Notes under the pieces: generated by a model
Told to the model about the DNA's origin: nothing
Seen by the model: the letters and a program-made list of their open reading frames with translations, nothing else
Database searches by the model: none
Part shown: positions 1-64,000 of the stretch, piece by piece
How positions within the stretch are numbered: the first letter of the stretch is position 1
How the letters are laid out: each line of letters begins with the position of its first letter
Translations under genes and position numbers: made by a program
Source: Conchocele bisecta
Taxonomy: Eukaryota; Mollusca; Bivalvia; Lucinida; Thyasiridae
Length of the DNA: 64,000 nucleotides
Direction of reading: 5' to 3'
Assembly: GCA_029237695.1 (NCBI GenBank)
Contig: CM055265.1
Coordinates: 44,695,331 to 44,759,330, forward strand

Positions 1-703
1 AATTAAAAAAAACAACAGCACATGTAGATTTCAGATGAGCGGGGCCCATAATCATGAAATCAGTCAAATTTTTGTGTTTTTACGGATGATTTCTGAACTG
101 TTCACAAAATATCTGTAACGGGTGCATTAAAGGCACTGGCTCTCCAATATGCCTAGAATGTGATGAAACAGATTAGGACAAAATAGGTTCATTTAGATCG
201 TAATTCTGGAACCAAATTATATGTTCAAGTCGCCTGTAAAAATTTGATATTTATGCAAATAATAAATGCATAATACAGAAAAAAAACCTAGAAAATGTGT
301 TCATTGAACACGGATGCCCCACATGCATGTATCACTTTAATAGTAAACGAGGCAAAATTCTAAGTCGAAAATGGGGGAGATAATCCATGACCCGGGGGTC
401 AAAAGAATCAAAATAAACTTTGTGCATGTACTCATAAGAAAGCTATTGCTGTTTAAAAGTTTTACAAGTTACAAGGTTGGGGACGGACGGACAAGGGCAA
501 CACTAAATGTGCCCTCCAGTGGATCTATCCGAGACACAGTACCTTTAATGCAAGAGAGTTATCATATGTGCTACAGTGTATAGGCTCAACATTACATGTA
601 CTATCATTTAAATGAGGAAAATAAAAGCAGCAGCAACTGTTATATTGTGTGTCTCATTATATTCATGTACATGTATCTACATATATTTAAGTATACAGTG
701 TCC

Positions 704-799
704 AGTTGTTCAAAGCCTCTGTTAGCTTAACAGAATGTTAAATATTTAACAATGTTAAGAATTTAACAGTCTGTTAAGCTAACAGAGGCTTTGAGCAAC
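704..799. repeat. Short fold-back element
   Basis: The left arm (GTTGTTCAAAGCCTCTGTTAG) recurs as its reverse complement at the right end (CTAACAGAGGCTTTGAGCAAC), around an AT-rich centre that is itself palindromic. It has no coding capacity. It is probably a small non-autonomous inverted-repeat element; only one copy was seen here. The 600 bases to its left hold nothing I recognise. Confidence 0.7.
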
Positions 800-884
800 C
801 GGGCCCTGGTTGTCATCAGTATAATGCTGAAAAATGAATAGTTTTTGAGATGACATGTACTGAGAAAATGGATCTTCTGACCGT

Positions 885-955
885 GTGATAGATGTAGACC
901 CAGATCACCAGTCGCAGTCGAGCAGTCTGATCCGGGTCTACACTGTTTGTTATAA
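885..955 (+). repeat. Diverged fragment resembling family A
   Basis: The stretch TAGACCCAGATCACC...GTCTGATCCGGGTCTACACTG resembles the hairpin core of family A (GATCCAGATCAGCCTGTGC...CAGTCTGATCAGGATCTACACTG). The ends are missing, so the assignment is tentative. Confidence 0.35.
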
Positions 956-1197
956 CTCTAGGTTAGCGCAATGATTATGAAATTTAAATAGTTAAAATTA
1001 AAGGTTACCTTGAACAAAATTTTACATTACCAGTAGCTCCAATATTTTCAAAACTACTTTTTCCAATCATAACCTTTCAGTAGCCAAATTCTGAAATTTT
1101 AGTAGCCAAATCACTGTTAGAGTAACAAAATGGTTTCTGCAGCTACCAGTAACACCAACCTATGTTATTTAACAATGAAATGTCTAGCATACTTCTA

Positions 1198-1741
1198 CAC
1201 GGTGGGTATAGAACGTCACAGGCACCTGCTATTTGGATGGGGTGCACTGAATCAGGTAAGAAAATGTTAACGCAATTAAGCGCAGATACCCCGGAAAATT
1301 GATCAGCAACACCTGTCGATGTTCTAGTCCCCGTAGATTCGGCCATTTATGAGTTATTTCGAGAAATTATACATATACATTTGGCTGGAATTAAGGAAAG
1401 ATGGGGTGCACTAGGGTATAAAATTCAAGTTTTCCTGACTGATCAGTGAATGTGCAATAGTATTGCATGCGTGTTCATGCATCTCTTTTCGTGGCTATAA
1501 GCTGTATTTTCTAACGATTTTGGGGCATATCGGAGTGCACCCCATCAGTCCTTATTTCCAGCAAAAACGGGGACATTGACAGGTTTGCTATTCAATTTTC
1601 CGTGATATCTGTGCTTAATCCCGTCAAAATCGCGAATTTAAAAAATAAAAAAAGTATAGTCTGAATTGGAGGGTTTTTCCTACCTGATTCAGTGCACCCC
1701 ATCCCAATAGCAGGTGTCTGTGGCAAACTATACCCACCGTG
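1198..1741. mobile_element. Inverted-repeat element with long arms
   Basis: The outer arms match almost exactly in reverse complement. CACGGTGGGTATAG and ATGGGGTGCACTGAATCAGG at 1198-1257 face the same motifs at 1682-1741. Weaker matching continues inwards, so each arm exceeds 150 bp. The interior is non-coding. The small open frames across it are accidental. Confidence 0.75.
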
Positions 1742-2079
1742 TTTGAACAAACAGGACATATTCACATCTATACTGGTAGCCAGATATAACTGCACAAAGC
1801 CTGTAAACACTGTTGTAAAATAATTGTCCGTCGGCTGTTCTCTATCTGGCCAAGGGGCTTGTGTACATGGTGTCTTCTCTTCTCCACCCTCCCTGCTGAT
1901 TGTTGATATCGATCGATCGATCCAGATCTTGTGCAGTGGACAGTCCGGTGTTCACATGGCCCAGTTCGAGTCCAATATTGATGCATTGCTGTTTTCCTGA
2001 AGAAAAACAAACAACAACATATTTTTTATGTCGAAAGTTGTTGATACGGTGACCATGGTCAAGTTCAGTCGAAATACAC

Positions 2080-2990
2080 TGCTATTGATGAAATTATGGT
2101 CATGGTTAAGGTTATGACACTGGATGGATAGATATCAGTGTGAGAAGCTATTGATGAAGTTTGGTAATTATCCGCAGATCAAAGAATTGTGACCGCTATG
2201 TCTCACTTTCCAGTTCGCTAGGATGGCGCTACTGGTCGCAATTTGGCTACTCGCTAGGATGGAATTTGGCTACTCGCTAGGATGGCGCTACTGGTCGCAA
2301 TTTGGCTACTCAAATGGCCATTTGGCTACCAATATTTCAGAAATCATTCAAATGGCAAATTTTGCTACTGATATGTCATAAATTATTTGAAATTGTACTC
2401 TTACAATTAGTGGAGCTAATATAAAATTGCATTGTTTATTTTAGTATTTTACTGTGACAGTTAATTTCGGCTACTAATTTTAAGTTTTACCGCCAATCTA
2501 GCATGAGTGAGACAAAAGATATTGATGAAGTTTGGCATATATCCAACGTATCAGGATATATGTGAAATAGGGACGTACGTCCAAGTTTTGACGGATGTGA
2601 CCTATATTTTGAGAAATGTAGGTCAGTGTCACCCAAAGGACCCAGAATGGTTTCTATCAATGTAAGGAAGCTACTGATGAAGTTTGGCGAACATCTAACT
2701 ATTTGGACCTACAATGGACCTATGTCCAAAATTGTGGACGACGACGACTGATATGCGATTTCTATGTTCCACTTTCCACTATCGTGGGTGAGACAAAACA
2801 AGTAGGTCATGGTCACTTGAATGACCCAGGGTGGTTAGATATCAATGTAAGGAAGCAACTAATAAAGTTTGGCGAACATCCGACTAATACATCAAGAGAT
2901 GTATAAAATGTTGACGGATGTGACTGGAATTTCTCGAAAGTAGGTCAACGTCACTTAAATTACACAGAGTGGTTATATATCAAGATAAGC
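2080..2990 (+). repeat. Degenerate tandem array, about 170-190 bp unit (family S)
   Basis: A phrase like GAAGCTATTGATGAAGTTTGG, followed by an ACATC...ATCAGGAGAT-type block and a TAGGTCA.GTCAC block, recurs near 2150, 2525, 2668 and 2850. A related pair occurs at 32.3 kb. At 2215-2335 a shorter unit (TTCGCTAGGATGGCGCTACT, CAATTTGGCTACTCG) is repeated in tandem. The unit is diverged and has no gene. Confidence 0.6.
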
Positions 2991-3390
2991 TGCGTATTTG
3001 CTTAAATACCCAATTAAAATTGCCTAAAACCCATTGAAATCAGAAGTAGCGAGTATCAAAAAGCAATTACAATTCTGTGGTACATGTATCATGCTGCAGA
3101 AAACAATAAACAGACCACAAATATAGCATATTTTTTCTTATTCTTGCTGTCTTTTGACTCAATTACTAATTCCTTATCTGGAGCCCTGATCAATGCAAGG
3201 AAGCTATTGATGACGGTTCCAGCTGGGACTCGCTATTTCGTACCTCAGGTTAATTGCCAATTAATTAACAACAAAACATATAATAAAATTTCATCAACAG
3301 ATATGCATCGACATATCTGATTACGTCACCAGATTACAAAATACAAGTAAGTAACCCCAAATGCTATTTTGTTTCAAACATATATGTGGC

Positions 3391-3973
3391 TCTGACTGGA
3401 GAAATGGGGCTTATGGGATTTGTGACCAGTGTATATCCAGATCAGCATGTGCATCCGCAGTCTGATCAGGATCTGAACTGTTTGTCATTCAATTAATGAA
3501 ACACCCGTCGTGCGTCTAACAAGCAATATGTAGAGTTTATTCAACTACCATTTTGAAATACCGGATTTATATCCCGATACATCTGGAAGTCTTATAAAGA
3601 AACGAGCGTGTGCGGAGCACAAGTTTCTTTGTCGGATTTACAAATATCATGGGAAATAAAGCTGGTATTTCAAAATGATAGTGTATATTACATGCTTTTC
3701 GAAAAAATGTGAAATTTGCTCTTAGACCAGCTTATAACATCAAAATTGACAATTTTGACGTTAGCGTATGAATTGTTTCTTCGCCGGAAATGACGTTTTG
3801 CTATATATAATGTCTAGGAGGAAATATTTCCTTCAAGGGTATAAATGCTACCAGAAATACGGTGAATCACTGGGTAGCATGTAACATAGATCGCTATCAG
3901 GCTACACGAGTGTTCTATTTGATCAGGGACTACAATGGCCACAAATCGACTAAGCCCCATTTCTCCAGTCACA
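3391..3973 (+). mobile_element. Family A inverted-repeat element, interrupted
   Basis: It starts TGACTGGAGAAATGGGGCTTA and ends AAGCCCCATTTCTCCAGTCA. The left part carries the A-specific hairpin (CCAGATCAGCATGTGC...GTCTGATCAGGATCTGAACTG). The right part has the A-specific tail (ATCAGGCTACACGAGTG). About 350 bp of foreign sequence separates the halves, including a second fold-back at 3545-3683. Confidence 0.75.
3545..3683. repeat. Fold-back nested in a family A copy
   Basis: CTACCATTTTGAAATACC at the left is mirrored by GGTATTTCAAAATGATAG at the right. Inner ATCCCGAT and ATCATGGGA blocks pair less perfectly. It interrupts the family A element, so it inserted later. Confidence 0.6.
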
Positions 3974-4041
3974 GCTAAATATGTACATCACGAGTAGATT
4001 GCTAATGCTAATTCTCTGTTAGCTGGCCAACTAACATCTAT

Positions 4042-4715
4042 TTAACCATTTCAACACTACCTGTATAGTGGTATTGCCAAATGGTGTAGATCCAAATGAG
4101 CCGGCTCGTGATGAGCCGTCTCATCAGGACCTGCACTTTTTGCAAATAATTTTCTTATTTTTGACAACAAAAATATCCCCTTTTCATAAATAGACTAGTC
4201 TGAAAACCATTTTGTGGCGATTGGATTGGTCCGGAAATCAACATATAAAAATCCATCACGAGCCGGCTCATCAGGATCTGCACTTTTTGCAAATAATTTT
4301 CTTATTTTTGGCAACAAAAATATCCCCTTTTCATAAATGGACTAGTTTGAAAACCATTTTGTGGCGATTGGATTGGTCCGGAAATCAACATATAAAAATC
4401 CATCACGAGCCGGCTCATCAGGAACTGCATTTTTTTGCAAATAAGTTTCTTCCCCTTTTCATAAATGGACTTGTCTGAAAACCATTTTGTGGTGATTGGA
4501 TTGGTCCAGAAATCAACATATAAAAATCCATCACGAGCCGGCTCATCAGGATCTGCACTTTTTGCAAATAATTTTCTTATTTTTTGCAACAAAAATATCC
4601 CCTTTTCATAAATGGACTAGTCTGAAAACAATTTTATGGCGATTGAATTGATCCGGAAATCAACATATAAAAAAATCCATTCCAATTTCCAGTTACTTAG
4701 GGGTGAAAGAATTAA
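4042..4715 (+). mobile_element. Family B TTAA element with internal tandem expansion
   Basis: It is flanked by TTAA at 4042 and 4712, and the hairpin GATGAGCCG...CGTCTCATC identifies family B. In this copy a unit of about 145-150 bp (GAGCCGGCTCATCAGGATCTG through AAATGGACTAGTCTGAAAACC to ATATAAAAATCCATCAC) is repeated about four times between 4110 and 4680. Other copies of B have it once. Confidence 0.75.
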
Positions 4716-5401
4716 ATTATAACATTCATTTTATTTTACATCAAGTTATGACCCAGCTTTGTCATCAAAACACATTTAAAATATGCAAATATATGCCCAA
4801 ATATATATGTGAATGTATAAAAAATTAAAACAAGAATGCGTACGAATTGACCAAACACGGAACGAAATGGTATGGGTACGAAATAACCCGGACCTCATAA
4901 AACAGTAGTTTTATGTGAAATAAACGAATAAACTTTCGTATGTGTCCGAGGATGTGAAGCGGAACATAAAATTACCTGATTACACAGTAATGACCGCCGT
5001 CGTTATGTCAATAAGTGATCCGGGGAGATATTTTCCAATATTTATTTTATTTACAAAATGCTTCCGGAATGGGCTTTAATACGTCATCAAGTTGTACATA
5101 TATACGGGGATTAAAAACCGGAGCGAATCGGGATTGGTCTCGAGTTATCCAGCGGCTTTCGGAAAATATCTCGGGGTACTGTAACACGCACCTGCTGTTT
5201 GTTGATCAACAAATATTGATATTTTTATCGGCTACAAAGTCTTTTTTTATACCAAAATGAATGCACACAGTTTCGAAGAGTGTCTAAATGGAAACCTGTT
5301 TGATGTATTCATGGGAAAACCCAATAGGAGGTCATATTCGGCGACTTGAGCCGTATACTGCCTTTAAAGAAAACGATCATTTGTTTCAAATTAGCATCAT
5401 T

Positions 5402-5544
5402 CATGTACGGTGGCACAGAGGGGACATGGACATATATCATTGCTATTGCGTACGCACGCGATAGCTTAGCCAATGAAACCCTATCGCGTGCGCACGCAAT
5501 AGTAAACAATATTTCCATGTCCCCTCTGTGCCACCGTATTCATG
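5402..5544. repeat. Long hairpin
   Basis: TACGGTGGCACAGAGGGGACA at the left is mirrored by TGTCCCCTCTGTGCCACCGTA. A second inner arm, CTATTGCGTACGCACGCGATAG, is mirrored by CTATCGCGTGCGCACGCAATAG. The loop is about 17 bp. No other copy was found. Confidence 0.75.
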
Positions 5545-6306
5545 TGATTGAATATCTATGCAAAATATATAGTATTCTGACCTTAGCTTGGAGCTACCTA
5601 GTATAGCAGTCGTACAGATGGAATGTCAACTATTTCTACATTAAAAACTACATGTACCATTCTGAGTGTCGAATTTGTAATGTTTCATTACTGAATTTTA
5701 CAGAATTAGTACGTTTAAACTAAAGAATAAAGCACACGGTCTGAATTATTTAATTATATATTTACATTATAGTCAATGTTTTGTCCTACTGTCCCATTAA
5801 ACAATAAATGTAGTTAACAGAACTGTCACCAGAGGTATCACACCAGTTTAGTGGAAGGATACCTCGCGGCCATTATGGCGACTTGTGAGGCGATATAAAG
5901 TTAATTTATTGAATATCATCCGAATTTTGGGGGAAATTAGGCGGTGTGTGCGTCTTATTTTTTAAAATTAAAAGTTGTTGTAAATAGTGTTAACAAACAA
6001 TAATTATTGATTTATCTTCAAATAAAAAATAATCTGGCATTACTGTTTAGGGGCGGGTGGGAATTATATACAGTAAATTAATTTTATATATTACCTGATG
6101 ATCTCGCAACAGAGCCGCTGGACACGCAGGTTGAAGTAACGAACCAATACATAAAAGCATCAATAAGTTATAAAAACTAAGCTAACATGTTTTGACTCCA
6201 TCTTGTACCACATTAATGTGTATAGGAGGGAGTAAAGCATTGTTCTAGCTTATTTTTGTTCACAGACCATGGTCCGTCACTTCAACATGTGGCCGGACAT
6301 ACACCT

Positions 6307-6541
6307 GGGGCCCGTTTCACTAAACTTCTTACGACTAAAATGTTCGTAAGTGCACATTTAAGATCGTCTGTAAATTTCAATTTATGGACCTACTTTTATT
6401 GAGCATAGGCTGCATATGCAGCCTATGCTCAATAAATGTAAATCCAATAATTATTTACAAGAACAAAATGTTAATGTGAAATTTACAGACTATCATAATT
6501 TTGAACATTTTAGTCATATGAAGTTTAATGAAACGGGCCCC
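6307..6541. mobile_element. Family C MITE
   Basis: The termini are GGGGCCCGTTTCACTAAACTTC and its near reverse complement. The centre is GAGCATAGGCTGCATATGCAGCC, palindromic. It is one of at least six copies in this window (also 23496, 23729, 24540, 26087, 26476). Confidence 0.85.
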
Positions 6542-6635
6542 AGACACCTGAGGGAGCAACTACTGATTATATTCAGCCGCTGATTTTTTTCGAATAATTC
6601 TCTCCCATGCACATAGTGTAGGATAGTAATATAAG

Positions 6636-6691
6636 GTTTGATAATGTCCAGCCGTGTGCAAACGTTTGCACACGGCTGGACATTATCAAAC
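6636..6691. repeat. Perfect 56-bp palindrome without spacer
   Basis: GTTTGATAATGTCCAGCCGT continues to AAC and is followed immediately by its exact reverse complement. There are 28 bp per arm and no loop. Perfect identity implies either recent origin or gene conversion. Confidence 0.9.
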
Positions 6692-6871
6692 GTTATTGTT
6701 ACATTTCCAGCAAAAAACTGATGTAATTTGAGCATTATATTCAGTATTTTCAGTACTTTTATAAAATCGTCCCATTCACGTAGATAATTTTCGGTATGCA
6801 TATTCCGGGGCCGCGTCATGAACGTCACGAATGTCATGAAGTAGTGACGTCATGAAGGCATACAGAGATTA

Positions 6872-7079
6872 TATAGTAATGTCCGTTAACATTTTAAGCA
6901 AACACGGTTATCGCCCCTGATATCAGTGTGTAAATTTACGTCTGATATAAAATGTATAATAATGCCAATCAGTACGTGGGATAATGGCGCATGAATGTTT
7001 ATTTTGCCAGGAAATGTCTCAGATGATGTATCTTATGTAAAGAACATGTTTTACCTACTGAGTGGGCATGTACCTTTAA
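6872..7079 (+). mobile_element. Family D element, right half only
   Basis: It matches the right 205 bp of complete D copies at 9882 and 14995 (AATGTCCGTTAACATTTTAAG ... GGGCATGTACCTTTAA). The left half is absent. Confidence 0.75.
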
Positions 7080-7193
7080 GGGTTAATAAAACTGCAACAC
7101 CAACAATCAATCAATCAATCTAGTTTAATCTTGTAGTACCCTATGTTCAGTACTTTTAGCACTTTGATTGTTTGATTTTATTCGCCCCCGCAC

Positions 7194-7203
7194 ACCACCC
7201 CCC

Positions 7204-7248
<45 letters not shown>

Positions 7249-7279
7249 CCCTTTCCCCCCCCCCCCCCCCCCCCCCCCC
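7194..7279 (+). repeat. Poly(C) tract
   Basis: About 80 bp of nearly pure C, interrupted by a few T and G. It creates spurious poly-proline and poly-glycine frames that are not genes. The true length may be uncertain because such runs assemble badly. Confidence 0.9.
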
Positions 7280-7362
7280 AAGTCCCCTTTCCCTTATACT
7301 CAGTGGACGTTGCACTCCGCACCGGCGTAAACTGTCGAAAAATGCACCGGTTTCTTGACCAA

Positions 7363-7695
7363 TGTGTATGATTACGTGGTACTAACAACAACAACAAGTA
7401 CTGAAATTTCCAGAATCCATCTGACTCAGAGTACGTATTATGTTATAGTGTCCTTATTACGTAACGGACTTTGATGAAATATGGCGCATCAAACGCGGAC
7501 ACGGAAATCGATTCTTCGCAAATAATGACATAAGTCTGTGCAAAGCTCCCTGGACCACCAAATGCAGCTCATGAAGACGCGTTTGCTGCGCCATATTTCA
7601 TCAAAATCCGTTGCATATTAAGGAAAATATCAAATAATACTTACGTTGGAGCGACGTTGTTGTTGTTGTTGTAACCACGTGATCATGCACCTTGT
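7363..7695. mobile_element. Family E MITE
   Basis: The ends are ATGATTACGTGGTACTAACAACAAC and GTTGTTGTTGTAACCACGTGATCATGCACCTTG. Inner arms GGCGCATCAAACGCG / GCGTTTGCTGCGCC and the ATCGATTCTTCGCAAA block are shared with copies at 8868, 19527 and 43153. Confidence 0.8.
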
Positions 7696-7733
7696 TGACG
7701 AGACGCCACTCAGCTTACATAAAATAATGCACA

Positions 7734-7799
7734 AACGCATTTTTCGTCTAGTAACCGGCGCAAAGTTCTTGCGCCGGTTACTAGACGAAAATGTGTTTA
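7734..7799. repeat. Hairpin
   Basis: AACGCATTTTTCGTCTAGTA and ACCGGCGCAA form the left arm. The right arm is the reverse complement (TTGCGCCGGTTACTAGACGA). The loop is about 3-5 bp. Confidence 0.8.
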
Positions 7800-7989
7800 T
7801 GAAGATCCGGCGCCTAATTCAACGTGAAACATTTTACGCCGGCGCGGAGTGATACTAGTGCTATACCACATAGCAATTCGTAAAATTGATTTTCACAGTG
7901 TATGTGTTTTTTTCCAGTTCTATCTCTATGCGTATATTCTCATTAGCAAAACAACAATACATTAATTACTAGTCATGCATGATTATAAT

Positions 7990-8466
7990 TTATGTGGTTG
8001 ACTGGATAAATGGGGTTCATGGGGTTTTGCGACCAGTGTAGATCCAGACCAGCCTGTGCATCCGCACAGTCTGACTATGATATGCACTGTTCACATAGGC
8101 GGCGGAACCGGAAAATTATGGTGGGGGGGGGGGCAGTCTTGAGGGTACAAAGGGCCAGATGTTGCTAGGGTGGCCCGGGGGCATGCTCCCCCGGAAATTT
8201 CGCCGTTCCCTGCATTCTCAGCAAGTTTGGGGATGAGAATATGTGCTTTATAATATAAGTTACACAATTATTGAGGGTGCCAGGTCTCCCGAACAAAATT
8301 ATTTCCCCAACCCCCCACTTCCGCCGCCTCTGGTTCACAAATGAAACATCGTCATGCTTCTAACTAGCATTACACTTCGTTATCAGGCTACACGAGTTTA
8401 GTGTGCTATTTGATCAGGAACTCCACTTGTCACAAATTCCATAAGCCCCATTTATCCAGTCACAGA
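7990..8466 (+). mobile_element. Family A element with nested family F insertion
   Basis: The left part runs from TTGACTGGATAAATGGGG to TATGCACTGTTCAC. The right part runs from TTCACAAATGAAACATCGTCATG to CCCCATTTATCCAGTCACAG. The interruption is the 8094-8332 element. Confidence 0.8.
8094..8332. mobile_element. Family F element nested in A
   Basis: The termini are CATAGGCGGCGGAA and TTCCGCCGCCTCTG. It is flanked on both sides by GTTCAC(A), read as a target duplication of 5-7 bp. The interior includes a poly-G run (8122-8132) and CCCGGGGGCATGCTCCCCCGG, a short palindrome. Confidence 0.7.
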
Positions 8467-8472
8467 CACACA

Positions 8473-8676
8473 TGAGACACGCCATGTGATTTTGTACCTT
8501 CGGGCATGTGCGTAATGTCATTTTAAAAATACATTTACACAATTTACAATATTTTTCATAAATAAAGTCAAAAGTTGACAACATTTTCAGAGTACATGCG
8601 GATTATAAATTTTGTAAATGTATTTCATGAAATTACTCAGATGTCCGAAGGTACAAAATCACATGACGTGTCTCAT
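8473..8676. mobile_element. Family G MITE
   Basis: The ends are TGAGACACGCCATGTGATTTT and AAAATCACATGACGTGTCTCA. The interior AAAGTTGACAACATTTTCAG is shared with copies at 12520, 13115, 15877, 16184 and 32483. Confidence 0.85.
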
Positions 8677-8796
8677 ATCAGAATGACACTATAAATGTGT
8701 ACATGTATATATATATATACATGCTCCTGCATGCGTGATGACTTAATATGATCTTTATTAAACGGGTTTACTTACTTCATAAGAAACGAGGACCAT

Positions 8797-8861
8797 ACAC
8801 ATTGACTGATTCCAGAAGATTATAACCTGAGGTTATAATCTTCTGGAATCAGTCAATGTGT
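8797..8861. repeat. Hairpin
   Basis: ACACATTGACTGATTCCAGA begins a 31-base arm that is mirrored exactly up to TCTGGAATCAGTCAATGTGT, around a 3-bp centre. It lies just upstream of an E copy. Confidence 0.85.
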
Positions 8862-8867
8862 TTAATA

Positions 8868-9155
8868 ATCAAGGTGTATGATCACGTTGTTACAACTACA
8901 ACAACAAGTACTGAAACTTCCAGAAGTACGTATTATTTTATTTTGTCCTTATTATGTAACGGATTTTGATGAAATATGGCGCATCAAACGCGTCTTGTTA
9001 AATTGCATTTGGTGATCTCGGTACTTTGGCCCAAACTTCTGTCGTGTTTGTGAAGAATCGATTTGCGCGTCTACTGCCGAGCTCCCGGGACCACAAGATG
9101 CAGCTCATGAAGACGCGTTTGCTGCGCCACCAAAATCCGTCGCCTATTAACGGGA
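8868..9155. mobile_element. Family E MITE, right end lost
   Basis: It begins CAAGGTGTATGATCACGTTGT and keeps the ACGGATTTTGATGAAATATG and AGACGCGTTTGCTGCGCCA blocks. It then diverges before the terminal GTTGTT repeat. Confidence 0.75.
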
Positions 9156-9224
9156 CTCTCCTTCAAAGCTGACACGGGTCCGCCTTTTAAAGTCTACATC
9201 CGAAAGGACTAGTAGAGCAGGAAA

Positions 9225-9328
9225 TACAAAGTACCTCAGAAATACTGCACCCTGGAACTGAACCCCGGCCTGAATCGAATCCGGGAGGCTAGCGTGGCGG
9301 TCTGACGGTGTTACCCCTCGGCCACACA
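9225..9328 (-). repeat. tRNA-derived (SINE-like) sequence
   Basis: Read on the minus strand it has a plausible A box (TGGCCGAGGGGTAAC) and, about 40 bases later, a B box-like GGATTCGATTC. It does not fold into a convincing functional tRNA. It is interrupted or bounded by the hAT-like element at 9325, so it is best called a tRNA-related SINE fragment. Confidence 0.5.
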
Positions 9329-9808
9329 GGCATTCGGCGTATTTCGGCTTTCATCGGTATAAGTATATTTATATATGAACAAGGCTTCTAACTTTGATCG
9401 GACACGGCCTCGTATCATAACACATTCCGCGATTTTATTAACGCTAATGTGAATATGTTGGCGGAAAGTACACAGGTTCATTTGATAATTTTGTTTTGTT
9501 ATCTTACTAAAATAACATAGTTAGGACATATTTATGCAAATATTATTGAATTACAGCTCCCTTTCATAGGTCGGACACAACCTCGTATCATAACAAATGA
9601 AATGATGTGTTTAAGGCTCTAACGTACATAGTGTAGTGGCAAGTTCATATGATAATTTGAGAATTACCGATATCCTCCAGTAATATATAGAATGCATAGA
9701 AAATTACACTTTTACACATGTTATTTTGTTATGATACGAGGTCGTGTCCGACCAAAGTTAGAAGTTATATAGAGTTGTACCGATGGCAAAACACGCCGAT
9801 TGCCTGTG
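9325..9808. mobile_element. Family I, hAT-like non-autonomous element
   Basis: The termini are CACAGGCATTCGGCG and CGCCGATTGCCTGTG. The flanks are CTCGGCCA and CTCGGCTA, an 8-bp target duplication with one mismatch, which is typical of hAT elements. Internal inverted blocks (TCGGACACGGCCTCGTATCA) repeat several times. A second copy is at 42199. Confidence 0.75.
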
Positions 9809-9881
9809 CTCGGCTACGTTCTGCTCTTGTTTTTGTAGTGTATTAATTTGCATACATGTATTTATTACAGTATTATGCTTC

Positions 9882-10384
9882 TTAAAGGTACATGCCCACT
9901 CAGTAGGCACAAAATGTTCTTTATAGGAATTAAATAAGTGTATACTTGCGTCACTATTCCATCAGTTCCAAAAATTACAAGTGCCCGCTATACAGATATA
10001 ATAATTTAGTAATAAATATTTTACTGATAGTGACGCGCGGCGGTATCAGGCTATTTTCATATGCAAATGAGGCATGCTATTTTTTAATTATTTATACTAA
10101 TAAACCAGAAAAAATAAAATTTTCGACATATTATAAAATATGATCATTGCACATCAAGAAATTAATACTGATAATAACTATTAATGTCCGTTAACATTTT
10201 AAGGAAACACGGTTATCGCCCCTAATATCAGTTTGGAAAGTTACGTCTGATATAAAATGCAAAATAATGCCAATCACTGCATGGGGTAATGGTGAATGAA
10301 TGTTTATTTTGCCAATAAATGTCTCAGATGATGTCCCTGATATAAAGAACAGTTTGTGCCTACTGCGTGGGAGTGTACCTTTAA
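9882..10384. mobile_element. Family D element, complete
   Basis: It is flanked by TTAA on both sides. The termini are AAAGGTACATGCCCACTCAG and its near reverse complement (CTGCGTGGGAGTGTACCTTT). The interior contains GCGGGCACT-type and ATGCAAATGAGGCATG blocks. No gene. Confidence 0.85.
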
Positions 10385-11382
10385 TGCAAGTGTAAATACA
10401 ATGTAAATGCTTTGATTTAATGGCGGCACTGGCTCGATGAAATTGCATGTCTGAATCGACTATTTAAGTCCCCATCCGATACCTATGCGTCACATGCAAC
10501 TGTTTTACGAGGAAGATGGGGTACCGTCTACATAGGTACCTGGCAATTAACATATCAGTTTCTATCACCGACGATAGATAATACCTTTATCTGACATCTA
10601 AGTAGCTAAAATGTGTCTCGAACTGTTTACTGATCGTAAACATTTGAAGGTGTCATTGGAAGAAGTGGGGGTGGGGGGTAACTCCATGTCCACTGAGGAT
10701 GTGCAAATAGGGCGTAGGCATCACGGGACGGTTGAAAATAGCCAAAATGGACCGCTTTTCTGAGGGCGGTGGGTGACTTATACAAATCACGCCTCTCGCA
10801 ATCAGTTAAGGAGGCTCTTGCGACAAATATTAAAACATACTCGCAAATGAAGTACAAATCGCACGCCACAATAAAAATGCTGTAACCGCATCGGATGTGT
10901 ATATTTCTTTTTTTACAAAGTTACCCAACCACCTATTTTTGGCCAGAAATGTCAACACGACTGAATATTTGTTTTAATTGTTTTCATGAAAATATGAGGC
11001 AAAGGGGCTTTGCTATGATTTGTTCTATCACCTGTAACACCACACCGTTTCCTGAAAACGATTCATGGTCATAACCACCTAAGATTTTCGCTACAAATTC
11101 CCGAAAATACCTTAAATTCTGACGTGAAACTGTACAGGCGAGACAGCATAGCATGTGCCACGTTCTAAGATGTCAAAATCAACCGGAGCTAACATTGAGT
11201 TTTGTAGAATTATGAAATACTCTAAGAAATACACCTAGTCAAGCCTCACACAAAGTCAAGAAATGTTCATAAACCTATGTTTCTAAGACACACTGGTATA
11301 ACTTACAGGGTTGGTACTGAAATATATATAAAATCGTCCACCCCCTGTTTACCCCTAGCTCCGCACTGTCCCGTGATACATT
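10385..11382. other. No recognisable feature
   Basis: Single-copy-looking sequence with small open frames only. I saw no splice-flanked coding stretch, repeat copy or RNA gene here. A minor G-run at 10664-10677 is simple sequence. Confidence 0.5.
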
Positions 11383-11510
11383 ATTGGTTTTGCGACCAGT
11401 GTAGATACAAATCAGACTGCAGTGCATCCACACTTGCTGCAGATCCTGGTGATGCGGCTCTTCTGGATCTACAATGTTTGCGCATGCTTGCTTTACGGTA
11501 TATAAGATTA
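11383..11510 (+). repeat. Family A fragment, diverged
   Basis: TTGGTTTTGCGACCAGTGTAG through GGATCTACAATGTTTGCG matches the left hairpin of A with an inserted segment. Both terminal repeats are missing. Confidence 0.6.
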
Positions 11511-11621
11511 AACGGGTTAAATACAATACTTGTTTTCGTATGACCCCTGCAGCGATGTGGCATTGACTATGGCGAGGCCCTGTGACTTTAGAGTAAAGTA
11601 CAACTCGTCATAGCTTGCATA

Positions 11622-12070
11622 CAGGTTAGAGGATACCAAATGGTCTGGTATAAAAAAAAAATAGTGCGGGTGTTTTGAGGTCACATACACCGTTTGCTTG
11701 CAAATCTTGATCCATTACTACCCAGTTTCACTTGAGGAACATTTTGGGGAGCTTTTAACACCAGTTTTCAGTATATTTGTAGCATTAAAAAGAAAACACT
11801 GAACCTGTTGGTCACGTGATGTAAACAGAGTTTCCGTGGCCAAACAAAATGTAAACAATATTGGAGGATATGACAAGGTTGGATTTTTCTTTCTCAGGAG
11901 TAAGTGAACCTATTATTTAGTTCATGCAGAACCAGTACAGACTGGCTGCAGGTCATGTACACGTGGGTCCCACAGCATCCATACGAATAGTGAAAGTAGG
12001 AGAGACTGGCCTTATTGGATGGCATTCGGTTAAATTATATAGTAAAACTATTTGGAGGTGTCTAACCTAC
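11622..12070 (+). mobile_element. Family J element
   Basis: The ends are CAGGTTAGAGGATACCAAATG and TTTGGAGGTGTCTAACCTA, short inverted repeats. The interior (GTGCGGGTGTTTTGAGGTCAC, CAGAACCAGTACAGACTGGC) is nearly identical to the copy at 27163. It contains only short open frames. Confidence 0.8.
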
Positions 12071-12114
12071 AGACTGCATACATGCTGGAGTGGTATCACC
12101 GGTGTTTGAACAGA

Positions 12115-12270
12115 TGGTCAGTATGTTGGTTATATATGAGTATTTCGGTAGATTTGGGTAGATTGCGGTGGATTTAATTGGTTTTGCGTGTAGTATGTTG
12201 GTGTCATATGGATATTTTAGTGGATATGGGTAGATTACGGTGACTTTCGTTGGTTTTGGGTAATTTACGT
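12115..12270 (+). repeat. Two imperfect units of about 75 bp
   Basis: AGTATGTTGGTTATATATG...GGGTAGATTGCGGTGGATTT is followed by AGTATGTTGGTGTCATATGG...GGGTAGATTACGGTGACTTT. Simple local duplication; no coding signal. Confidence 0.55.
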
Positions 12271-12519
12271 AGTTTTGTGCAATTACTAATGCTCTAACAG
12301 AACACACGACAGAAATCGTCAATTATCTACACATTTACCGTTCCGAACTTTCGGGCCCCTTTTCTACCGTCAAAATATCTTCTAATTAATAATATGTATA
12401 TGTACTTCTAGCTATGCGTGTTATTCGCTGGAGGTCACGTATTGTCACGTATTGTATTTTGGTAACAATGCATTCAAACCACCAGATATACCGAAATAAC
12501 CCATAAAACACAGAAATAT

Positions 12520-12732
12520 GAACCGTTTGGACATCTGCGTAATTTCAAGAAATACGTTTATAAAATATACAATATATTCCGTAAATGGCGTCAAAAGTTG
12601 ACAATATTTTCAGAGTACAAACAACTTTATTAACATTTTGTCAAGTTTTTACTTTATTTATACATTTTGTAAACGTATTTAATGAAATTACGCAGATGTC
12701 CGAAGGTACAAAATCACATAGCGTGTCTCTTA
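12520..12732. mobile_element. Family G MITE, left end decayed
   Basis: It retains CGTCAAAAGTTGACAATATTT and the right terminus AAAATCACATAGCGTGTCTC. The left terminus is worn away. Confidence 0.7.
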
Positions 12733-12772
12733 TCCGAAACAGGATTTATCAGGCAGTGAACTGATAATACTG

Positions 12773-13073
12773 TGGCCTATTTCACCAACATTACAAAGTA
12801 TATTTTTCTTGCTAAGTACACGTTGAGGTAGAAATTTTCAATTTAAGGATAAATTTATTAATTTGTATTGTCCTGAATTTATTACATTTTCAGTCATTTT
12901 GGCTGTGATAATGTTATACATTCAGTATAACAATTCTGCATACTTTTAATCATCTAATATATGCAGTCGTTAGTTCTATATGAAATAATGCATTTCGGGA
13001 AAAATAAATGATTACTCCCTGAAAGTATACTTTGCTAGATAAGTATACTTTGCAATGTCGGTGAAATAGGCTA
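12773..13073. mobile_element. Family K MITE
   Basis: The ends are CTATTTCACCAACATTACAAAG and TTTGCAATGTCGGTGAAATAG. The centre is palindromic around TTTTGGCTG. Copies at 17127 and 24034 are closely similar. Confidence 0.8.
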
Positions 13074-13114
13074 CTGGCTGATGATACATTGTGGCGTCTT
13101 GCATTACCCAGATA

Positions 13115-13353
13115 CGCATATGAAGCAAGCCATGTGATTGTGTACATTAAAACATGTGCGATATCTCATGAAATGTATATAATTTATGTACTTATTGTGA
13201 TATGTTCCGTAAATGACGTCGAAAGTTGACGAAAGATGAAAATTCCGTCATCTTTCGACGTCATTTACATAACATATAGCAGTTTCTGTAAATATATTTC
13301 ATGAAAAAAAACCAACAGTTCTTAGGTACAAAATCACATGGCGTGTCTCATAT
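13115..13353. mobile_element. Family G MITE with long central hairpin
   Basis: It has the G termini (CAAGCCATGTGATTGTG and CAAAATCACATGGCGTGTCTC). Its centre is an extra perfect hairpin, AAATGACGTCGAAAGTTGACG...GTCATCTTTCGACGTCATTT. Confidence 0.75.
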
Positions 13354-13535
13354 TTGGGTCACAATAAATTGAAAACGGACGTTTCATTGGTCCAACAATG
13401 TCACATGACGTTACCTAATGATGCCAGTGTAATAACGCAACGTACACAAGTTCGCGTTCTTATATAAATGTAAACCATGTTTATTTTATTTGCCTAAAAT
13501 CTAGTTCCCAGGAGTTTGCAATATTTTTCACATAC

Positions 13536-13755
13536 AATATAACCTCTCTAAAACGGACACCAAGAAAACACCTGAGATCTTATTTTTTATGTGTTTCTTG
13601 GTCATTTATCTCATGTGATAATGATTGTTCGTGATCGCATAGCACACAATTATGTTTCAGAATGATCAAATGCCTGATTTACAGTGAATCCTCTCTAAGC
13701 CGGACACCCTGGGAACCTCACAGGGTGTCCGGTTTAGAGAGGTTTCACTGTACAC
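13536..13755. mobile_element. Family L, Tigger/pogo-like MITE
   Basis: The right end GGTGTCCGGTTTAGAGAGGT TTCACTG followed by TA, and the facing left end, match the CAGTG(A/G)AACC...CCGGACACC termini and TA target of pogo/Tigger elements. The interior ATCGCATAGCACACAA is shared with copies at 17730, 18420 and 39050. Confidence 0.75.
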
Positions 13756-13872
13756 ATTCAGTATACCACATTGTGTACTGTTTCATGGCTGAACTCCATA
13801 CTTCCTCTGTCCTCGTTATTATACTCGCATTTCCAAGACAAAATGGGTATATTGTTTTCGTCACGGGTGTCG

Positions 13873-13925
13873 GTCCGTCTGTCCATCCGTCCGTCCGTAC
13901 GTCCGTTCTTATGTCCATCCGTCAC
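13873..13925 (+). repeat. Degenerate (GTCC)n microsatellite
   Basis: GTCCGTCTGTCCATCCGTCC-type tetramers over about 50 bp. The flanking 13760-14200 has no recognised gene. Confidence 0.75.
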
Positions 13926-14227
13926 GTGTTTTGTAAGACAGAACTCTTTTAAGCGTAATAGCTGGTCACTGGTATGTGGTAATATTATATGGCTTCCTTA
14001 TGGGGTGCAGATGTACAAAGTGAATTTCGATTTATTTTCATTTAACCACCGGGTGTTGGATTATCTCCCCCTTTCGGACTTACAAATTATAAAAAGGTAG
14101 GTACATATATATTGCGATGGCGCTTCATCGACTTCCCTCTAGTTTTGTATTTAAAGACACTTAACTGGGTCTCCGATATACGAAAGCCGGTTAGGTTCAA
14201 ATTAAATACTAAAACAATAAATAATTA

Positions 14228-14390
14228 TCGTACAAACGAGAAATAAACTCGTACGAACGAGAAACTTTCTCGTACAAACGAGAAACTTTCTCGTACAAAC
14301 GAGAAATAAACACGTACGAACGAGAAACATTCTCGTACAAACGAGAAGCTTTCTCGTACAAACGAGAAATGTACACGTACGTACGAGTAA
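14228..14390 (-). repeat. 21-bp minisatellite
   Basis: About eight copies of TCGTACAAACGAGAAACTTT(C), some ending in ATAAACA instead. The unit is a multiple of three and lacks stops in several frames, so it yields long repetitive minus-strand frames that are not genes. A 19-bp poly-G run follows at 14469-14487. Confidence 0.85.
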
Positions 14391-14599
14391 CGTTTGGGGC
14401 GGGAGTCCCGTCCACCACGTGCAACATTGGGGAGGGGAGAGACGACCTCCCAAAGATCGGGGTGTGGAGGGGGGGGGGGGGGGGGGGCTGCGCAGAAAGT
14501 GATGAAATAGATTAGCAAGTTATTTTCTAGTATATTTGTATCATATTTCTGAACCAATTGTAGTATGACTAGCCTGAAAAACAAACGGCGATATGTTTC

Positions 14600-14992
14600 A
14601 AACGTACCACAACGTGCATCTGTGAATCTGATTCAAAGTACAATAACGTGCATATATGTTGCGAACGTACTATAACGTGCTTATAGTTTATGATTCAAAG
14701 TACCATAACGTGCATATAATTATATAGTCAAAGACCTACCATAACGTGCATATATTTATGTGATTCATAGTGTCATAACCTGCATATATGTGTACCATTC
14801 AACGTGCCTATCATAACGTGCGTATATTTATATGATTCAAAGTACCATAACGTGTATGTATTTATATAATTCAAAGTAAAATAATGTGCATATATTTATA
14901 TGATTCAAAGTAAAATAACGTGCATATATTTATATGATGCAAAGTACCATAACTTGCATATATGTATATGATTCAAAGTACCATAACGTGTA
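14600..14992 (+). repeat. Minisatellite of about 34-40 bp
   Basis: Roughly ten copies of ATTCAAAGTACCATAACGTG followed by CATATATTTATATG, with length variants. The array directly abuts the TTAA end of the next D copy. Confidence 0.8.
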
Positions 14993-14994
14993 TT

Positions 14995-15506
14995 TTAAAG
15001 GTACATGCCCACTCAGTAGGCACAACATGTTCTTTATAGGAATTCAATAAGTGTATAATTGTGTCACTTTTCCACCAGTTCCAAATATTACGAGTGCCCG
15101 CTATACATATATAATAATTTAGCAATATTTACTTTACTGATAGCGACTCGCGGTGGTATCAGACTATTTTCATGTGCAAATGAGGCATGATATCTTTTAA
15201 TTAGTTATACTAATTAAATGCGTCACCTTAAACAAATAATATTTTCGACATATTATAAAGTATGATCATTGCACATAAACAAATATATGTAGAGAATAAA
15301 TAGTGATGTCCGTTGACATTTTAAGGAAACACGGTTATCGCCCCTGATATCAGTGTGCAAATCTACGTCTGATATAAAATGTATACTAATGCCAATCAAT
15401 ACGTGGGATAATGGTAAATGAATGTTTATTTTGCCAGAAAATGTCTCGGATGATGTCTCTGATATAAAGAACATTCTGTGCCTATTGAGTGGGCATGTAC
15501 CTTTAA
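14995..15506. mobile_element. Family D element, complete
   Basis: TTAA at both ends, termini AAAGGTACATGCCCACTCAG and GTGGGCATGTACCTTT, and the same interior order as the 9882 copy. Confidence 0.85.
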
Positions 15507-15876
15507 TACATGAATTTGTACATGTTTTCGAAATGACGAGCAATAAAATGCACACCAATGATATAATGATAGGCCATGTATATTGACAACCACATAATAA
15601 AACAAACTAGCATCACGATTACGCAATTTAATGTAATCGTACTCCCCAAATCAGACGCTTCTTTGTGTATTCACCGCCAAGTGAATATGCTCAAATGTAA
15701 ACCCAGAATATACTATATAAAACTAAATAAGATCGGGTATATAACATAGCTGGTTTTATGGTTGAATAAATGGTAAATGCGACACATGTGCAGCTGCGAG
15801 ATGCACAAATGTAAACGATGAACATACTATACTAAGTAAGATCGGATATATAAAATAGCGGTTATAATTGAATGAG
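15507..15876. other. No recognisable feature
   Basis: AT-rich sequence with two similar ATGCACAAATGTAAACG-type phrases (near 15690 and 15800) but no coding or repeat assignment. Confidence 0.45.
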
Positions 15877-16144
15877 TGGGACAAGCCATGTGGTTGTGTG
15901 CCTAAGATGAAATATATTTACAAAAGAATGCATGAAACATGTTTACAGAAACTGTGATTATTTCTGACGTCGAAAGTTGACGAAATGTTCTGAGCAAATG
16001 CGGAATTCTATTCCGCATTTGCTCTGAACATTTCGTCAACTTTCTACGTCATTTACAGAAAATATCACACTTTCTGTAAAATTAATATTCTTCATAAAAA
16101 TTCTTGCACCGTCTTAGGTACAAAATCATATTGCTTGTCTCATT
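15877..16144. mobile_element. Family G MITE
   Basis: The ends are GGACAAGCCATGTGGTTGTG and CAAAATCATATTGCTTGTCTC. The central hairpin GACGAAATGTTCTGAGCAAAT is mirrored by ATTTGCTCTGAACATTTCGTC. Confidence 0.8.
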
Positions 16145-16183
16145 AATTATACGTAATTACGACGCCTGTGAATCCCAGTTGAG

Positions 16184-16441
16184 TCAAGACATGCGGTTTT
16201 GTGCCCAAGAACATGTGCGATTTTTCATGAAATATATTTACAGAAAATGTGATATGTTCTGTAAATGACGGCAGAAGATGACGGAATTTTCATAACAAAT
16301 GCGGACTAGTATTCCGCATTTGCTATGAAAATTTTGTCATCTGTCGAGGTCATTTACGGAATATATCGTAAATTTTGTAAATATTTTCATGAGATACGGC
16401 ACATGTTCTTACGGAGGTACAACATCGCATGGCGTGTCTCA
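16184..16441. mobile_element. Family G MITE
   Basis: The termini are AAGACATGCGGTTTTGTGC and ACATCGCATGGCGTGTCTCA. The central hairpin ATGACGGAATTTTCATAACAA is mirrored about CGGACTAGTATTCCG. It ends about 20 bp before the exon at 16460. Confidence 0.8.
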
Positions 16442-16459
16442 GTTAATTGACAGTTAACA

Positions 16460-16615
16460 ATGGAGCGACGTTACGCGACTGTCGGTACGTTGGTGCTAGC
16501 TGGTGCTGTCCTGATATTCCAGTTAATTGGGGCGTTGGCACCCGGATGGTTTATCGTTGAATCGAGTTTTGGGCACACCGCCTGGCAGATGGGGGCAGCT
16601 GAAAGGTCGAACCAG
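16460..16615 (+). CDS. Candidate first exon, claudin/PMP22-like membrane protein
   Basis: An ATG opens a 52-codon stretch that ends exactly at a CAG|GTAACG donor in phase 0. Residues 1-5 are polar and basic (MERRY). Residues about 7-28 form a strong hydrophobic segment ending in LIGALAPGWF. A first span followed by a PxW(F)-type turn is usual in claudin/PMP22/EMP proteins. A similar exon at 41236 has WIGMFSPSWF at the same place, and shared sequence between two separate exons argues that both are real. The Cys-loop exon at 39382 starts in phase 0 and could follow directly. The exon at 22825 does not match this phase, so the gene model is incomplete. The exon is GC-richer than its surroundings, which are MITEs. 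Confidence 0.55.
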
Positions 16616-16819
16616 GTAACGCCATAAGACAAGACACGTATCGACAACATGCTTGTCCGTGATTCATGAATAGTGAATATTTAAAGGGGTCAGTGGGAAA
16701 ATGGGTGGGGAAGTCCGTAAGAGACTTAGCTCTTATGCCATCCTGACACCTTTGGGGGAAATTGAGAAATCCAAAATGGCCACCACATATGTTCCAAAAA
16801 CGCAATTATTGCAATACAT

Positions 16820-17074
16820 AGAGAATAATAGGTTAGTGCCGTGAATGGAAAAAAATATCTGGCAAGGCTCAGGAAACGGGATGGGCGAGGCTCTGCTGAG
16901 CACATCCCGTTTCCGTGCCGCGCCAGATATTTTTTCCCATTCACGGCACTAACCTACTATTCTATTTATCCCGTACAAATGGCTGTAAAATGCAAAAATA
17001 GTATTGACTGGATATCAAAAATGTTTCACGGCACCGTGTTTCACGGCACATACGCACTGTGTTGACGGGATAAA
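16820..17074. mobile_element. Family M element
   Basis: A near-perfect hairpin with arms AGGTTAGTGCCGTGAATGG...ATCTGGC / GCCAGATAT...CCATTCACGGCACTAACCT is followed by a TTATCCCGT...GTTTCACGGCACATACGCACT tail. The same order occurs at 18660 and 46375. Confidence 0.8.
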
Positions 17075-17126
17075 TCAATCTTTACGGACAGTAGACAAAC
17101 TCAACTCTATCGGTGTTTATTATCAG

Positions 17127-17432
17127 TAGCCGATTTCATCAAAATTGCAAAGTATACTTTAGTAGCAAAGTATACTTTGAGGGAGAAATTTTCAATTTTA
17201 TGATAAATTTATTATTTTTTATTATACTGAATTTATTACATTATCACAGCCATTTTGGCTGTGATAATGTAATAAATTCAGTATAATAATTCTGCATACT
17301 TTTAATCATCAACTATATGCAGTTGTTAGTTTTATATGAAATAATGCATTTCAGGAAAAATAAATGATTACTCCCTCAAAGTATACTTTGCTAGTAAAGT
17401 ATACTTTGCAAAGTTGGTGAAATAGGCTACAG
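17127..17432. mobile_element. Family K MITE
   Basis: The termini are GCCGATTTCATCAAAATTGC and CAAAGTTGGTGAAATAGGC. The centre TAATAAATTCAGTATAATAA is mirrored around TTTTGGCTGTG. Confidence 0.85.
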
Positions 17433-17729
17433 GTCTTGCTCATTAATGTATATAAATATTGATATAGAAGAGTTCATGTATAATGAAAACTTCAAGATGA
17501 CCGCCAAAGTTTCTGACGAAATTAATACGCAACAACGGATGGCGTGGGCCTTGATCATACATACTATGGATGTGCAAGTAATAAGCTCGGTCTAATCTGG
17601 TCGCAATAATCATTAAGTACAATTTGGCAGCGGAGGCATCCATATAACATGCGACTTGTTCATCAAAATTATGTAAACACTATTCCAATAAAACTTCTAA
17701 AATGTAGTGATGCATGATTGGCTGATAAT
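17433..17729. other. No recognisable feature
   Basis: About 300 bp between two MITEs with only chance open frames. Confidence 0.45.
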
Positions 17730-17943
17730 ACAGCGAAACCTCTCTAACCGGACACCCTGGGAGGGTCCCCAGGGTGTCCGGCTTAGAGAGGTTTCACTGT
17801 AAATCAGGTATTTGATCAGGTTGAGCCATACTTGTGTGCTATGCGATCACGAACAGACATCATCTGAGATAAATGACCAAGAAACTCAACAAAAATAAGA
17901 TCACATGTGTTTATTGGTGTCCGGATTACAGTGGTTCCACTAT
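17730..17943. mobile_element. Family L, Tigger/pogo-like MITE
   Basis: The left end has a hairpin, CGAAACCTCTCTAACCGGACA...TGTCCGGCTTAGAGAGGTTTC, next to CACTGTA. The right end is GGTGTCCGGATTACAGTGG. The interior matches the other L copies. Confidence 0.75.
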
Positions 17944-17989
17944 ACTGGTTTAAGACGTATGCCCAGTGTCAATCCCAATCATCTCTCAG

Positions 17990-18236
17990 TTAACCCTTTG
18001 AACCCGAAATCCCGCTATAGCGGTTTATGCAAAAAGTGCAGATCCAGATGAGCCGGCTCGTAACGAGCCGTCTCATCAGGATCTGCACTTTTTGAAAGCA
18101 ATTTTATTATTTCTTAGAACAAAAACACCCTCTTTTCATAAATGGACGAATCTGAAAATCATTTTGTGACCATTGGATTGGTCGGAACATTAGCATATCA
18201 CAGTCCATTCCAGTTCCTTAGGGTTGAACGGGTTAA
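17990..18236 (+). mobile_element. Family B TTAA element
   Basis: TTAA at both ends, outer repeats CCCTTTGAACCCG / GGGTTGAACGGG, and the hairpin GATGAGCCGGCTCGTAACGAG...CGTCTCATC. This is the cleanest single-unit copy and serves as the reference for the expanded copy at 4042. Confidence 0.85.
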
Positions 18237-18398
18237 TAGACTAATAAAAACAACTGTTGGTATGGACATAACTCTTAGATTGGTAAAATTGCGACCAATG
18301 TATATCCTGACCAGACAAGTACTGTGGATGCCCATGCTGATCTCAAACTACGCTGGTCGCACATGCCATACATGTGTATAGTGTGTGTCGACCTACAC

Positions 18399-18418
18399 AT
18401 CATCATCATCATCATCAT
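18399..18418 (+). repeat. (CAT)n microsatellite
   Basis: Six or seven CAT triplets directly before the next L copy. Confidence 0.9.
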
Positions 18419-18419
18419 A

Positions 18420-18626
18420 TACAGAGAAACCTCTCTAAACCGGACACCCTAGGAGGCTTAGAGAGGTTTCTCTGTAAATCAAGCATTTGATCATTCTGAG
18501 CCAGAGTTGTGTGCTATGCGATCACGAACATACATTATCATCTGAGATAAATGACCAAGTAACTCAACAAAAATAAAATCACATGTGTTGTCTTGGTGTC
18601 CGGTTTAGAGTGGTTCCACTGTACAT
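18420..18626. mobile_element. Family L, Tigger/pogo-like MITE
   Basis: The left end ACAGAGAAACCTCTCTAAACC and right end TTAGAGTGGTTCCACTGTA both show the pogo-like CAGTG terminus next to TA. The central hairpin is shortened. Confidence 0.75.
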
Positions 18627-18659
18627 TGTGCGATTTTTGAAATGTCACGAACCATCCCA

Positions 18660-18950
18660 GTACATAGAGAATAGTAGGTTAGTGCCGTGAATGGGAAACA
18701 ATATCTGGCAAGGCTTAGGAAACGGGACGGGCGAGGCTATGCCGAGCACATCCCGTTTCCGTGCCGCGCCAGATATTTTTCCCATTCACGGCACTAACTT
18801 ACTATTCTATTTATCCCGTCAACATTACTAAAAGCTTTAAAATGCAAAAAATAACCCCAGCCAAATCTCCAAATCGTATTGACAGGATATCAAAAATGTT
18901 TCACGGCACCATGTTTCACGGCACATACGCACTGTGTTGACGGGATAAAT
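18660..18950. mobile_element. Family M element
   Basis: The arms AGGTTAGTGCCGTGAATGGG and CCCATTCACGGCACTAACTT and the GTTTCACGGCACATACGCACT tail are as in the 16820 copy. Confidence 0.8.
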
Positions 18951-18996
18951 ACAGTGAACCACCGCCTCTCGGTGATCGGAAATGAGGCCGCTCAGA

Positions 18997-19392
18997 TTTC
19001 TAGAACATTACATATTCCAGGGTATTGGTCACGTGGTTTATTGTTTTGTTTGGAGTAATGGCGGCGTCCATGAGGTCTCATGTAAATCTTGTTTTTTTAT
19101 CAATACGACTTACGTAGTTAGTCTTAACATTCTTCAGAGAAATCTAAATAGGACACAGTTTAAACAACATTCGATTCCGTGCGATTCAAATTTCTCTGCA
19201 GAATGTTGGTATTTGGTATTGGCGGACTCGTAGTCATAATAGCTGGAACATGGTCATCATTAAAAGGAAGAAACCGCAGTAGTATTGATGAAAAATAAGA
19301 TTTACCTAAGACCTCATGGGCGCCGCCATTACTTCCGCAGACAAAACAATAGACCACGTGATATCATACCCTAATATTCTGTGGAGAAGTAT
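18997..19392. mobile_element. Family N inverted-repeat element
   Basis: The arms ACATTACATATTCCAGGGTA...ATGGCGGCGTCCATGAGGTC and GACCTCATGGGCGCCGCCAT...TACCCTAATATTCTGTGG face each other over a short interior. A small frame in the interior has a hydrophobic run but no supporting context. Confidence 0.7.
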
Positions 19393-19526
19393 ACGGAATG
19401 ATGTGGTTGCGCTTCAGAACAACCATGCGCAACCTACATATGTGGTTGCTACACAGTATATAACATGTACCATCTTCAGTAGCTGTAATAGTATGTGAAA
19501 CTGTCAAAACTGGTTGACAACTTAAA

Positions 19527-19924
19527 AGGTACATGATCACGTGGTTACAACAACAACAACGTCGCCCACTCCAAAGTAAGTATTATTTGATAGTTTCCTT
19601 AATATGCAACGGATTTTGATGAAATATTGCGCAACAAACGCGTCTTCATGAGCTGCATTTGGTGATCTAGGGAGTTTGACACAGACTTATGTCGTTTTTG
19701 CGAAGAATCGATTTCCGTGTCAGAGACACAGAAATCGATTCTTCGCAAAAACGACAGCAGTTTGGGCGAAAATAAAGAGACCACCAAATGCAGCTTAACA
19801 AGACGCGTTTGATGGGCCATATTACATCAAAATTATTTACTTAATAAGGACACTATAAAAGAATACGTACTTTGAATCGGTACTTGTTGTTGTTGTTAGT
19901 ACCACATGATCATACATCTTGACT
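19527..19924. mobile_element. Family E MITE
   Basis: The ends are GGTACATGATCACGTGGTTAC and TAGTACCACATGATCATACATC. The central palindrome is AATCGATTTCCGTGTC / GACACAGAAATCGATT. (CAA)n and (TTG)n flank it as in other copies. Confidence 0.8.
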
Positions 19925-20228
19925 AAGCCACAAACAAACGATACATATTTTGAAAGCATAAATTATCAAAACCGGCAAACGTACGCATTTTGTCAGAGTA
20001 TACCTTGTTGTACAAGTCGTGTCGCAAGGGAATGTCCGAATTTGAACCGTGTCCACTCAACCGTTCTTCAGTTACGTGAATTGTAATGATTTGCACGAGC
20101 TCCCCGACTTCCACACTCTGAGGTACATGTACATGTAAAACGACCGGTGTGCATACAGGACTTGTACCCAAACGAAAGAAAAACATCAAACGTTGAGGAA
20201 AAGTTGTGAAACGGAATGCCGAGATTAA

Positions 20229-21180
20229 ATGAAAATCAGCGTTGGAATGTTGGAATCTGGTCGGCGTCACGTTGACGTCGCCACTGAGTTTGGAGTGTCG
20301 CGCATTACAATAACGCGTCTGTCAGGACGATACAGAACACGTGGATCACTTGATGCTCGTCCCCGTTCAGGCAGGCCGCGCGTAACTACACGTGCTGCGG
20401 ACCGTCACATAAGGACATCCCACTTACAATCCCACTTACGTAACCGTTTTCTATCCGCTCCATCAACTGCTGCTGTTACGCCTGGTCCAACCAACAAGTG
20501 GTGCGCAAACAGTTCGTCGATGACTCGCTTAGCACGGTATCAAAGCCAGACGTCCGTACAAAGGATCGAAACTTACGCCACGTCATCGACTTGATATGGC
20601 ACTATGGGAACGTCAGCACATGCGATGGACCCAGAATCAATGGATAAGGTGTTCTTCAGTGACGACTCCATGTTTCTTTTGGAACGTACAGACGGAAGTG
20701 ACTGGGTCTACAGGAGACGCGGAGAACGCTTCGCTGATGCGTGCGTACGCCAAGTAGACCGGTATGGAGGCTGCAGCATCATGGTATGGGGTGCCATTTC
20801 CTTCCACCATTACTCCATGCTAGTTGTCGTACCACGAAACCTGACAGGAGTACGTTATCGGGACGAGATACTGGTTAATGCCAACAGACAACTGACGTTA
20901 TTCCAACAGGACAACGCTAGGTGCCACACCGCTCGTGTCTTTGCACTGCCTACCTCCAGCAGCAGCAGGTGGACGTTCTTCATTTGACGGCAAAGTCTCC
21001 AAATCTGTCGCCAATAGAGCACCTCTGGGATGTGTTGGGTCGTCGAGTAAGACTCCGGCAACCGGCGACGTAGGCTCAGTTAGAACTATTTCTTGAACAA
21101 AAGTGGAATGCGATACCACGAGTGAAATCCAGACACTTATTATCGCCGCTGTTATGGATGCACATGGTGGCCATACGTGC
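20229..21180 (+). pseudogene. Decayed Tc1/mariner-family transposase
   Basis: This is a broken Tc1-like (IS630/Tc1/mariner, DDE) transposase. The first segment, 20229-20591, has a helix-turn-helix region (GVSRITITRL) followed by the ARPRSGRPR basic motif that joins the two DNA-binding subdomains in Tc1 proteins. The second segment, from 20604, contains the first catalytic Asp (VFFSDDSMF), the WGAIS block and the second Asp (FQQDNARCHTAR). After a frameshift near 20955 a segment with the catalytic Glu region (NLSPIEHLW, about 21005-21030) can be read in another frame. Several frameshifts and stops, and no clear terminal repeats, mark a fossil. The minus-strand frames over it are shadows. Confidence 0.85.
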
Positions 21181-21596
21181 TACCGTACTGAATTTGTGTG
21201 ACTACGTGATTCGCAACGGTCTGACGTCAGCATTTGGTAGTTAACTTGACATTTTGCTAATCAAATTATCGCAAGACATTTGAATTTCATGTTATTTTTG
21301 AGAATAAAGTAAAATGTAATGTTTACAATGTATACACAATCATATGTATGTATCGTTTCTTTTGTGACTACGTATATCTTGCAGAGCAGTATCTCTTAAC
21401 ATTATTGTGACACCCAGAACGCGAGCAAGTGTAACGTGACTAATATTTTACAATATCAAGTAATGCGTTGTAAAAATTGTAAGCCGATTTATTGTCATTA
21501 AACCACACAAATACAGATAGCACCGATGAATAATTCCAGCACAAAATATTTACACAATTCCCTAGAATTTGATTGGCCCGTAGCAAGTCTCTGTTC

Positions 21597-21955
21597 AAAA
21601 TTTATGTCCCAGTAAACTCCCAAGCCGAACTACTTTCCGTAACCGTGAGGCGCAGTTAAAATAATTCTTAAGAAAACGGAAAATAAACACATTTTCTTGA
21701 TGAATTTATTTCAAATGCTGGAATTATAAGGAATGAATGGCCTTTTTGTGGAATTTATCGGGGATATAAACTTGGAAAAGTCGCGGGAATACTGGACGAG
21801 GCCTTAACAAAATTACAATTTTTTTTTATTTTTTTTTTCGAAAATTGTAACTTTTTATATCTTCATACAGTATTCCCGCGACTTTTCGAAGTTTATACCC
21901 CGGTAAATTCCACAAAAAGGCCATTCATTCCTATAATATATTTTTCTGGTGCTTG
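21597..21955. mobile_element. Family O inverted-repeat element
   Basis: AAGGAATGAATGGCCTTTTTG...GGGATATAAACTTGGAAAAGT is mirrored at 21860-21950 around an A/T run. The upstream part (AGTAAACTCCCAAGCCGAACT, GCAGTTAAAATAATTCTTAAG) is shared with the copy at 39855. Confidence 0.8.
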
Positions 21956-22660
21956 GTATTAAGTATTTGTAACGTTGTGACAATACTTGAAATATTTTTG
22001 TTAGTGGGGTGGGAAATGAAGTATTGAGGAATTCATTTATTACACGACTTTATTAAACGAAAATTAGCCTATTGACAACAACAGCTGTAGCCGTAAGCTA
22101 CCGTCCAGCTTTAAACAGACATACAAATGCGAATTGTATTTATTTGACACACATTATGGTGGCCATCTTGAATTTTCCATTTTATGTTGACACTTTAATA
22201 TCAATATTAATATACATAGATTCATTCACGAGAAAAACATGATCCTAGACGCCGACAAACTTTGTTTTCTGTGCATGCAAGTTAATATATTGCAATTATA
22301 GGGTTTTTAGAACATCTGTGGCGGCCATCTTGAATTTTCCCAAGGATAACTAGGTGGTATTGTGCAGTTTCATAAGCAGTAGATATCCAAGTTATCAAAA
22401 CCATCAGAACAATTCGTGAGAACTATACTTTTTTATTATATACCTACCCATGAAATACATAGTTATACGATGTAAATAAAAGTCATATGTTTTCATCGAT
22501 GAAATAAACATCTTCCGGTGAAAATACGACTACTTCCGCTGTATATATTCATAACGCGCACCTGCAGTGCCGGACTGCAAATAGGCTGCAAATACACATG
22601 CATTACCGTATACAGTCTAAACAACTGCTAATTTCCATGGAGCGGTATATAATAAATAGA
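21956..22660. other. No recognisable feature
   Basis: Two similar phrases, GGTGGCCATCTTGAATTTTCC (about 22159) and GGCGGCCATCTTGAATTTTCC (about 22321), suggest an old local duplication. No exon or element ends were identified. Confidence 0.45.
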
Positions 22661-22811
22661 ATATTCATATTTGTGCAACGAATATGACATATATGTTCAT
22701 CTCGTGGTGTGAAATGTGCATATTTCACGAGTACGGCACTCGTGAAATATGGACATTCCACACCACCCGATGAACATATATGTCATATTCGTTGCAAAAA
22801 TATGAATATCC
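22661..22811. repeat. Long fold-back next to a candidate exon
   Basis: The arms ATATTCATATTTGTGCAACGA...TATGTTCATC and GATGAACATATATGTCATATT...GAATAT pair over about 65 bp. The right arm ends about 14 bp before the acceptor of the exon at 22825. Confidence 0.75.
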
Positions 22812-22824
22812 TCTATGCATTCAG

Positions 22825-23082
22825 GGTGAAATCGCTGTTTGGGAACTGTGGAAGAAGTGGGCTAAGTCCCTTGTGGGCTTCAAATCTAATTATTCTCTCT
22901 CCGAATTCAAATGCAGTACATTTCTCACAGGATGCGATCTCAGCCCACGCCGGTGTCTCCATTGGAGGTCCAATGGCCGACTCTAAGGATTCCTTGACCA
23001 GAGATAATCACACGACAACAGATGCTGCCGGTGAGCCTAAATCTGGTATTGACGATTTGATCGGCATTCTGCATCAAACTGG
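22825..23082 (+). CDS. Candidate low-complexity cassette exon
   Basis: An 86-codon open stretch lies between a good acceptor (CTCTATGCATTCAG|G) and donor (GG|GTAAGT). It starts with one base of a split codon and ends with two, so it is symmetric. The translation is polar and rich in Ser, Asp, Thr and Gly (for example TRDNHTTTDAAGEPKSG) and has no membrane span. The exon at 29433 needs exactly the phase this one supplies. The first exon at 16460 ends in phase 0 and does not fit directly, so a small exon may be missing or the assignment may be wrong. It could also be a chance open frame. Confidence 0.35.
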
Positions 23083-23089
23083 GTAAGTT

Positions 23090-23490
23090 ATGTGGGCCGC
23101 CGTTTTCGTATTTAATATTATCATAGGAATAAATGACGCTTTTGAGAATATATCATGGTATAAACTTTTAAAAATCCAACAATACTGGTGGAAGGCCGGA
23201 AAACGATGTGTTTTTTTTTTAGAATTTACCGGGTACTTGTATAAACTTTTAAAGTCTAAAGAGTTTTTATTCCCTAAAATTCTCCAAAACTGGCGTTTAT
23301 TCCTAAATTATTTCAAAACAAGTTTAATTAAAACTGATTAAAGTTATCTTAATACCTATTTTTCCATTTCTTTCTAAGGTTTCAGAAAATGTTATTTATA
23401 TCAACAGTCATCGCATTATTTGTACGTTTGCACCAAAATCAGTTACATAACTCCAAAACAACAGTATGGTGAACCACATAACGCCACAGG
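23090..23490. other. Intron-like AT-rich stretch
   Basis: AT-rich, with TATAAACTTTTAAA repeated near 23158 and 23240 and no coding signal. Consistent with an intron. Confidence 0.4.
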
Positions 23491-23495
23491 TCAGG

Positions 23496-23726
23496 AGGCC
23501 GTTTCACTAAAATTCGTACGACTAAAATGTTCGTAAGTGCAAATTTAGGATCGTTTGGAAATTGAAATTCATGGATTTACATTTATTGAGCGTAGGCTGC
23601 ATATGCTCAATAAATGTAAATCCAATAATTGTTTAAAAGAAAACAGTGTTAATGTGAAATTTACAGACGATCATAATTTTGCACTTACGAACATTTTAGT
23701 CGTACGAAGTTTAGTGAAACGCGACC
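23496..23726. mobile_element. Family C MITE (first of a tandem pair)
   Basis: The ends are GGCCGTTTCACTAAAATTCG and CGAAGTTTAGTGAAACGCG. It is followed after 2 bp by a second copy. Confidence 0.85.
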
Positions 23727-23728
23727 CA

Positions 23729-23933
23729 GGGGCCCGTTTCACTAAACTTCGTACTAGAATCGTCTAGAAATTTCAATTCATGGATTTACATTTATTGAGC
23801 ATAGGCTGCATATGCTCAATAAATGTAAATCCAATAATTGTTTAAAAGAAAACAGTGTTAATGTGAAATTTACAGACGATCATAATTTTGCACTTACGAA
23901 CATTTTAGTCGTACGAAGCTTAGTGAAACGGCC
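23729..23933. mobile_element. Family C MITE (second of a tandem pair)
   Basis: The ends are GGGGCCCGTTTCACTAAACTT and AAGCTTAGTGAAACGGCC. Its left arm lacks about 30 bp relative to its neighbour. Confidence 0.85.
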
Positions 23934-24033
23934 TCCCCTGGTCTGGAACCATTTTTTAACGAGCAATTCAAATGGTCGCCAACAATCCTGACTTTGCCGG
24001 TTTGCGTCCCATTGTATTTCATTTATTAGTACT

Positions 24034-24335
24034 CCAGTAGCCCATTTCACCAACATTGCAAAGTATACTTTCCTAGCAAAGTATACTTTGAGGGAGAAAT
24101 TTTAAATTTTAGGACAAATTTATTAATTTTTATTATACTGAATTTATTACATTATCACAGCCAATTTGGCTGTGATAATGTAATAAATTCAGTATAATAA
24201 TTCTGCATACTTTTAATCATCAAATATATGCAGTTGTTAGTTCTATATTAAATAATGCATTTCATGAAAAATAAATGATTGCTCCCTGAAAGTATACTTT
24301 GCTAGATAAGAATACTTTGCAAGTTTGATGAAATC
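24034..24335. mobile_element. Family K MITE
   Basis: The termini are AGCCCATTTCACCAACATTGC and GCAAGTTTGATGAAATCGTC. The interior is nearly identical to the 17127 copy. Confidence 0.85.
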
Positions 24336-24539
24336 GTCTACAGAAAGTAATGTATTGAGCAATTATACCGTTTTCATAACATTAATATACAATTGGGTTA
24401 TGTCCATGTCCTCATGCATCCAATATGACCGCCGAATAAAACTACATTGCATTGGTATTTTCCTCTCATCATCACTTTCGCATTCCAACATTGATGCATG
24501 TGCACTCAGTTGCATCATAACCATTTTAAGACATCATTG

Positions 24540-24716
24540 GCCCGTTTCACTAAACTTCGTACAACTAAAATGTTCATAAGTGCAAATTTAGGATCGTCTG
24601 CAAATTTCAATTGATGGATTTCCATTTATTGAGCATAGGCTGCATATGCAGCCTATGCTCAATAAATGGAAATCCAGTAATTGTGTACAAGAAAATAGTG
24701 TTAATGTGAAATTGAC
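24540..24716. mobile_element. Family C MITE, right end lost
   Basis: It begins GGCCCGTTTCACTAAACTTCG and contains the central GCATAGGCTGCATATGCAGCC. It stops after ATGTGAAATT without the right terminus. Confidence 0.75.
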
Positions 24717-24802
24717 ATTCCATACTGTTATTCAAGCTCCATTTATTCCCATAGCATGCATTGTTTTTTGAAACGCGTTTATACAACCAAACTCATCTGA
24801 CC

Positions 24803-25368
24803 TACTGTCTGTTTCACAAAACCTGCCCAAATTTTACGGCCATATAAACAAGGCAAAAACTTTCTTTTTTTTCGATAATATTAAATTTTATCAAAATTTA
24901 TGAATGAGCCTTTTTTTTTATTTCTTCAAATGTGGTCAAATATTGATTTTATTACGAAAAATGAGTTCTCTATGAGAATTGAATTTAACATGGGGAAAAC
25001 AGAGGTGGAGAACCTGGAGTACAAGTCGAAAAACGAATAATTTTGTAAATTGATTCTGAAATCTTGCTAGATAGCTTGGTAATGATCGAACTAAGAAAAC
25101 AAGTTACATTTTGAAAATCGGTCAACTATTTCTGAAATTAGAAAAGTTTCCCCATGTTAAATTCCCATAGACATCTTCACTATGGGGATTTAAGATGTGG
25201 AAATTGTTTTCTTTTCGAAATAAAATCAATATTGGACCAAATTTCAAGAAATAAAAAGTAGGCTCATTCTTAAATGTTGCTATGATTTAATATTATCGAA
25301 AAATATATTGTTTTTGCATAAATTTATATAGCCGTAAACTTTGGGCAGGTTTCGTGAAACAGACAGTA
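24803..25368. mobile_element. Family Q inverted-repeat element, TA-flanked
   Basis: The ends TACTGTCTGTTTCACAAAACC and GGTTTCGTGAAACAGACAGTA form an inverted pair with TA at the tips, as in mariner-type insertions. The inner arms (TTTAACATGGGGAAA / TTTCCCCATGTTAAA) also pair. Single copy here. Confidence 0.75.
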
Positions 25369-25437
25369 CATATTTATTAATTATATAATTATTACCGGTA
25401 CTGCATATACACTGCTGTCCACTGACCACAATACAAT

Positions 25438-25615
25438 GGAACGCCAAATCTACATAAACTCGAATAAAAATTGCTAGAGCTAGCATTAAATATTTACAGC
25501 TAGCTCCAAATGATTTGAAGAGCTCTCTACATCATTGGGAGCTAGCTCTAAATATGTCATGCTATCAATACTTATTTCAGTTTATTATACATGTATGTAT
25601 ATTTGGCGTTCCAGC
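25438..25615. mobile_element. Family P palindromic MITE
   Basis: The arms GGAACGCCAAATCTACATAAA and ATGTATATTTGGCGTTCC enclose repeated AGCTAGCTC / GAGCTAGCT motifs around GAAGAGCTCTCTA. Copies at 30499, 39820 and 40208. Confidence 0.8.
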
Positions 25616-26086
25616 AAGTACAATTGGTAAAGCATGGCAGTTCCGTGTGGGAATATGCATCTGCTAGACTACTCAAAGAAACAATATTTGCAGATAAACT
25701 CCACAGCAAACATTGCCTGACTACATGAATGCAAAGACATATACATATATATATACTATCATACATAAATGCCAGATCGCTATACCCATAATCGCTATAC
25801 TGTACCATATATATAACATCGGCACCTTCCTGGATTTGAAATGCATGGTGACTTAAAAAAATAAAACTCTTCCAGCAGATGCAGCATGCTAAAATTAATT
25901 TTACAAATGCACATATTTTGAACTTTTAGAGTTTCTTCCACTGGACATACTATGTGTTATGATGTTTCAAGATGGTGAATGGCGGCCATATTGGAGTTCA
26001 ATGTCCAACCTAAAAATAACCACATCAATAGGTTTCACATGCTATAATTAGTGCGACATGACACGTCATTTATTGTACATACTCCT
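25616..26086. other. No recognisable feature
   Basis: AT-rich single-copy sequence with chance frames only. Confidence 0.45.
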
Positions 26087-26329
26087 GGGGGCCGTTTCAC
26101 TAAACTTCGTACGACTAAAATGTTCGTAAGTGCAAAATTATGATTGTCTGTAAATTTCACATTAACAATGTTTTCTTGTAAATAATTGTTGGATATACAT
26201 TTATTGAGCATAGGCTGCATATGCAGCCTATGCTCAATAAATGTAAATCCATCAATTGAAATTTGCAGACGATTCTAAATTTGCGCTTACGAACATTTTA
26301 GTCGTAAGAAGTTTAGTGAAACGGCCCCC
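26087..26329. mobile_element. Family C MITE
   Basis: The perfect outer termini GGGGGCCGTTTCACTAAACTT and AAGTTTAGTGAAACGGCCCCC enclose the usual GCATAGGCTGCATATGCAGCC centre. Confidence 0.9.
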
Positions 26330-26475
26330 TGTGCTTATCACGATTTGGTGATACTGAATTGTATATACATGTATTTGAAAATGTCGTTGGCAGCCATTTT
26401 ATTTTTTTGGATCTATCAGAGTTAGCTCCCATTTTGGAAAGAGGAATGTCAACAGTTATTTTCTAAAATGATTCA

Positions 26476-26715
26476 GGGGGCCGTTTCACTAAACTTCGTA
26501 CTACTAAAATGTTCGTAAGTGCAGATTTAGAATAGTCTGTAAATTTCAATTGATGGATTTACATTTATTGAACATCGGCTGCATATGCAGCATATGCTCA
26601 ATAAATGTAAATCTAATAATTGTTTACAAGAACACGTTAATGTGAAATTTATAGACCATCATAATTTTTCACTTACGAACATTTTAGTCGTACGAAGTTT
26701 AGTGAAACGGCCCCC
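26476..26715. mobile_element. Family C MITE
   Basis: The termini GGGGGCCGTTTCACTAAACTT and AAGTTTAGTGAAACGGCCCCC match those of the copy 150 bp to the left. Confidence 0.9.
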
Positions 26716-26851
26716 AGGTAGTGAAATCGACAATAAAAAGGTAGGGACATATTCGATGTCAGTCACGGATTCACTGTAAGTGACCCTATTACAAAGCATT
26801 ACATTACTGAAGTATAATACCGAATGTCAGAACTGTCTTAACTGAACTAAT

Positions 26852-27108
26852 ATTGTTATCTTATGTGGATTCATCTTTATTTTATGCGGATTCATCGTCA
26901 TCTTTTGTGGAATCGTCTTTGTCTTATGTGAATTCATCTTTATCTTATGTGGATATCTTATGTGGATTCGTCTTTATCGTATGTGGATTCATCTTTATCA
27001 GTTATGTCAGTTCGTATTTATCTTATGTCAGTTCGTATTTATCGTATACCAGTTCGTCTTTATATTATGTCAGTTCGTATTTATCTTATGGCAGTGTCAG
27101 TGTTGTGG
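26852..27108 (+). repeat. 21-bp minisatellite, plus-oriented block
   Basis: About twelve copies of TCATCTTTATCTTATGTGGA(T) grading into CAGTTCGTATTTATCTTATG(T). The reverse complement of this unit forms the larger block at 27985-29015. The frames are open because 21 is a multiple of three and the unit is stop-poor. Confidence 0.9.
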
Positions 27109-27162
27109 AAAATAAATGGCCGGTGTCAATACAAATATCTCTCCAATAAATAAACCCCATAT

Positions 27163-27638
27163 ATAGGTTAGAAGACACCAAATGGTGCGAAATCGCCCAG
27201 GTGTATGCAAAAGTAGTCCGGTATAACAAAATAGTGCGGGTGTTTTGAGGTCACAGACACCGTTTGCTTGCAAATCTTGATCCATTACTATCCAGTTTCA
27301 CTTGAGGAACATTTTGGGGTGCCTTTAACACCAGTTTTCAGCATATTTGTAGCATTTAAAAGAAAACACTGAACCTGTTGATCACTTATGTAAACGGAGT
27401 TTCCGTGGCCAAAAAATGTACACAATATTGGATGATATGACAAGGTTGGATTTTTCTTTCTTAGGAGTAAGTGAACCTATTGTTTAGTTCATGCAGAACC
27501 AGTACAGACTGGCTGCAGGTCATGTACAAGTGGGTCCCACAGCATTCATACGAATAGTGAAAGTAGGAGAGACTGGCCTTATTGGATGGCATTCGGTTAA
27601 ATTATATAGTAAAACTATTTGGTGGTGTCTAACCTATA
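27163..27638 (+). mobile_element. Family J element
   Basis: The inverted ends ATAGGTTAGAAGACACCAAAT and ATTTGGTGGTGTCTAACCTAT are clearer than in the 11622 copy. It lies between the two inverted minisatellite blocks. Confidence 0.8.
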
Positions 27639-27984
27639 ACAATGTTCGACATAAAGACGAAACGACAGAACATGAAGAGAACTGCACTTAAGATACATTC
27701 AAATCTATATAAGATAAGAAGAACCGACCGGGACAAAAGTTAATGTCAACCTGACACAATATATGCCCCCCGGCTGACAAAAGGGACCTTACGACATATG
27801 CGATCAGAGTAGCCCAGGATCAGCATGTGCCTTCTCACAGTCTTATCAGGGTCTACGCTGTTCGTTATCCATCAATGGAGTAAATTAATAACACCAGCAA
27901 GACGATTAGAATCTGTGTGACTTTGCAAAAGGAATTATATATCCAATTAGTGCCAATTATTGTAAACGCCATACTGTCCCATTT

Positions 27985-29015
27985 CTCAGCCCTGCGGCCC
28001 ATATAAAGACGAACCAACATACGAGCATAAGATAACAAATTAAAAAAGTGAGTTGACGTATTAAGCTAAATATAAATTGACCTAATATAGAGACGATCTT
28101 GCATAAGATATAGACGAACTGACATAAGATAAAGATGAATCCACATGCGATAAAGACGAATCCACATAAGATAAAAATGAATCCACATAATGATAAAGAT
28201 GAATCCACATAAGATAAAGACGAATCCACATAAGATAAAAAGTTGACGTAAGCTAAAGACAAATTGACCAAATATAGAGACGATCTTGCATAAGATATAG
28301 ACGAACTGACATAGTATTACGATAAAGATGAACTGACTTAAGATAAAGACAAACTGACATAAGATAAAGACGAATCCACACGAGATAAGGACGAACTGAC
28401 ATAAGATATAGACGAACCCGCTGAAGATAAAGATAACTGATATATGATAAAGATGAACTGACATAAGAAAAAGATGAACTGACATAAGATAAAGACGAAT
28501 TGGCCTAAAGTAAAGATACACTGATAGAAGATAAAGTTGAATCAATACAAGATAAATACGAACTGACATAAGATAAAGACGAACTGACATACTATAAACA
28601 CGAATCCATACAAGATAAAGACGAACTGACATAAGATAAAGACGAATCTACACGAGATAAAGACAAACTGACATAATATATAGATGAATTGATATACCAT
28701 AAAGATTAACTGACATAAGATAAAGATGAACTGACATAAGATAAAGACGAATTGATACACTGATATAAGATGAAGTCGAATACACACAAGATAAATACGA
28801 ACTGACATAAGATAAAGACGAAATGACATAACATAAACACGAATCCACACAAGATAAAGACAAACTGACATAAGATAAAAACGAACTGACATCAGATAAA
28901 GACGAATCCACACAGGATAAAGATAAACTGACATAAGACAAAAACGAACTGACATAAGATAAGGACGAACTGACATAAGATAAAGACGAGCCCACGTAAG
29001 ATAAATACGAAACCA
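27985..29015 (-). repeat. 21-bp minisatellite, minus-oriented block
   Basis: Roughly 48 copies of AGATAAAGACGAACTGACAT(A), mixed with an AGATAAAGACGAATCCACAT(A) variant. Short higher-order patterns occur: the CTAAATATAGAGACGATCTTG phrase appears near 28075 and again near 28265. Long minus-strand frames with LYLMSVR-like repeats are by-products. Confidence 0.9.
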
Positions 29016-29432
29016 TATAAGAGCATTACATGTCTTCAGTTAAGGCAGTCATGGCGTTCCATAGAAGTAGATTATTTGACCTCGACTTTGTGAAAAAGTA
29101 TATAAATTTGGGGACCATCTTGGACATACACAAGCTAAAATATATCGAATCAATACTCAAAGCTGTCTAAAATCATGTACTGTCTGCCCTGGTCCAATTG
29201 TGTGGCCATTTTGGATTATTGTAATTGGTAAATATCGCAAATATATTTTAAAAGAATTCTGAAGTATTCAGATGGTCGTATACAGTAATAATCGAAGTGG
29301 AAAACAGCTTACATTTATCACAAGGATGGAATCTTTGAGCAGAATAATGAAATACGACGGGTTATGAAAACGTGAAATGTCAGTTCAATGCAATATAATA
29401 TATATATCACTAGCGGAGCACTTTCATTATAG

Positions 29433-30264
29433 GTGTTCTTTGCCCTCCGCCGAAATGACGGGGAATGGTATCGATGGTCCAGCGAATACAAGCACCCCTC
29501 CTCCCAAGCTGAAGCCGGCACATGAAGAGGCCACGGCGTTATCGCGCCCAGCCAGATCGGTGACGCGACCACCAAAAGGAAATCAACGATCAACGCGCCG
29601 CCCGGGGGTAACGCGACCACCCAATGGAAAACAACTATCAAACCGCCGCCCGGGGGTACAACGGCCAACAAATGGAAACCAACGATCAACCCGACGCCCG
29701 GGTGTAACGCGACCACCAAAAGGAAATCAACGATCAACGCGCCGCCCGGGGGTAACGCGACCACCCAATGGAAAACAACTATCAAACCGCCGCCCGGGGG
29801 TACAACGGCCACCAAATGGAAACCAACGATCAACCCGCCGCCCGGGTGTAACGCGACCACCAAATGGAAACCAACGATCAACCCGCCGCCCGGGGGTAAC
29901 GCGGCCACCAAAAGGAAACCAACGATCAACCCGCCGACCGGGTGTAACGCGACCACCAAAAGGAAACCAACGATCAACCCGCCGCCCGGGTGTAACGGGG
30001 GGAACGCGACCGGCAAACAAGTGGTCAACCCGCCGCCCGGTACTAGTAACAACAGGCCCACCCTATTCGAAACCGAATCCAAAAGTAACCCGTCCGCTAC
30101 CGACGGTAAGCAGACGGCCGCCTCTCGAGAATACGAGCCGCCAGCCCATCCATGGTGGGTCTACCATGCGTCTGTCTCCTGACGTCGGTACTCCAGAATA
30201 CTCGACCACAACGCTGCACACAACAACAAGGACGCAACAACAGAATAGAACAACGCCACTCCCG
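29433..30264 (+). CDS. Candidate exon encoding an Arg/Pro-rich repeat domain
   Basis: An open stretch of about 277 codons runs from an acceptor (CTTTCATTATAG|G) to a donor (CCCG|GTAAGA). It begins with one base of a split codon, as the 22825 exon requires, and ends in phase 0, as the 39382 exon requires. Nine 16-residue units of the type TRPPKGNQRSTRRPGV occupy the centre. The flanks are Thr/Pro-rich (TSTPPPKLKPAHEE; TTTRTQQQNRTTPLP). The composition suits a disordered, possibly glycosylated extracellular insertion, but no family is recognised. The minus-strand frame over the same region is also open because the unit is 48 bp. A non-coding GC-rich minisatellite is the alternative. Confidence 0.4.
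29563..29994 (+). repeat. Nine-copy 48-bp coding minisatellite
   Basis: Units start with ACGCGACCACC at 29563, 29611, 29659 and so on, exactly 48 bp apart. Two alternating variants (AAAGGAAATCAACGATCAAC and AATGGAAAACAACTATCAAA) show that blocks of three units were duplicated together. Distinctly GC-rich compared with its neighbours. Confidence 0.9.
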
Positions 30265-30284
30265 GTAAGATCCGTGAAAATCGC

Positions 30285-30433
30285 TGTGACTGGAGAAATG
30301 GGAAGATCCTCCTAAAATAGCACACTCCTATAACCTGATAACGATCTATATTCTTTGCTAGAAGCATGACGGTGTGCATTGGTCGAACATGCGAACAGTG
30401 AACACTCATAAGCCCCATTTCTCCAGTCACAGC
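30285..30433. mobile_element. Family A element, short form
   Basis: The outer repeats CTGTGACTGGAGAAATGGG and CCCATTTCTCCAGTCACAG enclose a reduced interior with CCTGATAACGATCTA. It begins inside the last 20 bp after the donor of the 29433 exon. Confidence 0.75.
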
Positions 30434-30498
30434 CACACATATAGGTTACATGCTGAGACAATAGACCTTACGACATTTTAATTTGCATCAAGTGTATG

Positions 30499-30700
30499 AA
30501 ACGCCAAATCTACATAAACTCAAATAATTAATGCTCGCACTAAATAATTAGAGCTAGTATTAAATATTTAGAGTTTGCTCCAAATCATTTGAAGAGCTCT
30601 CTAAATCATTTGGAGCTAGCTCTAAATAGTTAATGCTAGCTCTATTATTTAGTGCGAGCATTAATTATTTGAGTTTACATGTATGTAGATTTGGCGTTTC
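30499..30700. mobile_element. Family P palindromic MITE
   Basis: It is the most complete palindrome of the family. The arms ACGCCAAATCTACATAAACTC...TAATTAATGCTCGCACTAAA pair along their whole length, around a GAAGAGCTCTC centre. Confidence 0.85.
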
Positions 30701-31035
30701 ATCTAAGGCTGTTGCGTTTACTGGGGTTTAGAATAACCAGTAAACACAACAGCCCATGATTTTATTGCTTATGTTTACATTGCATATTCTGATAATTTCA
30801 ATTTGAAAACTGTAAATAACCAAATATGGCGTTAAAATTAACAATAATCTTGTTTTACGTCATTTTGTATCAATTCCTGGAACAGCGACTTTGCGGTCTT
30901 TAACGAATCAACAACATCGCGCGACGTCACGTGTGCCTAATCTATTGTAATGATGGAAAGTTATACAACTCCGATTAACGCGCTGCGTCTCGCTCACGAA
31001 AACTATAGGTTAATGTCACCCAAATGACGCAGGTT

Positions 31036-31750
31036 GTTAAAGGTACATGCCCACGCAGCAGGTTACACTGTACATGTACTACTACTTTTCATGTTCTGTC
31101 ATGCCTTATATGAGACATTTGTCTACCACTAACGAGTTATTTTTAATTACGGCGCGTGTTAATTGGTGTTAAATCGCATTTTATATGCCGCGACCAGAAA
31201 GGGTATTTTCCGACCTCGTGCTATTTTTACCAACACGCGTCACGTGACACGGTCAATTATATCACATATTTGACATGCGCAGTGCAGTATCGGAAGTTGA
31301 GAAGAAGAATCTCTGTTCGAGTCCAAATCAAAATCTCCACGTAGCTCTTTCCATTTGGTGATCTGGTCGCCAATATTAACCACTCTCTCTCTCTGTACTG
31401 CCTGTCCCTCAGACATTTCGCCTTTTTTTTTGGCCGACGCCGTTTCATACAATTTCCGTCCTGGACGTTTCGACATGTTGATATTCTTGTTTACATATTG
31501 GGAAGCCTACTGGCGCGCGTAGTATACTGCGCATGCGCACCGCAAGCCGTGATGTGAAAGTCGTCGTCCCCGCACATTATCAAAATAGACTGTTACCGCC
31601 GCGCGTCGCTAACAGTAAATTGATAATTAATAAATGATTATATTTGTATAGCGGGCACTCGTAATTTTTAGAACTGGTGGAATAGTGACATAATTATACA
31701 CTTATTTAATTCCTATAAAGAACATTTTGTGCCTACTGCGTGGGCATGTA
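31036..31750. mobile_element. Family D-related element with a different interior
   Basis: It has D ends: TTAAAGGTACATGCCCACGCA at the left, and AAGAACATTTTGTGCCTACTG CGTGGGCATGTA at the right. The right side also carries the reverse complement of the left subterminal D sequence (GCGGGCACTCGTAATTTT). The middle is unrelated to other D copies and contains a protein-like minus-strand frame. Confidence 0.65.
31240..31476 (-). pseudogene. Protein fragment inside a D-type element
   Basis: A 78-codon frame begins MSKRPGRKLYETASAKKKG and continues through a charged segment (VVNIGDQITKWKELRGDF). It then loses its frame. The composition (basic start, heptad-like charged helix) looks like the N-terminus of a DNA-binding or transposase-type protein, but I cannot name a family. 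Its position between D termini suggests it is a remnant of the gene once carried by the autonomous D element. Confidence 0.4.
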
Positions 31751-31752
31751 AT

Positions 31753-31966
31753 GGATTTTCATATGTTAATTTTGCAACCAATCCAACCGTCACAAAATGA
31801 TCTTCAGACTAGTCCATTTATGAAAAGGGTGTGTTTTTGCTCTCAAAAATATGAAAATTACTTGCAAAAGTGCAGATCCTGATGAGACGGCTCGTTACCC
31901 TGGCTCATCGGGATCTGCACTGTTTGCAAACGCCGTTATAGCGGGCTTTCGTGTTCAAAGGGTTAA
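31753..31966 (-). mobile_element. Family B TTAA element, reverse orientation
   Basis: The hairpin GATCCTGATGAGACGGCTCG and terminus GTGTTCAAAGGGTTAA match B in reverse. The distal end near 31753 is worn, and the TTAA at 31963 is shared with the next element. Confidence 0.75.
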
Positions 31967-32268
31967 GGACCCGCTCTATACCTGATCATCCTTTGATTCA
32001 AAGATAATTGCTTCGTAAATGTGATGGACAATATGTATAACTTACATATATATGAACACTGCCTTGTTGCTGTATCCTACACGGCACATTGAGTGGCGAA
32101 CGAACTCAGCCGTCTTTCTGTGTTCTGCCATCAGTCAGTTTCACATCTTCTGGCGTTTGACAAAGAACGCAGAATGCGAAATAACGAGGCAGTGTTCATT
32201 ATATGTTATACATATATTCCATCACATTTACGAATAAATTACCGGATGATCAGGTATAGAGCGGGTCA
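31967..32268. mobile_element. Family R TTAA element
   Basis: The termini GACCCGCTCTATACCTGATCA and TGATCAGGTATAGAGCGGGTC pair perfectly and are bracketed by TTAA at 31963 and 32269. A subterminal AACACTGCCT / AGGCAGTGTT pair follows. Single copy in this window. Confidence 0.8.
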
Positions 32269-32272
32269 TTAA

Positions 32273-32460
32273 CCACCGATGTGGGGAAGCTACTGATTAA
32301 GTTTGGTGAACATCCAACTGGCATATCAGGAGATGAGGCCACTTCGGACTACGTCCAAGCTATAGTGGACGTGAACTATATTTCGAAAACAATGTAGGTC
32401 AATGCGAGGAGGCGGCTGGTGAAATTTGGTAAAGATCCGACCAACACATCAGGAGATTTT
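32273..32460 (+). repeat. Fragment of the family S tandem repeat
   Basis: GGAAGCTACTGATTAAGTTTG and GAGGCGGCTGGTGAAATTTGG, each followed by ATCAGGAGAT, match units of the 2080-2990 array. Confidence 0.6.
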
Positions 32461-32482
32461 CAAACATAGGGAGCATCATATA

Positions 32483-32978
32483 GGAGACACGCCATGTGAT
32501 TTTCTATCTTCGGAAATCTGCGTAATTTCATAAAATACGTTTACAAAATTTACAATATTTTCCGTAAATGGCGTCAAAATTTGATAAAATTTTCAAGAGT
32601 ACATGCGCAATTATTTCCGCATATAGTCTGAAAATTTGGTCTACTTTTGACTTAACCCTTAGACCGCTATCTTATTTTTTTTGTTTTTATTTTCTATTTG
32701 CCATTTATATCATCAAAAACATGCTTTGACAGCACATTAGAATAATTTACAACATGCTTTGACAGCACTTCAGAATCATTTCCATTGGAAATGATTCTGA
32801 AGTGCTGTCCAAACATGATTTTATTGAGAAATAAGGCACGATATAAAGACAACAGCAGACAATTGTTGTGAGTAGCAGTCTAAGGGTTAATTATATTTTA
32901 AAAATATTGTAAATTGTGTAACGTATTTAATGAAATTCAGCATATGTCCGAAGGCAAAAAATCACATGGCGTTTCTCA
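32483..32978. mobile_element. Family G MITE interrupted by family H
   Basis: The left half starts GGAGACACGCCATGTGATTTT. The right half ends AAAATCACATGGCGTTTCTC. A 239-bp TTAA-flanked element lies between them. Confidence 0.8.
32652..32890. mobile_element. Family H TTAA element nested in G
   Basis: TTAACCCTTAGACCGCTA and TAGCAGTCTAAGGGTTAA form the ends with a TTAA duplication. An internal perfect hairpin is built on TCAGAATCATTTCCATTGGAA. Confidence 0.85.
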
Positions 32979-33073
32979 TGGCTGTGACTGGAGAAATGGG
33001 GCTTATGGGTTTTGCGACCGATGTACATCCAGATCAGCCTGTGCTTCCGCACAGTCTGTCAGGATATGCACTG
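32979..33073 (+). mobile_element. Family A element, left part (split by the 33074 element)
   Basis: TGTGACTGGAGAAATGGGGCT through GATATGCACTG. The remainder resumes at 38683 with CTGGTCGTCATTCC...ATGAAACAACCGTCGTGC. Together they align with the uninterrupted order in the copies at 3391 and 7990. Confidence 0.85.
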
Positions 33074-33248
33074 TAGTGAGGGATGTTAGGGCATTACATG
33101 GGAGGGTTGGTTCACATTCTTCCAAAAGCACCAATTTTGGCACAGACGTCGCCCATGCCATACTGTTTCGATTTTTGATGGGCGCCAAGAAGGGCGCCAC
33201 TTGGGGCCGCCATATTTGCGAAATCCAATATGGCCGCCACTCAGATTA
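33074..33248 (+). repeat. Left terminal inverted repeat of the 5.6-kb element
   Basis: Begins TAGTGAGGGATGTTAGGGC directly after a CTG. The inner end is at ATGGCCGCCACTCAGATTAG. Confidence 0.85.
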
Positions 33249-33729
33249 GAAATCAATCGTAGGTAAAAACCAAAAGGGCTAGAACCATGAGTAATACCTC
33301 TAAATATGGGTATTCGTGCTCGTACATTCTGATGCTGGTCTTATTTCGACGATTTGTGGTCAACTTCGTCACTCAAGGTCATCTTCAAGGTCAAATTATG
33401 GTCAAAGTTTGAGTTTTAGAGGTTTCACATAACAAATTCCATTAAATGACCATTTCGAATTATTAATATTAGCTTTATTTCGCACTGGTTTGAGATCTTC
33501 TTCACATACATCATTTGTTAAACAGACGTAAACCACATTTCAATCAATCAATAATCACATGATTTCCTAACATCCCAAATAAAATAAAACCGCGCGTAAT
33601 TCTGAGAGGCCGAAAATTCGTGATCAACGCTGTCGTTTTTATTCAGATACTGAGTAGTGCAGTTAGTTAATCAATATTAGCAACAGCATAAAATTCGCTT
33701 GCAAAATTGATGTATGCATATCGCGAATC

Positions 33730-36700
33730 GTGAAAATTATGAATTGGGGTCTTTGTTGTCTTTGTCAATCGGACAAAACTCAAGAAGTCTTGCAAACGCC
33801 AAAGGAGGAGGGACTTGTATCACTTGAGAGAGATCTCAACGACTTCAATGCTATTAATCCCAATACTCTTCCTTCTGGCATTAGCGTCAGCATTAGTCAG
33901 TTGAATGATGGTCTAGGTATTGCAGCAACACTTAAATCACACAATGCTCAGTATCACAAAACATGCAGGAGGTATTGTAGTAGTTCTCGTGTTAAGCGGG
34001 CGAGGGAGGTTAATGACAAAGATACCGGCCCGCACAATATATCTAGTCCCAAAAAACTCAGATCATCTGGAGAAGTTCACCCTCCGGCCAATAGCAAGTA
34101 CTGTGTAATTTGTGAGGGTGAGGACCAGATCAACCTTCATAAAGTATTAACCGATGCCGTAGATGCCAACTTGAAGAGTTGGGCGAAGACCACGAAAACA
34201 CTTTCATTTATTTGGCAGACTTGTTTCAGTAGCATCTGATACGCATGCTGCTGATGTATGTTACCACCATCAGTGTTATGTACGTTTGCGTGACTTCGCT
34301 CGCTCTGTCGAGCGACGGGACTCGGCTGGACCCTCACCTCCGCCCTTTGACCCCCTCATATGTACTCAAATTATTGCTCTAATCGAACATTCGGACACCA
34401 CTATATTTAAGCTTTCGGAGCTTCGCAATATGTATCAAAAGCTTATGAGTGATCATGGTCGCCCATGCAGAGATAAAAAAGAGCCACACTCATCTCGATT
34501 CAAAGACCATCTGCTCGATGCCCTACCGGAATGGATAGAGTTTTCCAAGGGCAATGAAGGCAGGAAGGATATTTACATATCTCACACATTGAAGGTGGCC
34601 GATGAGCTGGCAAAGACATATGTGTCTCAAATTGTTCGAGAGGACGTGCTTACGTTCATGCGGGCTGCCGTGATGATGCACAACTTTTGCCTACAGAGCC
34701 AGGACCCTTTCGGCGGCTCATTCTCCCCCAACTGCCTCACGGAACCAGTGAACGAGGAGATGCGGAGTTTCTTAAACCGGGGCCCATCATCTCTTCATGG
34801 GCGTGAACAAAGCGGTGGCGATGCCAATTTGAATGCGAGGGAGAGGATCGCATGCAATATCTCGCAACGTTCCATCTACAATACCAGTAAGGGTACGCAC
34901 CATGCAGTAAAGACGGATGTAGTGCGACACAACAAGGAAAGAGAAACCCCATTTCCGCTGTATCACGGCCTCAAGCTTGGTCACGGACGGAGTAAAACCC
35001 AGATTGAAATTGACAATGAACAGGGTATATCGGTATCGTACAGTCGTGTCATGGAAGTAAAGCGATGTCTTGCGCGGGCGGTGTGTGCTCGCCATACTCA
35101 GGATGGCGTTGTAATACCCACCAATAGTGGTCTCAAGGTCTTCACCACACACGATGTGGATAATATAGTATGCAAGGCTCAGGGCAACTTCTCACTTGAT
35201 GAGTTCCATGGATATGTATTGAGCGTGACGAACCATCTTTCGCTCGAGAACGTCGGAATAAAGCGGCCACCAATCACAATTGACCCCTCCGATACGTCCA
35301 TTGCGAAGCTTCCAGACTGGTCGGGGTACAACTCGTTGCTTGCGAGCGACGAGTTGGTGAAGCCTCCTGCTGAGATCGGCATCTATCCCCTCTTCCCAGA
35401 CAAGGCCGCGTCCGCTTCTTCAATGAAGCACGCGATGGAGCTGACGATGCAGGCCACCGAGTTCCTCAACCCTGGCCAGACCAGCGTTCTCGGTGCAGAT
35501 CAGCCACTATATTCGATCATCAAACTCATTCAATGGCAATACCCAACCACATTTTGAGAAGACAAGCTGGTTGTTATGATGGGTGGGCTGCACATTGAAG
35601 ATAAGATGCATCTCATGTTAGGCAAACTGCTGCGCGACTCGGGGTGGGCCACCTTGCATTCTCAGGCGGAAGTCCTGACATCCGGTCGCGCACAGTCTGC
35701 GCTCAATGAGCATCACATGAAGCACACACGATATGCCCATCAAGTATCTCTCATGTCTCTGTACCTGCTCAAGCAGAAAGCATACTCAGAGTATTGCAAG
35801 AATGTAATGGATCTGGCTGAATCATTCGATATGTGGAATCGACGTTCCCAAACTGTACCCCAGTTCAAGTTCTGGTCAACCATAATTGAGTTGGAGCTGC
35901 TAATGGCTCGGTTTGTGCGGTCACTGAAGGAAGGAGACTTCGCACTGTATGTGCAATCATGTGACGAACTCTGCGGCTGGTTTCATGCACTGGACCACAC
36001 GAACTACGCCCGTTGGCTGCCGGTACACGTACGTGACATGGTCGGTCTTTCAGATAAACATCCTGAAGTACATGCGGAGTTCATGAAGGCAAACTTTGTT
36101 GTGAAAAAATCTGCTAACAAGTTCAGCCTCATTGCCAAGGACCAAGCCCATGAACAATCCAATAAAAGCCTCCAAGCGCACGGTGGAGCGGTTGGACTCT
36201 ATGAGAACCCAGAGGCTCTTACACTATTCATGTTGGCCAGACCTGTATGCGCGCGGGTGGTTGAGGAATTCGAGGCCGTACACGAACCACCATCGTCATC
36301 CACCGCTCATCACGAGGAAGGACACAGCTTGCAAGTCAAGTTTAGAAAGGATGCACTTTCGTTTGTCGAGGTGGTAAATCAGCGTGGTAATCCTTTCCTT
36401 GTTACAAACCAGGAGCTTGTAGCACTCGATACACATAGTGTCATGGAAGAGGCCGTTGCTACATCGCTGTCTCAAATTCGTGAAGCTGGCCAAACCATTC
36501 ACGCAGCATATGTCATGTAAAGGCTGGTACACGTTTCTGTACCAGTATCTGATACTATCAAGCGGAACAACATACTAACCTTTGCCAATCGATCTGACCC
36601 CAAGGAAAAAGGCACGAAGGACGTACAGAGGCAGAACATGACCGTAGTCATGCAACTTTTCCTGTCACTCCAGTCGCGTCCTGATGCCGACATGACGGAG

Positions 36701-38009
36701 TTCTTTTGGTTGAAAATCAGAGAGAGCCACCGAGCCTCGCTGATCGAGGGTCGCTGCGCATTGGAACAAAGTCAGAATTCTGCAATGCCTCAATGCACCC
36801 ACTGGCCACGCAGCTGCTGCCAAACACGCCACGCTCATGGTTTTAGATATGGCGGCAGTAATCCACATAGTGCGCCCGACTACGGCAAAGACATTCCGCG
36901 AGTACGTGACGCTTCACATAGTACCATTTCTGGACGCACAAATGAAGAGTGGTACCCAACGCATCGATGCTATTTGGGATAATCACCCAGAGGAAAATAA
37001 TCTCAAAGCTCTTACACAGCAACGGCGCGGTAATGGCCCACAAACAAGAGTTGGCGATGGAAGCACTCAGATACCAAAGCGTGAATGGAACAGTGGCTTC
37101 CTAAACAACGAGAGAACAAAAAGGAACTGTTATCATTCATCAGTACTCACTTCGAGACCGTGCTCGCCAACAGACCTATTGACATTGCATCACTTCAGCC
37201 GTGCAACCATTCCGAGGCGGACACTAGGATCCTACTGCATTTAGCACATGCCGCAGAGCAGGGACATACAACAGCATATGTTCGTACAGTGGACAGTGAT
37301 GTCGTGGTTTTGGCAGTCAGATTTTTCGAGACACTTTGCCTGTCAGAGCTCTGGGTGGGTTTCGGTAGCGCAAGAAATTATCGCGACATTCCAGTCCATT
37401 CCATATGCTCCAACCTCGGTCCGTCAAAGTCCTTGGCACTGCCCCTCTTCCACAGTCTGACCGGATGCGACACTGCATCACAGTTTCTTGGATGTGGCAA
37501 GAAGACCGCTTGGACAGCCTGGTCAAGCATACCTGAACTGACCGACATTAGTGGCTCTAACGCATGACCCTAACATGTTCAGTATCGAGTCATTGCACAT
37601 GCAGCGTATCGAACGCTTCGTCGTACTCATGTACAGCAATGGGTGTGGTGCAGCCGGTGTAAACGAGGCCAGGCATCGCCTCTTCACCACAGGAAGTAGA
37701 TCACTGGAATATATTCCGCCTACCCAAGCCGCGCTGTTCCAACATGTGAAGCGAGCACTTCTACAAGCGAGTTTCTACTGGAGTCAGGCCATTTCGGTCC
37801 AACTGGAAATCCCTGACTTCAGTGAGTGGGGTTGGAACAAAGATGGCACTAGTACTTGGCAGCCCCTATGGACTACTCTCAGCGATGTTCCAGTAGCATG
37901 TGTCATTCTCTTACACTGCGACTGCGTCAAGTCATACACAGGACGGTGCAAGTGCAACCGTGCTGGTGTCCGATGCACGGTCCTCTGCAAATGCGAAGGG
38001 GGTGCGTAA
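33730..38009 (+). pseudogene. Frameshifted gene for a large protein with FEN/PIN-like and Cys-rich segments
   Basis: Successive segments are 33730-34220, 34205-36830, 36837-37080, 37085-37560 and 37551-38009 in shifting frames. The second has stops at 35555-35557 and 36518-36520. The N-terminus carries Cys/His modules (CCLCQSD; YHKTCRRYC; YCVICEGED; CYHHQCYVRLRD) that look like zinc-binding sites. The 35-36 kb part is helical and unassigned (MMGGLHIEDKMHLMLGKLL). At 37205-37310, SEADTRILLHLAHAAEQGH then TVDSDVVVLAV resembles the acidic core of XPG/FEN1-type PIN nucleases (GEAEA...TxDsD), followed by SLTGCDTASQF. The C-terminus has a CxC-rich tail (CDCVKSYTGRCKC). About 1,400 residues in total if undamaged. 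The nuclease reading is an inference from motifs. I cannot say whether this protein moves the element. Confidence 0.7.
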
Positions 38010-38518
38010 ATAACGAGAATGTTGATGAGGTGATGCAGTAGTAAGGACGCCAGAACGTATAGGTAGCGAATTAAGAATTATTGGGCACCATGACCTCAAA
38101 TAGTCAAAAGTATATCAGTATATGATTATCCGATGCCACAAACCCCTAAAAAGCGATATTATTTGTGATCCCAGCTCTTTTGACATTTTTTTATACAATT
38201 GACCTCTGGCTGACCTCAGGTTCAGGCGACCTCTGCCGTGACCCTGGTTTGTCATATTGCATCCAATCGTCAAATTAGGTCAGAGTCGTGTTTCTCAACC
38301 CCGGAAACCGATACAATGATATACTGTTCGTACATATTGATTAACACTTAACAAATATGACGAATTTGACTCAAAATGACCTTTATCGTGACCTTAAAAT
38401 ATGACAATGACCTCAAATTCTCTAAATAACATTATAATTGGATTCCCTGAACCCCAAAACCCATAAAACGTATTATTATTTATGAATATAGAACTTTTTG
38501 TTGTTTTACTAAGAGTTC

Positions 38519-38682
38519 TTACCCGACTGGCGGCCATATTGGATCTCACCAAAATGGCGGCCCCGGGGGTTGTTCGTCTTGGCGCCCGTCGGAAATCGCA
38601 ATAGTATGGTATGGACGACATGTTGGCTAAATTTTGTGTTTTTGGAAGAATCTGAACCAAATATCCCGAACAGCCCTAACTA
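38519..38682 (-). repeat. Right terminal inverted repeat of the 5.6-kb element
   Basis: In reverse complement it starts TAGTTAGGGCTGTTCGGGA and tracks the left repeat to ATCCAATATGGCCGCCA. It is followed by CTG. The region between the gene end (38009) and this repeat (510 bp) holds no gene. Confidence 0.85.
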
Positions 38683-38829
38683 CTGGTCGTCATTCCACCA
38701 ATGAAACAACCGTCGTGCTTCTAACAATGAATATACAAATGTAGATCATTATCAGGCTACATGAGTGTGCTATATGATCAGGAGCTACACTGGTCAGAAC
38801 AGCTCGTAAACACCATTTCTCCAGTCACA
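38683..38829 (+). mobile_element. Family A element, right part (split by the 33074 element)
   Basis: Resumes after the insertion and ends ACACCATTTCTCCAGTCACA. An immediate inverted duplicate of its last 35 bp (TGTGACTGGAGAAATGGTGCT) follows at 38830-38866. Confidence 0.8.
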
Positions 38830-39049
38830 CTGTGACTGGAGAAATGGTGCTTACGAGCTGTTCTGAGCCACATATGTCTTACGGACGCATTTGAAGGAGT
38901 CACTGAAGAAGGGGCCTAGCTCTATGAGGAAGTTATTCCGCTTCTTCCATTGACACCTTCCATTGTGTCTAACCCATTTTAGTAGCAAGTGAGACATATT
39001 GGTCATAGTTCCACAGGACACGTCGTCGACGTTAACATTTTTGACATAC

Positions 39050-39265
39050 AGTGAAACCTCGCTAAACCGGACAGACTGGGAGGTCCCCAGGGTGTCCGGC
39101 TTAGAGAGGTTTCTCTGTAAATCAGGCATTTGATCATTCTGAGTCATAGTTGTGTGCTATGCGATCACTAACAGACATTATCACCTGATATAAATGACCA
39201 ACAAACTCACCAAAATAAGATCACATGTGTTTCCTTTGTGTCCGGTTTAGAGCGGTTCCACTGTA
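39050..39265. mobile_element. Family L, Tigger/pogo-like MITE
   Basis: TACAGTGAAACCTCGCTAAAC at the left and GTTTAGAGCGGTTCCACTGTA at the right, with the L interior. A lone L end (GGTGTCCGGTTTAGAGAGGT) also occurs at 40405-40424. Confidence 0.8.
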
Positions 39266-39381
39266 TTATATATATTCGATGTTTGCATCCCCCTACCTTT
39301 TTTCGTTGCTTTATTAAGTGTGCAAACAAGTGGAGCCGCATAGCCTCCGATTCATGTTGCTATTTATTTTGCCTTTTTAAG

Positions 39382-39559
39382 GGAAATGCTTCAGAAAAAC
39401 TAGCGGGAAGTGTGTGTAAATGGAGTATGGCGCTCGGATTGTGGTACGGCCGCGTCTGTTTGACAAGTCCTATCACCGGAGAAACCACGTGTGACAGTGC
39501 ACAGCTTTCGGAAACCTTCGCCAACTTACGGACCATACACCCCGCCTTTCGGACTAACG
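39382..39559 (+). CDS. Candidate Cys-loop exon, claudin/PMP22-like
   Basis: An open stretch of 59 codons plus one base lies between a pyrimidine-rich acceptor (TATTTTGCCTTTTTAAG|G) and a GTAAT donor. It encodes CKWSMALGLWYGRVC followed ten residues later by a second Cys (TGETTC). The order W...GLW-x4-C-x10-C is very close to the signature of the first extracellular loop of claudins and PMP22 relatives (W-GLW-C-C, joined by a disulphide). The upstream exon at 16460 (phase 0) and the downstream exon at 45038 (needs one base) fit its phases. The exon sits 120 bp after an L MITE. It could belong to one gene with 41236-44558 or to a tandem paralogue. Confidence 0.6.
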
Positions 39560-39819
39560 GTAATATCCATACGAAAGTAGCGTTAAGTACTGTGTTTAGC
39601 GATATCCCCGATCACACCTATTACAACCCTTTGTAACCCTAAATCATTGTCCAGATACATTAGAGCGGAATGTCTGGACTCTTTGGGAGGTTCGCGTAAT
39701 TTAATGCAAGCCCATCGCAATCCACGACATAGTTACATGTACGTGCATTTCAGTCATGGAGACTCCTTATCGTCAGAATATAAATGGCATTGAACGGCAT
39801 CAAAATTATTCTCCTTTAT

Positions 39820-40207
39820 ATGGAACGCCAAATCTACATAAACTCAAATAACTCAAAATTGATATCCCAGTAAACTCCCACGCCGAACTACTTTCCGTAA
39901 CCGTGAGGCGCAGTTAAAATAATTCTTAAGAAAACGGAAAATAAACACATTTTCTTCATGAATTTATTTCAAAAGCTGGAATTATAAGGAATGAATGGCC
40001 TTTTTGTGCAATTTATCGGGGATATAAACTTGGAAAAGTTGCGGGAATACTGGACGAGGCCTTCCGGCCTTCGTCCAGTATGCCCGCGACTTTTCCAAGT
40101 TTATACCCCGATAAATTCCACAAAAAGGCCATTAATTCCTATAATAATTATTTCTAGATATTTAGAGCTAGCATTGATTATTTGAGTATATGTAGATCTA
40201 GCGTTCC
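39820..40207. mobile_element. Family P MITE interrupted by family O
   Basis: TGGAACGCCAAATCTACATAA at the left and the TAGAGCTAGCATTGATTATTT...GCGTTCC end at the right are P arms. An O element occupies the middle. Confidence 0.75.
39855..40147. mobile_element. Family O element nested in P
   Basis: GAATGAATGGCCTTTTTGTG...AAACTTGGAAAAGT is mirrored around GGCCTTCCGGCCTTCGTCC. It is nearly identical to the 21597 copy but has a short GC loop instead of the A/T run. Confidence 0.8.
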
Positions 40208-40385
40208 TGGAACGCCAAATCTATTGCAGCCTCTAAATAATTAGAGCTGGCATTACATATTTAGAGCTAGCTCCAAATGATTTAGAGAGATCTTTAAATG
40301 ATTTGCAGGTAGCTCGAAATATTTAATGCTATTTAGAGCTAGCATTACTTAGTTATTTGAGTTTATGGAGAGTTGGCTTTCCATA
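40208..40385. mobile_element. Family P MITE, tandem to the previous copy
   Basis: Starts TGGAACGCCAAATCTATTGCA right after GCGTTCC of the preceding P and ends GAGTTTATGGAGAGTTGGC. Tail-to-head P copies share the junction. Confidence 0.75.
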
Positions 40386-40472
40386 CATTTAATGAGTTGT
40401 CTGGGTGTCCGGTTTAGAGAGGTTCTGCTGTAGTATTTGGTATTTACTAGCATACTTTTTATCATGACACGT

Positions 40473-40681
40473 TTAACCCTTTCACCTCTGAATATTCAAC
40501 ATTAGCTTTCCAGACTATATGTGTAACTAGTTCATTCATGCGAAAATTCTGTTTCTTAAGAATTAAAGAATACGAACAAATGATGCAGATCATGATGAGA
40601 TGGCTCGTTACGAGCCATCTCATCTGGATCTACAGTATTTGCACATGTTGCATTTATTGTGTGTATGTTTCAAAGGGTTAA
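40473..40681 (+). mobile_element. Family B TTAA element
   Basis: TTAACCCTTTCACC and CAAAGGGTTAA ends with TTAA on both sides. The hairpin is GATGAGATGGCTCGTTACGAG...CATCTCATC. Confidence 0.8.
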
Positions 40682-41172
40682 ATAAGTAAGCTTATATCAG
40701 CCGAGACTTGCATTAGTTCAGTCAAACGTATAAGCTATTGTGGCGGGTACATAGACCCCCAATTAGTGACAACACACCTTCTACCAAGATGGGCGGTTTG
40801 GAGAGATAATCGGATAATGGTCTAAGCCGAACAACACCGCCATGTTGGTCACCAGTCGCGACCTTCACAGGCGAGCAGGCAGACAAAAGTACCATAGGTT
40901 ATAACTCTTACTGGACCAGTATAGGCGCGTTTTCCCGACCGAATCAGGGTCTTATTTAAAGCTTGCTAACAGCTAACATGGCGATACTACATACAATGCA
41001 AAAGTCTCACCCCGGGTCAGACATCGCGGATCCGCATTTGATTTTGCATTGGGTCTTGGGTCGTCCAGCATAAAACACTTTGATAGGTCAGCCGGTCTCA
41101 ATTTTAATGAGATTTAAGTTAGCACTGGCTGGCGCTATATTCTCCAATAAACATATTGCGTAGTATGTTTGG
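40682..41172. other. No recognisable feature; possible upstream region of the next exon
   Basis: Mostly single-copy-looking sequence with no family copy. It precedes a first-exon candidate, so it may include a promoter, but no specific motif is claimed. Confidence 0.35.
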
Positions 41173-41235
41173 ATGTTGAAACAGGAGTTTGTGAAGTGTC
41201 TGAGACGAATAATCTGGACATTACATAACTGGACA

Positions 41236-41403
41236 ATGTTTAGGAAGCTATTCCCCTTTTCTACCATATGTGTATGTGGATTTTCTCTCTTGTTCCAATG
41301 GATCGGCATGTTTTCGCCATCTTGGTTCGTGGTGAATGTCACGACGAACACATCTGTTACGCTTGCGGGTAATGGCGACTTCTTGCACAGTCGTACACAG
41401 GCG
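41236..41403 (+). CDS. Candidate first exon, second claudin/PMP22-like copy
   Basis: The ATG at 41236 opens 56 codons that reach a GCG|GTAACT donor in phase 0. An earlier in-frame ATG at 41173 and an alternative donor at 41368 (leaving one base) are possible. A hydrophobic span (residues 8-24) leads into WIGMFSPSWFVV, clearly parallel to LIGALAPGWFIV in the 16460 exon. Thr/Asn-rich residues follow (NVTTNTSVT), including likely N-glycosylation sites just outside the membrane. Its likely partner is the loop exon ending at 44558. The overlapping minus-strand frames are shadows. Confidence 0.55.
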
Positions 41404-42198
41404 GTAACTGCAGACGACATTGGGACGGACAGCGGAGACTCTACCTGAGTTACCGGGAATAGAGACCGGCACGAACCACCCAAAAGAGGATTGCCGACCA
41501 GGGTTCGTGATTATAAAACTCTCCGAGCATGTTACTCGAATGCGCTCAGCCTCCACAAATCGAGCTTTACCTGATTTCGTGCTTGAAAATTGTTTGGAGA
41601 ACGTGTGTAGAATATTCTAAACGTGCGTTTAGAACATTCTGCATACCTTCTCCAAAGTTGTACTCAAACTCAGTCAATCTGGTAGGTCAAGATTGAGAGC
41701 ACAGCTAATCAAACTCCCTTATTCCCAGTATAACAATGTTATTATGTTTCGAATATTCTGAACACGTTATCCAAAGATGTACTCGAAATCAGACAGTCTG
41801 ATTGGCCGTGACTGAGTACATCTCAGTGTCGACCAATCAAACGCCCTGAATTCGAGCCTGAAAACGGAAAACACCATCAGAAAGGTCCGAACGCGATATC
41901 AAAAATATTACTCGAAATCAGTCTGATTTATGAGTCTGATCTGTGCTCAAACGTCCTGTTTGAGCATGAGTACAGAGTTCGTGCTCAGAAAGTTGTATAT
42001 TCACAGACCGGTACGGACCCCGATAGACCATGGCGGCGTTCCCATACCTGGATCCGACCGTCCACCAATCAATGGCCCCGGGGGACACCCTGATGCACGG
42101 TGGGTAATGTACGTCACGCGCACCTGCATTGTTCTGAATATCTCGGAAGCAATTTGGACATTTTAAAGCGTATTTAAAGATATCCTGGTAAATTGAAT
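41404..42198. other. Intron-like stretch
   Basis: Contains a short hairpin (AGAATATTCTAAACGTGCGT...AGAACATTCT near 41608-41640) and repeated TCTGATT / GAGTACATC phrases, but no further exon that I can support. Confidence 0.4.
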
Positions 42199-42747
42199 CA
42201 CAGGCATTCGGCGTGTTTCGGCTTTCATCGGTATAACTCTATATATATGAACAAGGCTTCTAACTTTGGTCGGACACGACCTCGTATCATAACAAAATAA
42301 TATGTTTAAAATTGTAATTTTCTATGCATTCTATGTATTTTTGCAAGATATTGATAATTCTCAAATTATTATATGAACTTGCCACTACAACATTGACGTT
42401 AGAGCTTTAAACACATTACTTCATTTGTTATGATACGAGGCTGTGTCCGACCTAGGAAAAGCAGCTGTAATTCGATATCCTTCGCATAATTATGTTCTAA
42501 CTATGCTATTTTAGCAAGATAACAATAATTCTCAAACGAACATGTGCACTTTCTGCCAAAATATTCACATTAGCGTTAATAAAATCGCGGAATTTGTTAT
42601 GATACGAGGCCATGTCCGACTCAAGTTAGAAGCCTTGTTCATATATATAGAGTTATACCGATGAAAGCCGAAACATGTATATATATATATATATATATAT
42701 ATAGTAATACCGATGAAAGCCGAAATACGCCAAAATTAATGCCTGTG
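42199..42747. mobile_element. Family I, hAT-like non-autonomous element
   Basis: The termini are CACAGGCATTCGGCGTGTTTC and CGCCAAAATTAATGCCTGTG. A perfect 8-bp duplication AATTGAAT lies at 42191-42198 and 42748-42755. Inside are inverted TCGGACACGACCTCGTATCA blocks and an (AT)n run at 42676-42703. Confidence 0.85.
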
Positions 42748-43030
42748 AATTGAATGATCAAGTACCACGATATGCATTGACCGAACACACGCTGACTGGC
42801 AGCAAATTATCGTATTATGCATGGACACGATACGAATACTACAGTAGTTAGTATACGGGCCACAGCTACTTTCCCTGGCGTTCCATTGCTCGAATGACGT
42901 CAGTATAATGACGTAACCTAAACAAATATTTTTTTCATAACTGGTCGAGCCTCGGGATTCATACGCGTTCTCTAGCTCTAGCCTTGCCTGATAAATATCA
43001 TCATTGAAATGATAACTTTACCCATTTAGA

Positions 43031-43075
43031 AGTTATTTCGAGAAAACTTACAAATGTAAGTTTTCTCGAAATAGC
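43031..43075. repeat. Hairpin
   Basis: AGTTATTTCGAGAAAACTTAC followed after AAAT by GTAAGTTTTCTCGAAATAGCT. Small perfect fold-back. Confidence 0.8.
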
Positions 43076-43152
43076 TATTGCTAATAATGGCTAACACTAA
43101 TATGAAGTAATCATCAATAGTTGGCAGTATGCATTCCTGAGGTATCTCCACC

Positions 43153-43584
43153 TTCAAGGTGTATTATCACGTGGTTACAACAACAACAACAACAAGTACT
43201 GAAACGTCCAGAAGCCCTCCGATTCATAGTACGTATACTTTTATTTTGTTCTTATTATGTAACGGATTTTGATGAAGTATGGCGCATCAAACGCGTCTTG
43301 TTAAGCTGCATTTGGTGGTCTCGGTACGTTGGCCCAAACTGCTGTCGTTTTTGCGAAGAATCGATGTCCGTGTCTACTGACACGGAAATCGATTTTTCGC
43401 AAAAACGACGTAAGTATGTGCCGAACTCCCGCGACCACCAATTGCAACTCATGAAGACGCGTTTGCTGCGTCATAGTTCATCAAAATCCGTTACAATATC
43501 AAATAATACTTACTTTGGAGTGGGCGCGCTTTCAACACTTTCAGCCATTGTTGTTGTTGTAATCACGTGATCATGCACCTTGAC
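43153..43584. mobile_element. Family E MITE
   Basis: CAAGGTGTATTATCACGTGGT and ACCACGTGATCATGCACCTTG-type ends with (CAA)n/(TTG)n and the GCATCAAACGCGTCTTG block. It lies just upstream of the next exon. Confidence 0.8.
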
Positions 43585-43695
43585 CTTATTGCATGTAACA
43601 TTTGTCCCTGTAGTTGATGAGATATTTAGGAAGTGTAGATGAATATTGCCCTAAATATTAGTGGCACGTGACGTACATGGCCTGCGGTGTTGTAG

Positions 43696-44558
43696 CAATA
43701 TAAATGACAATGACACCGGATCAGACCGACCGCATAAACCACACCAGTCGCCGATCGATCACCATGGCAACCATATCTCCCCACCTCACGGCATGGGACA
43801 CGATGTTCACCCCAGCGGGCTAATGGTTAATGGTACAGAATGGACTGCTCGTAATGGTACCGGGCATACCCCGCCGGTGGATAGACTCCACACGGGTGGG
43901 GACACGGAACATCCGGGTCATAATCCGCCACCTCGGTCTGGCAACACTGTTGGTGGCGAACATCCAATCCATCCGGCAGATAGAAGTCACCATAGCACCA
44001 GTGATGTGAATCCAGCAGGCACATCGCCAGATAACAGTGACACAATGGGGGTACGGCCACCGAACAAGAACCTACTAAATAGTACTGATGCTGGAAGCGA
44101 TGTATCAAGTACAGATGACAACACTACTGCACTTCATGAAAGCGAAAGTACCGACGGCATGGATGATCCAGCTCAAGATGGCGGCGGGAAAACTGTCAGA
44201 CCACAACACCCTGAAGATACCCAGCGTCCAATCGCTCCACGACCATGTACCAGAGATGGCCATACCAAAGGTGAAATTCTTACTTCACAACATTCGCCAG
44301 ATAACAATAACAATGGACCCATGTTTATTGGTGGAACCGGAAATACTGACCGCATGGAACGCGATGAAATCGACGAGAAATGGGGTAACGACTCGCAGCG
44401 TATTTCACCAAACTGCGTACAATTGGGATTATGGACGGCCAGAATGTGCTTGCACATATATGTACAAAATTCGACGCAGACAGTTTGTAAATGGATTTCA
44501 CTATCACGTGCTTTCTACGTTCTTTGGAAGACATCAAACGGTCGATTGTACATGCACG
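43696..44558 (+). CDS. Candidate exon: low-complexity domain plus claudin-like Cys loop
   Basis: An open stretch of about 287 codons ends at ACG|GTAAGC, leaving one base, which the exon at 45038 completes. The acceptor is uncertain: 43696, 43725 or 43748 are possible. Residues 1 to about 230 are rich in His, Pro, Asn, Asp and Gly (SPPHGMGHDVHPSG; GNTVGGEHPIHPADRSHH) with no fold I recognise. The end contains LGLWTARMCLHIY and a second Cys 12 residues after the first, the GLW-x4-C...C pattern of claudin/PMP22 loops also seen in the 39382 exon. Here the low-complexity insert and the Cys loop share one exon, whereas in the other set they are separate. The frame at 44088-44684 is a shadow. Confidence 0.5.
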
Positions 44559-45037
44559 GTAAGCAATACTAAATGTTTGTTGTATAATAAACCTGAAGTA
44601 TATTTGAATCTTGATTACAAAATATTACGAGCACGTTGTCGAAATATGAACTGGAAATCAAGAAGCTTGATACGCCGAAACTGAGCACCCAACCGTCTTC
44701 ATATATGTGGTCTGCTCCACGTAAAATTCGCCGATGGGGTTTTGCCGAATTGAACATATTCAATCTGAAAAATTGATATCTTCTTGTTGTTTTTTTCGAA
44801 ATAATAAACATGTTTCCGTGAAATATTGATTTTATTGCGGGATATTAGGACGTAATACAACCAATATTTCACACAATGTCAAGAAAAACAAACACTTGAG
44901 GAAGGCAATAGTTTTATTGTTTAAACAATATTTTAATATTTGACAATTTTCAGATTTAACCTGTGTATTTACGCAAAGCCTATCTGTGAATTTTACGAAG
45001 AACAATATATATCACTTTACCTCCGATTGTGTTTCAG

Positions 45038-45202
45038 ACGTCAACATGGTCGCGTGGACGGGGCTGCGCATGGAGGTAATATTTGGCCTGATCGCAGGCA
45101 CGGTCGGTCTGGTCGGCACCGTGCTCGCCGTGAAGCCGATGTGTGCCCGGCTGAACAGGCGGCTCACCACTACCGCCGGCGTATGTGGCATGACGTTGTC
45201 GT
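45038..45202 (+). CDS. Candidate second-span exon, claudin/PMP22-like
   Basis: Bounded by GTGTTTCAG|AC and GT|GTAAGT. It starts with two bases of a split codon, matching exons ending at 39559 or 44558. The translation VNMVAWTGLRMEVIFGLIAG continues as a hydrophobic span of about 20 residues, then a basic turn (MCARLNRR) and the start of another hydrophobic stretch (TTAGVCGMTLS). This suits span 2, the short cytoplasmic loop and the beginning of span 3. The exon is GC-rich. Further exons were not found to the right, so the gene either ends outside the recognisable sequence or was disrupted. Confidence 0.55.
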
Positions 45203-45678
45203 GTAAGTGCATGCAACATTAGACATAGCCATATGGCCAAAGTCGCTCCTACTGTACTTCACATATTTGGCGGCCATTTTGATTTATTTTAATAATGTTA
45301 ATGTAACTGTCCATTTACATATTTTAAAGTAAGGGGTATCCTCTGCTGTCGCTCTAGAATCTGAAATGTCATTAATGTGGAAAATGTACACAGTTGTTGT
45401 TCAAACTGTTACTATTTGACAGCTATCTTGTGTGTGTGCATTTTTTTACTGGGAAGCATTCGTCGGATCACTTGCTTATCTTATTGACGCAATAGGACGG
45501 TCTGGCATTTGTGTGTAGAGGTGTACCGCATTGAGCTGGCGCGTTATTATTGTAAATATTATTGTAAATACGTGCTATTTTTAAATAGTTTACGTCATAT
45601 GTTGAGACATGGTATTTGTATACCAGCGCAAACGCATTAACATTCGATAGAATTGCTAATAATAGTAACATCATTTAG

Positions 45679-45998
45679 TGCTCTAGTGGCTAGATCTGCT
45701 GTTTGGTGATCAGACGGTCCTGAGTTCGAATCCTGCCAAAGGCATACATTTTTCTCTCGCTTTTACTATTTTGGCGCCAGAGGTAACGCACACATACCGA
45801 AACAGTCGTGCATTTACTTTTACACAACATTATAAAACACTTCACTTTGAACCTAATCATTGTGAAATGCATTCTGCACATCCGTGTGTTATTGTGAAAG
45901 TCCACCTCGACTCACTACAAATGCAAATATGTTACGGAGAACACCATGTCGAAAAATAAACCTCTCACTTCAGATAATAAATAAATAAATAAATAAAC
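45679..45998 (+). mobile_element. tRNA-derived SINE
   Basis: The head CTAGTGGCTAGATCTGCTG and GAGTTCGAATCCTGCC give A-box-like and B-box-like elements about 40 bp apart, as in a tRNA. An unrelated body follows, and it ends in an (ATAA)n tail at 45975-45998. This is the layout of a tRNA-class SINE. A functional tRNA is unlikely because the stems do not pair well. Confidence 0.55.
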
Positions 45999-46039
45999 GT
46001 GGATGCATGTGGTTCATAATTACCATGGCAATTGTTGTT

Positions 46040-46250
46040 ACATGTAATAAAGATGCATTAAAAAGAAAAAGAAAACACAAAAATAATATTTAAAAAAAAA
46101 TAATATATATATATAATGGCCAAAGTGGGGATCGAACGCATGCAGTGCAAAATTAAAATCAAGTGCCACCGTTGACCGCCAGTTTACCCACTGTTCCAGT
46201 ATGAGAAACTGTTTTGTCAATCGCAATATATCGATCATGACTATAGCGAC
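46040..46250 (-). mobile_element. tRNA-related SINE fragment, minus strand
   Basis: On the minus strand, GCGTTCGATCCCCACTTTGG provides a B box-like core, preceded by an A box-like TGGGTAAACTGGC. An A-rich tract (46055-46100 region on the plus strand) lies at the other end. Weaker than the element at 45679. Confidence 0.45.
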
Positions 46251-46374
46251 GCGCCATAATAAACAGGGAAATACCTACAGGAATTCCATGTTTATTTATA
46301 CACCAATGTTTATATAAACAAAGCATGTAAACAACGCCATGTCAGGCTGGTTTACTTATAGACGTTTAATATCC

Positions 46375-46598
46375 ATAGAAAATAGTAGGTTAGTGCCGTG
46401 AATGGGAAAAAATATCACGACACTAACCTACTATTCTATTTATCCCGTCAACACCTACAAATGGCTTTAAAATGCGAAAAAATAACCCCAGCCACTGCAC
46501 ATATTCATACGCAGTGATTAGGTCGTATTGACAGGATATCAAACATGTTTCACGGCACCGTGTTTCACGGCACATACGCACTGTGTTGACTGAATAAA
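46375..46598. mobile_element. Family M element, shortened hairpin
   Basis: AGGTTAGTGCCGTGAATGGG is followed almost at once by ACGACACTAACCTACTATTC, so the long arms are reduced. The GTTTCACGGCACATACGCACT tail is intact. Confidence 0.75.
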
Positions 46599-46989
46599 TT
46601 CAAAGCAATGTCAATGTGGAAGGTCGTCTTTCGTCCTCTACACTCACGTGTGCCATGACCCACAGTTACATAATTGGCCGATAACCCGAACGTTCTGTCT
46701 AACATTACACACAGAACATTCGGTTTATTGTGCCGACTGGCCGCTCGGCGTGATGTTGACCATGCGGTGATATGGATAAGACCGCCCTGCTGACAGTCTG
46801 AAGATCTGAAGATTCTGGTTATGTATAGGCCATAACAAGTTATTTGGTTCTCAGACACGGAGTTTGTGGAATGTAACGAGGGAGGGCGGGTGTTTTAAAA
46901 TATGTTTTGTTTTTTATTTGTTTTGTTTTGTATGAGCTCATCCTCTCTGATGTTTGCAAATCGCTAGATGCATGCCCATGTAAGATGTG

Positions 46990-47108
46990 GTTCACATATG
47001 TGGCTGTTTCTGGAGAAATGGGGCTTATGGGTTATGCCACCAGTGTAGATCCAGATCAGCCTGTGCATTCGCACAGTTGATCAGGATCTACACTGTTCGC
47101 CATACCAT
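46990..47108 (+). repeat. Family A element, left half
   Basis: TGGAGAAATGGGGCTTATGGG to GATCTACACTGTTCGCCATA. The right half is not present. Confidence 0.7.
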
Positions 47109-47154
47109 CAGTAGTAGTAAAAGGCCGGTTCTGGCTCATGTTTTAAAAACTCTG

Positions 47155-47790
47155 GCTCATTTTTGTCGCGCCCGCTTGCGGAAAGCGCGATATAGTCGGC
47201 ACTTTGTCCGGTTAAAATTGTTGGTTAAGTTTTTTGGTTAATTTGTTTGGTTAAAGTTTTTGTTTAAATTTTTTGGTTAACTTTTTTGGTTAAAGTTTTT
47301 GGTTAAGTTTTTTGGTTCAAGTTTTTCGTTATACTATATCTCTGCAACTGCTTTGCCCATTACCTTGAAACTTTTTTGTCGCGCCCGCTTCCGGAAAGCG
47401 CTATATAGTCGGCACTTTGGCGTACGTACGTACGTGCGTACGTACGTGTGTCCGGTTAAAGTATTTGGTTAAGTTTTTTGGTTAAGTTTTTTTGTTAAAG
47501 TTTTTGGTTAAGTTTTTTGGTTAAAGTTTTTGGGTAAGTTTTTTGATTAAAGTTTTTGGTTAAGTTTTTTGGTTAAGTTTTTTGGTTAAAGTTTTTGGTT
47601 AAGTTTTTTGGTTAAAGTTTTTTGTTATACTATATCTCTGCAACTTCTTTACCAATTTCCTTGAAACGTACGTGTGTCCGGTTTAAGTTTTTGGTTTCGT
47701 TTTTTGGTTAAAGTTTTTCGTTATACTATATTTCTTTTTTTAGTGTCCATGCCTCGCCACAAGGCGCGACATGCAGGCCGCGGCCATCTA
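47155..47790 (+). repeat. Array of GGTTAA(A)GTTTTTT units with a GC-rich unit
   Basis: Short units GGTTAAGTTTTTT / GGTTAAAGTTTTT are repeated dozens of times. Three times they are broken by TATACTATATCTCTGCAACT-type phrases, and twice by a GTCGCGCCCGCTT.CGGAAAGCG block. A (CGTA)n run lies at 47420-47450. No coding potential. Confidence 0.8.
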
Positions 47791-47948
47791 GTTTAAAATT
47801 TCTGGCTCATTTTGAGGAATCTCACAGGAAGCTCACATGAAGTTCACAGGAATACTACTACTACTACTTCAATTTTAAACCGCAAATAAGGTTTAAAATG
47901 TTAAAATGTTAAAATGTTTAAATTGTTCGCTGAACACTACTATAACGA

Positions 47949-47970
47949 ATTACGATGCTCCTGCGTCGCA
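47949..47970 (-). repeat. GCATCGTAAT motif just downstream of the fibre gene
   Basis: On the minus strand, TAATGCGACGCAGGAGCATC GTAAT follows the fibre stop codon. The same phrase recurs inside other genes of this element (about 55035, 57751-57886, 60822). Confidence 0.75.
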
Positions 47971-48366
47971 TTACAAATATAGTTGAATCAACAACGTCAC
48001 GACGCTGGAATAGCTCGATGAGTTTCCGGTCTTGGTGACGAAGTTTATCACAGTCCCGGCTCGAACTTTAATAGGGGCGGTGTCAAATATTGTGAAAGCG
48101 GATCTATGTCCCACATGCTTTGTTATACCAGACTTTTGTTCGACCCCATTTAAAACTAGGTTAACCCTGACTTCGCTCGTAGCAGTACCCTTTGCGTTCA
48201 CCGAAGAGAGTGCCATTCGGAGGATTACGCCCGAAACCGCCATGGTGTAGCCCGTATACTGGTTGGTCGCGCTGCTACCAAATGACCACTCATATTCTCC
48301 GGAGTGCAGTGCACCACGCTCCTCGGCGTAAATAATAATAACTGACTTCTGATTGGATGTCACGTC
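47971..48366 (-). pseudogene. Fibre-like virion protein, C-terminal part
   Basis: A 130-codon frame ends LLIQLYL. It contains SGEYEWSFGS, a GYTMAVSGVILRM segment and repeated beta-strand-like stretches, consistent with a trimeric fibre head of the kind seen in Polintons. There is no good ATG; the frame runs straight into the 48371 target duplication of a hAT-like insertion. The N-terminal portion lies beyond the insertion at 51557-51609, in a frame that no longer agrees. Role by analogy: surface attachment structure. Confidence 0.65.
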
Positions 48367-48419
48367 GTCTACATATGTTAGGGATGTCGGAGTTTTTGCA
48401 AAAATTGAGATTGTTATGG

Positions 48420-48880
48420 ATTATTTGGTATCAAATTCAAGCTGAGGAATGTAGTTGTGCAATGCAAGTTATTTGATCAATATATCTTGATTAGTTAAGA
48501 AGTTATTCAATTTTGAAATTGGAGAACTTCGGAAATTTTCTGACCATTTTCTGACCATTTTGAATTTAAAGATTTTTCATTTTTTTAAATGTGTAGTATG
48601 GAGTGTTTGGTATCAAATTAAAGGTATTGAAGAATGCAAAACAATGGAAGCTGTTTCATCAAGATATCTTGATTGGTTAAGAAGTTATTAAATTATTTAT
48701 TTCTAGAAATAACAAATTTTCTAAAAAAAATATTTCCAATTTTGAATGTAGTGGATATTTTTTCCAAAACAAAAGTATGCATTATGGAGTATTTGATATC
48801 AAATTAAAGGTATTGAAAAAATGCAAAACAATGGAAGTTGTTTCATAACTTGATTGGTTTAGGAGTTATTCAATGTTTCA
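48420..48880 (+). repeat. Three imperfect units of about 190 bp inside the hAT-like element
   Basis: GGTATCAAATT(C/A)AA(G/A)G, then ATGCAA, then TATCTTGATT(A/G)GTTAAGAAG, recurs three times with drift. Probably an old internal amplification. Confidence 0.6.
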
Positions 48881-49469
48881 AATTTGGGGGGAAAAAAGCA
48901 ACGTTTTTTGTGCAGAGATCTTAAACCAGATAATATACATGCACCACCTGATAGTAAGTAGCTCAATTATTTTTTGCACACAGATGTTCATGTCAAGATT
49001 ATAATGTGTTAATGAGCTGTTTGGTGTGTTTATAACATTTTGTTATTTAAATATTACTAGTTATTCACAAACTGAATATTAATGGCCGAACTAATGAATG
49101 GACCGAATTACAAAAACTTTTTATCTATCCAAAATACAAGGTCGGCGGTGGGATTAACTAAGATAGTGCGCTCTCATTTAATTAACCAACAATTAGACAA
49201 CAGTGGCTCTCATACACGGATTGATTGATAATTTGTGTTTAACGGCATATCAACAGCTAATGTCATCTAAGGCGTGGCCAACGGGTTTATCCCATATTTA
49301 ATGTGTCCATAATGAGAGAAAATCCAAAAACCAGAACTGAATTTTTACAGAAAAATCAATATTCAGCCATGAAATTAGAATATCCTATCATGGTGCTATG
49401 TCCAATCCACAACAGTCACTTAGCCCAACCACAAAAGTAGTATGATCAACACTAAAGTAATTTGATCTG

Positions 49470-50290
49470 ACATGTGGCTGAAGAGGCAACAAGAAAATGT
49501 GGCTTGTCGGCACACAAATTCTCACGGTGGCAGATTGGAGAAACTGTGTCAAAGTTAATTAACCAAGTGATACGTATTCATAAGCGTAATTGTGAAGGTC
49601 AAAAGATCAAGGTCATATTATGGCCAGCATGGGTGTATGGCATTTGTCCACATGTACAAATGTATTAAAATATTAAAGTAATCCATCAAGGGAAATAGAA
49701 GTGATGACAGAAATGAGAAACTCAGGCAAATTTCTTAATGTGTGAAAATGTTGTGACGGTCAAGGTCATACAAATGGCAGCATGGATGTGTGGCATTTGT
49801 CCACAGGTATGCTATGTTGAACAGTTTAAGTTCAAATGATATAGAAGTTATGACAGTTTGTTGGTGTTTAACGGCCTATCAAGCAGCTATATATGGTCAT
49901 ATAAGGTCGGGCCAACGGGTTCGATTACGATTTAATAATCATATTACTCAGAGAAGGGGTACAACTCTCACATAGAAGAAAACCAAATACTTACACGAGG
50001 GCCAAACTAGGTCTCCGGTCGGGATTCCGGTAAGGAAGAATCCCGATCGTTAAATTGTTATCGTTATACCCATCGCATGCTCCCACCGGTTACCGACGAA
50101 GAAATGAACAACTCTGGCGAACTTCTTAACGTGTGAAAAAATTCAAAGTTGTGAAGGCCAAAAGGTGAAGGTCATATTAAGAGCAGCATGGATATGTGGT
50201 AGTTGTTCAGAAGTATGCTGTGTTTAAATATTTAACTAATCTAATCCTATCTAACTAATCCTAAAGGTGATATAGAAGTTATGACAGAAT
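49470..50290 (+). repeat. Diverged tandem repeat with internal insertion
   Basis: Phrases GTGAAGGTCAAAAGATCAAGG, TTAATGTGTGAAAA, GGCATTTGTCCACA and TATAGAAGTTATGACAG recur in order at about 160-bp spacing. A TGTTTAACGGCCTATCAAGC segment interrupts at 49860-50080, and a relative of it lies near 49218. Confidence 0.6.
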
Positions 50291-50317
50291 TGACCGGCGA
50301 ACCTCTTAATGCAAACT

Positions 50318-50351
<34 letters not shown>

Positions 50352-51556
50352 GAGGGTCAATATTTTTAGCTATAAACTTCTAGTATACCTACATCTAGTT
50401 GTGCCTGTTGGAGAAAGGAAGAATATGAAGCTGCCCCACCCGCCACCGCCGGCACTGTACACATTTATAATAGAAATCCCCCCCACACACCCTGTAGAAA
50501 AAGCAGACATTTTTATTGAATACAAAATAGATCGATTAGTTATATTGCGTAATTAATTGGCCTCCAGACGGTTTTCAAATAATAAAAAAAAAATGCCCAC
50601 AGAAAGAGGTGGGGCTGTGGTGAGGGGGCGGAGGGCGCTTGGGTAGGGAGGATTGAATGTCTAGTGTCTCAAAAAAAAAAGATCGGTAAATACACAATAC
50701 TCAATAATAATGATGCAGCTCAATTTAATTGATGACAACATTGTGATTTGGAGTTGAATTATTTTTTTTTATTGAATTGTTGAACATATATTCAAAGTGA
50801 ATCTACAAGTACCCACAAACACACAGAGGCATCATTAAACAACAATTTTGCACTTTAATTTTACACCAAAATCGGCCAGTTCTACTGTAACGCTGCCTTT
50901 TTCGATGTGGAACTGAAAATAAAATGGTCGCGAAAACCCATGACACGGCTCGTGTTCCGAACTTCCGGTTTGATATGAGGTTACTAAAAAAAAATGCCAT
51001 CAACTGCGCACAAGCCAAACGGTTCAATAAAGTGTTTTTTGGGCACATTAATGATTGTTAAAGAAACTGTCGATGTCCTAGGATGTCGAATCCAGAGGTT
51101 CCTATAAGGATCACTGTTAACATATTTACCTCATTCCAGCACCAAAAACACGATTTTCTTCTCAGAATTCTCAGCAGCAGACAACATAATCGTGTAGAGG
51201 GTTCTTTTTCCTTTCCGTTGACAGGCCCAAATTAAATATCCATTAGGAAATGATCGCGTTATCGAAATTAAGCCAGACTACCTATCACGTGATTTTTCAA
51301 AATGGCAGCGTCCACAAAAAAAAAGTGAACGCGCAAGTGATTAGAATTTATCGATTAAAAGTCACCCACATGTTACATATTTAAAAAAACAACATTGTAA
51401 GTCATAAAATATACATTACACAATGTGTGTGTATGTTTCTTATTAACTAAATCGTCCAATATTGATCAAAAATCGACTTTGAAAACGGCCAAATTTAACA
51501 TTGGGTCAGAAGGCAAACCGTAAATCGGGGAAAACTCCGACATCCCTACATATGTT

Positions 51557-51609
51557 TAGTAGCTACATCTTGCTCACTAATAGGATCAACGACGTTTGAA
51601 ATTCTGTTT
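51557..51609 (-). pseudogene. N-proximal piece of the fibre-like gene
   Basis: Directly after the protease stop codon, in the same frame, the minus strand encodes DPISEQDVATK. This is a short hallmark (DPxxxQDxATK) of phage and Polinton fibre proteins. The reading then hits the insertion site of the hAT-like element. Confidence 0.6.
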
Positions 51610-51611
51610 GA

Positions 51612-52065
51612 TTAAAAAATCAGATTGTTGATAATGTTTTGCAAGCTGTCTCCATTTGACAATTGTTTCAAAACATACAAGCATAGATGTCCGCATATAA
51701 CTGTTCCAGCCTTTTGAATCTGTTGAGTGTTGTATGAGATTGGCTGCCCTAAATATTCTATCAGCTCAGTTGGTGGCTGTAAACCATAGCTATCAAAATA
51801 GAACTTGTCTTTTCCATTTTTCCACCATGCAACCCAATGTGTGCCACCACCTGTCGTAGTTCCATATTGATCATTTAGGTTGTTATTGTCATCTAGGTTA
51901 AGTATACCGCACTCCTTCTTCCGCAGACGACTGATCAACTCATTGCGCATAAACACCACTCTAACGTTTGGTATTCTTAATGACTTTACAGCATCTATGA
52001 ATTCTATATTGCTTAATGGTTTGTTTGGTAAGACACTACCTTGTCATTTATACTGATGTTCATTT
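51612..52065 (-). pseudogene. Adenain-like cysteine protease
   Basis: This is the Ulp1/adenain-type maturation protease of Polintons, expected to cleave capsid precursors. The open 51612-51959 part has the catalytic His in GGTHWVAWW, the acidic residue in YFDSYG, and the Gln...Cys region in QKAGTVICGHLCLYVL. These are the residues expected in order in this family. In-frame coding continues upstream to about 52030 (IEFIDAVKSLRIPNVRV). A frameshift there separates it from a likely start at about 52064, preceded by CTATAAAAAAATG. Length about 145-150 residues. Immediately downstream and in the same frame lies the start of the fibre-like gene. Confidence 0.8.
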
Positions 52066-52079
52066 TTTTATAGATACTA

Positions 52080-52545
52080 TTATTTTGTTAACGAGTCCGC
52101 ATTAATGTCAAACCATGAATTAAACGACTCTGGGTATCCAAGCCACTTCACAAGAGCCTTTTTACCTTTCTTTCGTATCACCCTCTCAATCCTAAACATC
52201 TCTTGGTTAGTCTTTTGAATGTACCTTGAATCTCCTCTTTGTTGTAGTCTATGATCTTGTATGTTATACTGAATCTTTCGCTGTGTACCCCTTCTCAAAC
52301 GTCCTCTTCTTCTTGGTAATCCTAACCCTATTACCAACAGTAAATTTTGGTTCTCAGTGGGTCCAAGCATTATCCTTATACAGATTGTTATACACACGGC
52401 TCTCATTCTTTATCATACTAGTCTCTGGAAAAACTTTGCATGTCCACTAAATCAGCGGCCCAAATCTCATCTATACCATTAACGTAGACTCTTCTCCTCT
52501 AAAACTTTGTAGTGACTGGCTTGTGTATTTCTTCAGCTAATTGAT
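52080..52545 (-). pseudogene. Retroviral-type integrase with the catalytic core deleted
   Basis: At the upstream end (about 52540-52430) the frame contains a polar lead and VNGIDEIWAADLVDMQSFS, which carries the first catalytic Asp region of a DDE integrase. Almost at once the sequence jumps to a C-terminal region with a basic stretch and a chromodomain-like end (RIERVIRKKGKKALVKWLGY followed by PESFNSW). The remaining core, with the second Asp and Glu, is missing. There are also stops and at least one frameshift around 52250-52320. An internal deletion is the simplest explanation. The chromodomain would normally guide integration to modified histones. Confidence 0.75.
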
Positions 52546-52549
52546 TATT

Positions 52550-53092
52550 CTAAACTACTTGAGCTTTTATTTTTAGGCCGTCAGAACCCGTCAGGCCCAT
52601 CCCAAATTTCATCTTAGTTCCAATTATTTTTCGAACGATGCTTCGGTCTAATTTTTCACGTAAAGAGGGATTAAAAATCCCATCCAACTCGTTAATCATG
52701 CTCTTATCACACACAGTATTTCGCGTGCCGGTGTCTTTATTTTTAGCATAACACACATCATGATGGTATGCAGCTTTATCAACGCGGTTTACTGGGATGC
52801 TCCAAGGCTTATGAGTAAAGTCTTTATTCAACCTTTTGTTAAGCTTTGTTCCAGGACCAGTAACGTTATGACTAGGTAGATGCATTTTAAAAGGCAGCTT
52901 GTTGATCAGGTTTTTGACAAATCCTTTACCCTCAGTGTTAGATGCTCCTCCGAACTTTGCGAATTTAGTTTTTTTAGAACCACAAACATTACATTTACCT
53001 TTTTTTCATATTCTTCCCATTCTTTGCGAGAACAACCTCATCTAAACCACTTGTATCAGTAACCATTCGACACTTGACACAGTACATCATTA
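52550..53092 (-). pseudogene. PLA2-like protein with N-terminal Cys motif
   Basis: Starting near 53092 the minus strand encodes MMYCVKCRMVTD. After a frameshift near 53005 it encodes a second Cys pair (CNVCG), then FAKFGGAS and, in the 52550-52885 part, VTGPGTKL and DKAAYHHDVCYAKNKDTG. The GPGTxL and AxxHDxxY pairing is that of the compact phospholipase A2-like domain found in parvoviral capsids and in Polintons, where it is thought to help cross membranes. A PLA2 activity is an inference from motifs only. Confidence 0.7.
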
Positions 53093-53151
53093 TTTGTTTT
53101 ATAGTAGATTCTTTTTCTTTTTAATTAAAAAAGATTATACTATAAAAAAAA
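53093..53151. promoter_or_regulatory. Divergent AT-rich intergenic region
   Basis: About 60 bp separates the minus-strand and plus-strand gene sets. It is almost pure A/T, with CTATAAAACAAATAATG reading out to the left and ACTATAAAAAAAAATG to the right. A bidirectional promoter is a reasonable inference. Confidence 0.5.
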
Positions 53152-53933
53152 ATGGACGTAAAAGATCTCTCATGGAATGAAATGCAATCAAAGAGGTTTA
53201 ATCACCCTCTACTACCCAAGTCAATACGTGGAGTCATTATTGGGAAGTCAATTTGTGGAAAGACTACCTTGCTAATCAATCTACTACTAAACCCAGGTTG
53301 GTTAGATTACAATCGTTTGTTCATGTTGGTAAGAGCTTGTTCCAACCAGAGTACAGGCTATTGAAAAAGGCTTTTGAGGAAAAGCTCACCAAAGAAGCAA
53401 TTATCACGTTATTCAACAATCAACAATCAAGAGGAGATCATGAAACTGAATGCTTCTCCAGTACGCATAGTTGTGGAGATCGGCAAAAACAGCAGAGACA
53501 AATGTGACATCGAATGCAGTTTTTACGAGCCGTCAGAGGATGTACCAGATCCACGGGAGCTTAATCCAGACAACAAGAACCTCATGATCTTTGATGACCT
53601 GTTGCTTGAAACGCAGAACAAATGTGAGTCATATTACATTCGTGGAAGACACTCAAACGTGGACTGCTTCTATCTATCACAAAAATACTTTAAGCTCCCT
53701 AGACAGACTATTCGCGATAATGCAAACTTTATCTGCATATTTTCTCAAGATATCAAGAACATTAGCCACATCTACAACGATCATATCGGCAGCGATATGA
53801 CAAAAATGACGAGTTTATAAATTTATGTAAAAAGACATGGGAGAAACCACATGGTTTTGTTGTGATTTACTTGACCAGTAAGAAGCACAATGTAAAGTAT
53901 AGGAGTCGGCTGGATACATTTTACATCCCTTAA
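53152..53933 (+). pseudogene. FtsK/HerA-type genome-packaging ATPase
   Basis: The first segment has a Walker A-like GKSICGKTTLL (about residues 31-41), and a later frame has the Walker B segment NLMIFDDLLLE. These flank the expected spacing for the A32-like packaging ATPase of Polintons, which pumps DNA into the capsid. The last segment ends TSKKHNVKYRSRL before TAA at 53931. At least three frameshifts (near 53325, 53420 and 53800) break the frame. The ATG follows CTATAAAAAAAA. Within Walker A the sequence GKSICGKTT keeps the GKT lysine and threonine. Confidence 0.85.
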
Positions 53934-53966
53934 AAAAAAATATATATAAAAGAAAATCTATATAAA

Positions 53967-54854
53967 ATGACAAGCGCTATTGATCTATTAGAACAGATAG
54001 CGAAGAATACAGAAAATACTGAGAAGAATACAGAAAAGACTGAGAAGAATACAGAGCCTAAAAGCTATTTTCAGATAGTGGTGAGTGGTAATAACACTCG
54101 AATCAAAACTAGGTTTAATCCACCATTATAACTCAATAAGAGTAAGAAGTATGAAATATCTCTAGTCAACCAAGAGACGTACTACAGCTTTCCAAACATC
54201 GATTCTACAAACAACGTCTTTAGATACTCTAAAGATAATGGTATTACGTGGACAAACATTACTATAGATGAAGGTAGTTATGACATCATAAGCATCAACG
54301 AAATAATTCAGAGACAAATGAGACACAATGGTCACTATAATAGCATAAACGAGTCATACTATGTTAGATTATCAACTAATCCTAATACACTAAAATCCAT
54401 ACTTATTTTGGAAAACAACTACAAGGTTGATTTTACAATAACAAACTCTCTCAGGTCTGAGTCATACTATGTTAGATTATCAACTAATCCTAATACACTA
54501 AAATCCATACTTATTTTGGAAAACAACTACAAGGTTGATTTTACAATAACAAACTCTCTCAGGTCTGTTCTAGGTTTTAAGAGTAAAATTTACACTAATA
54601 TATACAACGAGTCTGAAGATTTGGTCAACATCTTATCTATCAACAGCATATTAGTCAACATAGATATAATTGCAGGCTCGTATGTGAATGGAGTAACATC
54701 ACCTACAATATATAGCTTTTTTCCCAACGTCTCACCCGGATATAAGATCATCGAAACCCCGCAAAACCTAGTATATCTTCCTATAACGACGGATAAAATC
54801 AATAGGTTGGAAACATCGTTAGTAGATAAAAACGTAAAACAACTTAATCTCTGA
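53967..54854 (+). pseudogene. Penton-like minor capsid protein
   Basis: The frame opens with MTSAIDLLEQIAKNTENTEK, a repetitive polar helix, then beta-rich sequence (YEISLVNQETYYSFPN; FFPNVSPGYKIIE). This is characteristic of the single jelly-roll penton protein of Polintons that occupies capsid vertices. It is broken by TAA at 54129-54131 and contains an exact 108-bp in-frame tandem duplication (54351-54458, 54459-54566). The frame ends at 54854, although similarity appears to continue a little in another frame to about 54905. Confidence 0.8.
54351..54566 (+). repeat. Exact 108-bp tandem duplication in the penton gene
   Basis: Two identical copies encode the same 36 residues starting ESYYVRLSTNP. 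No differences between copies were seen, so the event is recent or corrected, or an assembly artefact. Confidence 0.9.
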
Positions 54855-54921
54855 TGAGAATAGCTGACTATACGATTTCACATACGAGAGGCTTAAACAA
54901 TTATCTGTTTGTATTAAAAGA

Positions 54922-55534
54922 ATGAATTATACAAACGTAAAGGTGTCAATTTCAGATGGACAAAAGGAAACGCTCAAATCAGCTCTTCAATCTGGAGAAG
55001 CTGTCTCCATCAGATTGAGTCATCAATACATTAATGCGACACAGGAGCATCGTAGTGGAGAAGATGTCATCGCATTGACAAATGCTCAAGCCAATAAATT
55101 GGCAAAGGCATATCAAAATTGAAAAGGGACTACAATCAGAATGATTAAGACTCAAATCAAACATAATCTTAAAGTTGAGGGTGGTTTTCTTCCTCTACTT
55201 GCAGGATTGGCAGCTAGAGTAGCTCCTCTCCTATTGAAAACAGTTCTTCCAGCTTTAGGTGTTAGTGCAATATCTGGGTTGGCTACTACAGGTGTTCAAA
55301 AGTTAGTGGGTAATGGACTATACCTTAAAAGGGGTGGATGTGTTTGCCAGGTTGAGACGGATGGAAAGGGTCTATATTTGGGACGAACAAGTGGTTCTGG
55401 TCTTGAATCAGTAGGTGATGGATTGTATTTGAAAAGACCGGATGGCGTATATGATGGAAGGGGACTGTTGCTTGGGGACTGTTGCTTGGAACAGTCCATT
55501 CAAAAATATCCCACTCTTAGGAATGCTTTTGTAA
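54922..55534 (+). pseudogene. Conserved Polinton protein of unknown function (hydrophobic, Gly-rich)
   Basis: The 66-codon frame (MNYTNVKVSISDGQKETLKS) and the next (IKHNLKVEGGFLPLLAGL) lie in the same frame. They are separated by a TGA at 55120 and clearly form one gene. A hydrophobic segment (about 55195-55300) is followed by repeated GLYLKR / GLYLGR motifs. A 14-bp tandem duplication at 55462-55489 shifts the frame; the natural C-terminus NSPFKNIPLLG reads in the next frame to TAA at 55532. The family recurs in invertebrate Polintons. A minor capsid or membrane role is possible but unproven. Confidence 0.65.
55462..55489 (+). repeat. 14-bp tandem duplication causing a frameshift
   Basis: GGACTGTTGCTTGG occurs twice in a row. 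Fourteen is not a multiple of three, so the reading frame is lost here. Confidence 0.9.
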
Positions 55535-55664
55535 AAAAAATTGAAATGATATACATTTTTGTTTATACATGTATTTTAAAAAATATATATTATTTAAAAT
55601 TTTAGTTACAATATGTTAAATAGCATTTAAAAAAGATATCTGCATATAAAAATATATATACAAA

Positions 55665-56321
55665 ATGGAAATAGAGCAAAAAAACAACCTTTATCCTTCA
55701 CTCGAGAGCGTAGAGATATTTATGCCTTTATCCCCTGAACCTTCCGCACCTCCACTAAATAGAGGTCATGGATATCGTTTGCAGAAAATTAATGAAATTC
55801 AAAAGTTGCTCGAGAATGAACGTGATAAGCGACAGGCTCTGAGTAAAAAGTACCATCGTGCAAACAACATCATATCTACAAGTATGGTCAGTATGGGACT
55901 TGTGCTGGTGGAATTTGTCTGCTTTCTACCATCATTGCTACACCATTAGTAATTGCTATGGAAGCTACAGCTATAGTGTTAGGATTACTAAGCATCGGTG
56001 GAAAATACATAAGTAAGTAACTTTCATTGAAAGGAGAGAAGCATTTGAAGATTAAGATAATGGCTGAATCAAAAATAAACACTATTCAAAATCTTATCTC
56101 CAAGGCTCTTACAGATGACTATATTTCTGATGAAGAGTTTACTTTGATAGTTTCTGAGCTAGCAAATTTAGAGAGATGAAAGAGGGGATAAAACGAAGAA
56201 CCAAAAAGGCCATTGATCAGGAGATTAAAAACACGTTACTGGAACAAGGACATGAAGAAGCAAGAAAGTCTTTCCTCAAGACGTTTGAGAAGAGCCAGCT
56301 TAACAATTCAAAATTGTAATT
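55665..56321 (+). pseudogene. Conserved Polinton protein with coiled coil and membrane segment
   Basis: It begins after ATATATACAAAATG with a Pro-rich N-terminus (PLSPEPSAPPLNRG) and a charged helix (KLLENERDKRQALSKKYHR). After a frameshift near 55895 a hydrophobic segment (STIIATPLVIAMEATAIVLG) follows. Further frames carry ESKINTIQNLISKALTDDY and a basic tail. Stops at 56018 and 56177 and a second shift break it. The order of coiled coil, hydrophobic stretch and second helix suggests a membrane-associated structural protein; no function is claimed. Confidence 0.6.
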
Positions 56322-56568
56322 ACAAAGAGGTTAGTAAGGAAGAAATCTGCTATTCAATGAATAGCGTCCATAACTCAAGGTATTAAGGGTCGTCATCAAA
56401 ACTGTGATGGAAAACTGAATAAATTCAAATCTTACTTTCTTTTTTTTCATTTACGTCATTTGGTCTTTTTTGGTATTTTTTTTTCATTTACGTCATTTGG
56501 TCTTCTTCGAGTATTCTTTTTGGTTGAAAAAAACTGTGATTTTTCTTGCAGAAGACTGTGATGATGGA

Positions 56569-56676
<108 letters not shown>

Positions 56677-56718
56677 GATGATGAAAACCGTAATAAAGAT
56701 TATCTAGTCTTTAGAAAA

Positions 56719-57525
56719 ATGTCGTTTCTAAAAATTGCAGATCCGAAGAAGAGGGACTTTTTTGTTCAAGAGTTTCTCAAAACCAGACGGAACATTCAGC
56801 AAAACAATATCGCTGAGCGTGTAGATGAACGAGATATGCAACCTGTGAGGGAGTTGACGAATGATATTCTTGATGAGCTTAAACCTATTAAGAAAATAAT
56901 TTAGTTTCCAAGTATCCAGCCTCAAACTCAAGAAACCAACTTTATTATTGGTCCTATTGCTCAACAGTACTTGATAACGTTTGCATCAACGGATGGTGTT
57001 GACAAGACCTATGGGTTATATCATAAACAAGGGAACTTTTACATTGGTGATAAGCAGATAACAATAGTCGATGACAATATAGTTATTGGAGACAAAGAAT
57101 ATATAGGAACACCTGGTTTGTGGGAGCTATTGATAAATAAGAAACCATATTCTAATATTTTCACAGATCAGGACTATAACATGTATGCTGAGATAATGAT
57201 GAATACCAACTCATTACACAGAGGTAATAGCCCTAATGATAAGCGACCAAAGGCTAGCAAGGGTTGGAAGTGGAAAAATATCTTGCAATCAATATGGGAA
57301 GATCGATCGTTTGTCGGACAAGGCATGCATCGTAACGCTGATGCTTTGTTGGATCGTTTTGATATATTAATGGCTAGCATGTCAGCGGAAAATACCGGAA
57401 TAAAGGATGAGATAATATCCATCTTGAATCAGTTGAAGAGTCAAAAAGTAATAGACAATAATTCATGTAAAAAGATTTTCTCAAACTATAAAAAGTATGT
57501 TGATTATAAAAAATTATGGATTTAA
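56719..57525 (+). pseudogene. Conserved Polinton protein of unknown function
   Basis: The ATG at 56719 (MSFLKIADPKKRDFF) starts a frame that passes through one in-frame TAG (56902-56904). It continues to 57525 through GPIAQQYLITFASTDGVD, GDKEYIGTPGLWELL and SKGWKWKNILQSIWED. The two halves are in the same frame, so only one nonsense codon separates them. About 268 residues. The N-terminal third is helical and the C-terminal part compact. Families like this are common in invertebrate Polintons, but I know of no assigned role. The phrase MHRNADALL includes the recurrent HRN motif found elsewhere in this element. Confidence 0.65.
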
Positions 57526-57994
57526 AAGACGATATGTCATTGGTGGTTCGGGAATCTTTGAACCCATCGGTAGTTTGCTCTCAAGACTCGCTTCATCCGC
57601 CGCAGCAAACTCTATAGGTGATGTTGCCAAAGAAGCGGCAAAGAAAGCGGCTCTTGATACAGGGAAGAAACTTATAGAAAGGGGAGTTACAAAGATTTTC
57701 ACCCCTAAATCACACGCAATCCTAAAGGTCGCGCCTAATTTGATGCAGGAGCATCGTAATGCAACGCAGGAGCATCGTAATGCGACAACTCAAAAGGTTA
57801 ACAGCATCTTTAGCAAATACATTACGTCTGCGGCGCATCGTAATGTGAAGCAGACGCATCGTAATGTGAAGCAGACGCATCGTAATGTCAGCCCAAGTGC
57901 ACAAAACATCAATACACTGATCGATGGTTCAGGTATGCCCCAGAATGCAATTTCTATCCAAGACCTTGTTCGAAAGCTGAATGGAAGTAACTGA
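57497..57994 (+). CDS. Polinton protein of unknown function with HRN repeats
   Basis: An intact 165-codon frame overlapping the previous gene by 29 bp. The N-terminus is basic (KRRYVIGGSG), followed by an Ala-rich amphipathic helix region (VAKEAAKKAALDTGKKL) and a C-terminus ending in a helix (SIQDLVRKLNG). Between them are two QEHRNA and three THRNV/AHRNV repeats encoded by 21-bp units. Ala-rich basic proteins here may bind DNA or membrane, but this is a guess. It is the only plus-strand gene of the element that I see without a stop or shift. Confidence 0.6.
   Translation: MLIIKNYGFKRRYVIGGSGIFEPIGSLLSRLASSAAANSIGDVAKEAAKKAALDTGKKLIERGVTKIFTPKSHAILKVAPNLMQEHRNATQEHRNATTQKVNSIFSKYITSAAHRNVKQTHRNVKQTHRNVSPSAQNINTLIDGSGMPQNAISIQDLVRKLNGSN
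57745..57886 (+). repeat. 21-bp HRN-encoding repeats
   Basis: GCATCGTAAT occurs at 57751 and 57772, then 57835, 57856 and 57877, spaced by exactly 21 bp in each block. Units are AACGCAGGAGCATCGTAATG and GTGAAGCAGACGCATCGTAA. Confidence 0.9.
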
Positions 57995-58700
57995 ATGCGA
58001 TGAAAAATGGAATCCTTACAATGACTTAAAGAAATTAATTTCTTAAGAAAATTAATGATCTAAAATTCCATATTGATGAACTCGCTTCATCCGACGCAGC
58101 AAAAGCTATAGGTGATGAAGATGTTAGTATTGCCAAAGAAGCGGCAAAGAAACGTATCGCAATCGAAAGGGGCCTAATTGAGGATCAAGAGAGATTCAAG
58201 AGAGAGTCAACTATCCAACGACTAAGAGTTGTATTAGACCCAAGTACTAAGAGTTCTACCGGTACAAGTACTATCCAAAGCAAAGAAACATCAACATTGT
58301 CTACCTATCAAAGAAACATCAGTCAGCTTCGGTGCAAGGTCTTGACGCTCCAACGCAAAGTCAGAAAGCGCCAAGACAAAGGCAGTCAGTTCCAAGACAA
58401 AGCCATGACGCTCCAAGACAACAACATCAGTCAGCTCCAAAGCGAAGTAACTGAATGCGATGAAAAAATGGTAACAGTACCAGTATCCGAATACCAGCAT
58501 CCAAGTACTAAGAGTTGTACCACTATCCAAACACTAAGAGTTGTATCAGATCCAAGGACCGGTAACCAAGTAATAAGATGGGTAACAGTACCAGCCGATT
58601 ACCAGTATCCACTTGCGAAAGCTGTACTAAGACGTATTATTACTACGACTTAAAGAAATGAATTTCTTAAGAAAATGAATGATCTAAAATTCAAGAGAAT
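57995..58700 (+). repeat. Diverged partial duplication of the preceding gene
   Basis: Near 58079-58165, CTCGCTTCATCCGACGCAGCA and AAAGAAGCGGCAAAGAAACG repeat the Ala-rich region at 57585-57640. CTGAATGCGATGAAAAA recurs at 57991 and 58451. TTAAAGAAATTAATTTCTTAAG at about 58025 recurs as TTAAAGAAATGAATTTCTTAAG near 58645. An old tandem duplication of about 600 bp, now scrambled. Confidence 0.65.
58297..58653 (+). CDS. Possible small protein in the duplicated region
   Basis: A 118-codon frame with Gln/Lys-rich repeats (LQRKVRKRQDKGSQFQDK, then SQLQSEVTECDEKMV) suggestive of coiled coil, then RTGNQVIRWVTVPADYQYP. I do not recognise it. Because the DNA around it is a scrambled duplicate, it may be a chance open frame. 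No promoter motif precedes the ATG. Confidence 0.3.
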   Translation: MSTYQRNISQLRCKVLTLQRKVRKRQDKGSQFQDKAMTLQDNNISQLQSEVTECDEKMVTVPVSEYQHPSTKSCTTIQTLRVVSDPRTGNQVIRWVTVPADYQYPLAKAVLRRIITTT

Positions 58701-58845
58701 CAACTATCCCAAGTACCAGTCTGCATCTATCATCATTAAGATGCGGTGATGAAGCTTGATGATGAAGATGTGATAGAGGATGTTCAGGAAGATAAGTACA
58801 CCAACTCAGTATCTATCACATTGACAAACAAAACATTTAAAAAGG

Positions 58846-59055
58846 ATGAAAAAAATAGAGGAAGAGGTGAATGATTGCCTAGTAGATGAGGAAGGTCTGG
58901 ATAAGGTAAAGCTTGTGCATGGTAATAAGATGTATCCAAATATTAAGAAAGACATAAGATTTAAGGCAAGTGAAGCGAAATCTGTCGAGCTTAGGAGTAC
59001 ATGTATATACCTTGGAGGTGTAAAGACATCTCCACAACTGTATCTGGTGTGCTAA
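58846..59055 (+). CDS. Possible small protein, unassigned
   Basis: A 69-codon frame (MKKIEEEVNDCLVDEEGLDK) follows an A-rich stretch. It is charged at the start and contains LRSTCIYLGG. No family recognised. The region between 58700 and 58846 has stops in all frames and looks eroded, so this may be the surviving end of a longer gene. Confidence 0.35.
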   Translation: MKKIEEEVNDCLVDEEGLDKVKLVHGNKMYPNIKKDIRFKASEAKSVELRSTCIYLGGVKTSPQLYLVC

Positions 59056-59132
59056 CGATGCGCCTGCAACCCCCTCCATTTTTTTTAATTCGTGAAAATG
59101 AATTAAAAAATGATCTTGTGTAAAATAAAAAA

Positions 59133-60413
59133 ATGGACATTCTAAGTTTTACTGAGACTCCCATAAAGGATGAGAGTATTGAATAATATGAGTATCATGA
59201 GCATGAACCTGTAACTGGAACAAATCTAAACAATCCCGGTGAGATCAGGATCAACATCGGGACACAAGATCTATTTACACATCCAAGTGAGTCTTATCTA
59301 ATAGTTGAAGGTAAGCTCACAAAGTCTGACAACTCGGCATATGCTAATGATGATGAAGTTTCTCTTACAAACAATGCTAGTATGCATTTGTTTAGCAACA
59401 TCAAATATCAGCTCTCTGGGCAAGAGATTTAATCTCTCTTTTCTCCTGGTCAGGGATCTACCATGCTGGGTTTGTTGAAATACCCTGATGGCTTTAGCAA
59501 GAGTCAGGGTTTGAATCAGCTCTGGTACAAGGACGCTGTGGCTGCTGCTAGTATTACAGATAATGCTTGGTTTACTGTTAGACATAGCTATATCATTAAA
59601 TCTCCAGACCTCAAAGGAACTTTTAGCTTCCGAATCCCATTGAAACACATATTTGGGTTGTGTGAGGACCACTCCAAAATCGTCTACGGTCTCAAGCAGA
59701 CCCTGACTCTTGTCCGAAAGGGTAACGATGATGCAACCTTTTGGGACGGCGGTGTTGACGCTGGTAAAATAACTCTTGAGAAGGTTTCTTGGTTCATACC
59801 ACATGTGCTACCAGCTGATGCCGAAAAGTTCCAGCTGTACAAGACGATTGAGTCTAAGACGACTTTACCAGTTACTTACAGAATGAGACAATGTGACAGC
59901 ATCTCAGTCACCCAGAGTACCAATTTTACCTGGAGACTGAGTGTCAAGTCTTCACCGGAGAGACCTCGTTGGGTTATTGTTGGATTCTAGACTGAGAAGG
60001 ATGGTGATCAAGAGAAGAACCACTCCGTCTTTGACAACGTTAATGTGAGAAACATGTATATCATGTTAAACTCAACTAGATACCCAGCTGTTGATTACAA
60101 TCTTTCCTTCGGTAAGCAACAGTTTAGTAGGGTATATGGCGATGCTGCTGCATTCAGATCCAAGTTGTATCACATGGATGAGTTGGTAAGTAACCCAAAC
60201 ATCACTCCAAGCGATTACAAGGATTTATACCCACTCTTTGGTTTTGATGTGAGCAAGCAGAGCGAGAAGCTGGAGACCTCTGTGACAGACATCCAAATCA
60301 AGGCTCAGTTTGCCGCAAACGTTCCTGCTAACACTGAAACATTTGCTCTAGTCATCTCAGAAAAGATGCTATCATTCCAGTCAGACGGAAACAAGATGAG
60401 TGTGATATATTAA
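59133..60413 (+). pseudogene. Major capsid protein (double jelly-roll type)
   Basis: One uninterrupted reading frame of 427 codons runs from the ATG at 59133 to the natural TAA at 60411. It has three internal stops: TAA 59184-59186, TAA 59430-59432 and TAG 59988-59990, and no frameshift. The sequence (INIGTQDLFTHPSESYL; NASMHLFSNIKYQLSGQEI; WFIPHVLPADAEK; SKQSEKLETSVTDIQIKAQF) is typical of the Polinton major capsid protein that forms the icosahedral shell. Length equals that of intact family members as far as I can judge. The ATG is preceded by TAAAATAAAAAA. Confidence 0.85.
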
Positions 60414-60469
60414 TTGAATACGACGGCAGAATGAAAATTAATTTAAAGAAAAAACAATTCATATATAAA

Positions 60470-60838
60470 ATGACAATCAAACTATCAGAACTAATGCATA
60501 TTCTAAAGAACAACAAGATAAGAGGTTGCTCTCACTACAACAAGCCTTAATTGATAGAGCTATTGGGAGGGAGAGGTCTTCTACCAGATGAACAACCAAA
60601 GCCTGATAAACCAAAAAAGAGATTGATTCAAAATTTGAAAAGCTTAGAACAATCAGAAAAAACCCAAGACACGGTAGCCTAAAAAATGTGGAAACAGGGT
60701 AGGTGATTACATTTCCTTCAATCTACAAGGCATCACGTTTCATCAACAAGTCACCTAGAATCATAACATTTTGGAATGGTAGGGTTTGGAATAAAAAGTA
60801 TGAAATTACAATCGATGAACAGCATCGTAATTAGAGGC
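60470..60838 (+). pseudogene. SAP-like protein with NUMOD-like tail
   Basis: It starts after CATATATAAAATG. The first 40 residues (LSELMHILKNNKIRG, then LIELLGGRG) look like a SAP-type helix-extended-loop-helix DNA-binding motif. Further on, FPSIYKASRFINKSPRIITF resembles the NUMOD modules found with homing endonucleases. Three or more stop codons interrupt (near 60548, 60680 and 60700). The C-terminus carries the EQHRN phrase. DNA binding is likely; a nuclease domain is not seen. Confidence 0.5.
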
Positions 60839-60969
60839 ATACATATGGATAACTATTTTATATATACATACATATATAACATATGATGTTTCTTCAGGTT
60901 CATGGTAGAAATGTTAGAAAATTGAAAAATCATGAAAAAGAGTTAAAGAAATAATATATCCTATACAAA

Positions 60970-63900
60970 ATGAATATGTTTAAGAGAATCGGTAACACTG
61001 TTTCGAGTGTGACGCCTCAGTTTATCAAAAACAAAGCAACCACGGTCTTGAATGCTGTTTCGAGTGTGACGCCTCAGTTTATCAAAAACAAAGCAACACG
61101 CTTTACTGAATGGCTCAGTGATTATGTTGAACCACAAAGCTTCAGCCAAACATTGGATGAGATCACAGAGCATGTAAAAAAGACATACACGAAAGTGGAA
61201 CCTTTCAAAATCAAGGAGAGTACATCGGCTCTCAAGAAATTTACTATCCAATACGTCATTAAGGGTAGAGAGGATTTACTCCAGAGTCATTCTTAGTTGA
61301 GGTAAAGCAGGTTGTAACTAATATTTTGAGGAATAACCGTCATACTAAGGTAAAAATGGTCCTAAACTGCAACATGTATAAGGCTAGTATTTTAACAGAT
61401 GATGTGTTAATTCAACAAGCATCTTTCAACTCTGAAATTAAGGTTAACCTGGAGGGAACAAATTTGAATGAGCTATATAACACAATGACGGAGAGAATCC
61501 TTGAGAATATAGCAACATTCCAGATGCTGGGTAGTAATTGGGTCTTCAAAAATATTATCAGCTTTGAGCTACATACCGTGAGATATAAACCACTACGAGG
61601 TAACCCTTATATTAACCTTCACCAAAAGCTTGCATCGAAGAAGGCAATCATCAACATGAAAAACGAGGATGATGGGTGCTTCAAGTTGTCTGTCACACGA
61701 GCATTAAACCCCGTACAGAAGAACGCTGAACATATCATAAAACTTTTAAAACAACAAGCGGAGGAACGCAATTGGGATAAAAGTTCCTTCCCAGTTGACC
61801 TTAAAGCCATAGATAGGGTTGAAAGACAAAATGCATCCATTTCTGTCAACGTCTATGGGTATGAGAACGAAGAAGTCTATCCTCTTCGGATTAGCAATCA
61901 GGAGCATGAGCGTCACATTCACCTTTTACTTATAGATGATGGTGAAATACAGCATTACTGTCTCATCATGAGCAAGAGCATGAGTAGATTGTTGTCCAGC
62001 CAATCGAGTAAGAAACAACATACACGACATTACTGTCTCAGATGTCTTAACTCCTTCAACTCAGAGGAATCCTTAGTTAAGCATAAAGAGTACCGCGACT
62101 CAAAAGAAGCTGTAAAAGTTCAGATGCCTGTGGAAGGAACAAAATTAAAATTTAAACACTTTTTCAAGTCGATGAAAATACCCTTTGTAGTTTATGCTGA
62201 CTTTGAGAGCTTCACCAAAAGGTTGGATACGACCCAACCCAACCCAACCCAGAAAACAGTTACACTAAGCGGTATCAAAAGCATACACCTAGCGGGTTCT
62301 GCTACTACATCAAGTGCTTTGATGACGAGGTTTACAAAGGAAATCCTGTAATTTACACAAAGCAATCTGAAGATGAGGACATATGACAGATCATTGTTGA
62401 CAGTTTGGAACAAAACATTGTTGATATCTACAAAAAATGTGGACGTGCTAAAATGATAATTACATCAAAACAGCAAAAGGCCTTCGAACAGGTAACAGTA
62501 TGCTGGATATGTGAAAAAGATTTGGATAAGGATAGGGTAAGAGATCACTGTCATTTCACTGGTAAGTATCGAGGAGCTGCTCATAACAAATGCAACCTCG
62601 TGTACCAGAAACCTAAGTTTACCCCCGTCATATTCAACAACCTGAACGGGTATGACTCCCACCCATTCATAAAAAACTTGGGTAAAAAGGAGGGTAAGAT
62701 TAACTGCATCCCTAACAATGAGGTGAAGTACATTTCGTTTACCAAGGAGTATGTAATTGACAGTTTTACTAACAAATACGGAGAGGAATAGGAAGTGAAG
62801 CATAAGCTGCGGTTTATTGACAGCTTCAAGTTCATGGATTCTAGTCTAGATAAACTGGTAGGTAACCTTCAGAAAGATCAATTCGTAAACTTGGAAAGTG
62901 AGTATGAATGTGAGCAGTAGAGTTTGCTAACACGTAAGGGTGTCTATCCATATGACTATGTTGGTGGTCTTGAGAGGTTGGATGAAACGCAGTTACCTAC
63001 AAAGGAATAGTTATATTCTAAGTTGAGTGGTGATGACATTTCATATGAAGACTATGTACATGCACAAAAGGTCTGGAAATAGTTTAAATGTAAGACGACG
63101 AGAGACTACCACAATCTGTATCTCACGTCAGATGTATTGCTTCTGGCAGACGTATTTGAGACCTTCCGTGATGTCTGCTTGACAAACTATAACCTAGACA
63201 CAGCCTGGTATTATACAGCACCAGGTTTGACGTGGGATGCTGCGTTGAAGCTGACTGATATTGAATTGGAACTGTTGAGTAACTATGATATGCAATAAGT
63301 ACATGGGTAAAAGGTTTGATCCTAAAGAACCTAGTAAATATCTACAATATCTGGATGCTAACAACCTCTATGGATGGGCTATGAGTAAACCACGACCTAC
63401 AAATGGATTTCAGTGGATGGCTGAAGGTGAATTGAATGTCTGGAAAAACCATTCCTGTTTCTTAGAGGTTGACTTTACATAACGAATATCCTCTAGCCCC
63501 CGAAAGGGTCGTTGTGAATAAGGTTAAAAAGCTTATACATAATCTAAACGACAAGACAAAGTATGTCGTTCACTACAAGAACCTCAAGATGTATGAGAGT
63601 ATTGATCTAAATATCACCAAGATACATAGAGGCATCAAGCTCGAGGAGAGCTCTTGGCTTAAAAAGTACATTGATCTAAACACTTAATTAAAAGCCAATG
63701 CAAATAATGACTTTGAAAAAGACTTTTTCAAGCTCATGAACAACTCCGTCTTTGGAAAGACTATGGAAAACATCGGAAACGGGGTTGATATTCAGCTGGT
63801 GAATAACGAAGGAAATGCTATGAAGCTAGCAGCAAAGCCTAACTACAAACACTGTACCATATTCGATGAAAACCTAATAGCCATTCACACGAAGAAGACC

Positions 63901-64000
63901 AAAATAAGGTTTGACAAACGGTTTACCTGGGTATTTCTATCCTAGACTTGAGCAAAACCTTGATGTACAACTTCCACTACAACTACATCAAGAAGAACTA
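60970..64000 (+). pseudogene. Protein-primed family-B DNA polymerase, partial
   Basis: It begins at the ATG following CTATACAAA, with a 57-bp duplicated start (AVSSVTPQFIKNKAT twice). A frameshift near 61272 leads to 61326-62351, which has a C2H2-like finger (HYCLRCLNSF...LVKH) and the Exo I motif VYADFESF. After a stop, 62405-62791 holds a CxxC...DHCHFTGKYRG...HNKCN endonuclease VII-like zinc site and the Exo II-type NNLNGYDSHPFI. Then come four in-frame TAG codons (62789, 62918, 63007, 63080), further shifts, motif A (YLDANNLYGWAM) and motif B (KLMNNSVFGKTMEN). The polymerase would replicate the element from a protein primer. The gene leaves the window before motif C. Confidence 0.9.
61000..61098 (+). 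repeat. 57-bp tandem duplication at the polymerase N-terminus
   Basis: TTTCGAGTGTGACGCCTCAG starts at 61001 and again at 61058, and about 42 bp are identical. The duplication is in frame (19 residues). Confidence 0.85.

Follow-up and report, generated by a model that had tools for sequence, protein, structure and literature searches.

A decayed, very probably AcademX, DNA transposon of Conchocele bisecta whose protein joins a predicted DDE core to a FEN/XPG-like nuclease

A 5.6-kb inverted-repeat element in the genome of the bivalve Conchocele bisecta raised the question of whether a nuclease-like protein, in place of any recognizable transposase, marks a distinct type of DNA transposon. The element lies within a stretch of 64,000 nt (GenBank assembly GCA_029237695.1, contig CM055265.1, positions 44,695,331 to 44,759,330), hereafter the window, to whose numbering the positions below refer. 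The first-pass annotation proposed such a type and saw no DDE transposase. Our analysis indicates that the family most likely has an already described architecture and does not represent a novel kind of mobile element: the proposed type turns out to be known, with a transposase core that sequence profiles miss.

The element spans 5,609 bp (33074–38682, forward strand), with ends common to all 16 copies that were read at both ends. It starts with TAGTGAGGG and ends with CCCTAACTA; the left junction reads gcactg/TAGTGAGGGATGTTAG and the right junction CGAACAGCCCTAACTA/ctggtcg (slashes mark the boundary), so that the edges are exact and agree with those first annotated. Direct reading places the two copies of the target-site duplication, CTG, at 33071–33073 and 38683–38685. 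Terminal inverted repeats occupy 33074–33254 (forward) and 38513–38682 (reverse), with approximate inner limits. Arms of 155 nt (33100–33254 against 38513–38667) are 77% complementary and can be aligned out to the tips if gaps are allowed; thus the 165 bp originally given for these repeats was a fair length, whereas their description as matching overstated an imperfect pairing.

Alignment of the flanks (32974–33073 on the left and 38683–38835 on the right, both forward) shows them to be parts of one interrupted repeat, as had been proposed together with the CTG on each side. When the flanks are joined without the element, they align unbroken over the junction to three relatives, at 3387–3529 (85% identity), 47001–47110 (84%) and L003:2411–2589 (83%), and these uninterrupted relatives are empty sites. 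The interrupted repeat belongs to a family that resembles a short non-autonomous repeat family, with other copies in the window at 3387–3529, 7999–8464, 30304–30435 and 47001–47110. The right flank also holds a near-perfect palindrome (38794–38866; 36-nt arms, 97% complementary, 1-nt spacer); allowing up to two mismatches, the window holds 10 occurrences of its core, GTGACTGGAGAAATGG, where 0.01 would be expected.

Copies, duplications and empty sites together identify the element as mobile, and the genome search for them had been suggested at the outset. We searched the window's own 1.89-Gb assembly (G000:C1). The left 227 bp gave at least 40 matches (40 scored of 151 first-look candidates) and the right 173 bp also at least 40 (40 scored of 203), the window included in both cases, so each end recurs at no fewer than 39 other genomic places. 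Twenty of the 39 other left-end places were taken together with the window; in five of these 21 sequences the right end fell outside the stretch, and 16 were readable at both ends, sharing the terminal bases throughout. A perfect 3-bp duplication flanks 12 of the 16, window included, and the duplicated triplets are varied (CTG, CAG, TAA, CTG, GTC, TCA, CGA, TAA, CAT, TAT, TAT and ATA). Two of the other four match at two of three positions and two at none. With a chance of 1/64 per junction, 12 or more perfect triplets have a binomial probability of 3.6e-19. Duplication lengths from 1 to 12 bp were tested at the 16 junctions, and 3 bp was the longest match. Where aligned, the 15 other copies are 93.5–96.6% identical to the window copy, which suggests that the family spread in a single, fairly recent period.

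Between the repeats, tblastn recovers the remains of one long gene (33739–38009, forward, the last frame ending at 38009) whose homologues run to about 1,500 codons. The match consists of three blocks, which together account for residues 1–1503 of a 1,514-aa homologue (P0002). The window gene is broken into several frames with stop codons, and lacks about 60 residues of the copy L016, whose natural 1,057-aa frame served as our query protein; these are missing near 35323, between LPD and WSGYN, and the extra stretch of about 60 residues is found in many other copies. Conserved Cys/His columns in the N-terminal translation (33739–34300, forward) form modules that are probably zinc-binding, and a CxC-rich tail (37905–38006, forward) weakly resembles the CXC domain of tesmin/TSO1, at a non-significant E of 0.12. 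The features by which the gene was first recognized (Cys/His modules, SEADTR, TVDSD and the CxC tail) are thus all present, in a copy that is broken.

Of 7,997 candidates, 178 proteins matched the L016 frame at E <= 0.001, with 120 of them listed, and we aligned the frame with 75 of the listed homologues, picked by coverage. Names recorded for the listed proteins include Nucella lapillus (81% identity), Patella caerulea, Petrolisthes manimaculis and Hydra vulgaris; the gastropods Nucella lapillus and Patella caerulea account for P0001, P0012, P0026, P0029, P0063 and P0106. Three homologues (P0017, P0024, P0025) are named as proteins of Sedimenticola metagenome-assembled genomes (MAGs), and these are probably not bacterial genes but animal DNA that was binned with the symbiont.

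The nuclease part carries the motifs VLDMAAVIH, SEADTR, TVDSDV and TGCDT (36837–37474, forward). Conservation and the predicted model give good support to a fold of EXO1/FEN1/XPG type with its acidic active-site residues, in agreement with the FEN/XPG likeness noticed initially. Identity to these structure-specific nucleases is 8–14% in the structural rows, and in this family the nuclease is fused behind a transposase. Structure prediction, which the first-pass annotation had recommended, modeled the domain upstream of the nuclease as a DDE fold. The structural list for the whole-protein model had no DDE row among the 50 shown, because one domain filled the list. Foldseek alone returned nothing at E <= 0.001, and sequence searches against solved structures, with the 1,057-aa frame and with a 31-protein profile, found none at E <= 10. 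PHB depolymerase rows for one nuclease ORF (E 0.5–1.3) were set aside as chance.

Directly upstream of the nuclease and in the same protein, motifs, conservation and predicted fold place a DDE transposase core (35156–36154). This is an RNase H-like domain with a helical insertion, in which the first D lies at 35159–35161, the second D at 35498–35500, GGLHIE at 35582–35599 and the E at 36152–36154, all on the forward strand. The D-D-E triad is conserved in the homologue alignment and the structure model of the region is confident; in VIA-align, the top 43 rows for this model are DDE transposases or RAG1, and no FEN-type row appears in the list. The modeling therefore indicates a transposase core of the DDD/E type, and the conserved triad agrees, contrary to the initial reading that none was visible. 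The idea of a distinct transposon type loses its support with it. An element lacking a DDE domain and mobilized solely by the nuclease would fit the well-supported fold and acidic residues of that domain; we rejected it, as very improbable, because conservation, model and structural rows place a DDE domain with a conserved triad in the same protein.

Sequence profiles do not reveal this transposase core. At E <= 0.01, Pfam assigned a transposase family to none of 31 homologues scanned. The only name that it gives the DDE region, and that weakly, is DUF6589 (PF20231), which 13 of the 31 match at this threshold (best 6e-8); the matches fall within the DDE region where checked, and one of the four whose score was compared with the cutoff reached it. 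The remaining Pfam rows were at chance level, and a literature search for DUF6589 found no paper.

Do the ends belong to this gene? We find that they do. For the middle of the protein, 23 of the 31 best-scoring of 137 genomic rows lie beside a listed end, left or right, and eight do not. A listed right end lies 3–12 kb from 24 of the 40 listed left ends. It is scarcely credible that a host nuclease gene was captured between repeats: the fold of the FEN/XPG domain does resemble cellular nucleases, but the protein includes a transposase core, and we rejected capture because the gene recurs at many places with the same ends. For the last part of the protein, 150 scored of 5,996 genomic candidates match, and many do so at 50–60% identity, which shows that there are several older subfamilies. 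We also looked for ends at three diverged loci. One, L047:1747–7277, is a copy of a diverged subfamily with its own 244-bp inverted repeats (84%), unlike those of the window family, at which a duplication was not readable; a scripted search found no inverted repeats at the other two.

From the predicted domains and the observed 3-bp duplications we infer how such a protein may act. Its Cys/His parts would bind the terminal repeats, its DDE core would cut the ends and, making a 3-bp stagger, join them to the target, and the fused nuclease would act on flaps, on hairpins or on the second strand, either at excised ends or at new junctions. It is possible, though somewhat less likely than not, that the FEN/XPG domain is a working second nuclease (second-strand cutting, hairpin opening or flap removal) beside a P/Transib/RAG-like DDE core in a two-nuclease transpososome. 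If true, a nuclease internal to the transposase would do a job that in other cut-and-paste elements falls to the DDE site or to the host. Confident models of both catalytic domains, a modest gain of this work, now allow tests of what the fused nuclease does.

AcademX and its superfamily, Academ, were reportedly described by Kapitonov and Jurka (2010) and Kojima (2020). The AcademX nuclease is XPG-like; no paper came up in a literature search that combined Academ and XPG. The window element is very probably a decayed, once autonomous cut-and-paste copy of AcademX, matched by description, because the combination of DDE core, nuclease and 3-bp duplications is that of published AcademX. A separate lineage with this same architecture, placed outside Academ, is improbable: the AcademX likeness is one of description and Pfam names no transposase family, but the length of the duplications, the nuclease and the size of the element all fit the publications on AcademX and Academ, one of which already counts Academ among the DDD/E superfamilies (PMC9587614). 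A further modest gain concerns distribution, as the family has gastropod relatives whereas, in a survey, Academ is nearly restricted to bivalves among molluscs (PMC10294476).

Compared with known systems, the window family shares its predicted RNase H-like core, helical insertion and D-D-E triad with the P element, Hermes (hAT), HzTransib and RAG1, at 6–12% identity to the DDE model in structural rows. To our knowledge, these have no fused FEN/XPG nuclease and have other duplication lengths. P and hAT elements make 8-bp duplications, against a longest match of 3 bp here. AcademH belongs to the Academ superfamily but has a helicase and duplications of 9 or 10 bp, whereas AcademX has a nuclease and duplications of 3 or 4 bp, the lengths being related to the encoded enzyme (PMC10045372); the window family has 3-bp duplications and no Pfam helicase family in the 31 homologues scanned. 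With AcademX it shares the nuclease, the duplication length, the DDD/E transposase (predicted here, and stated in the literature for Academ) and a length of about 5.6 kb, close to the 5,565 bp that 100 curated Academ elements of bivalves average (PMC10294476), a likeness of description rather than of reference sequences in which we found no contradicting feature.
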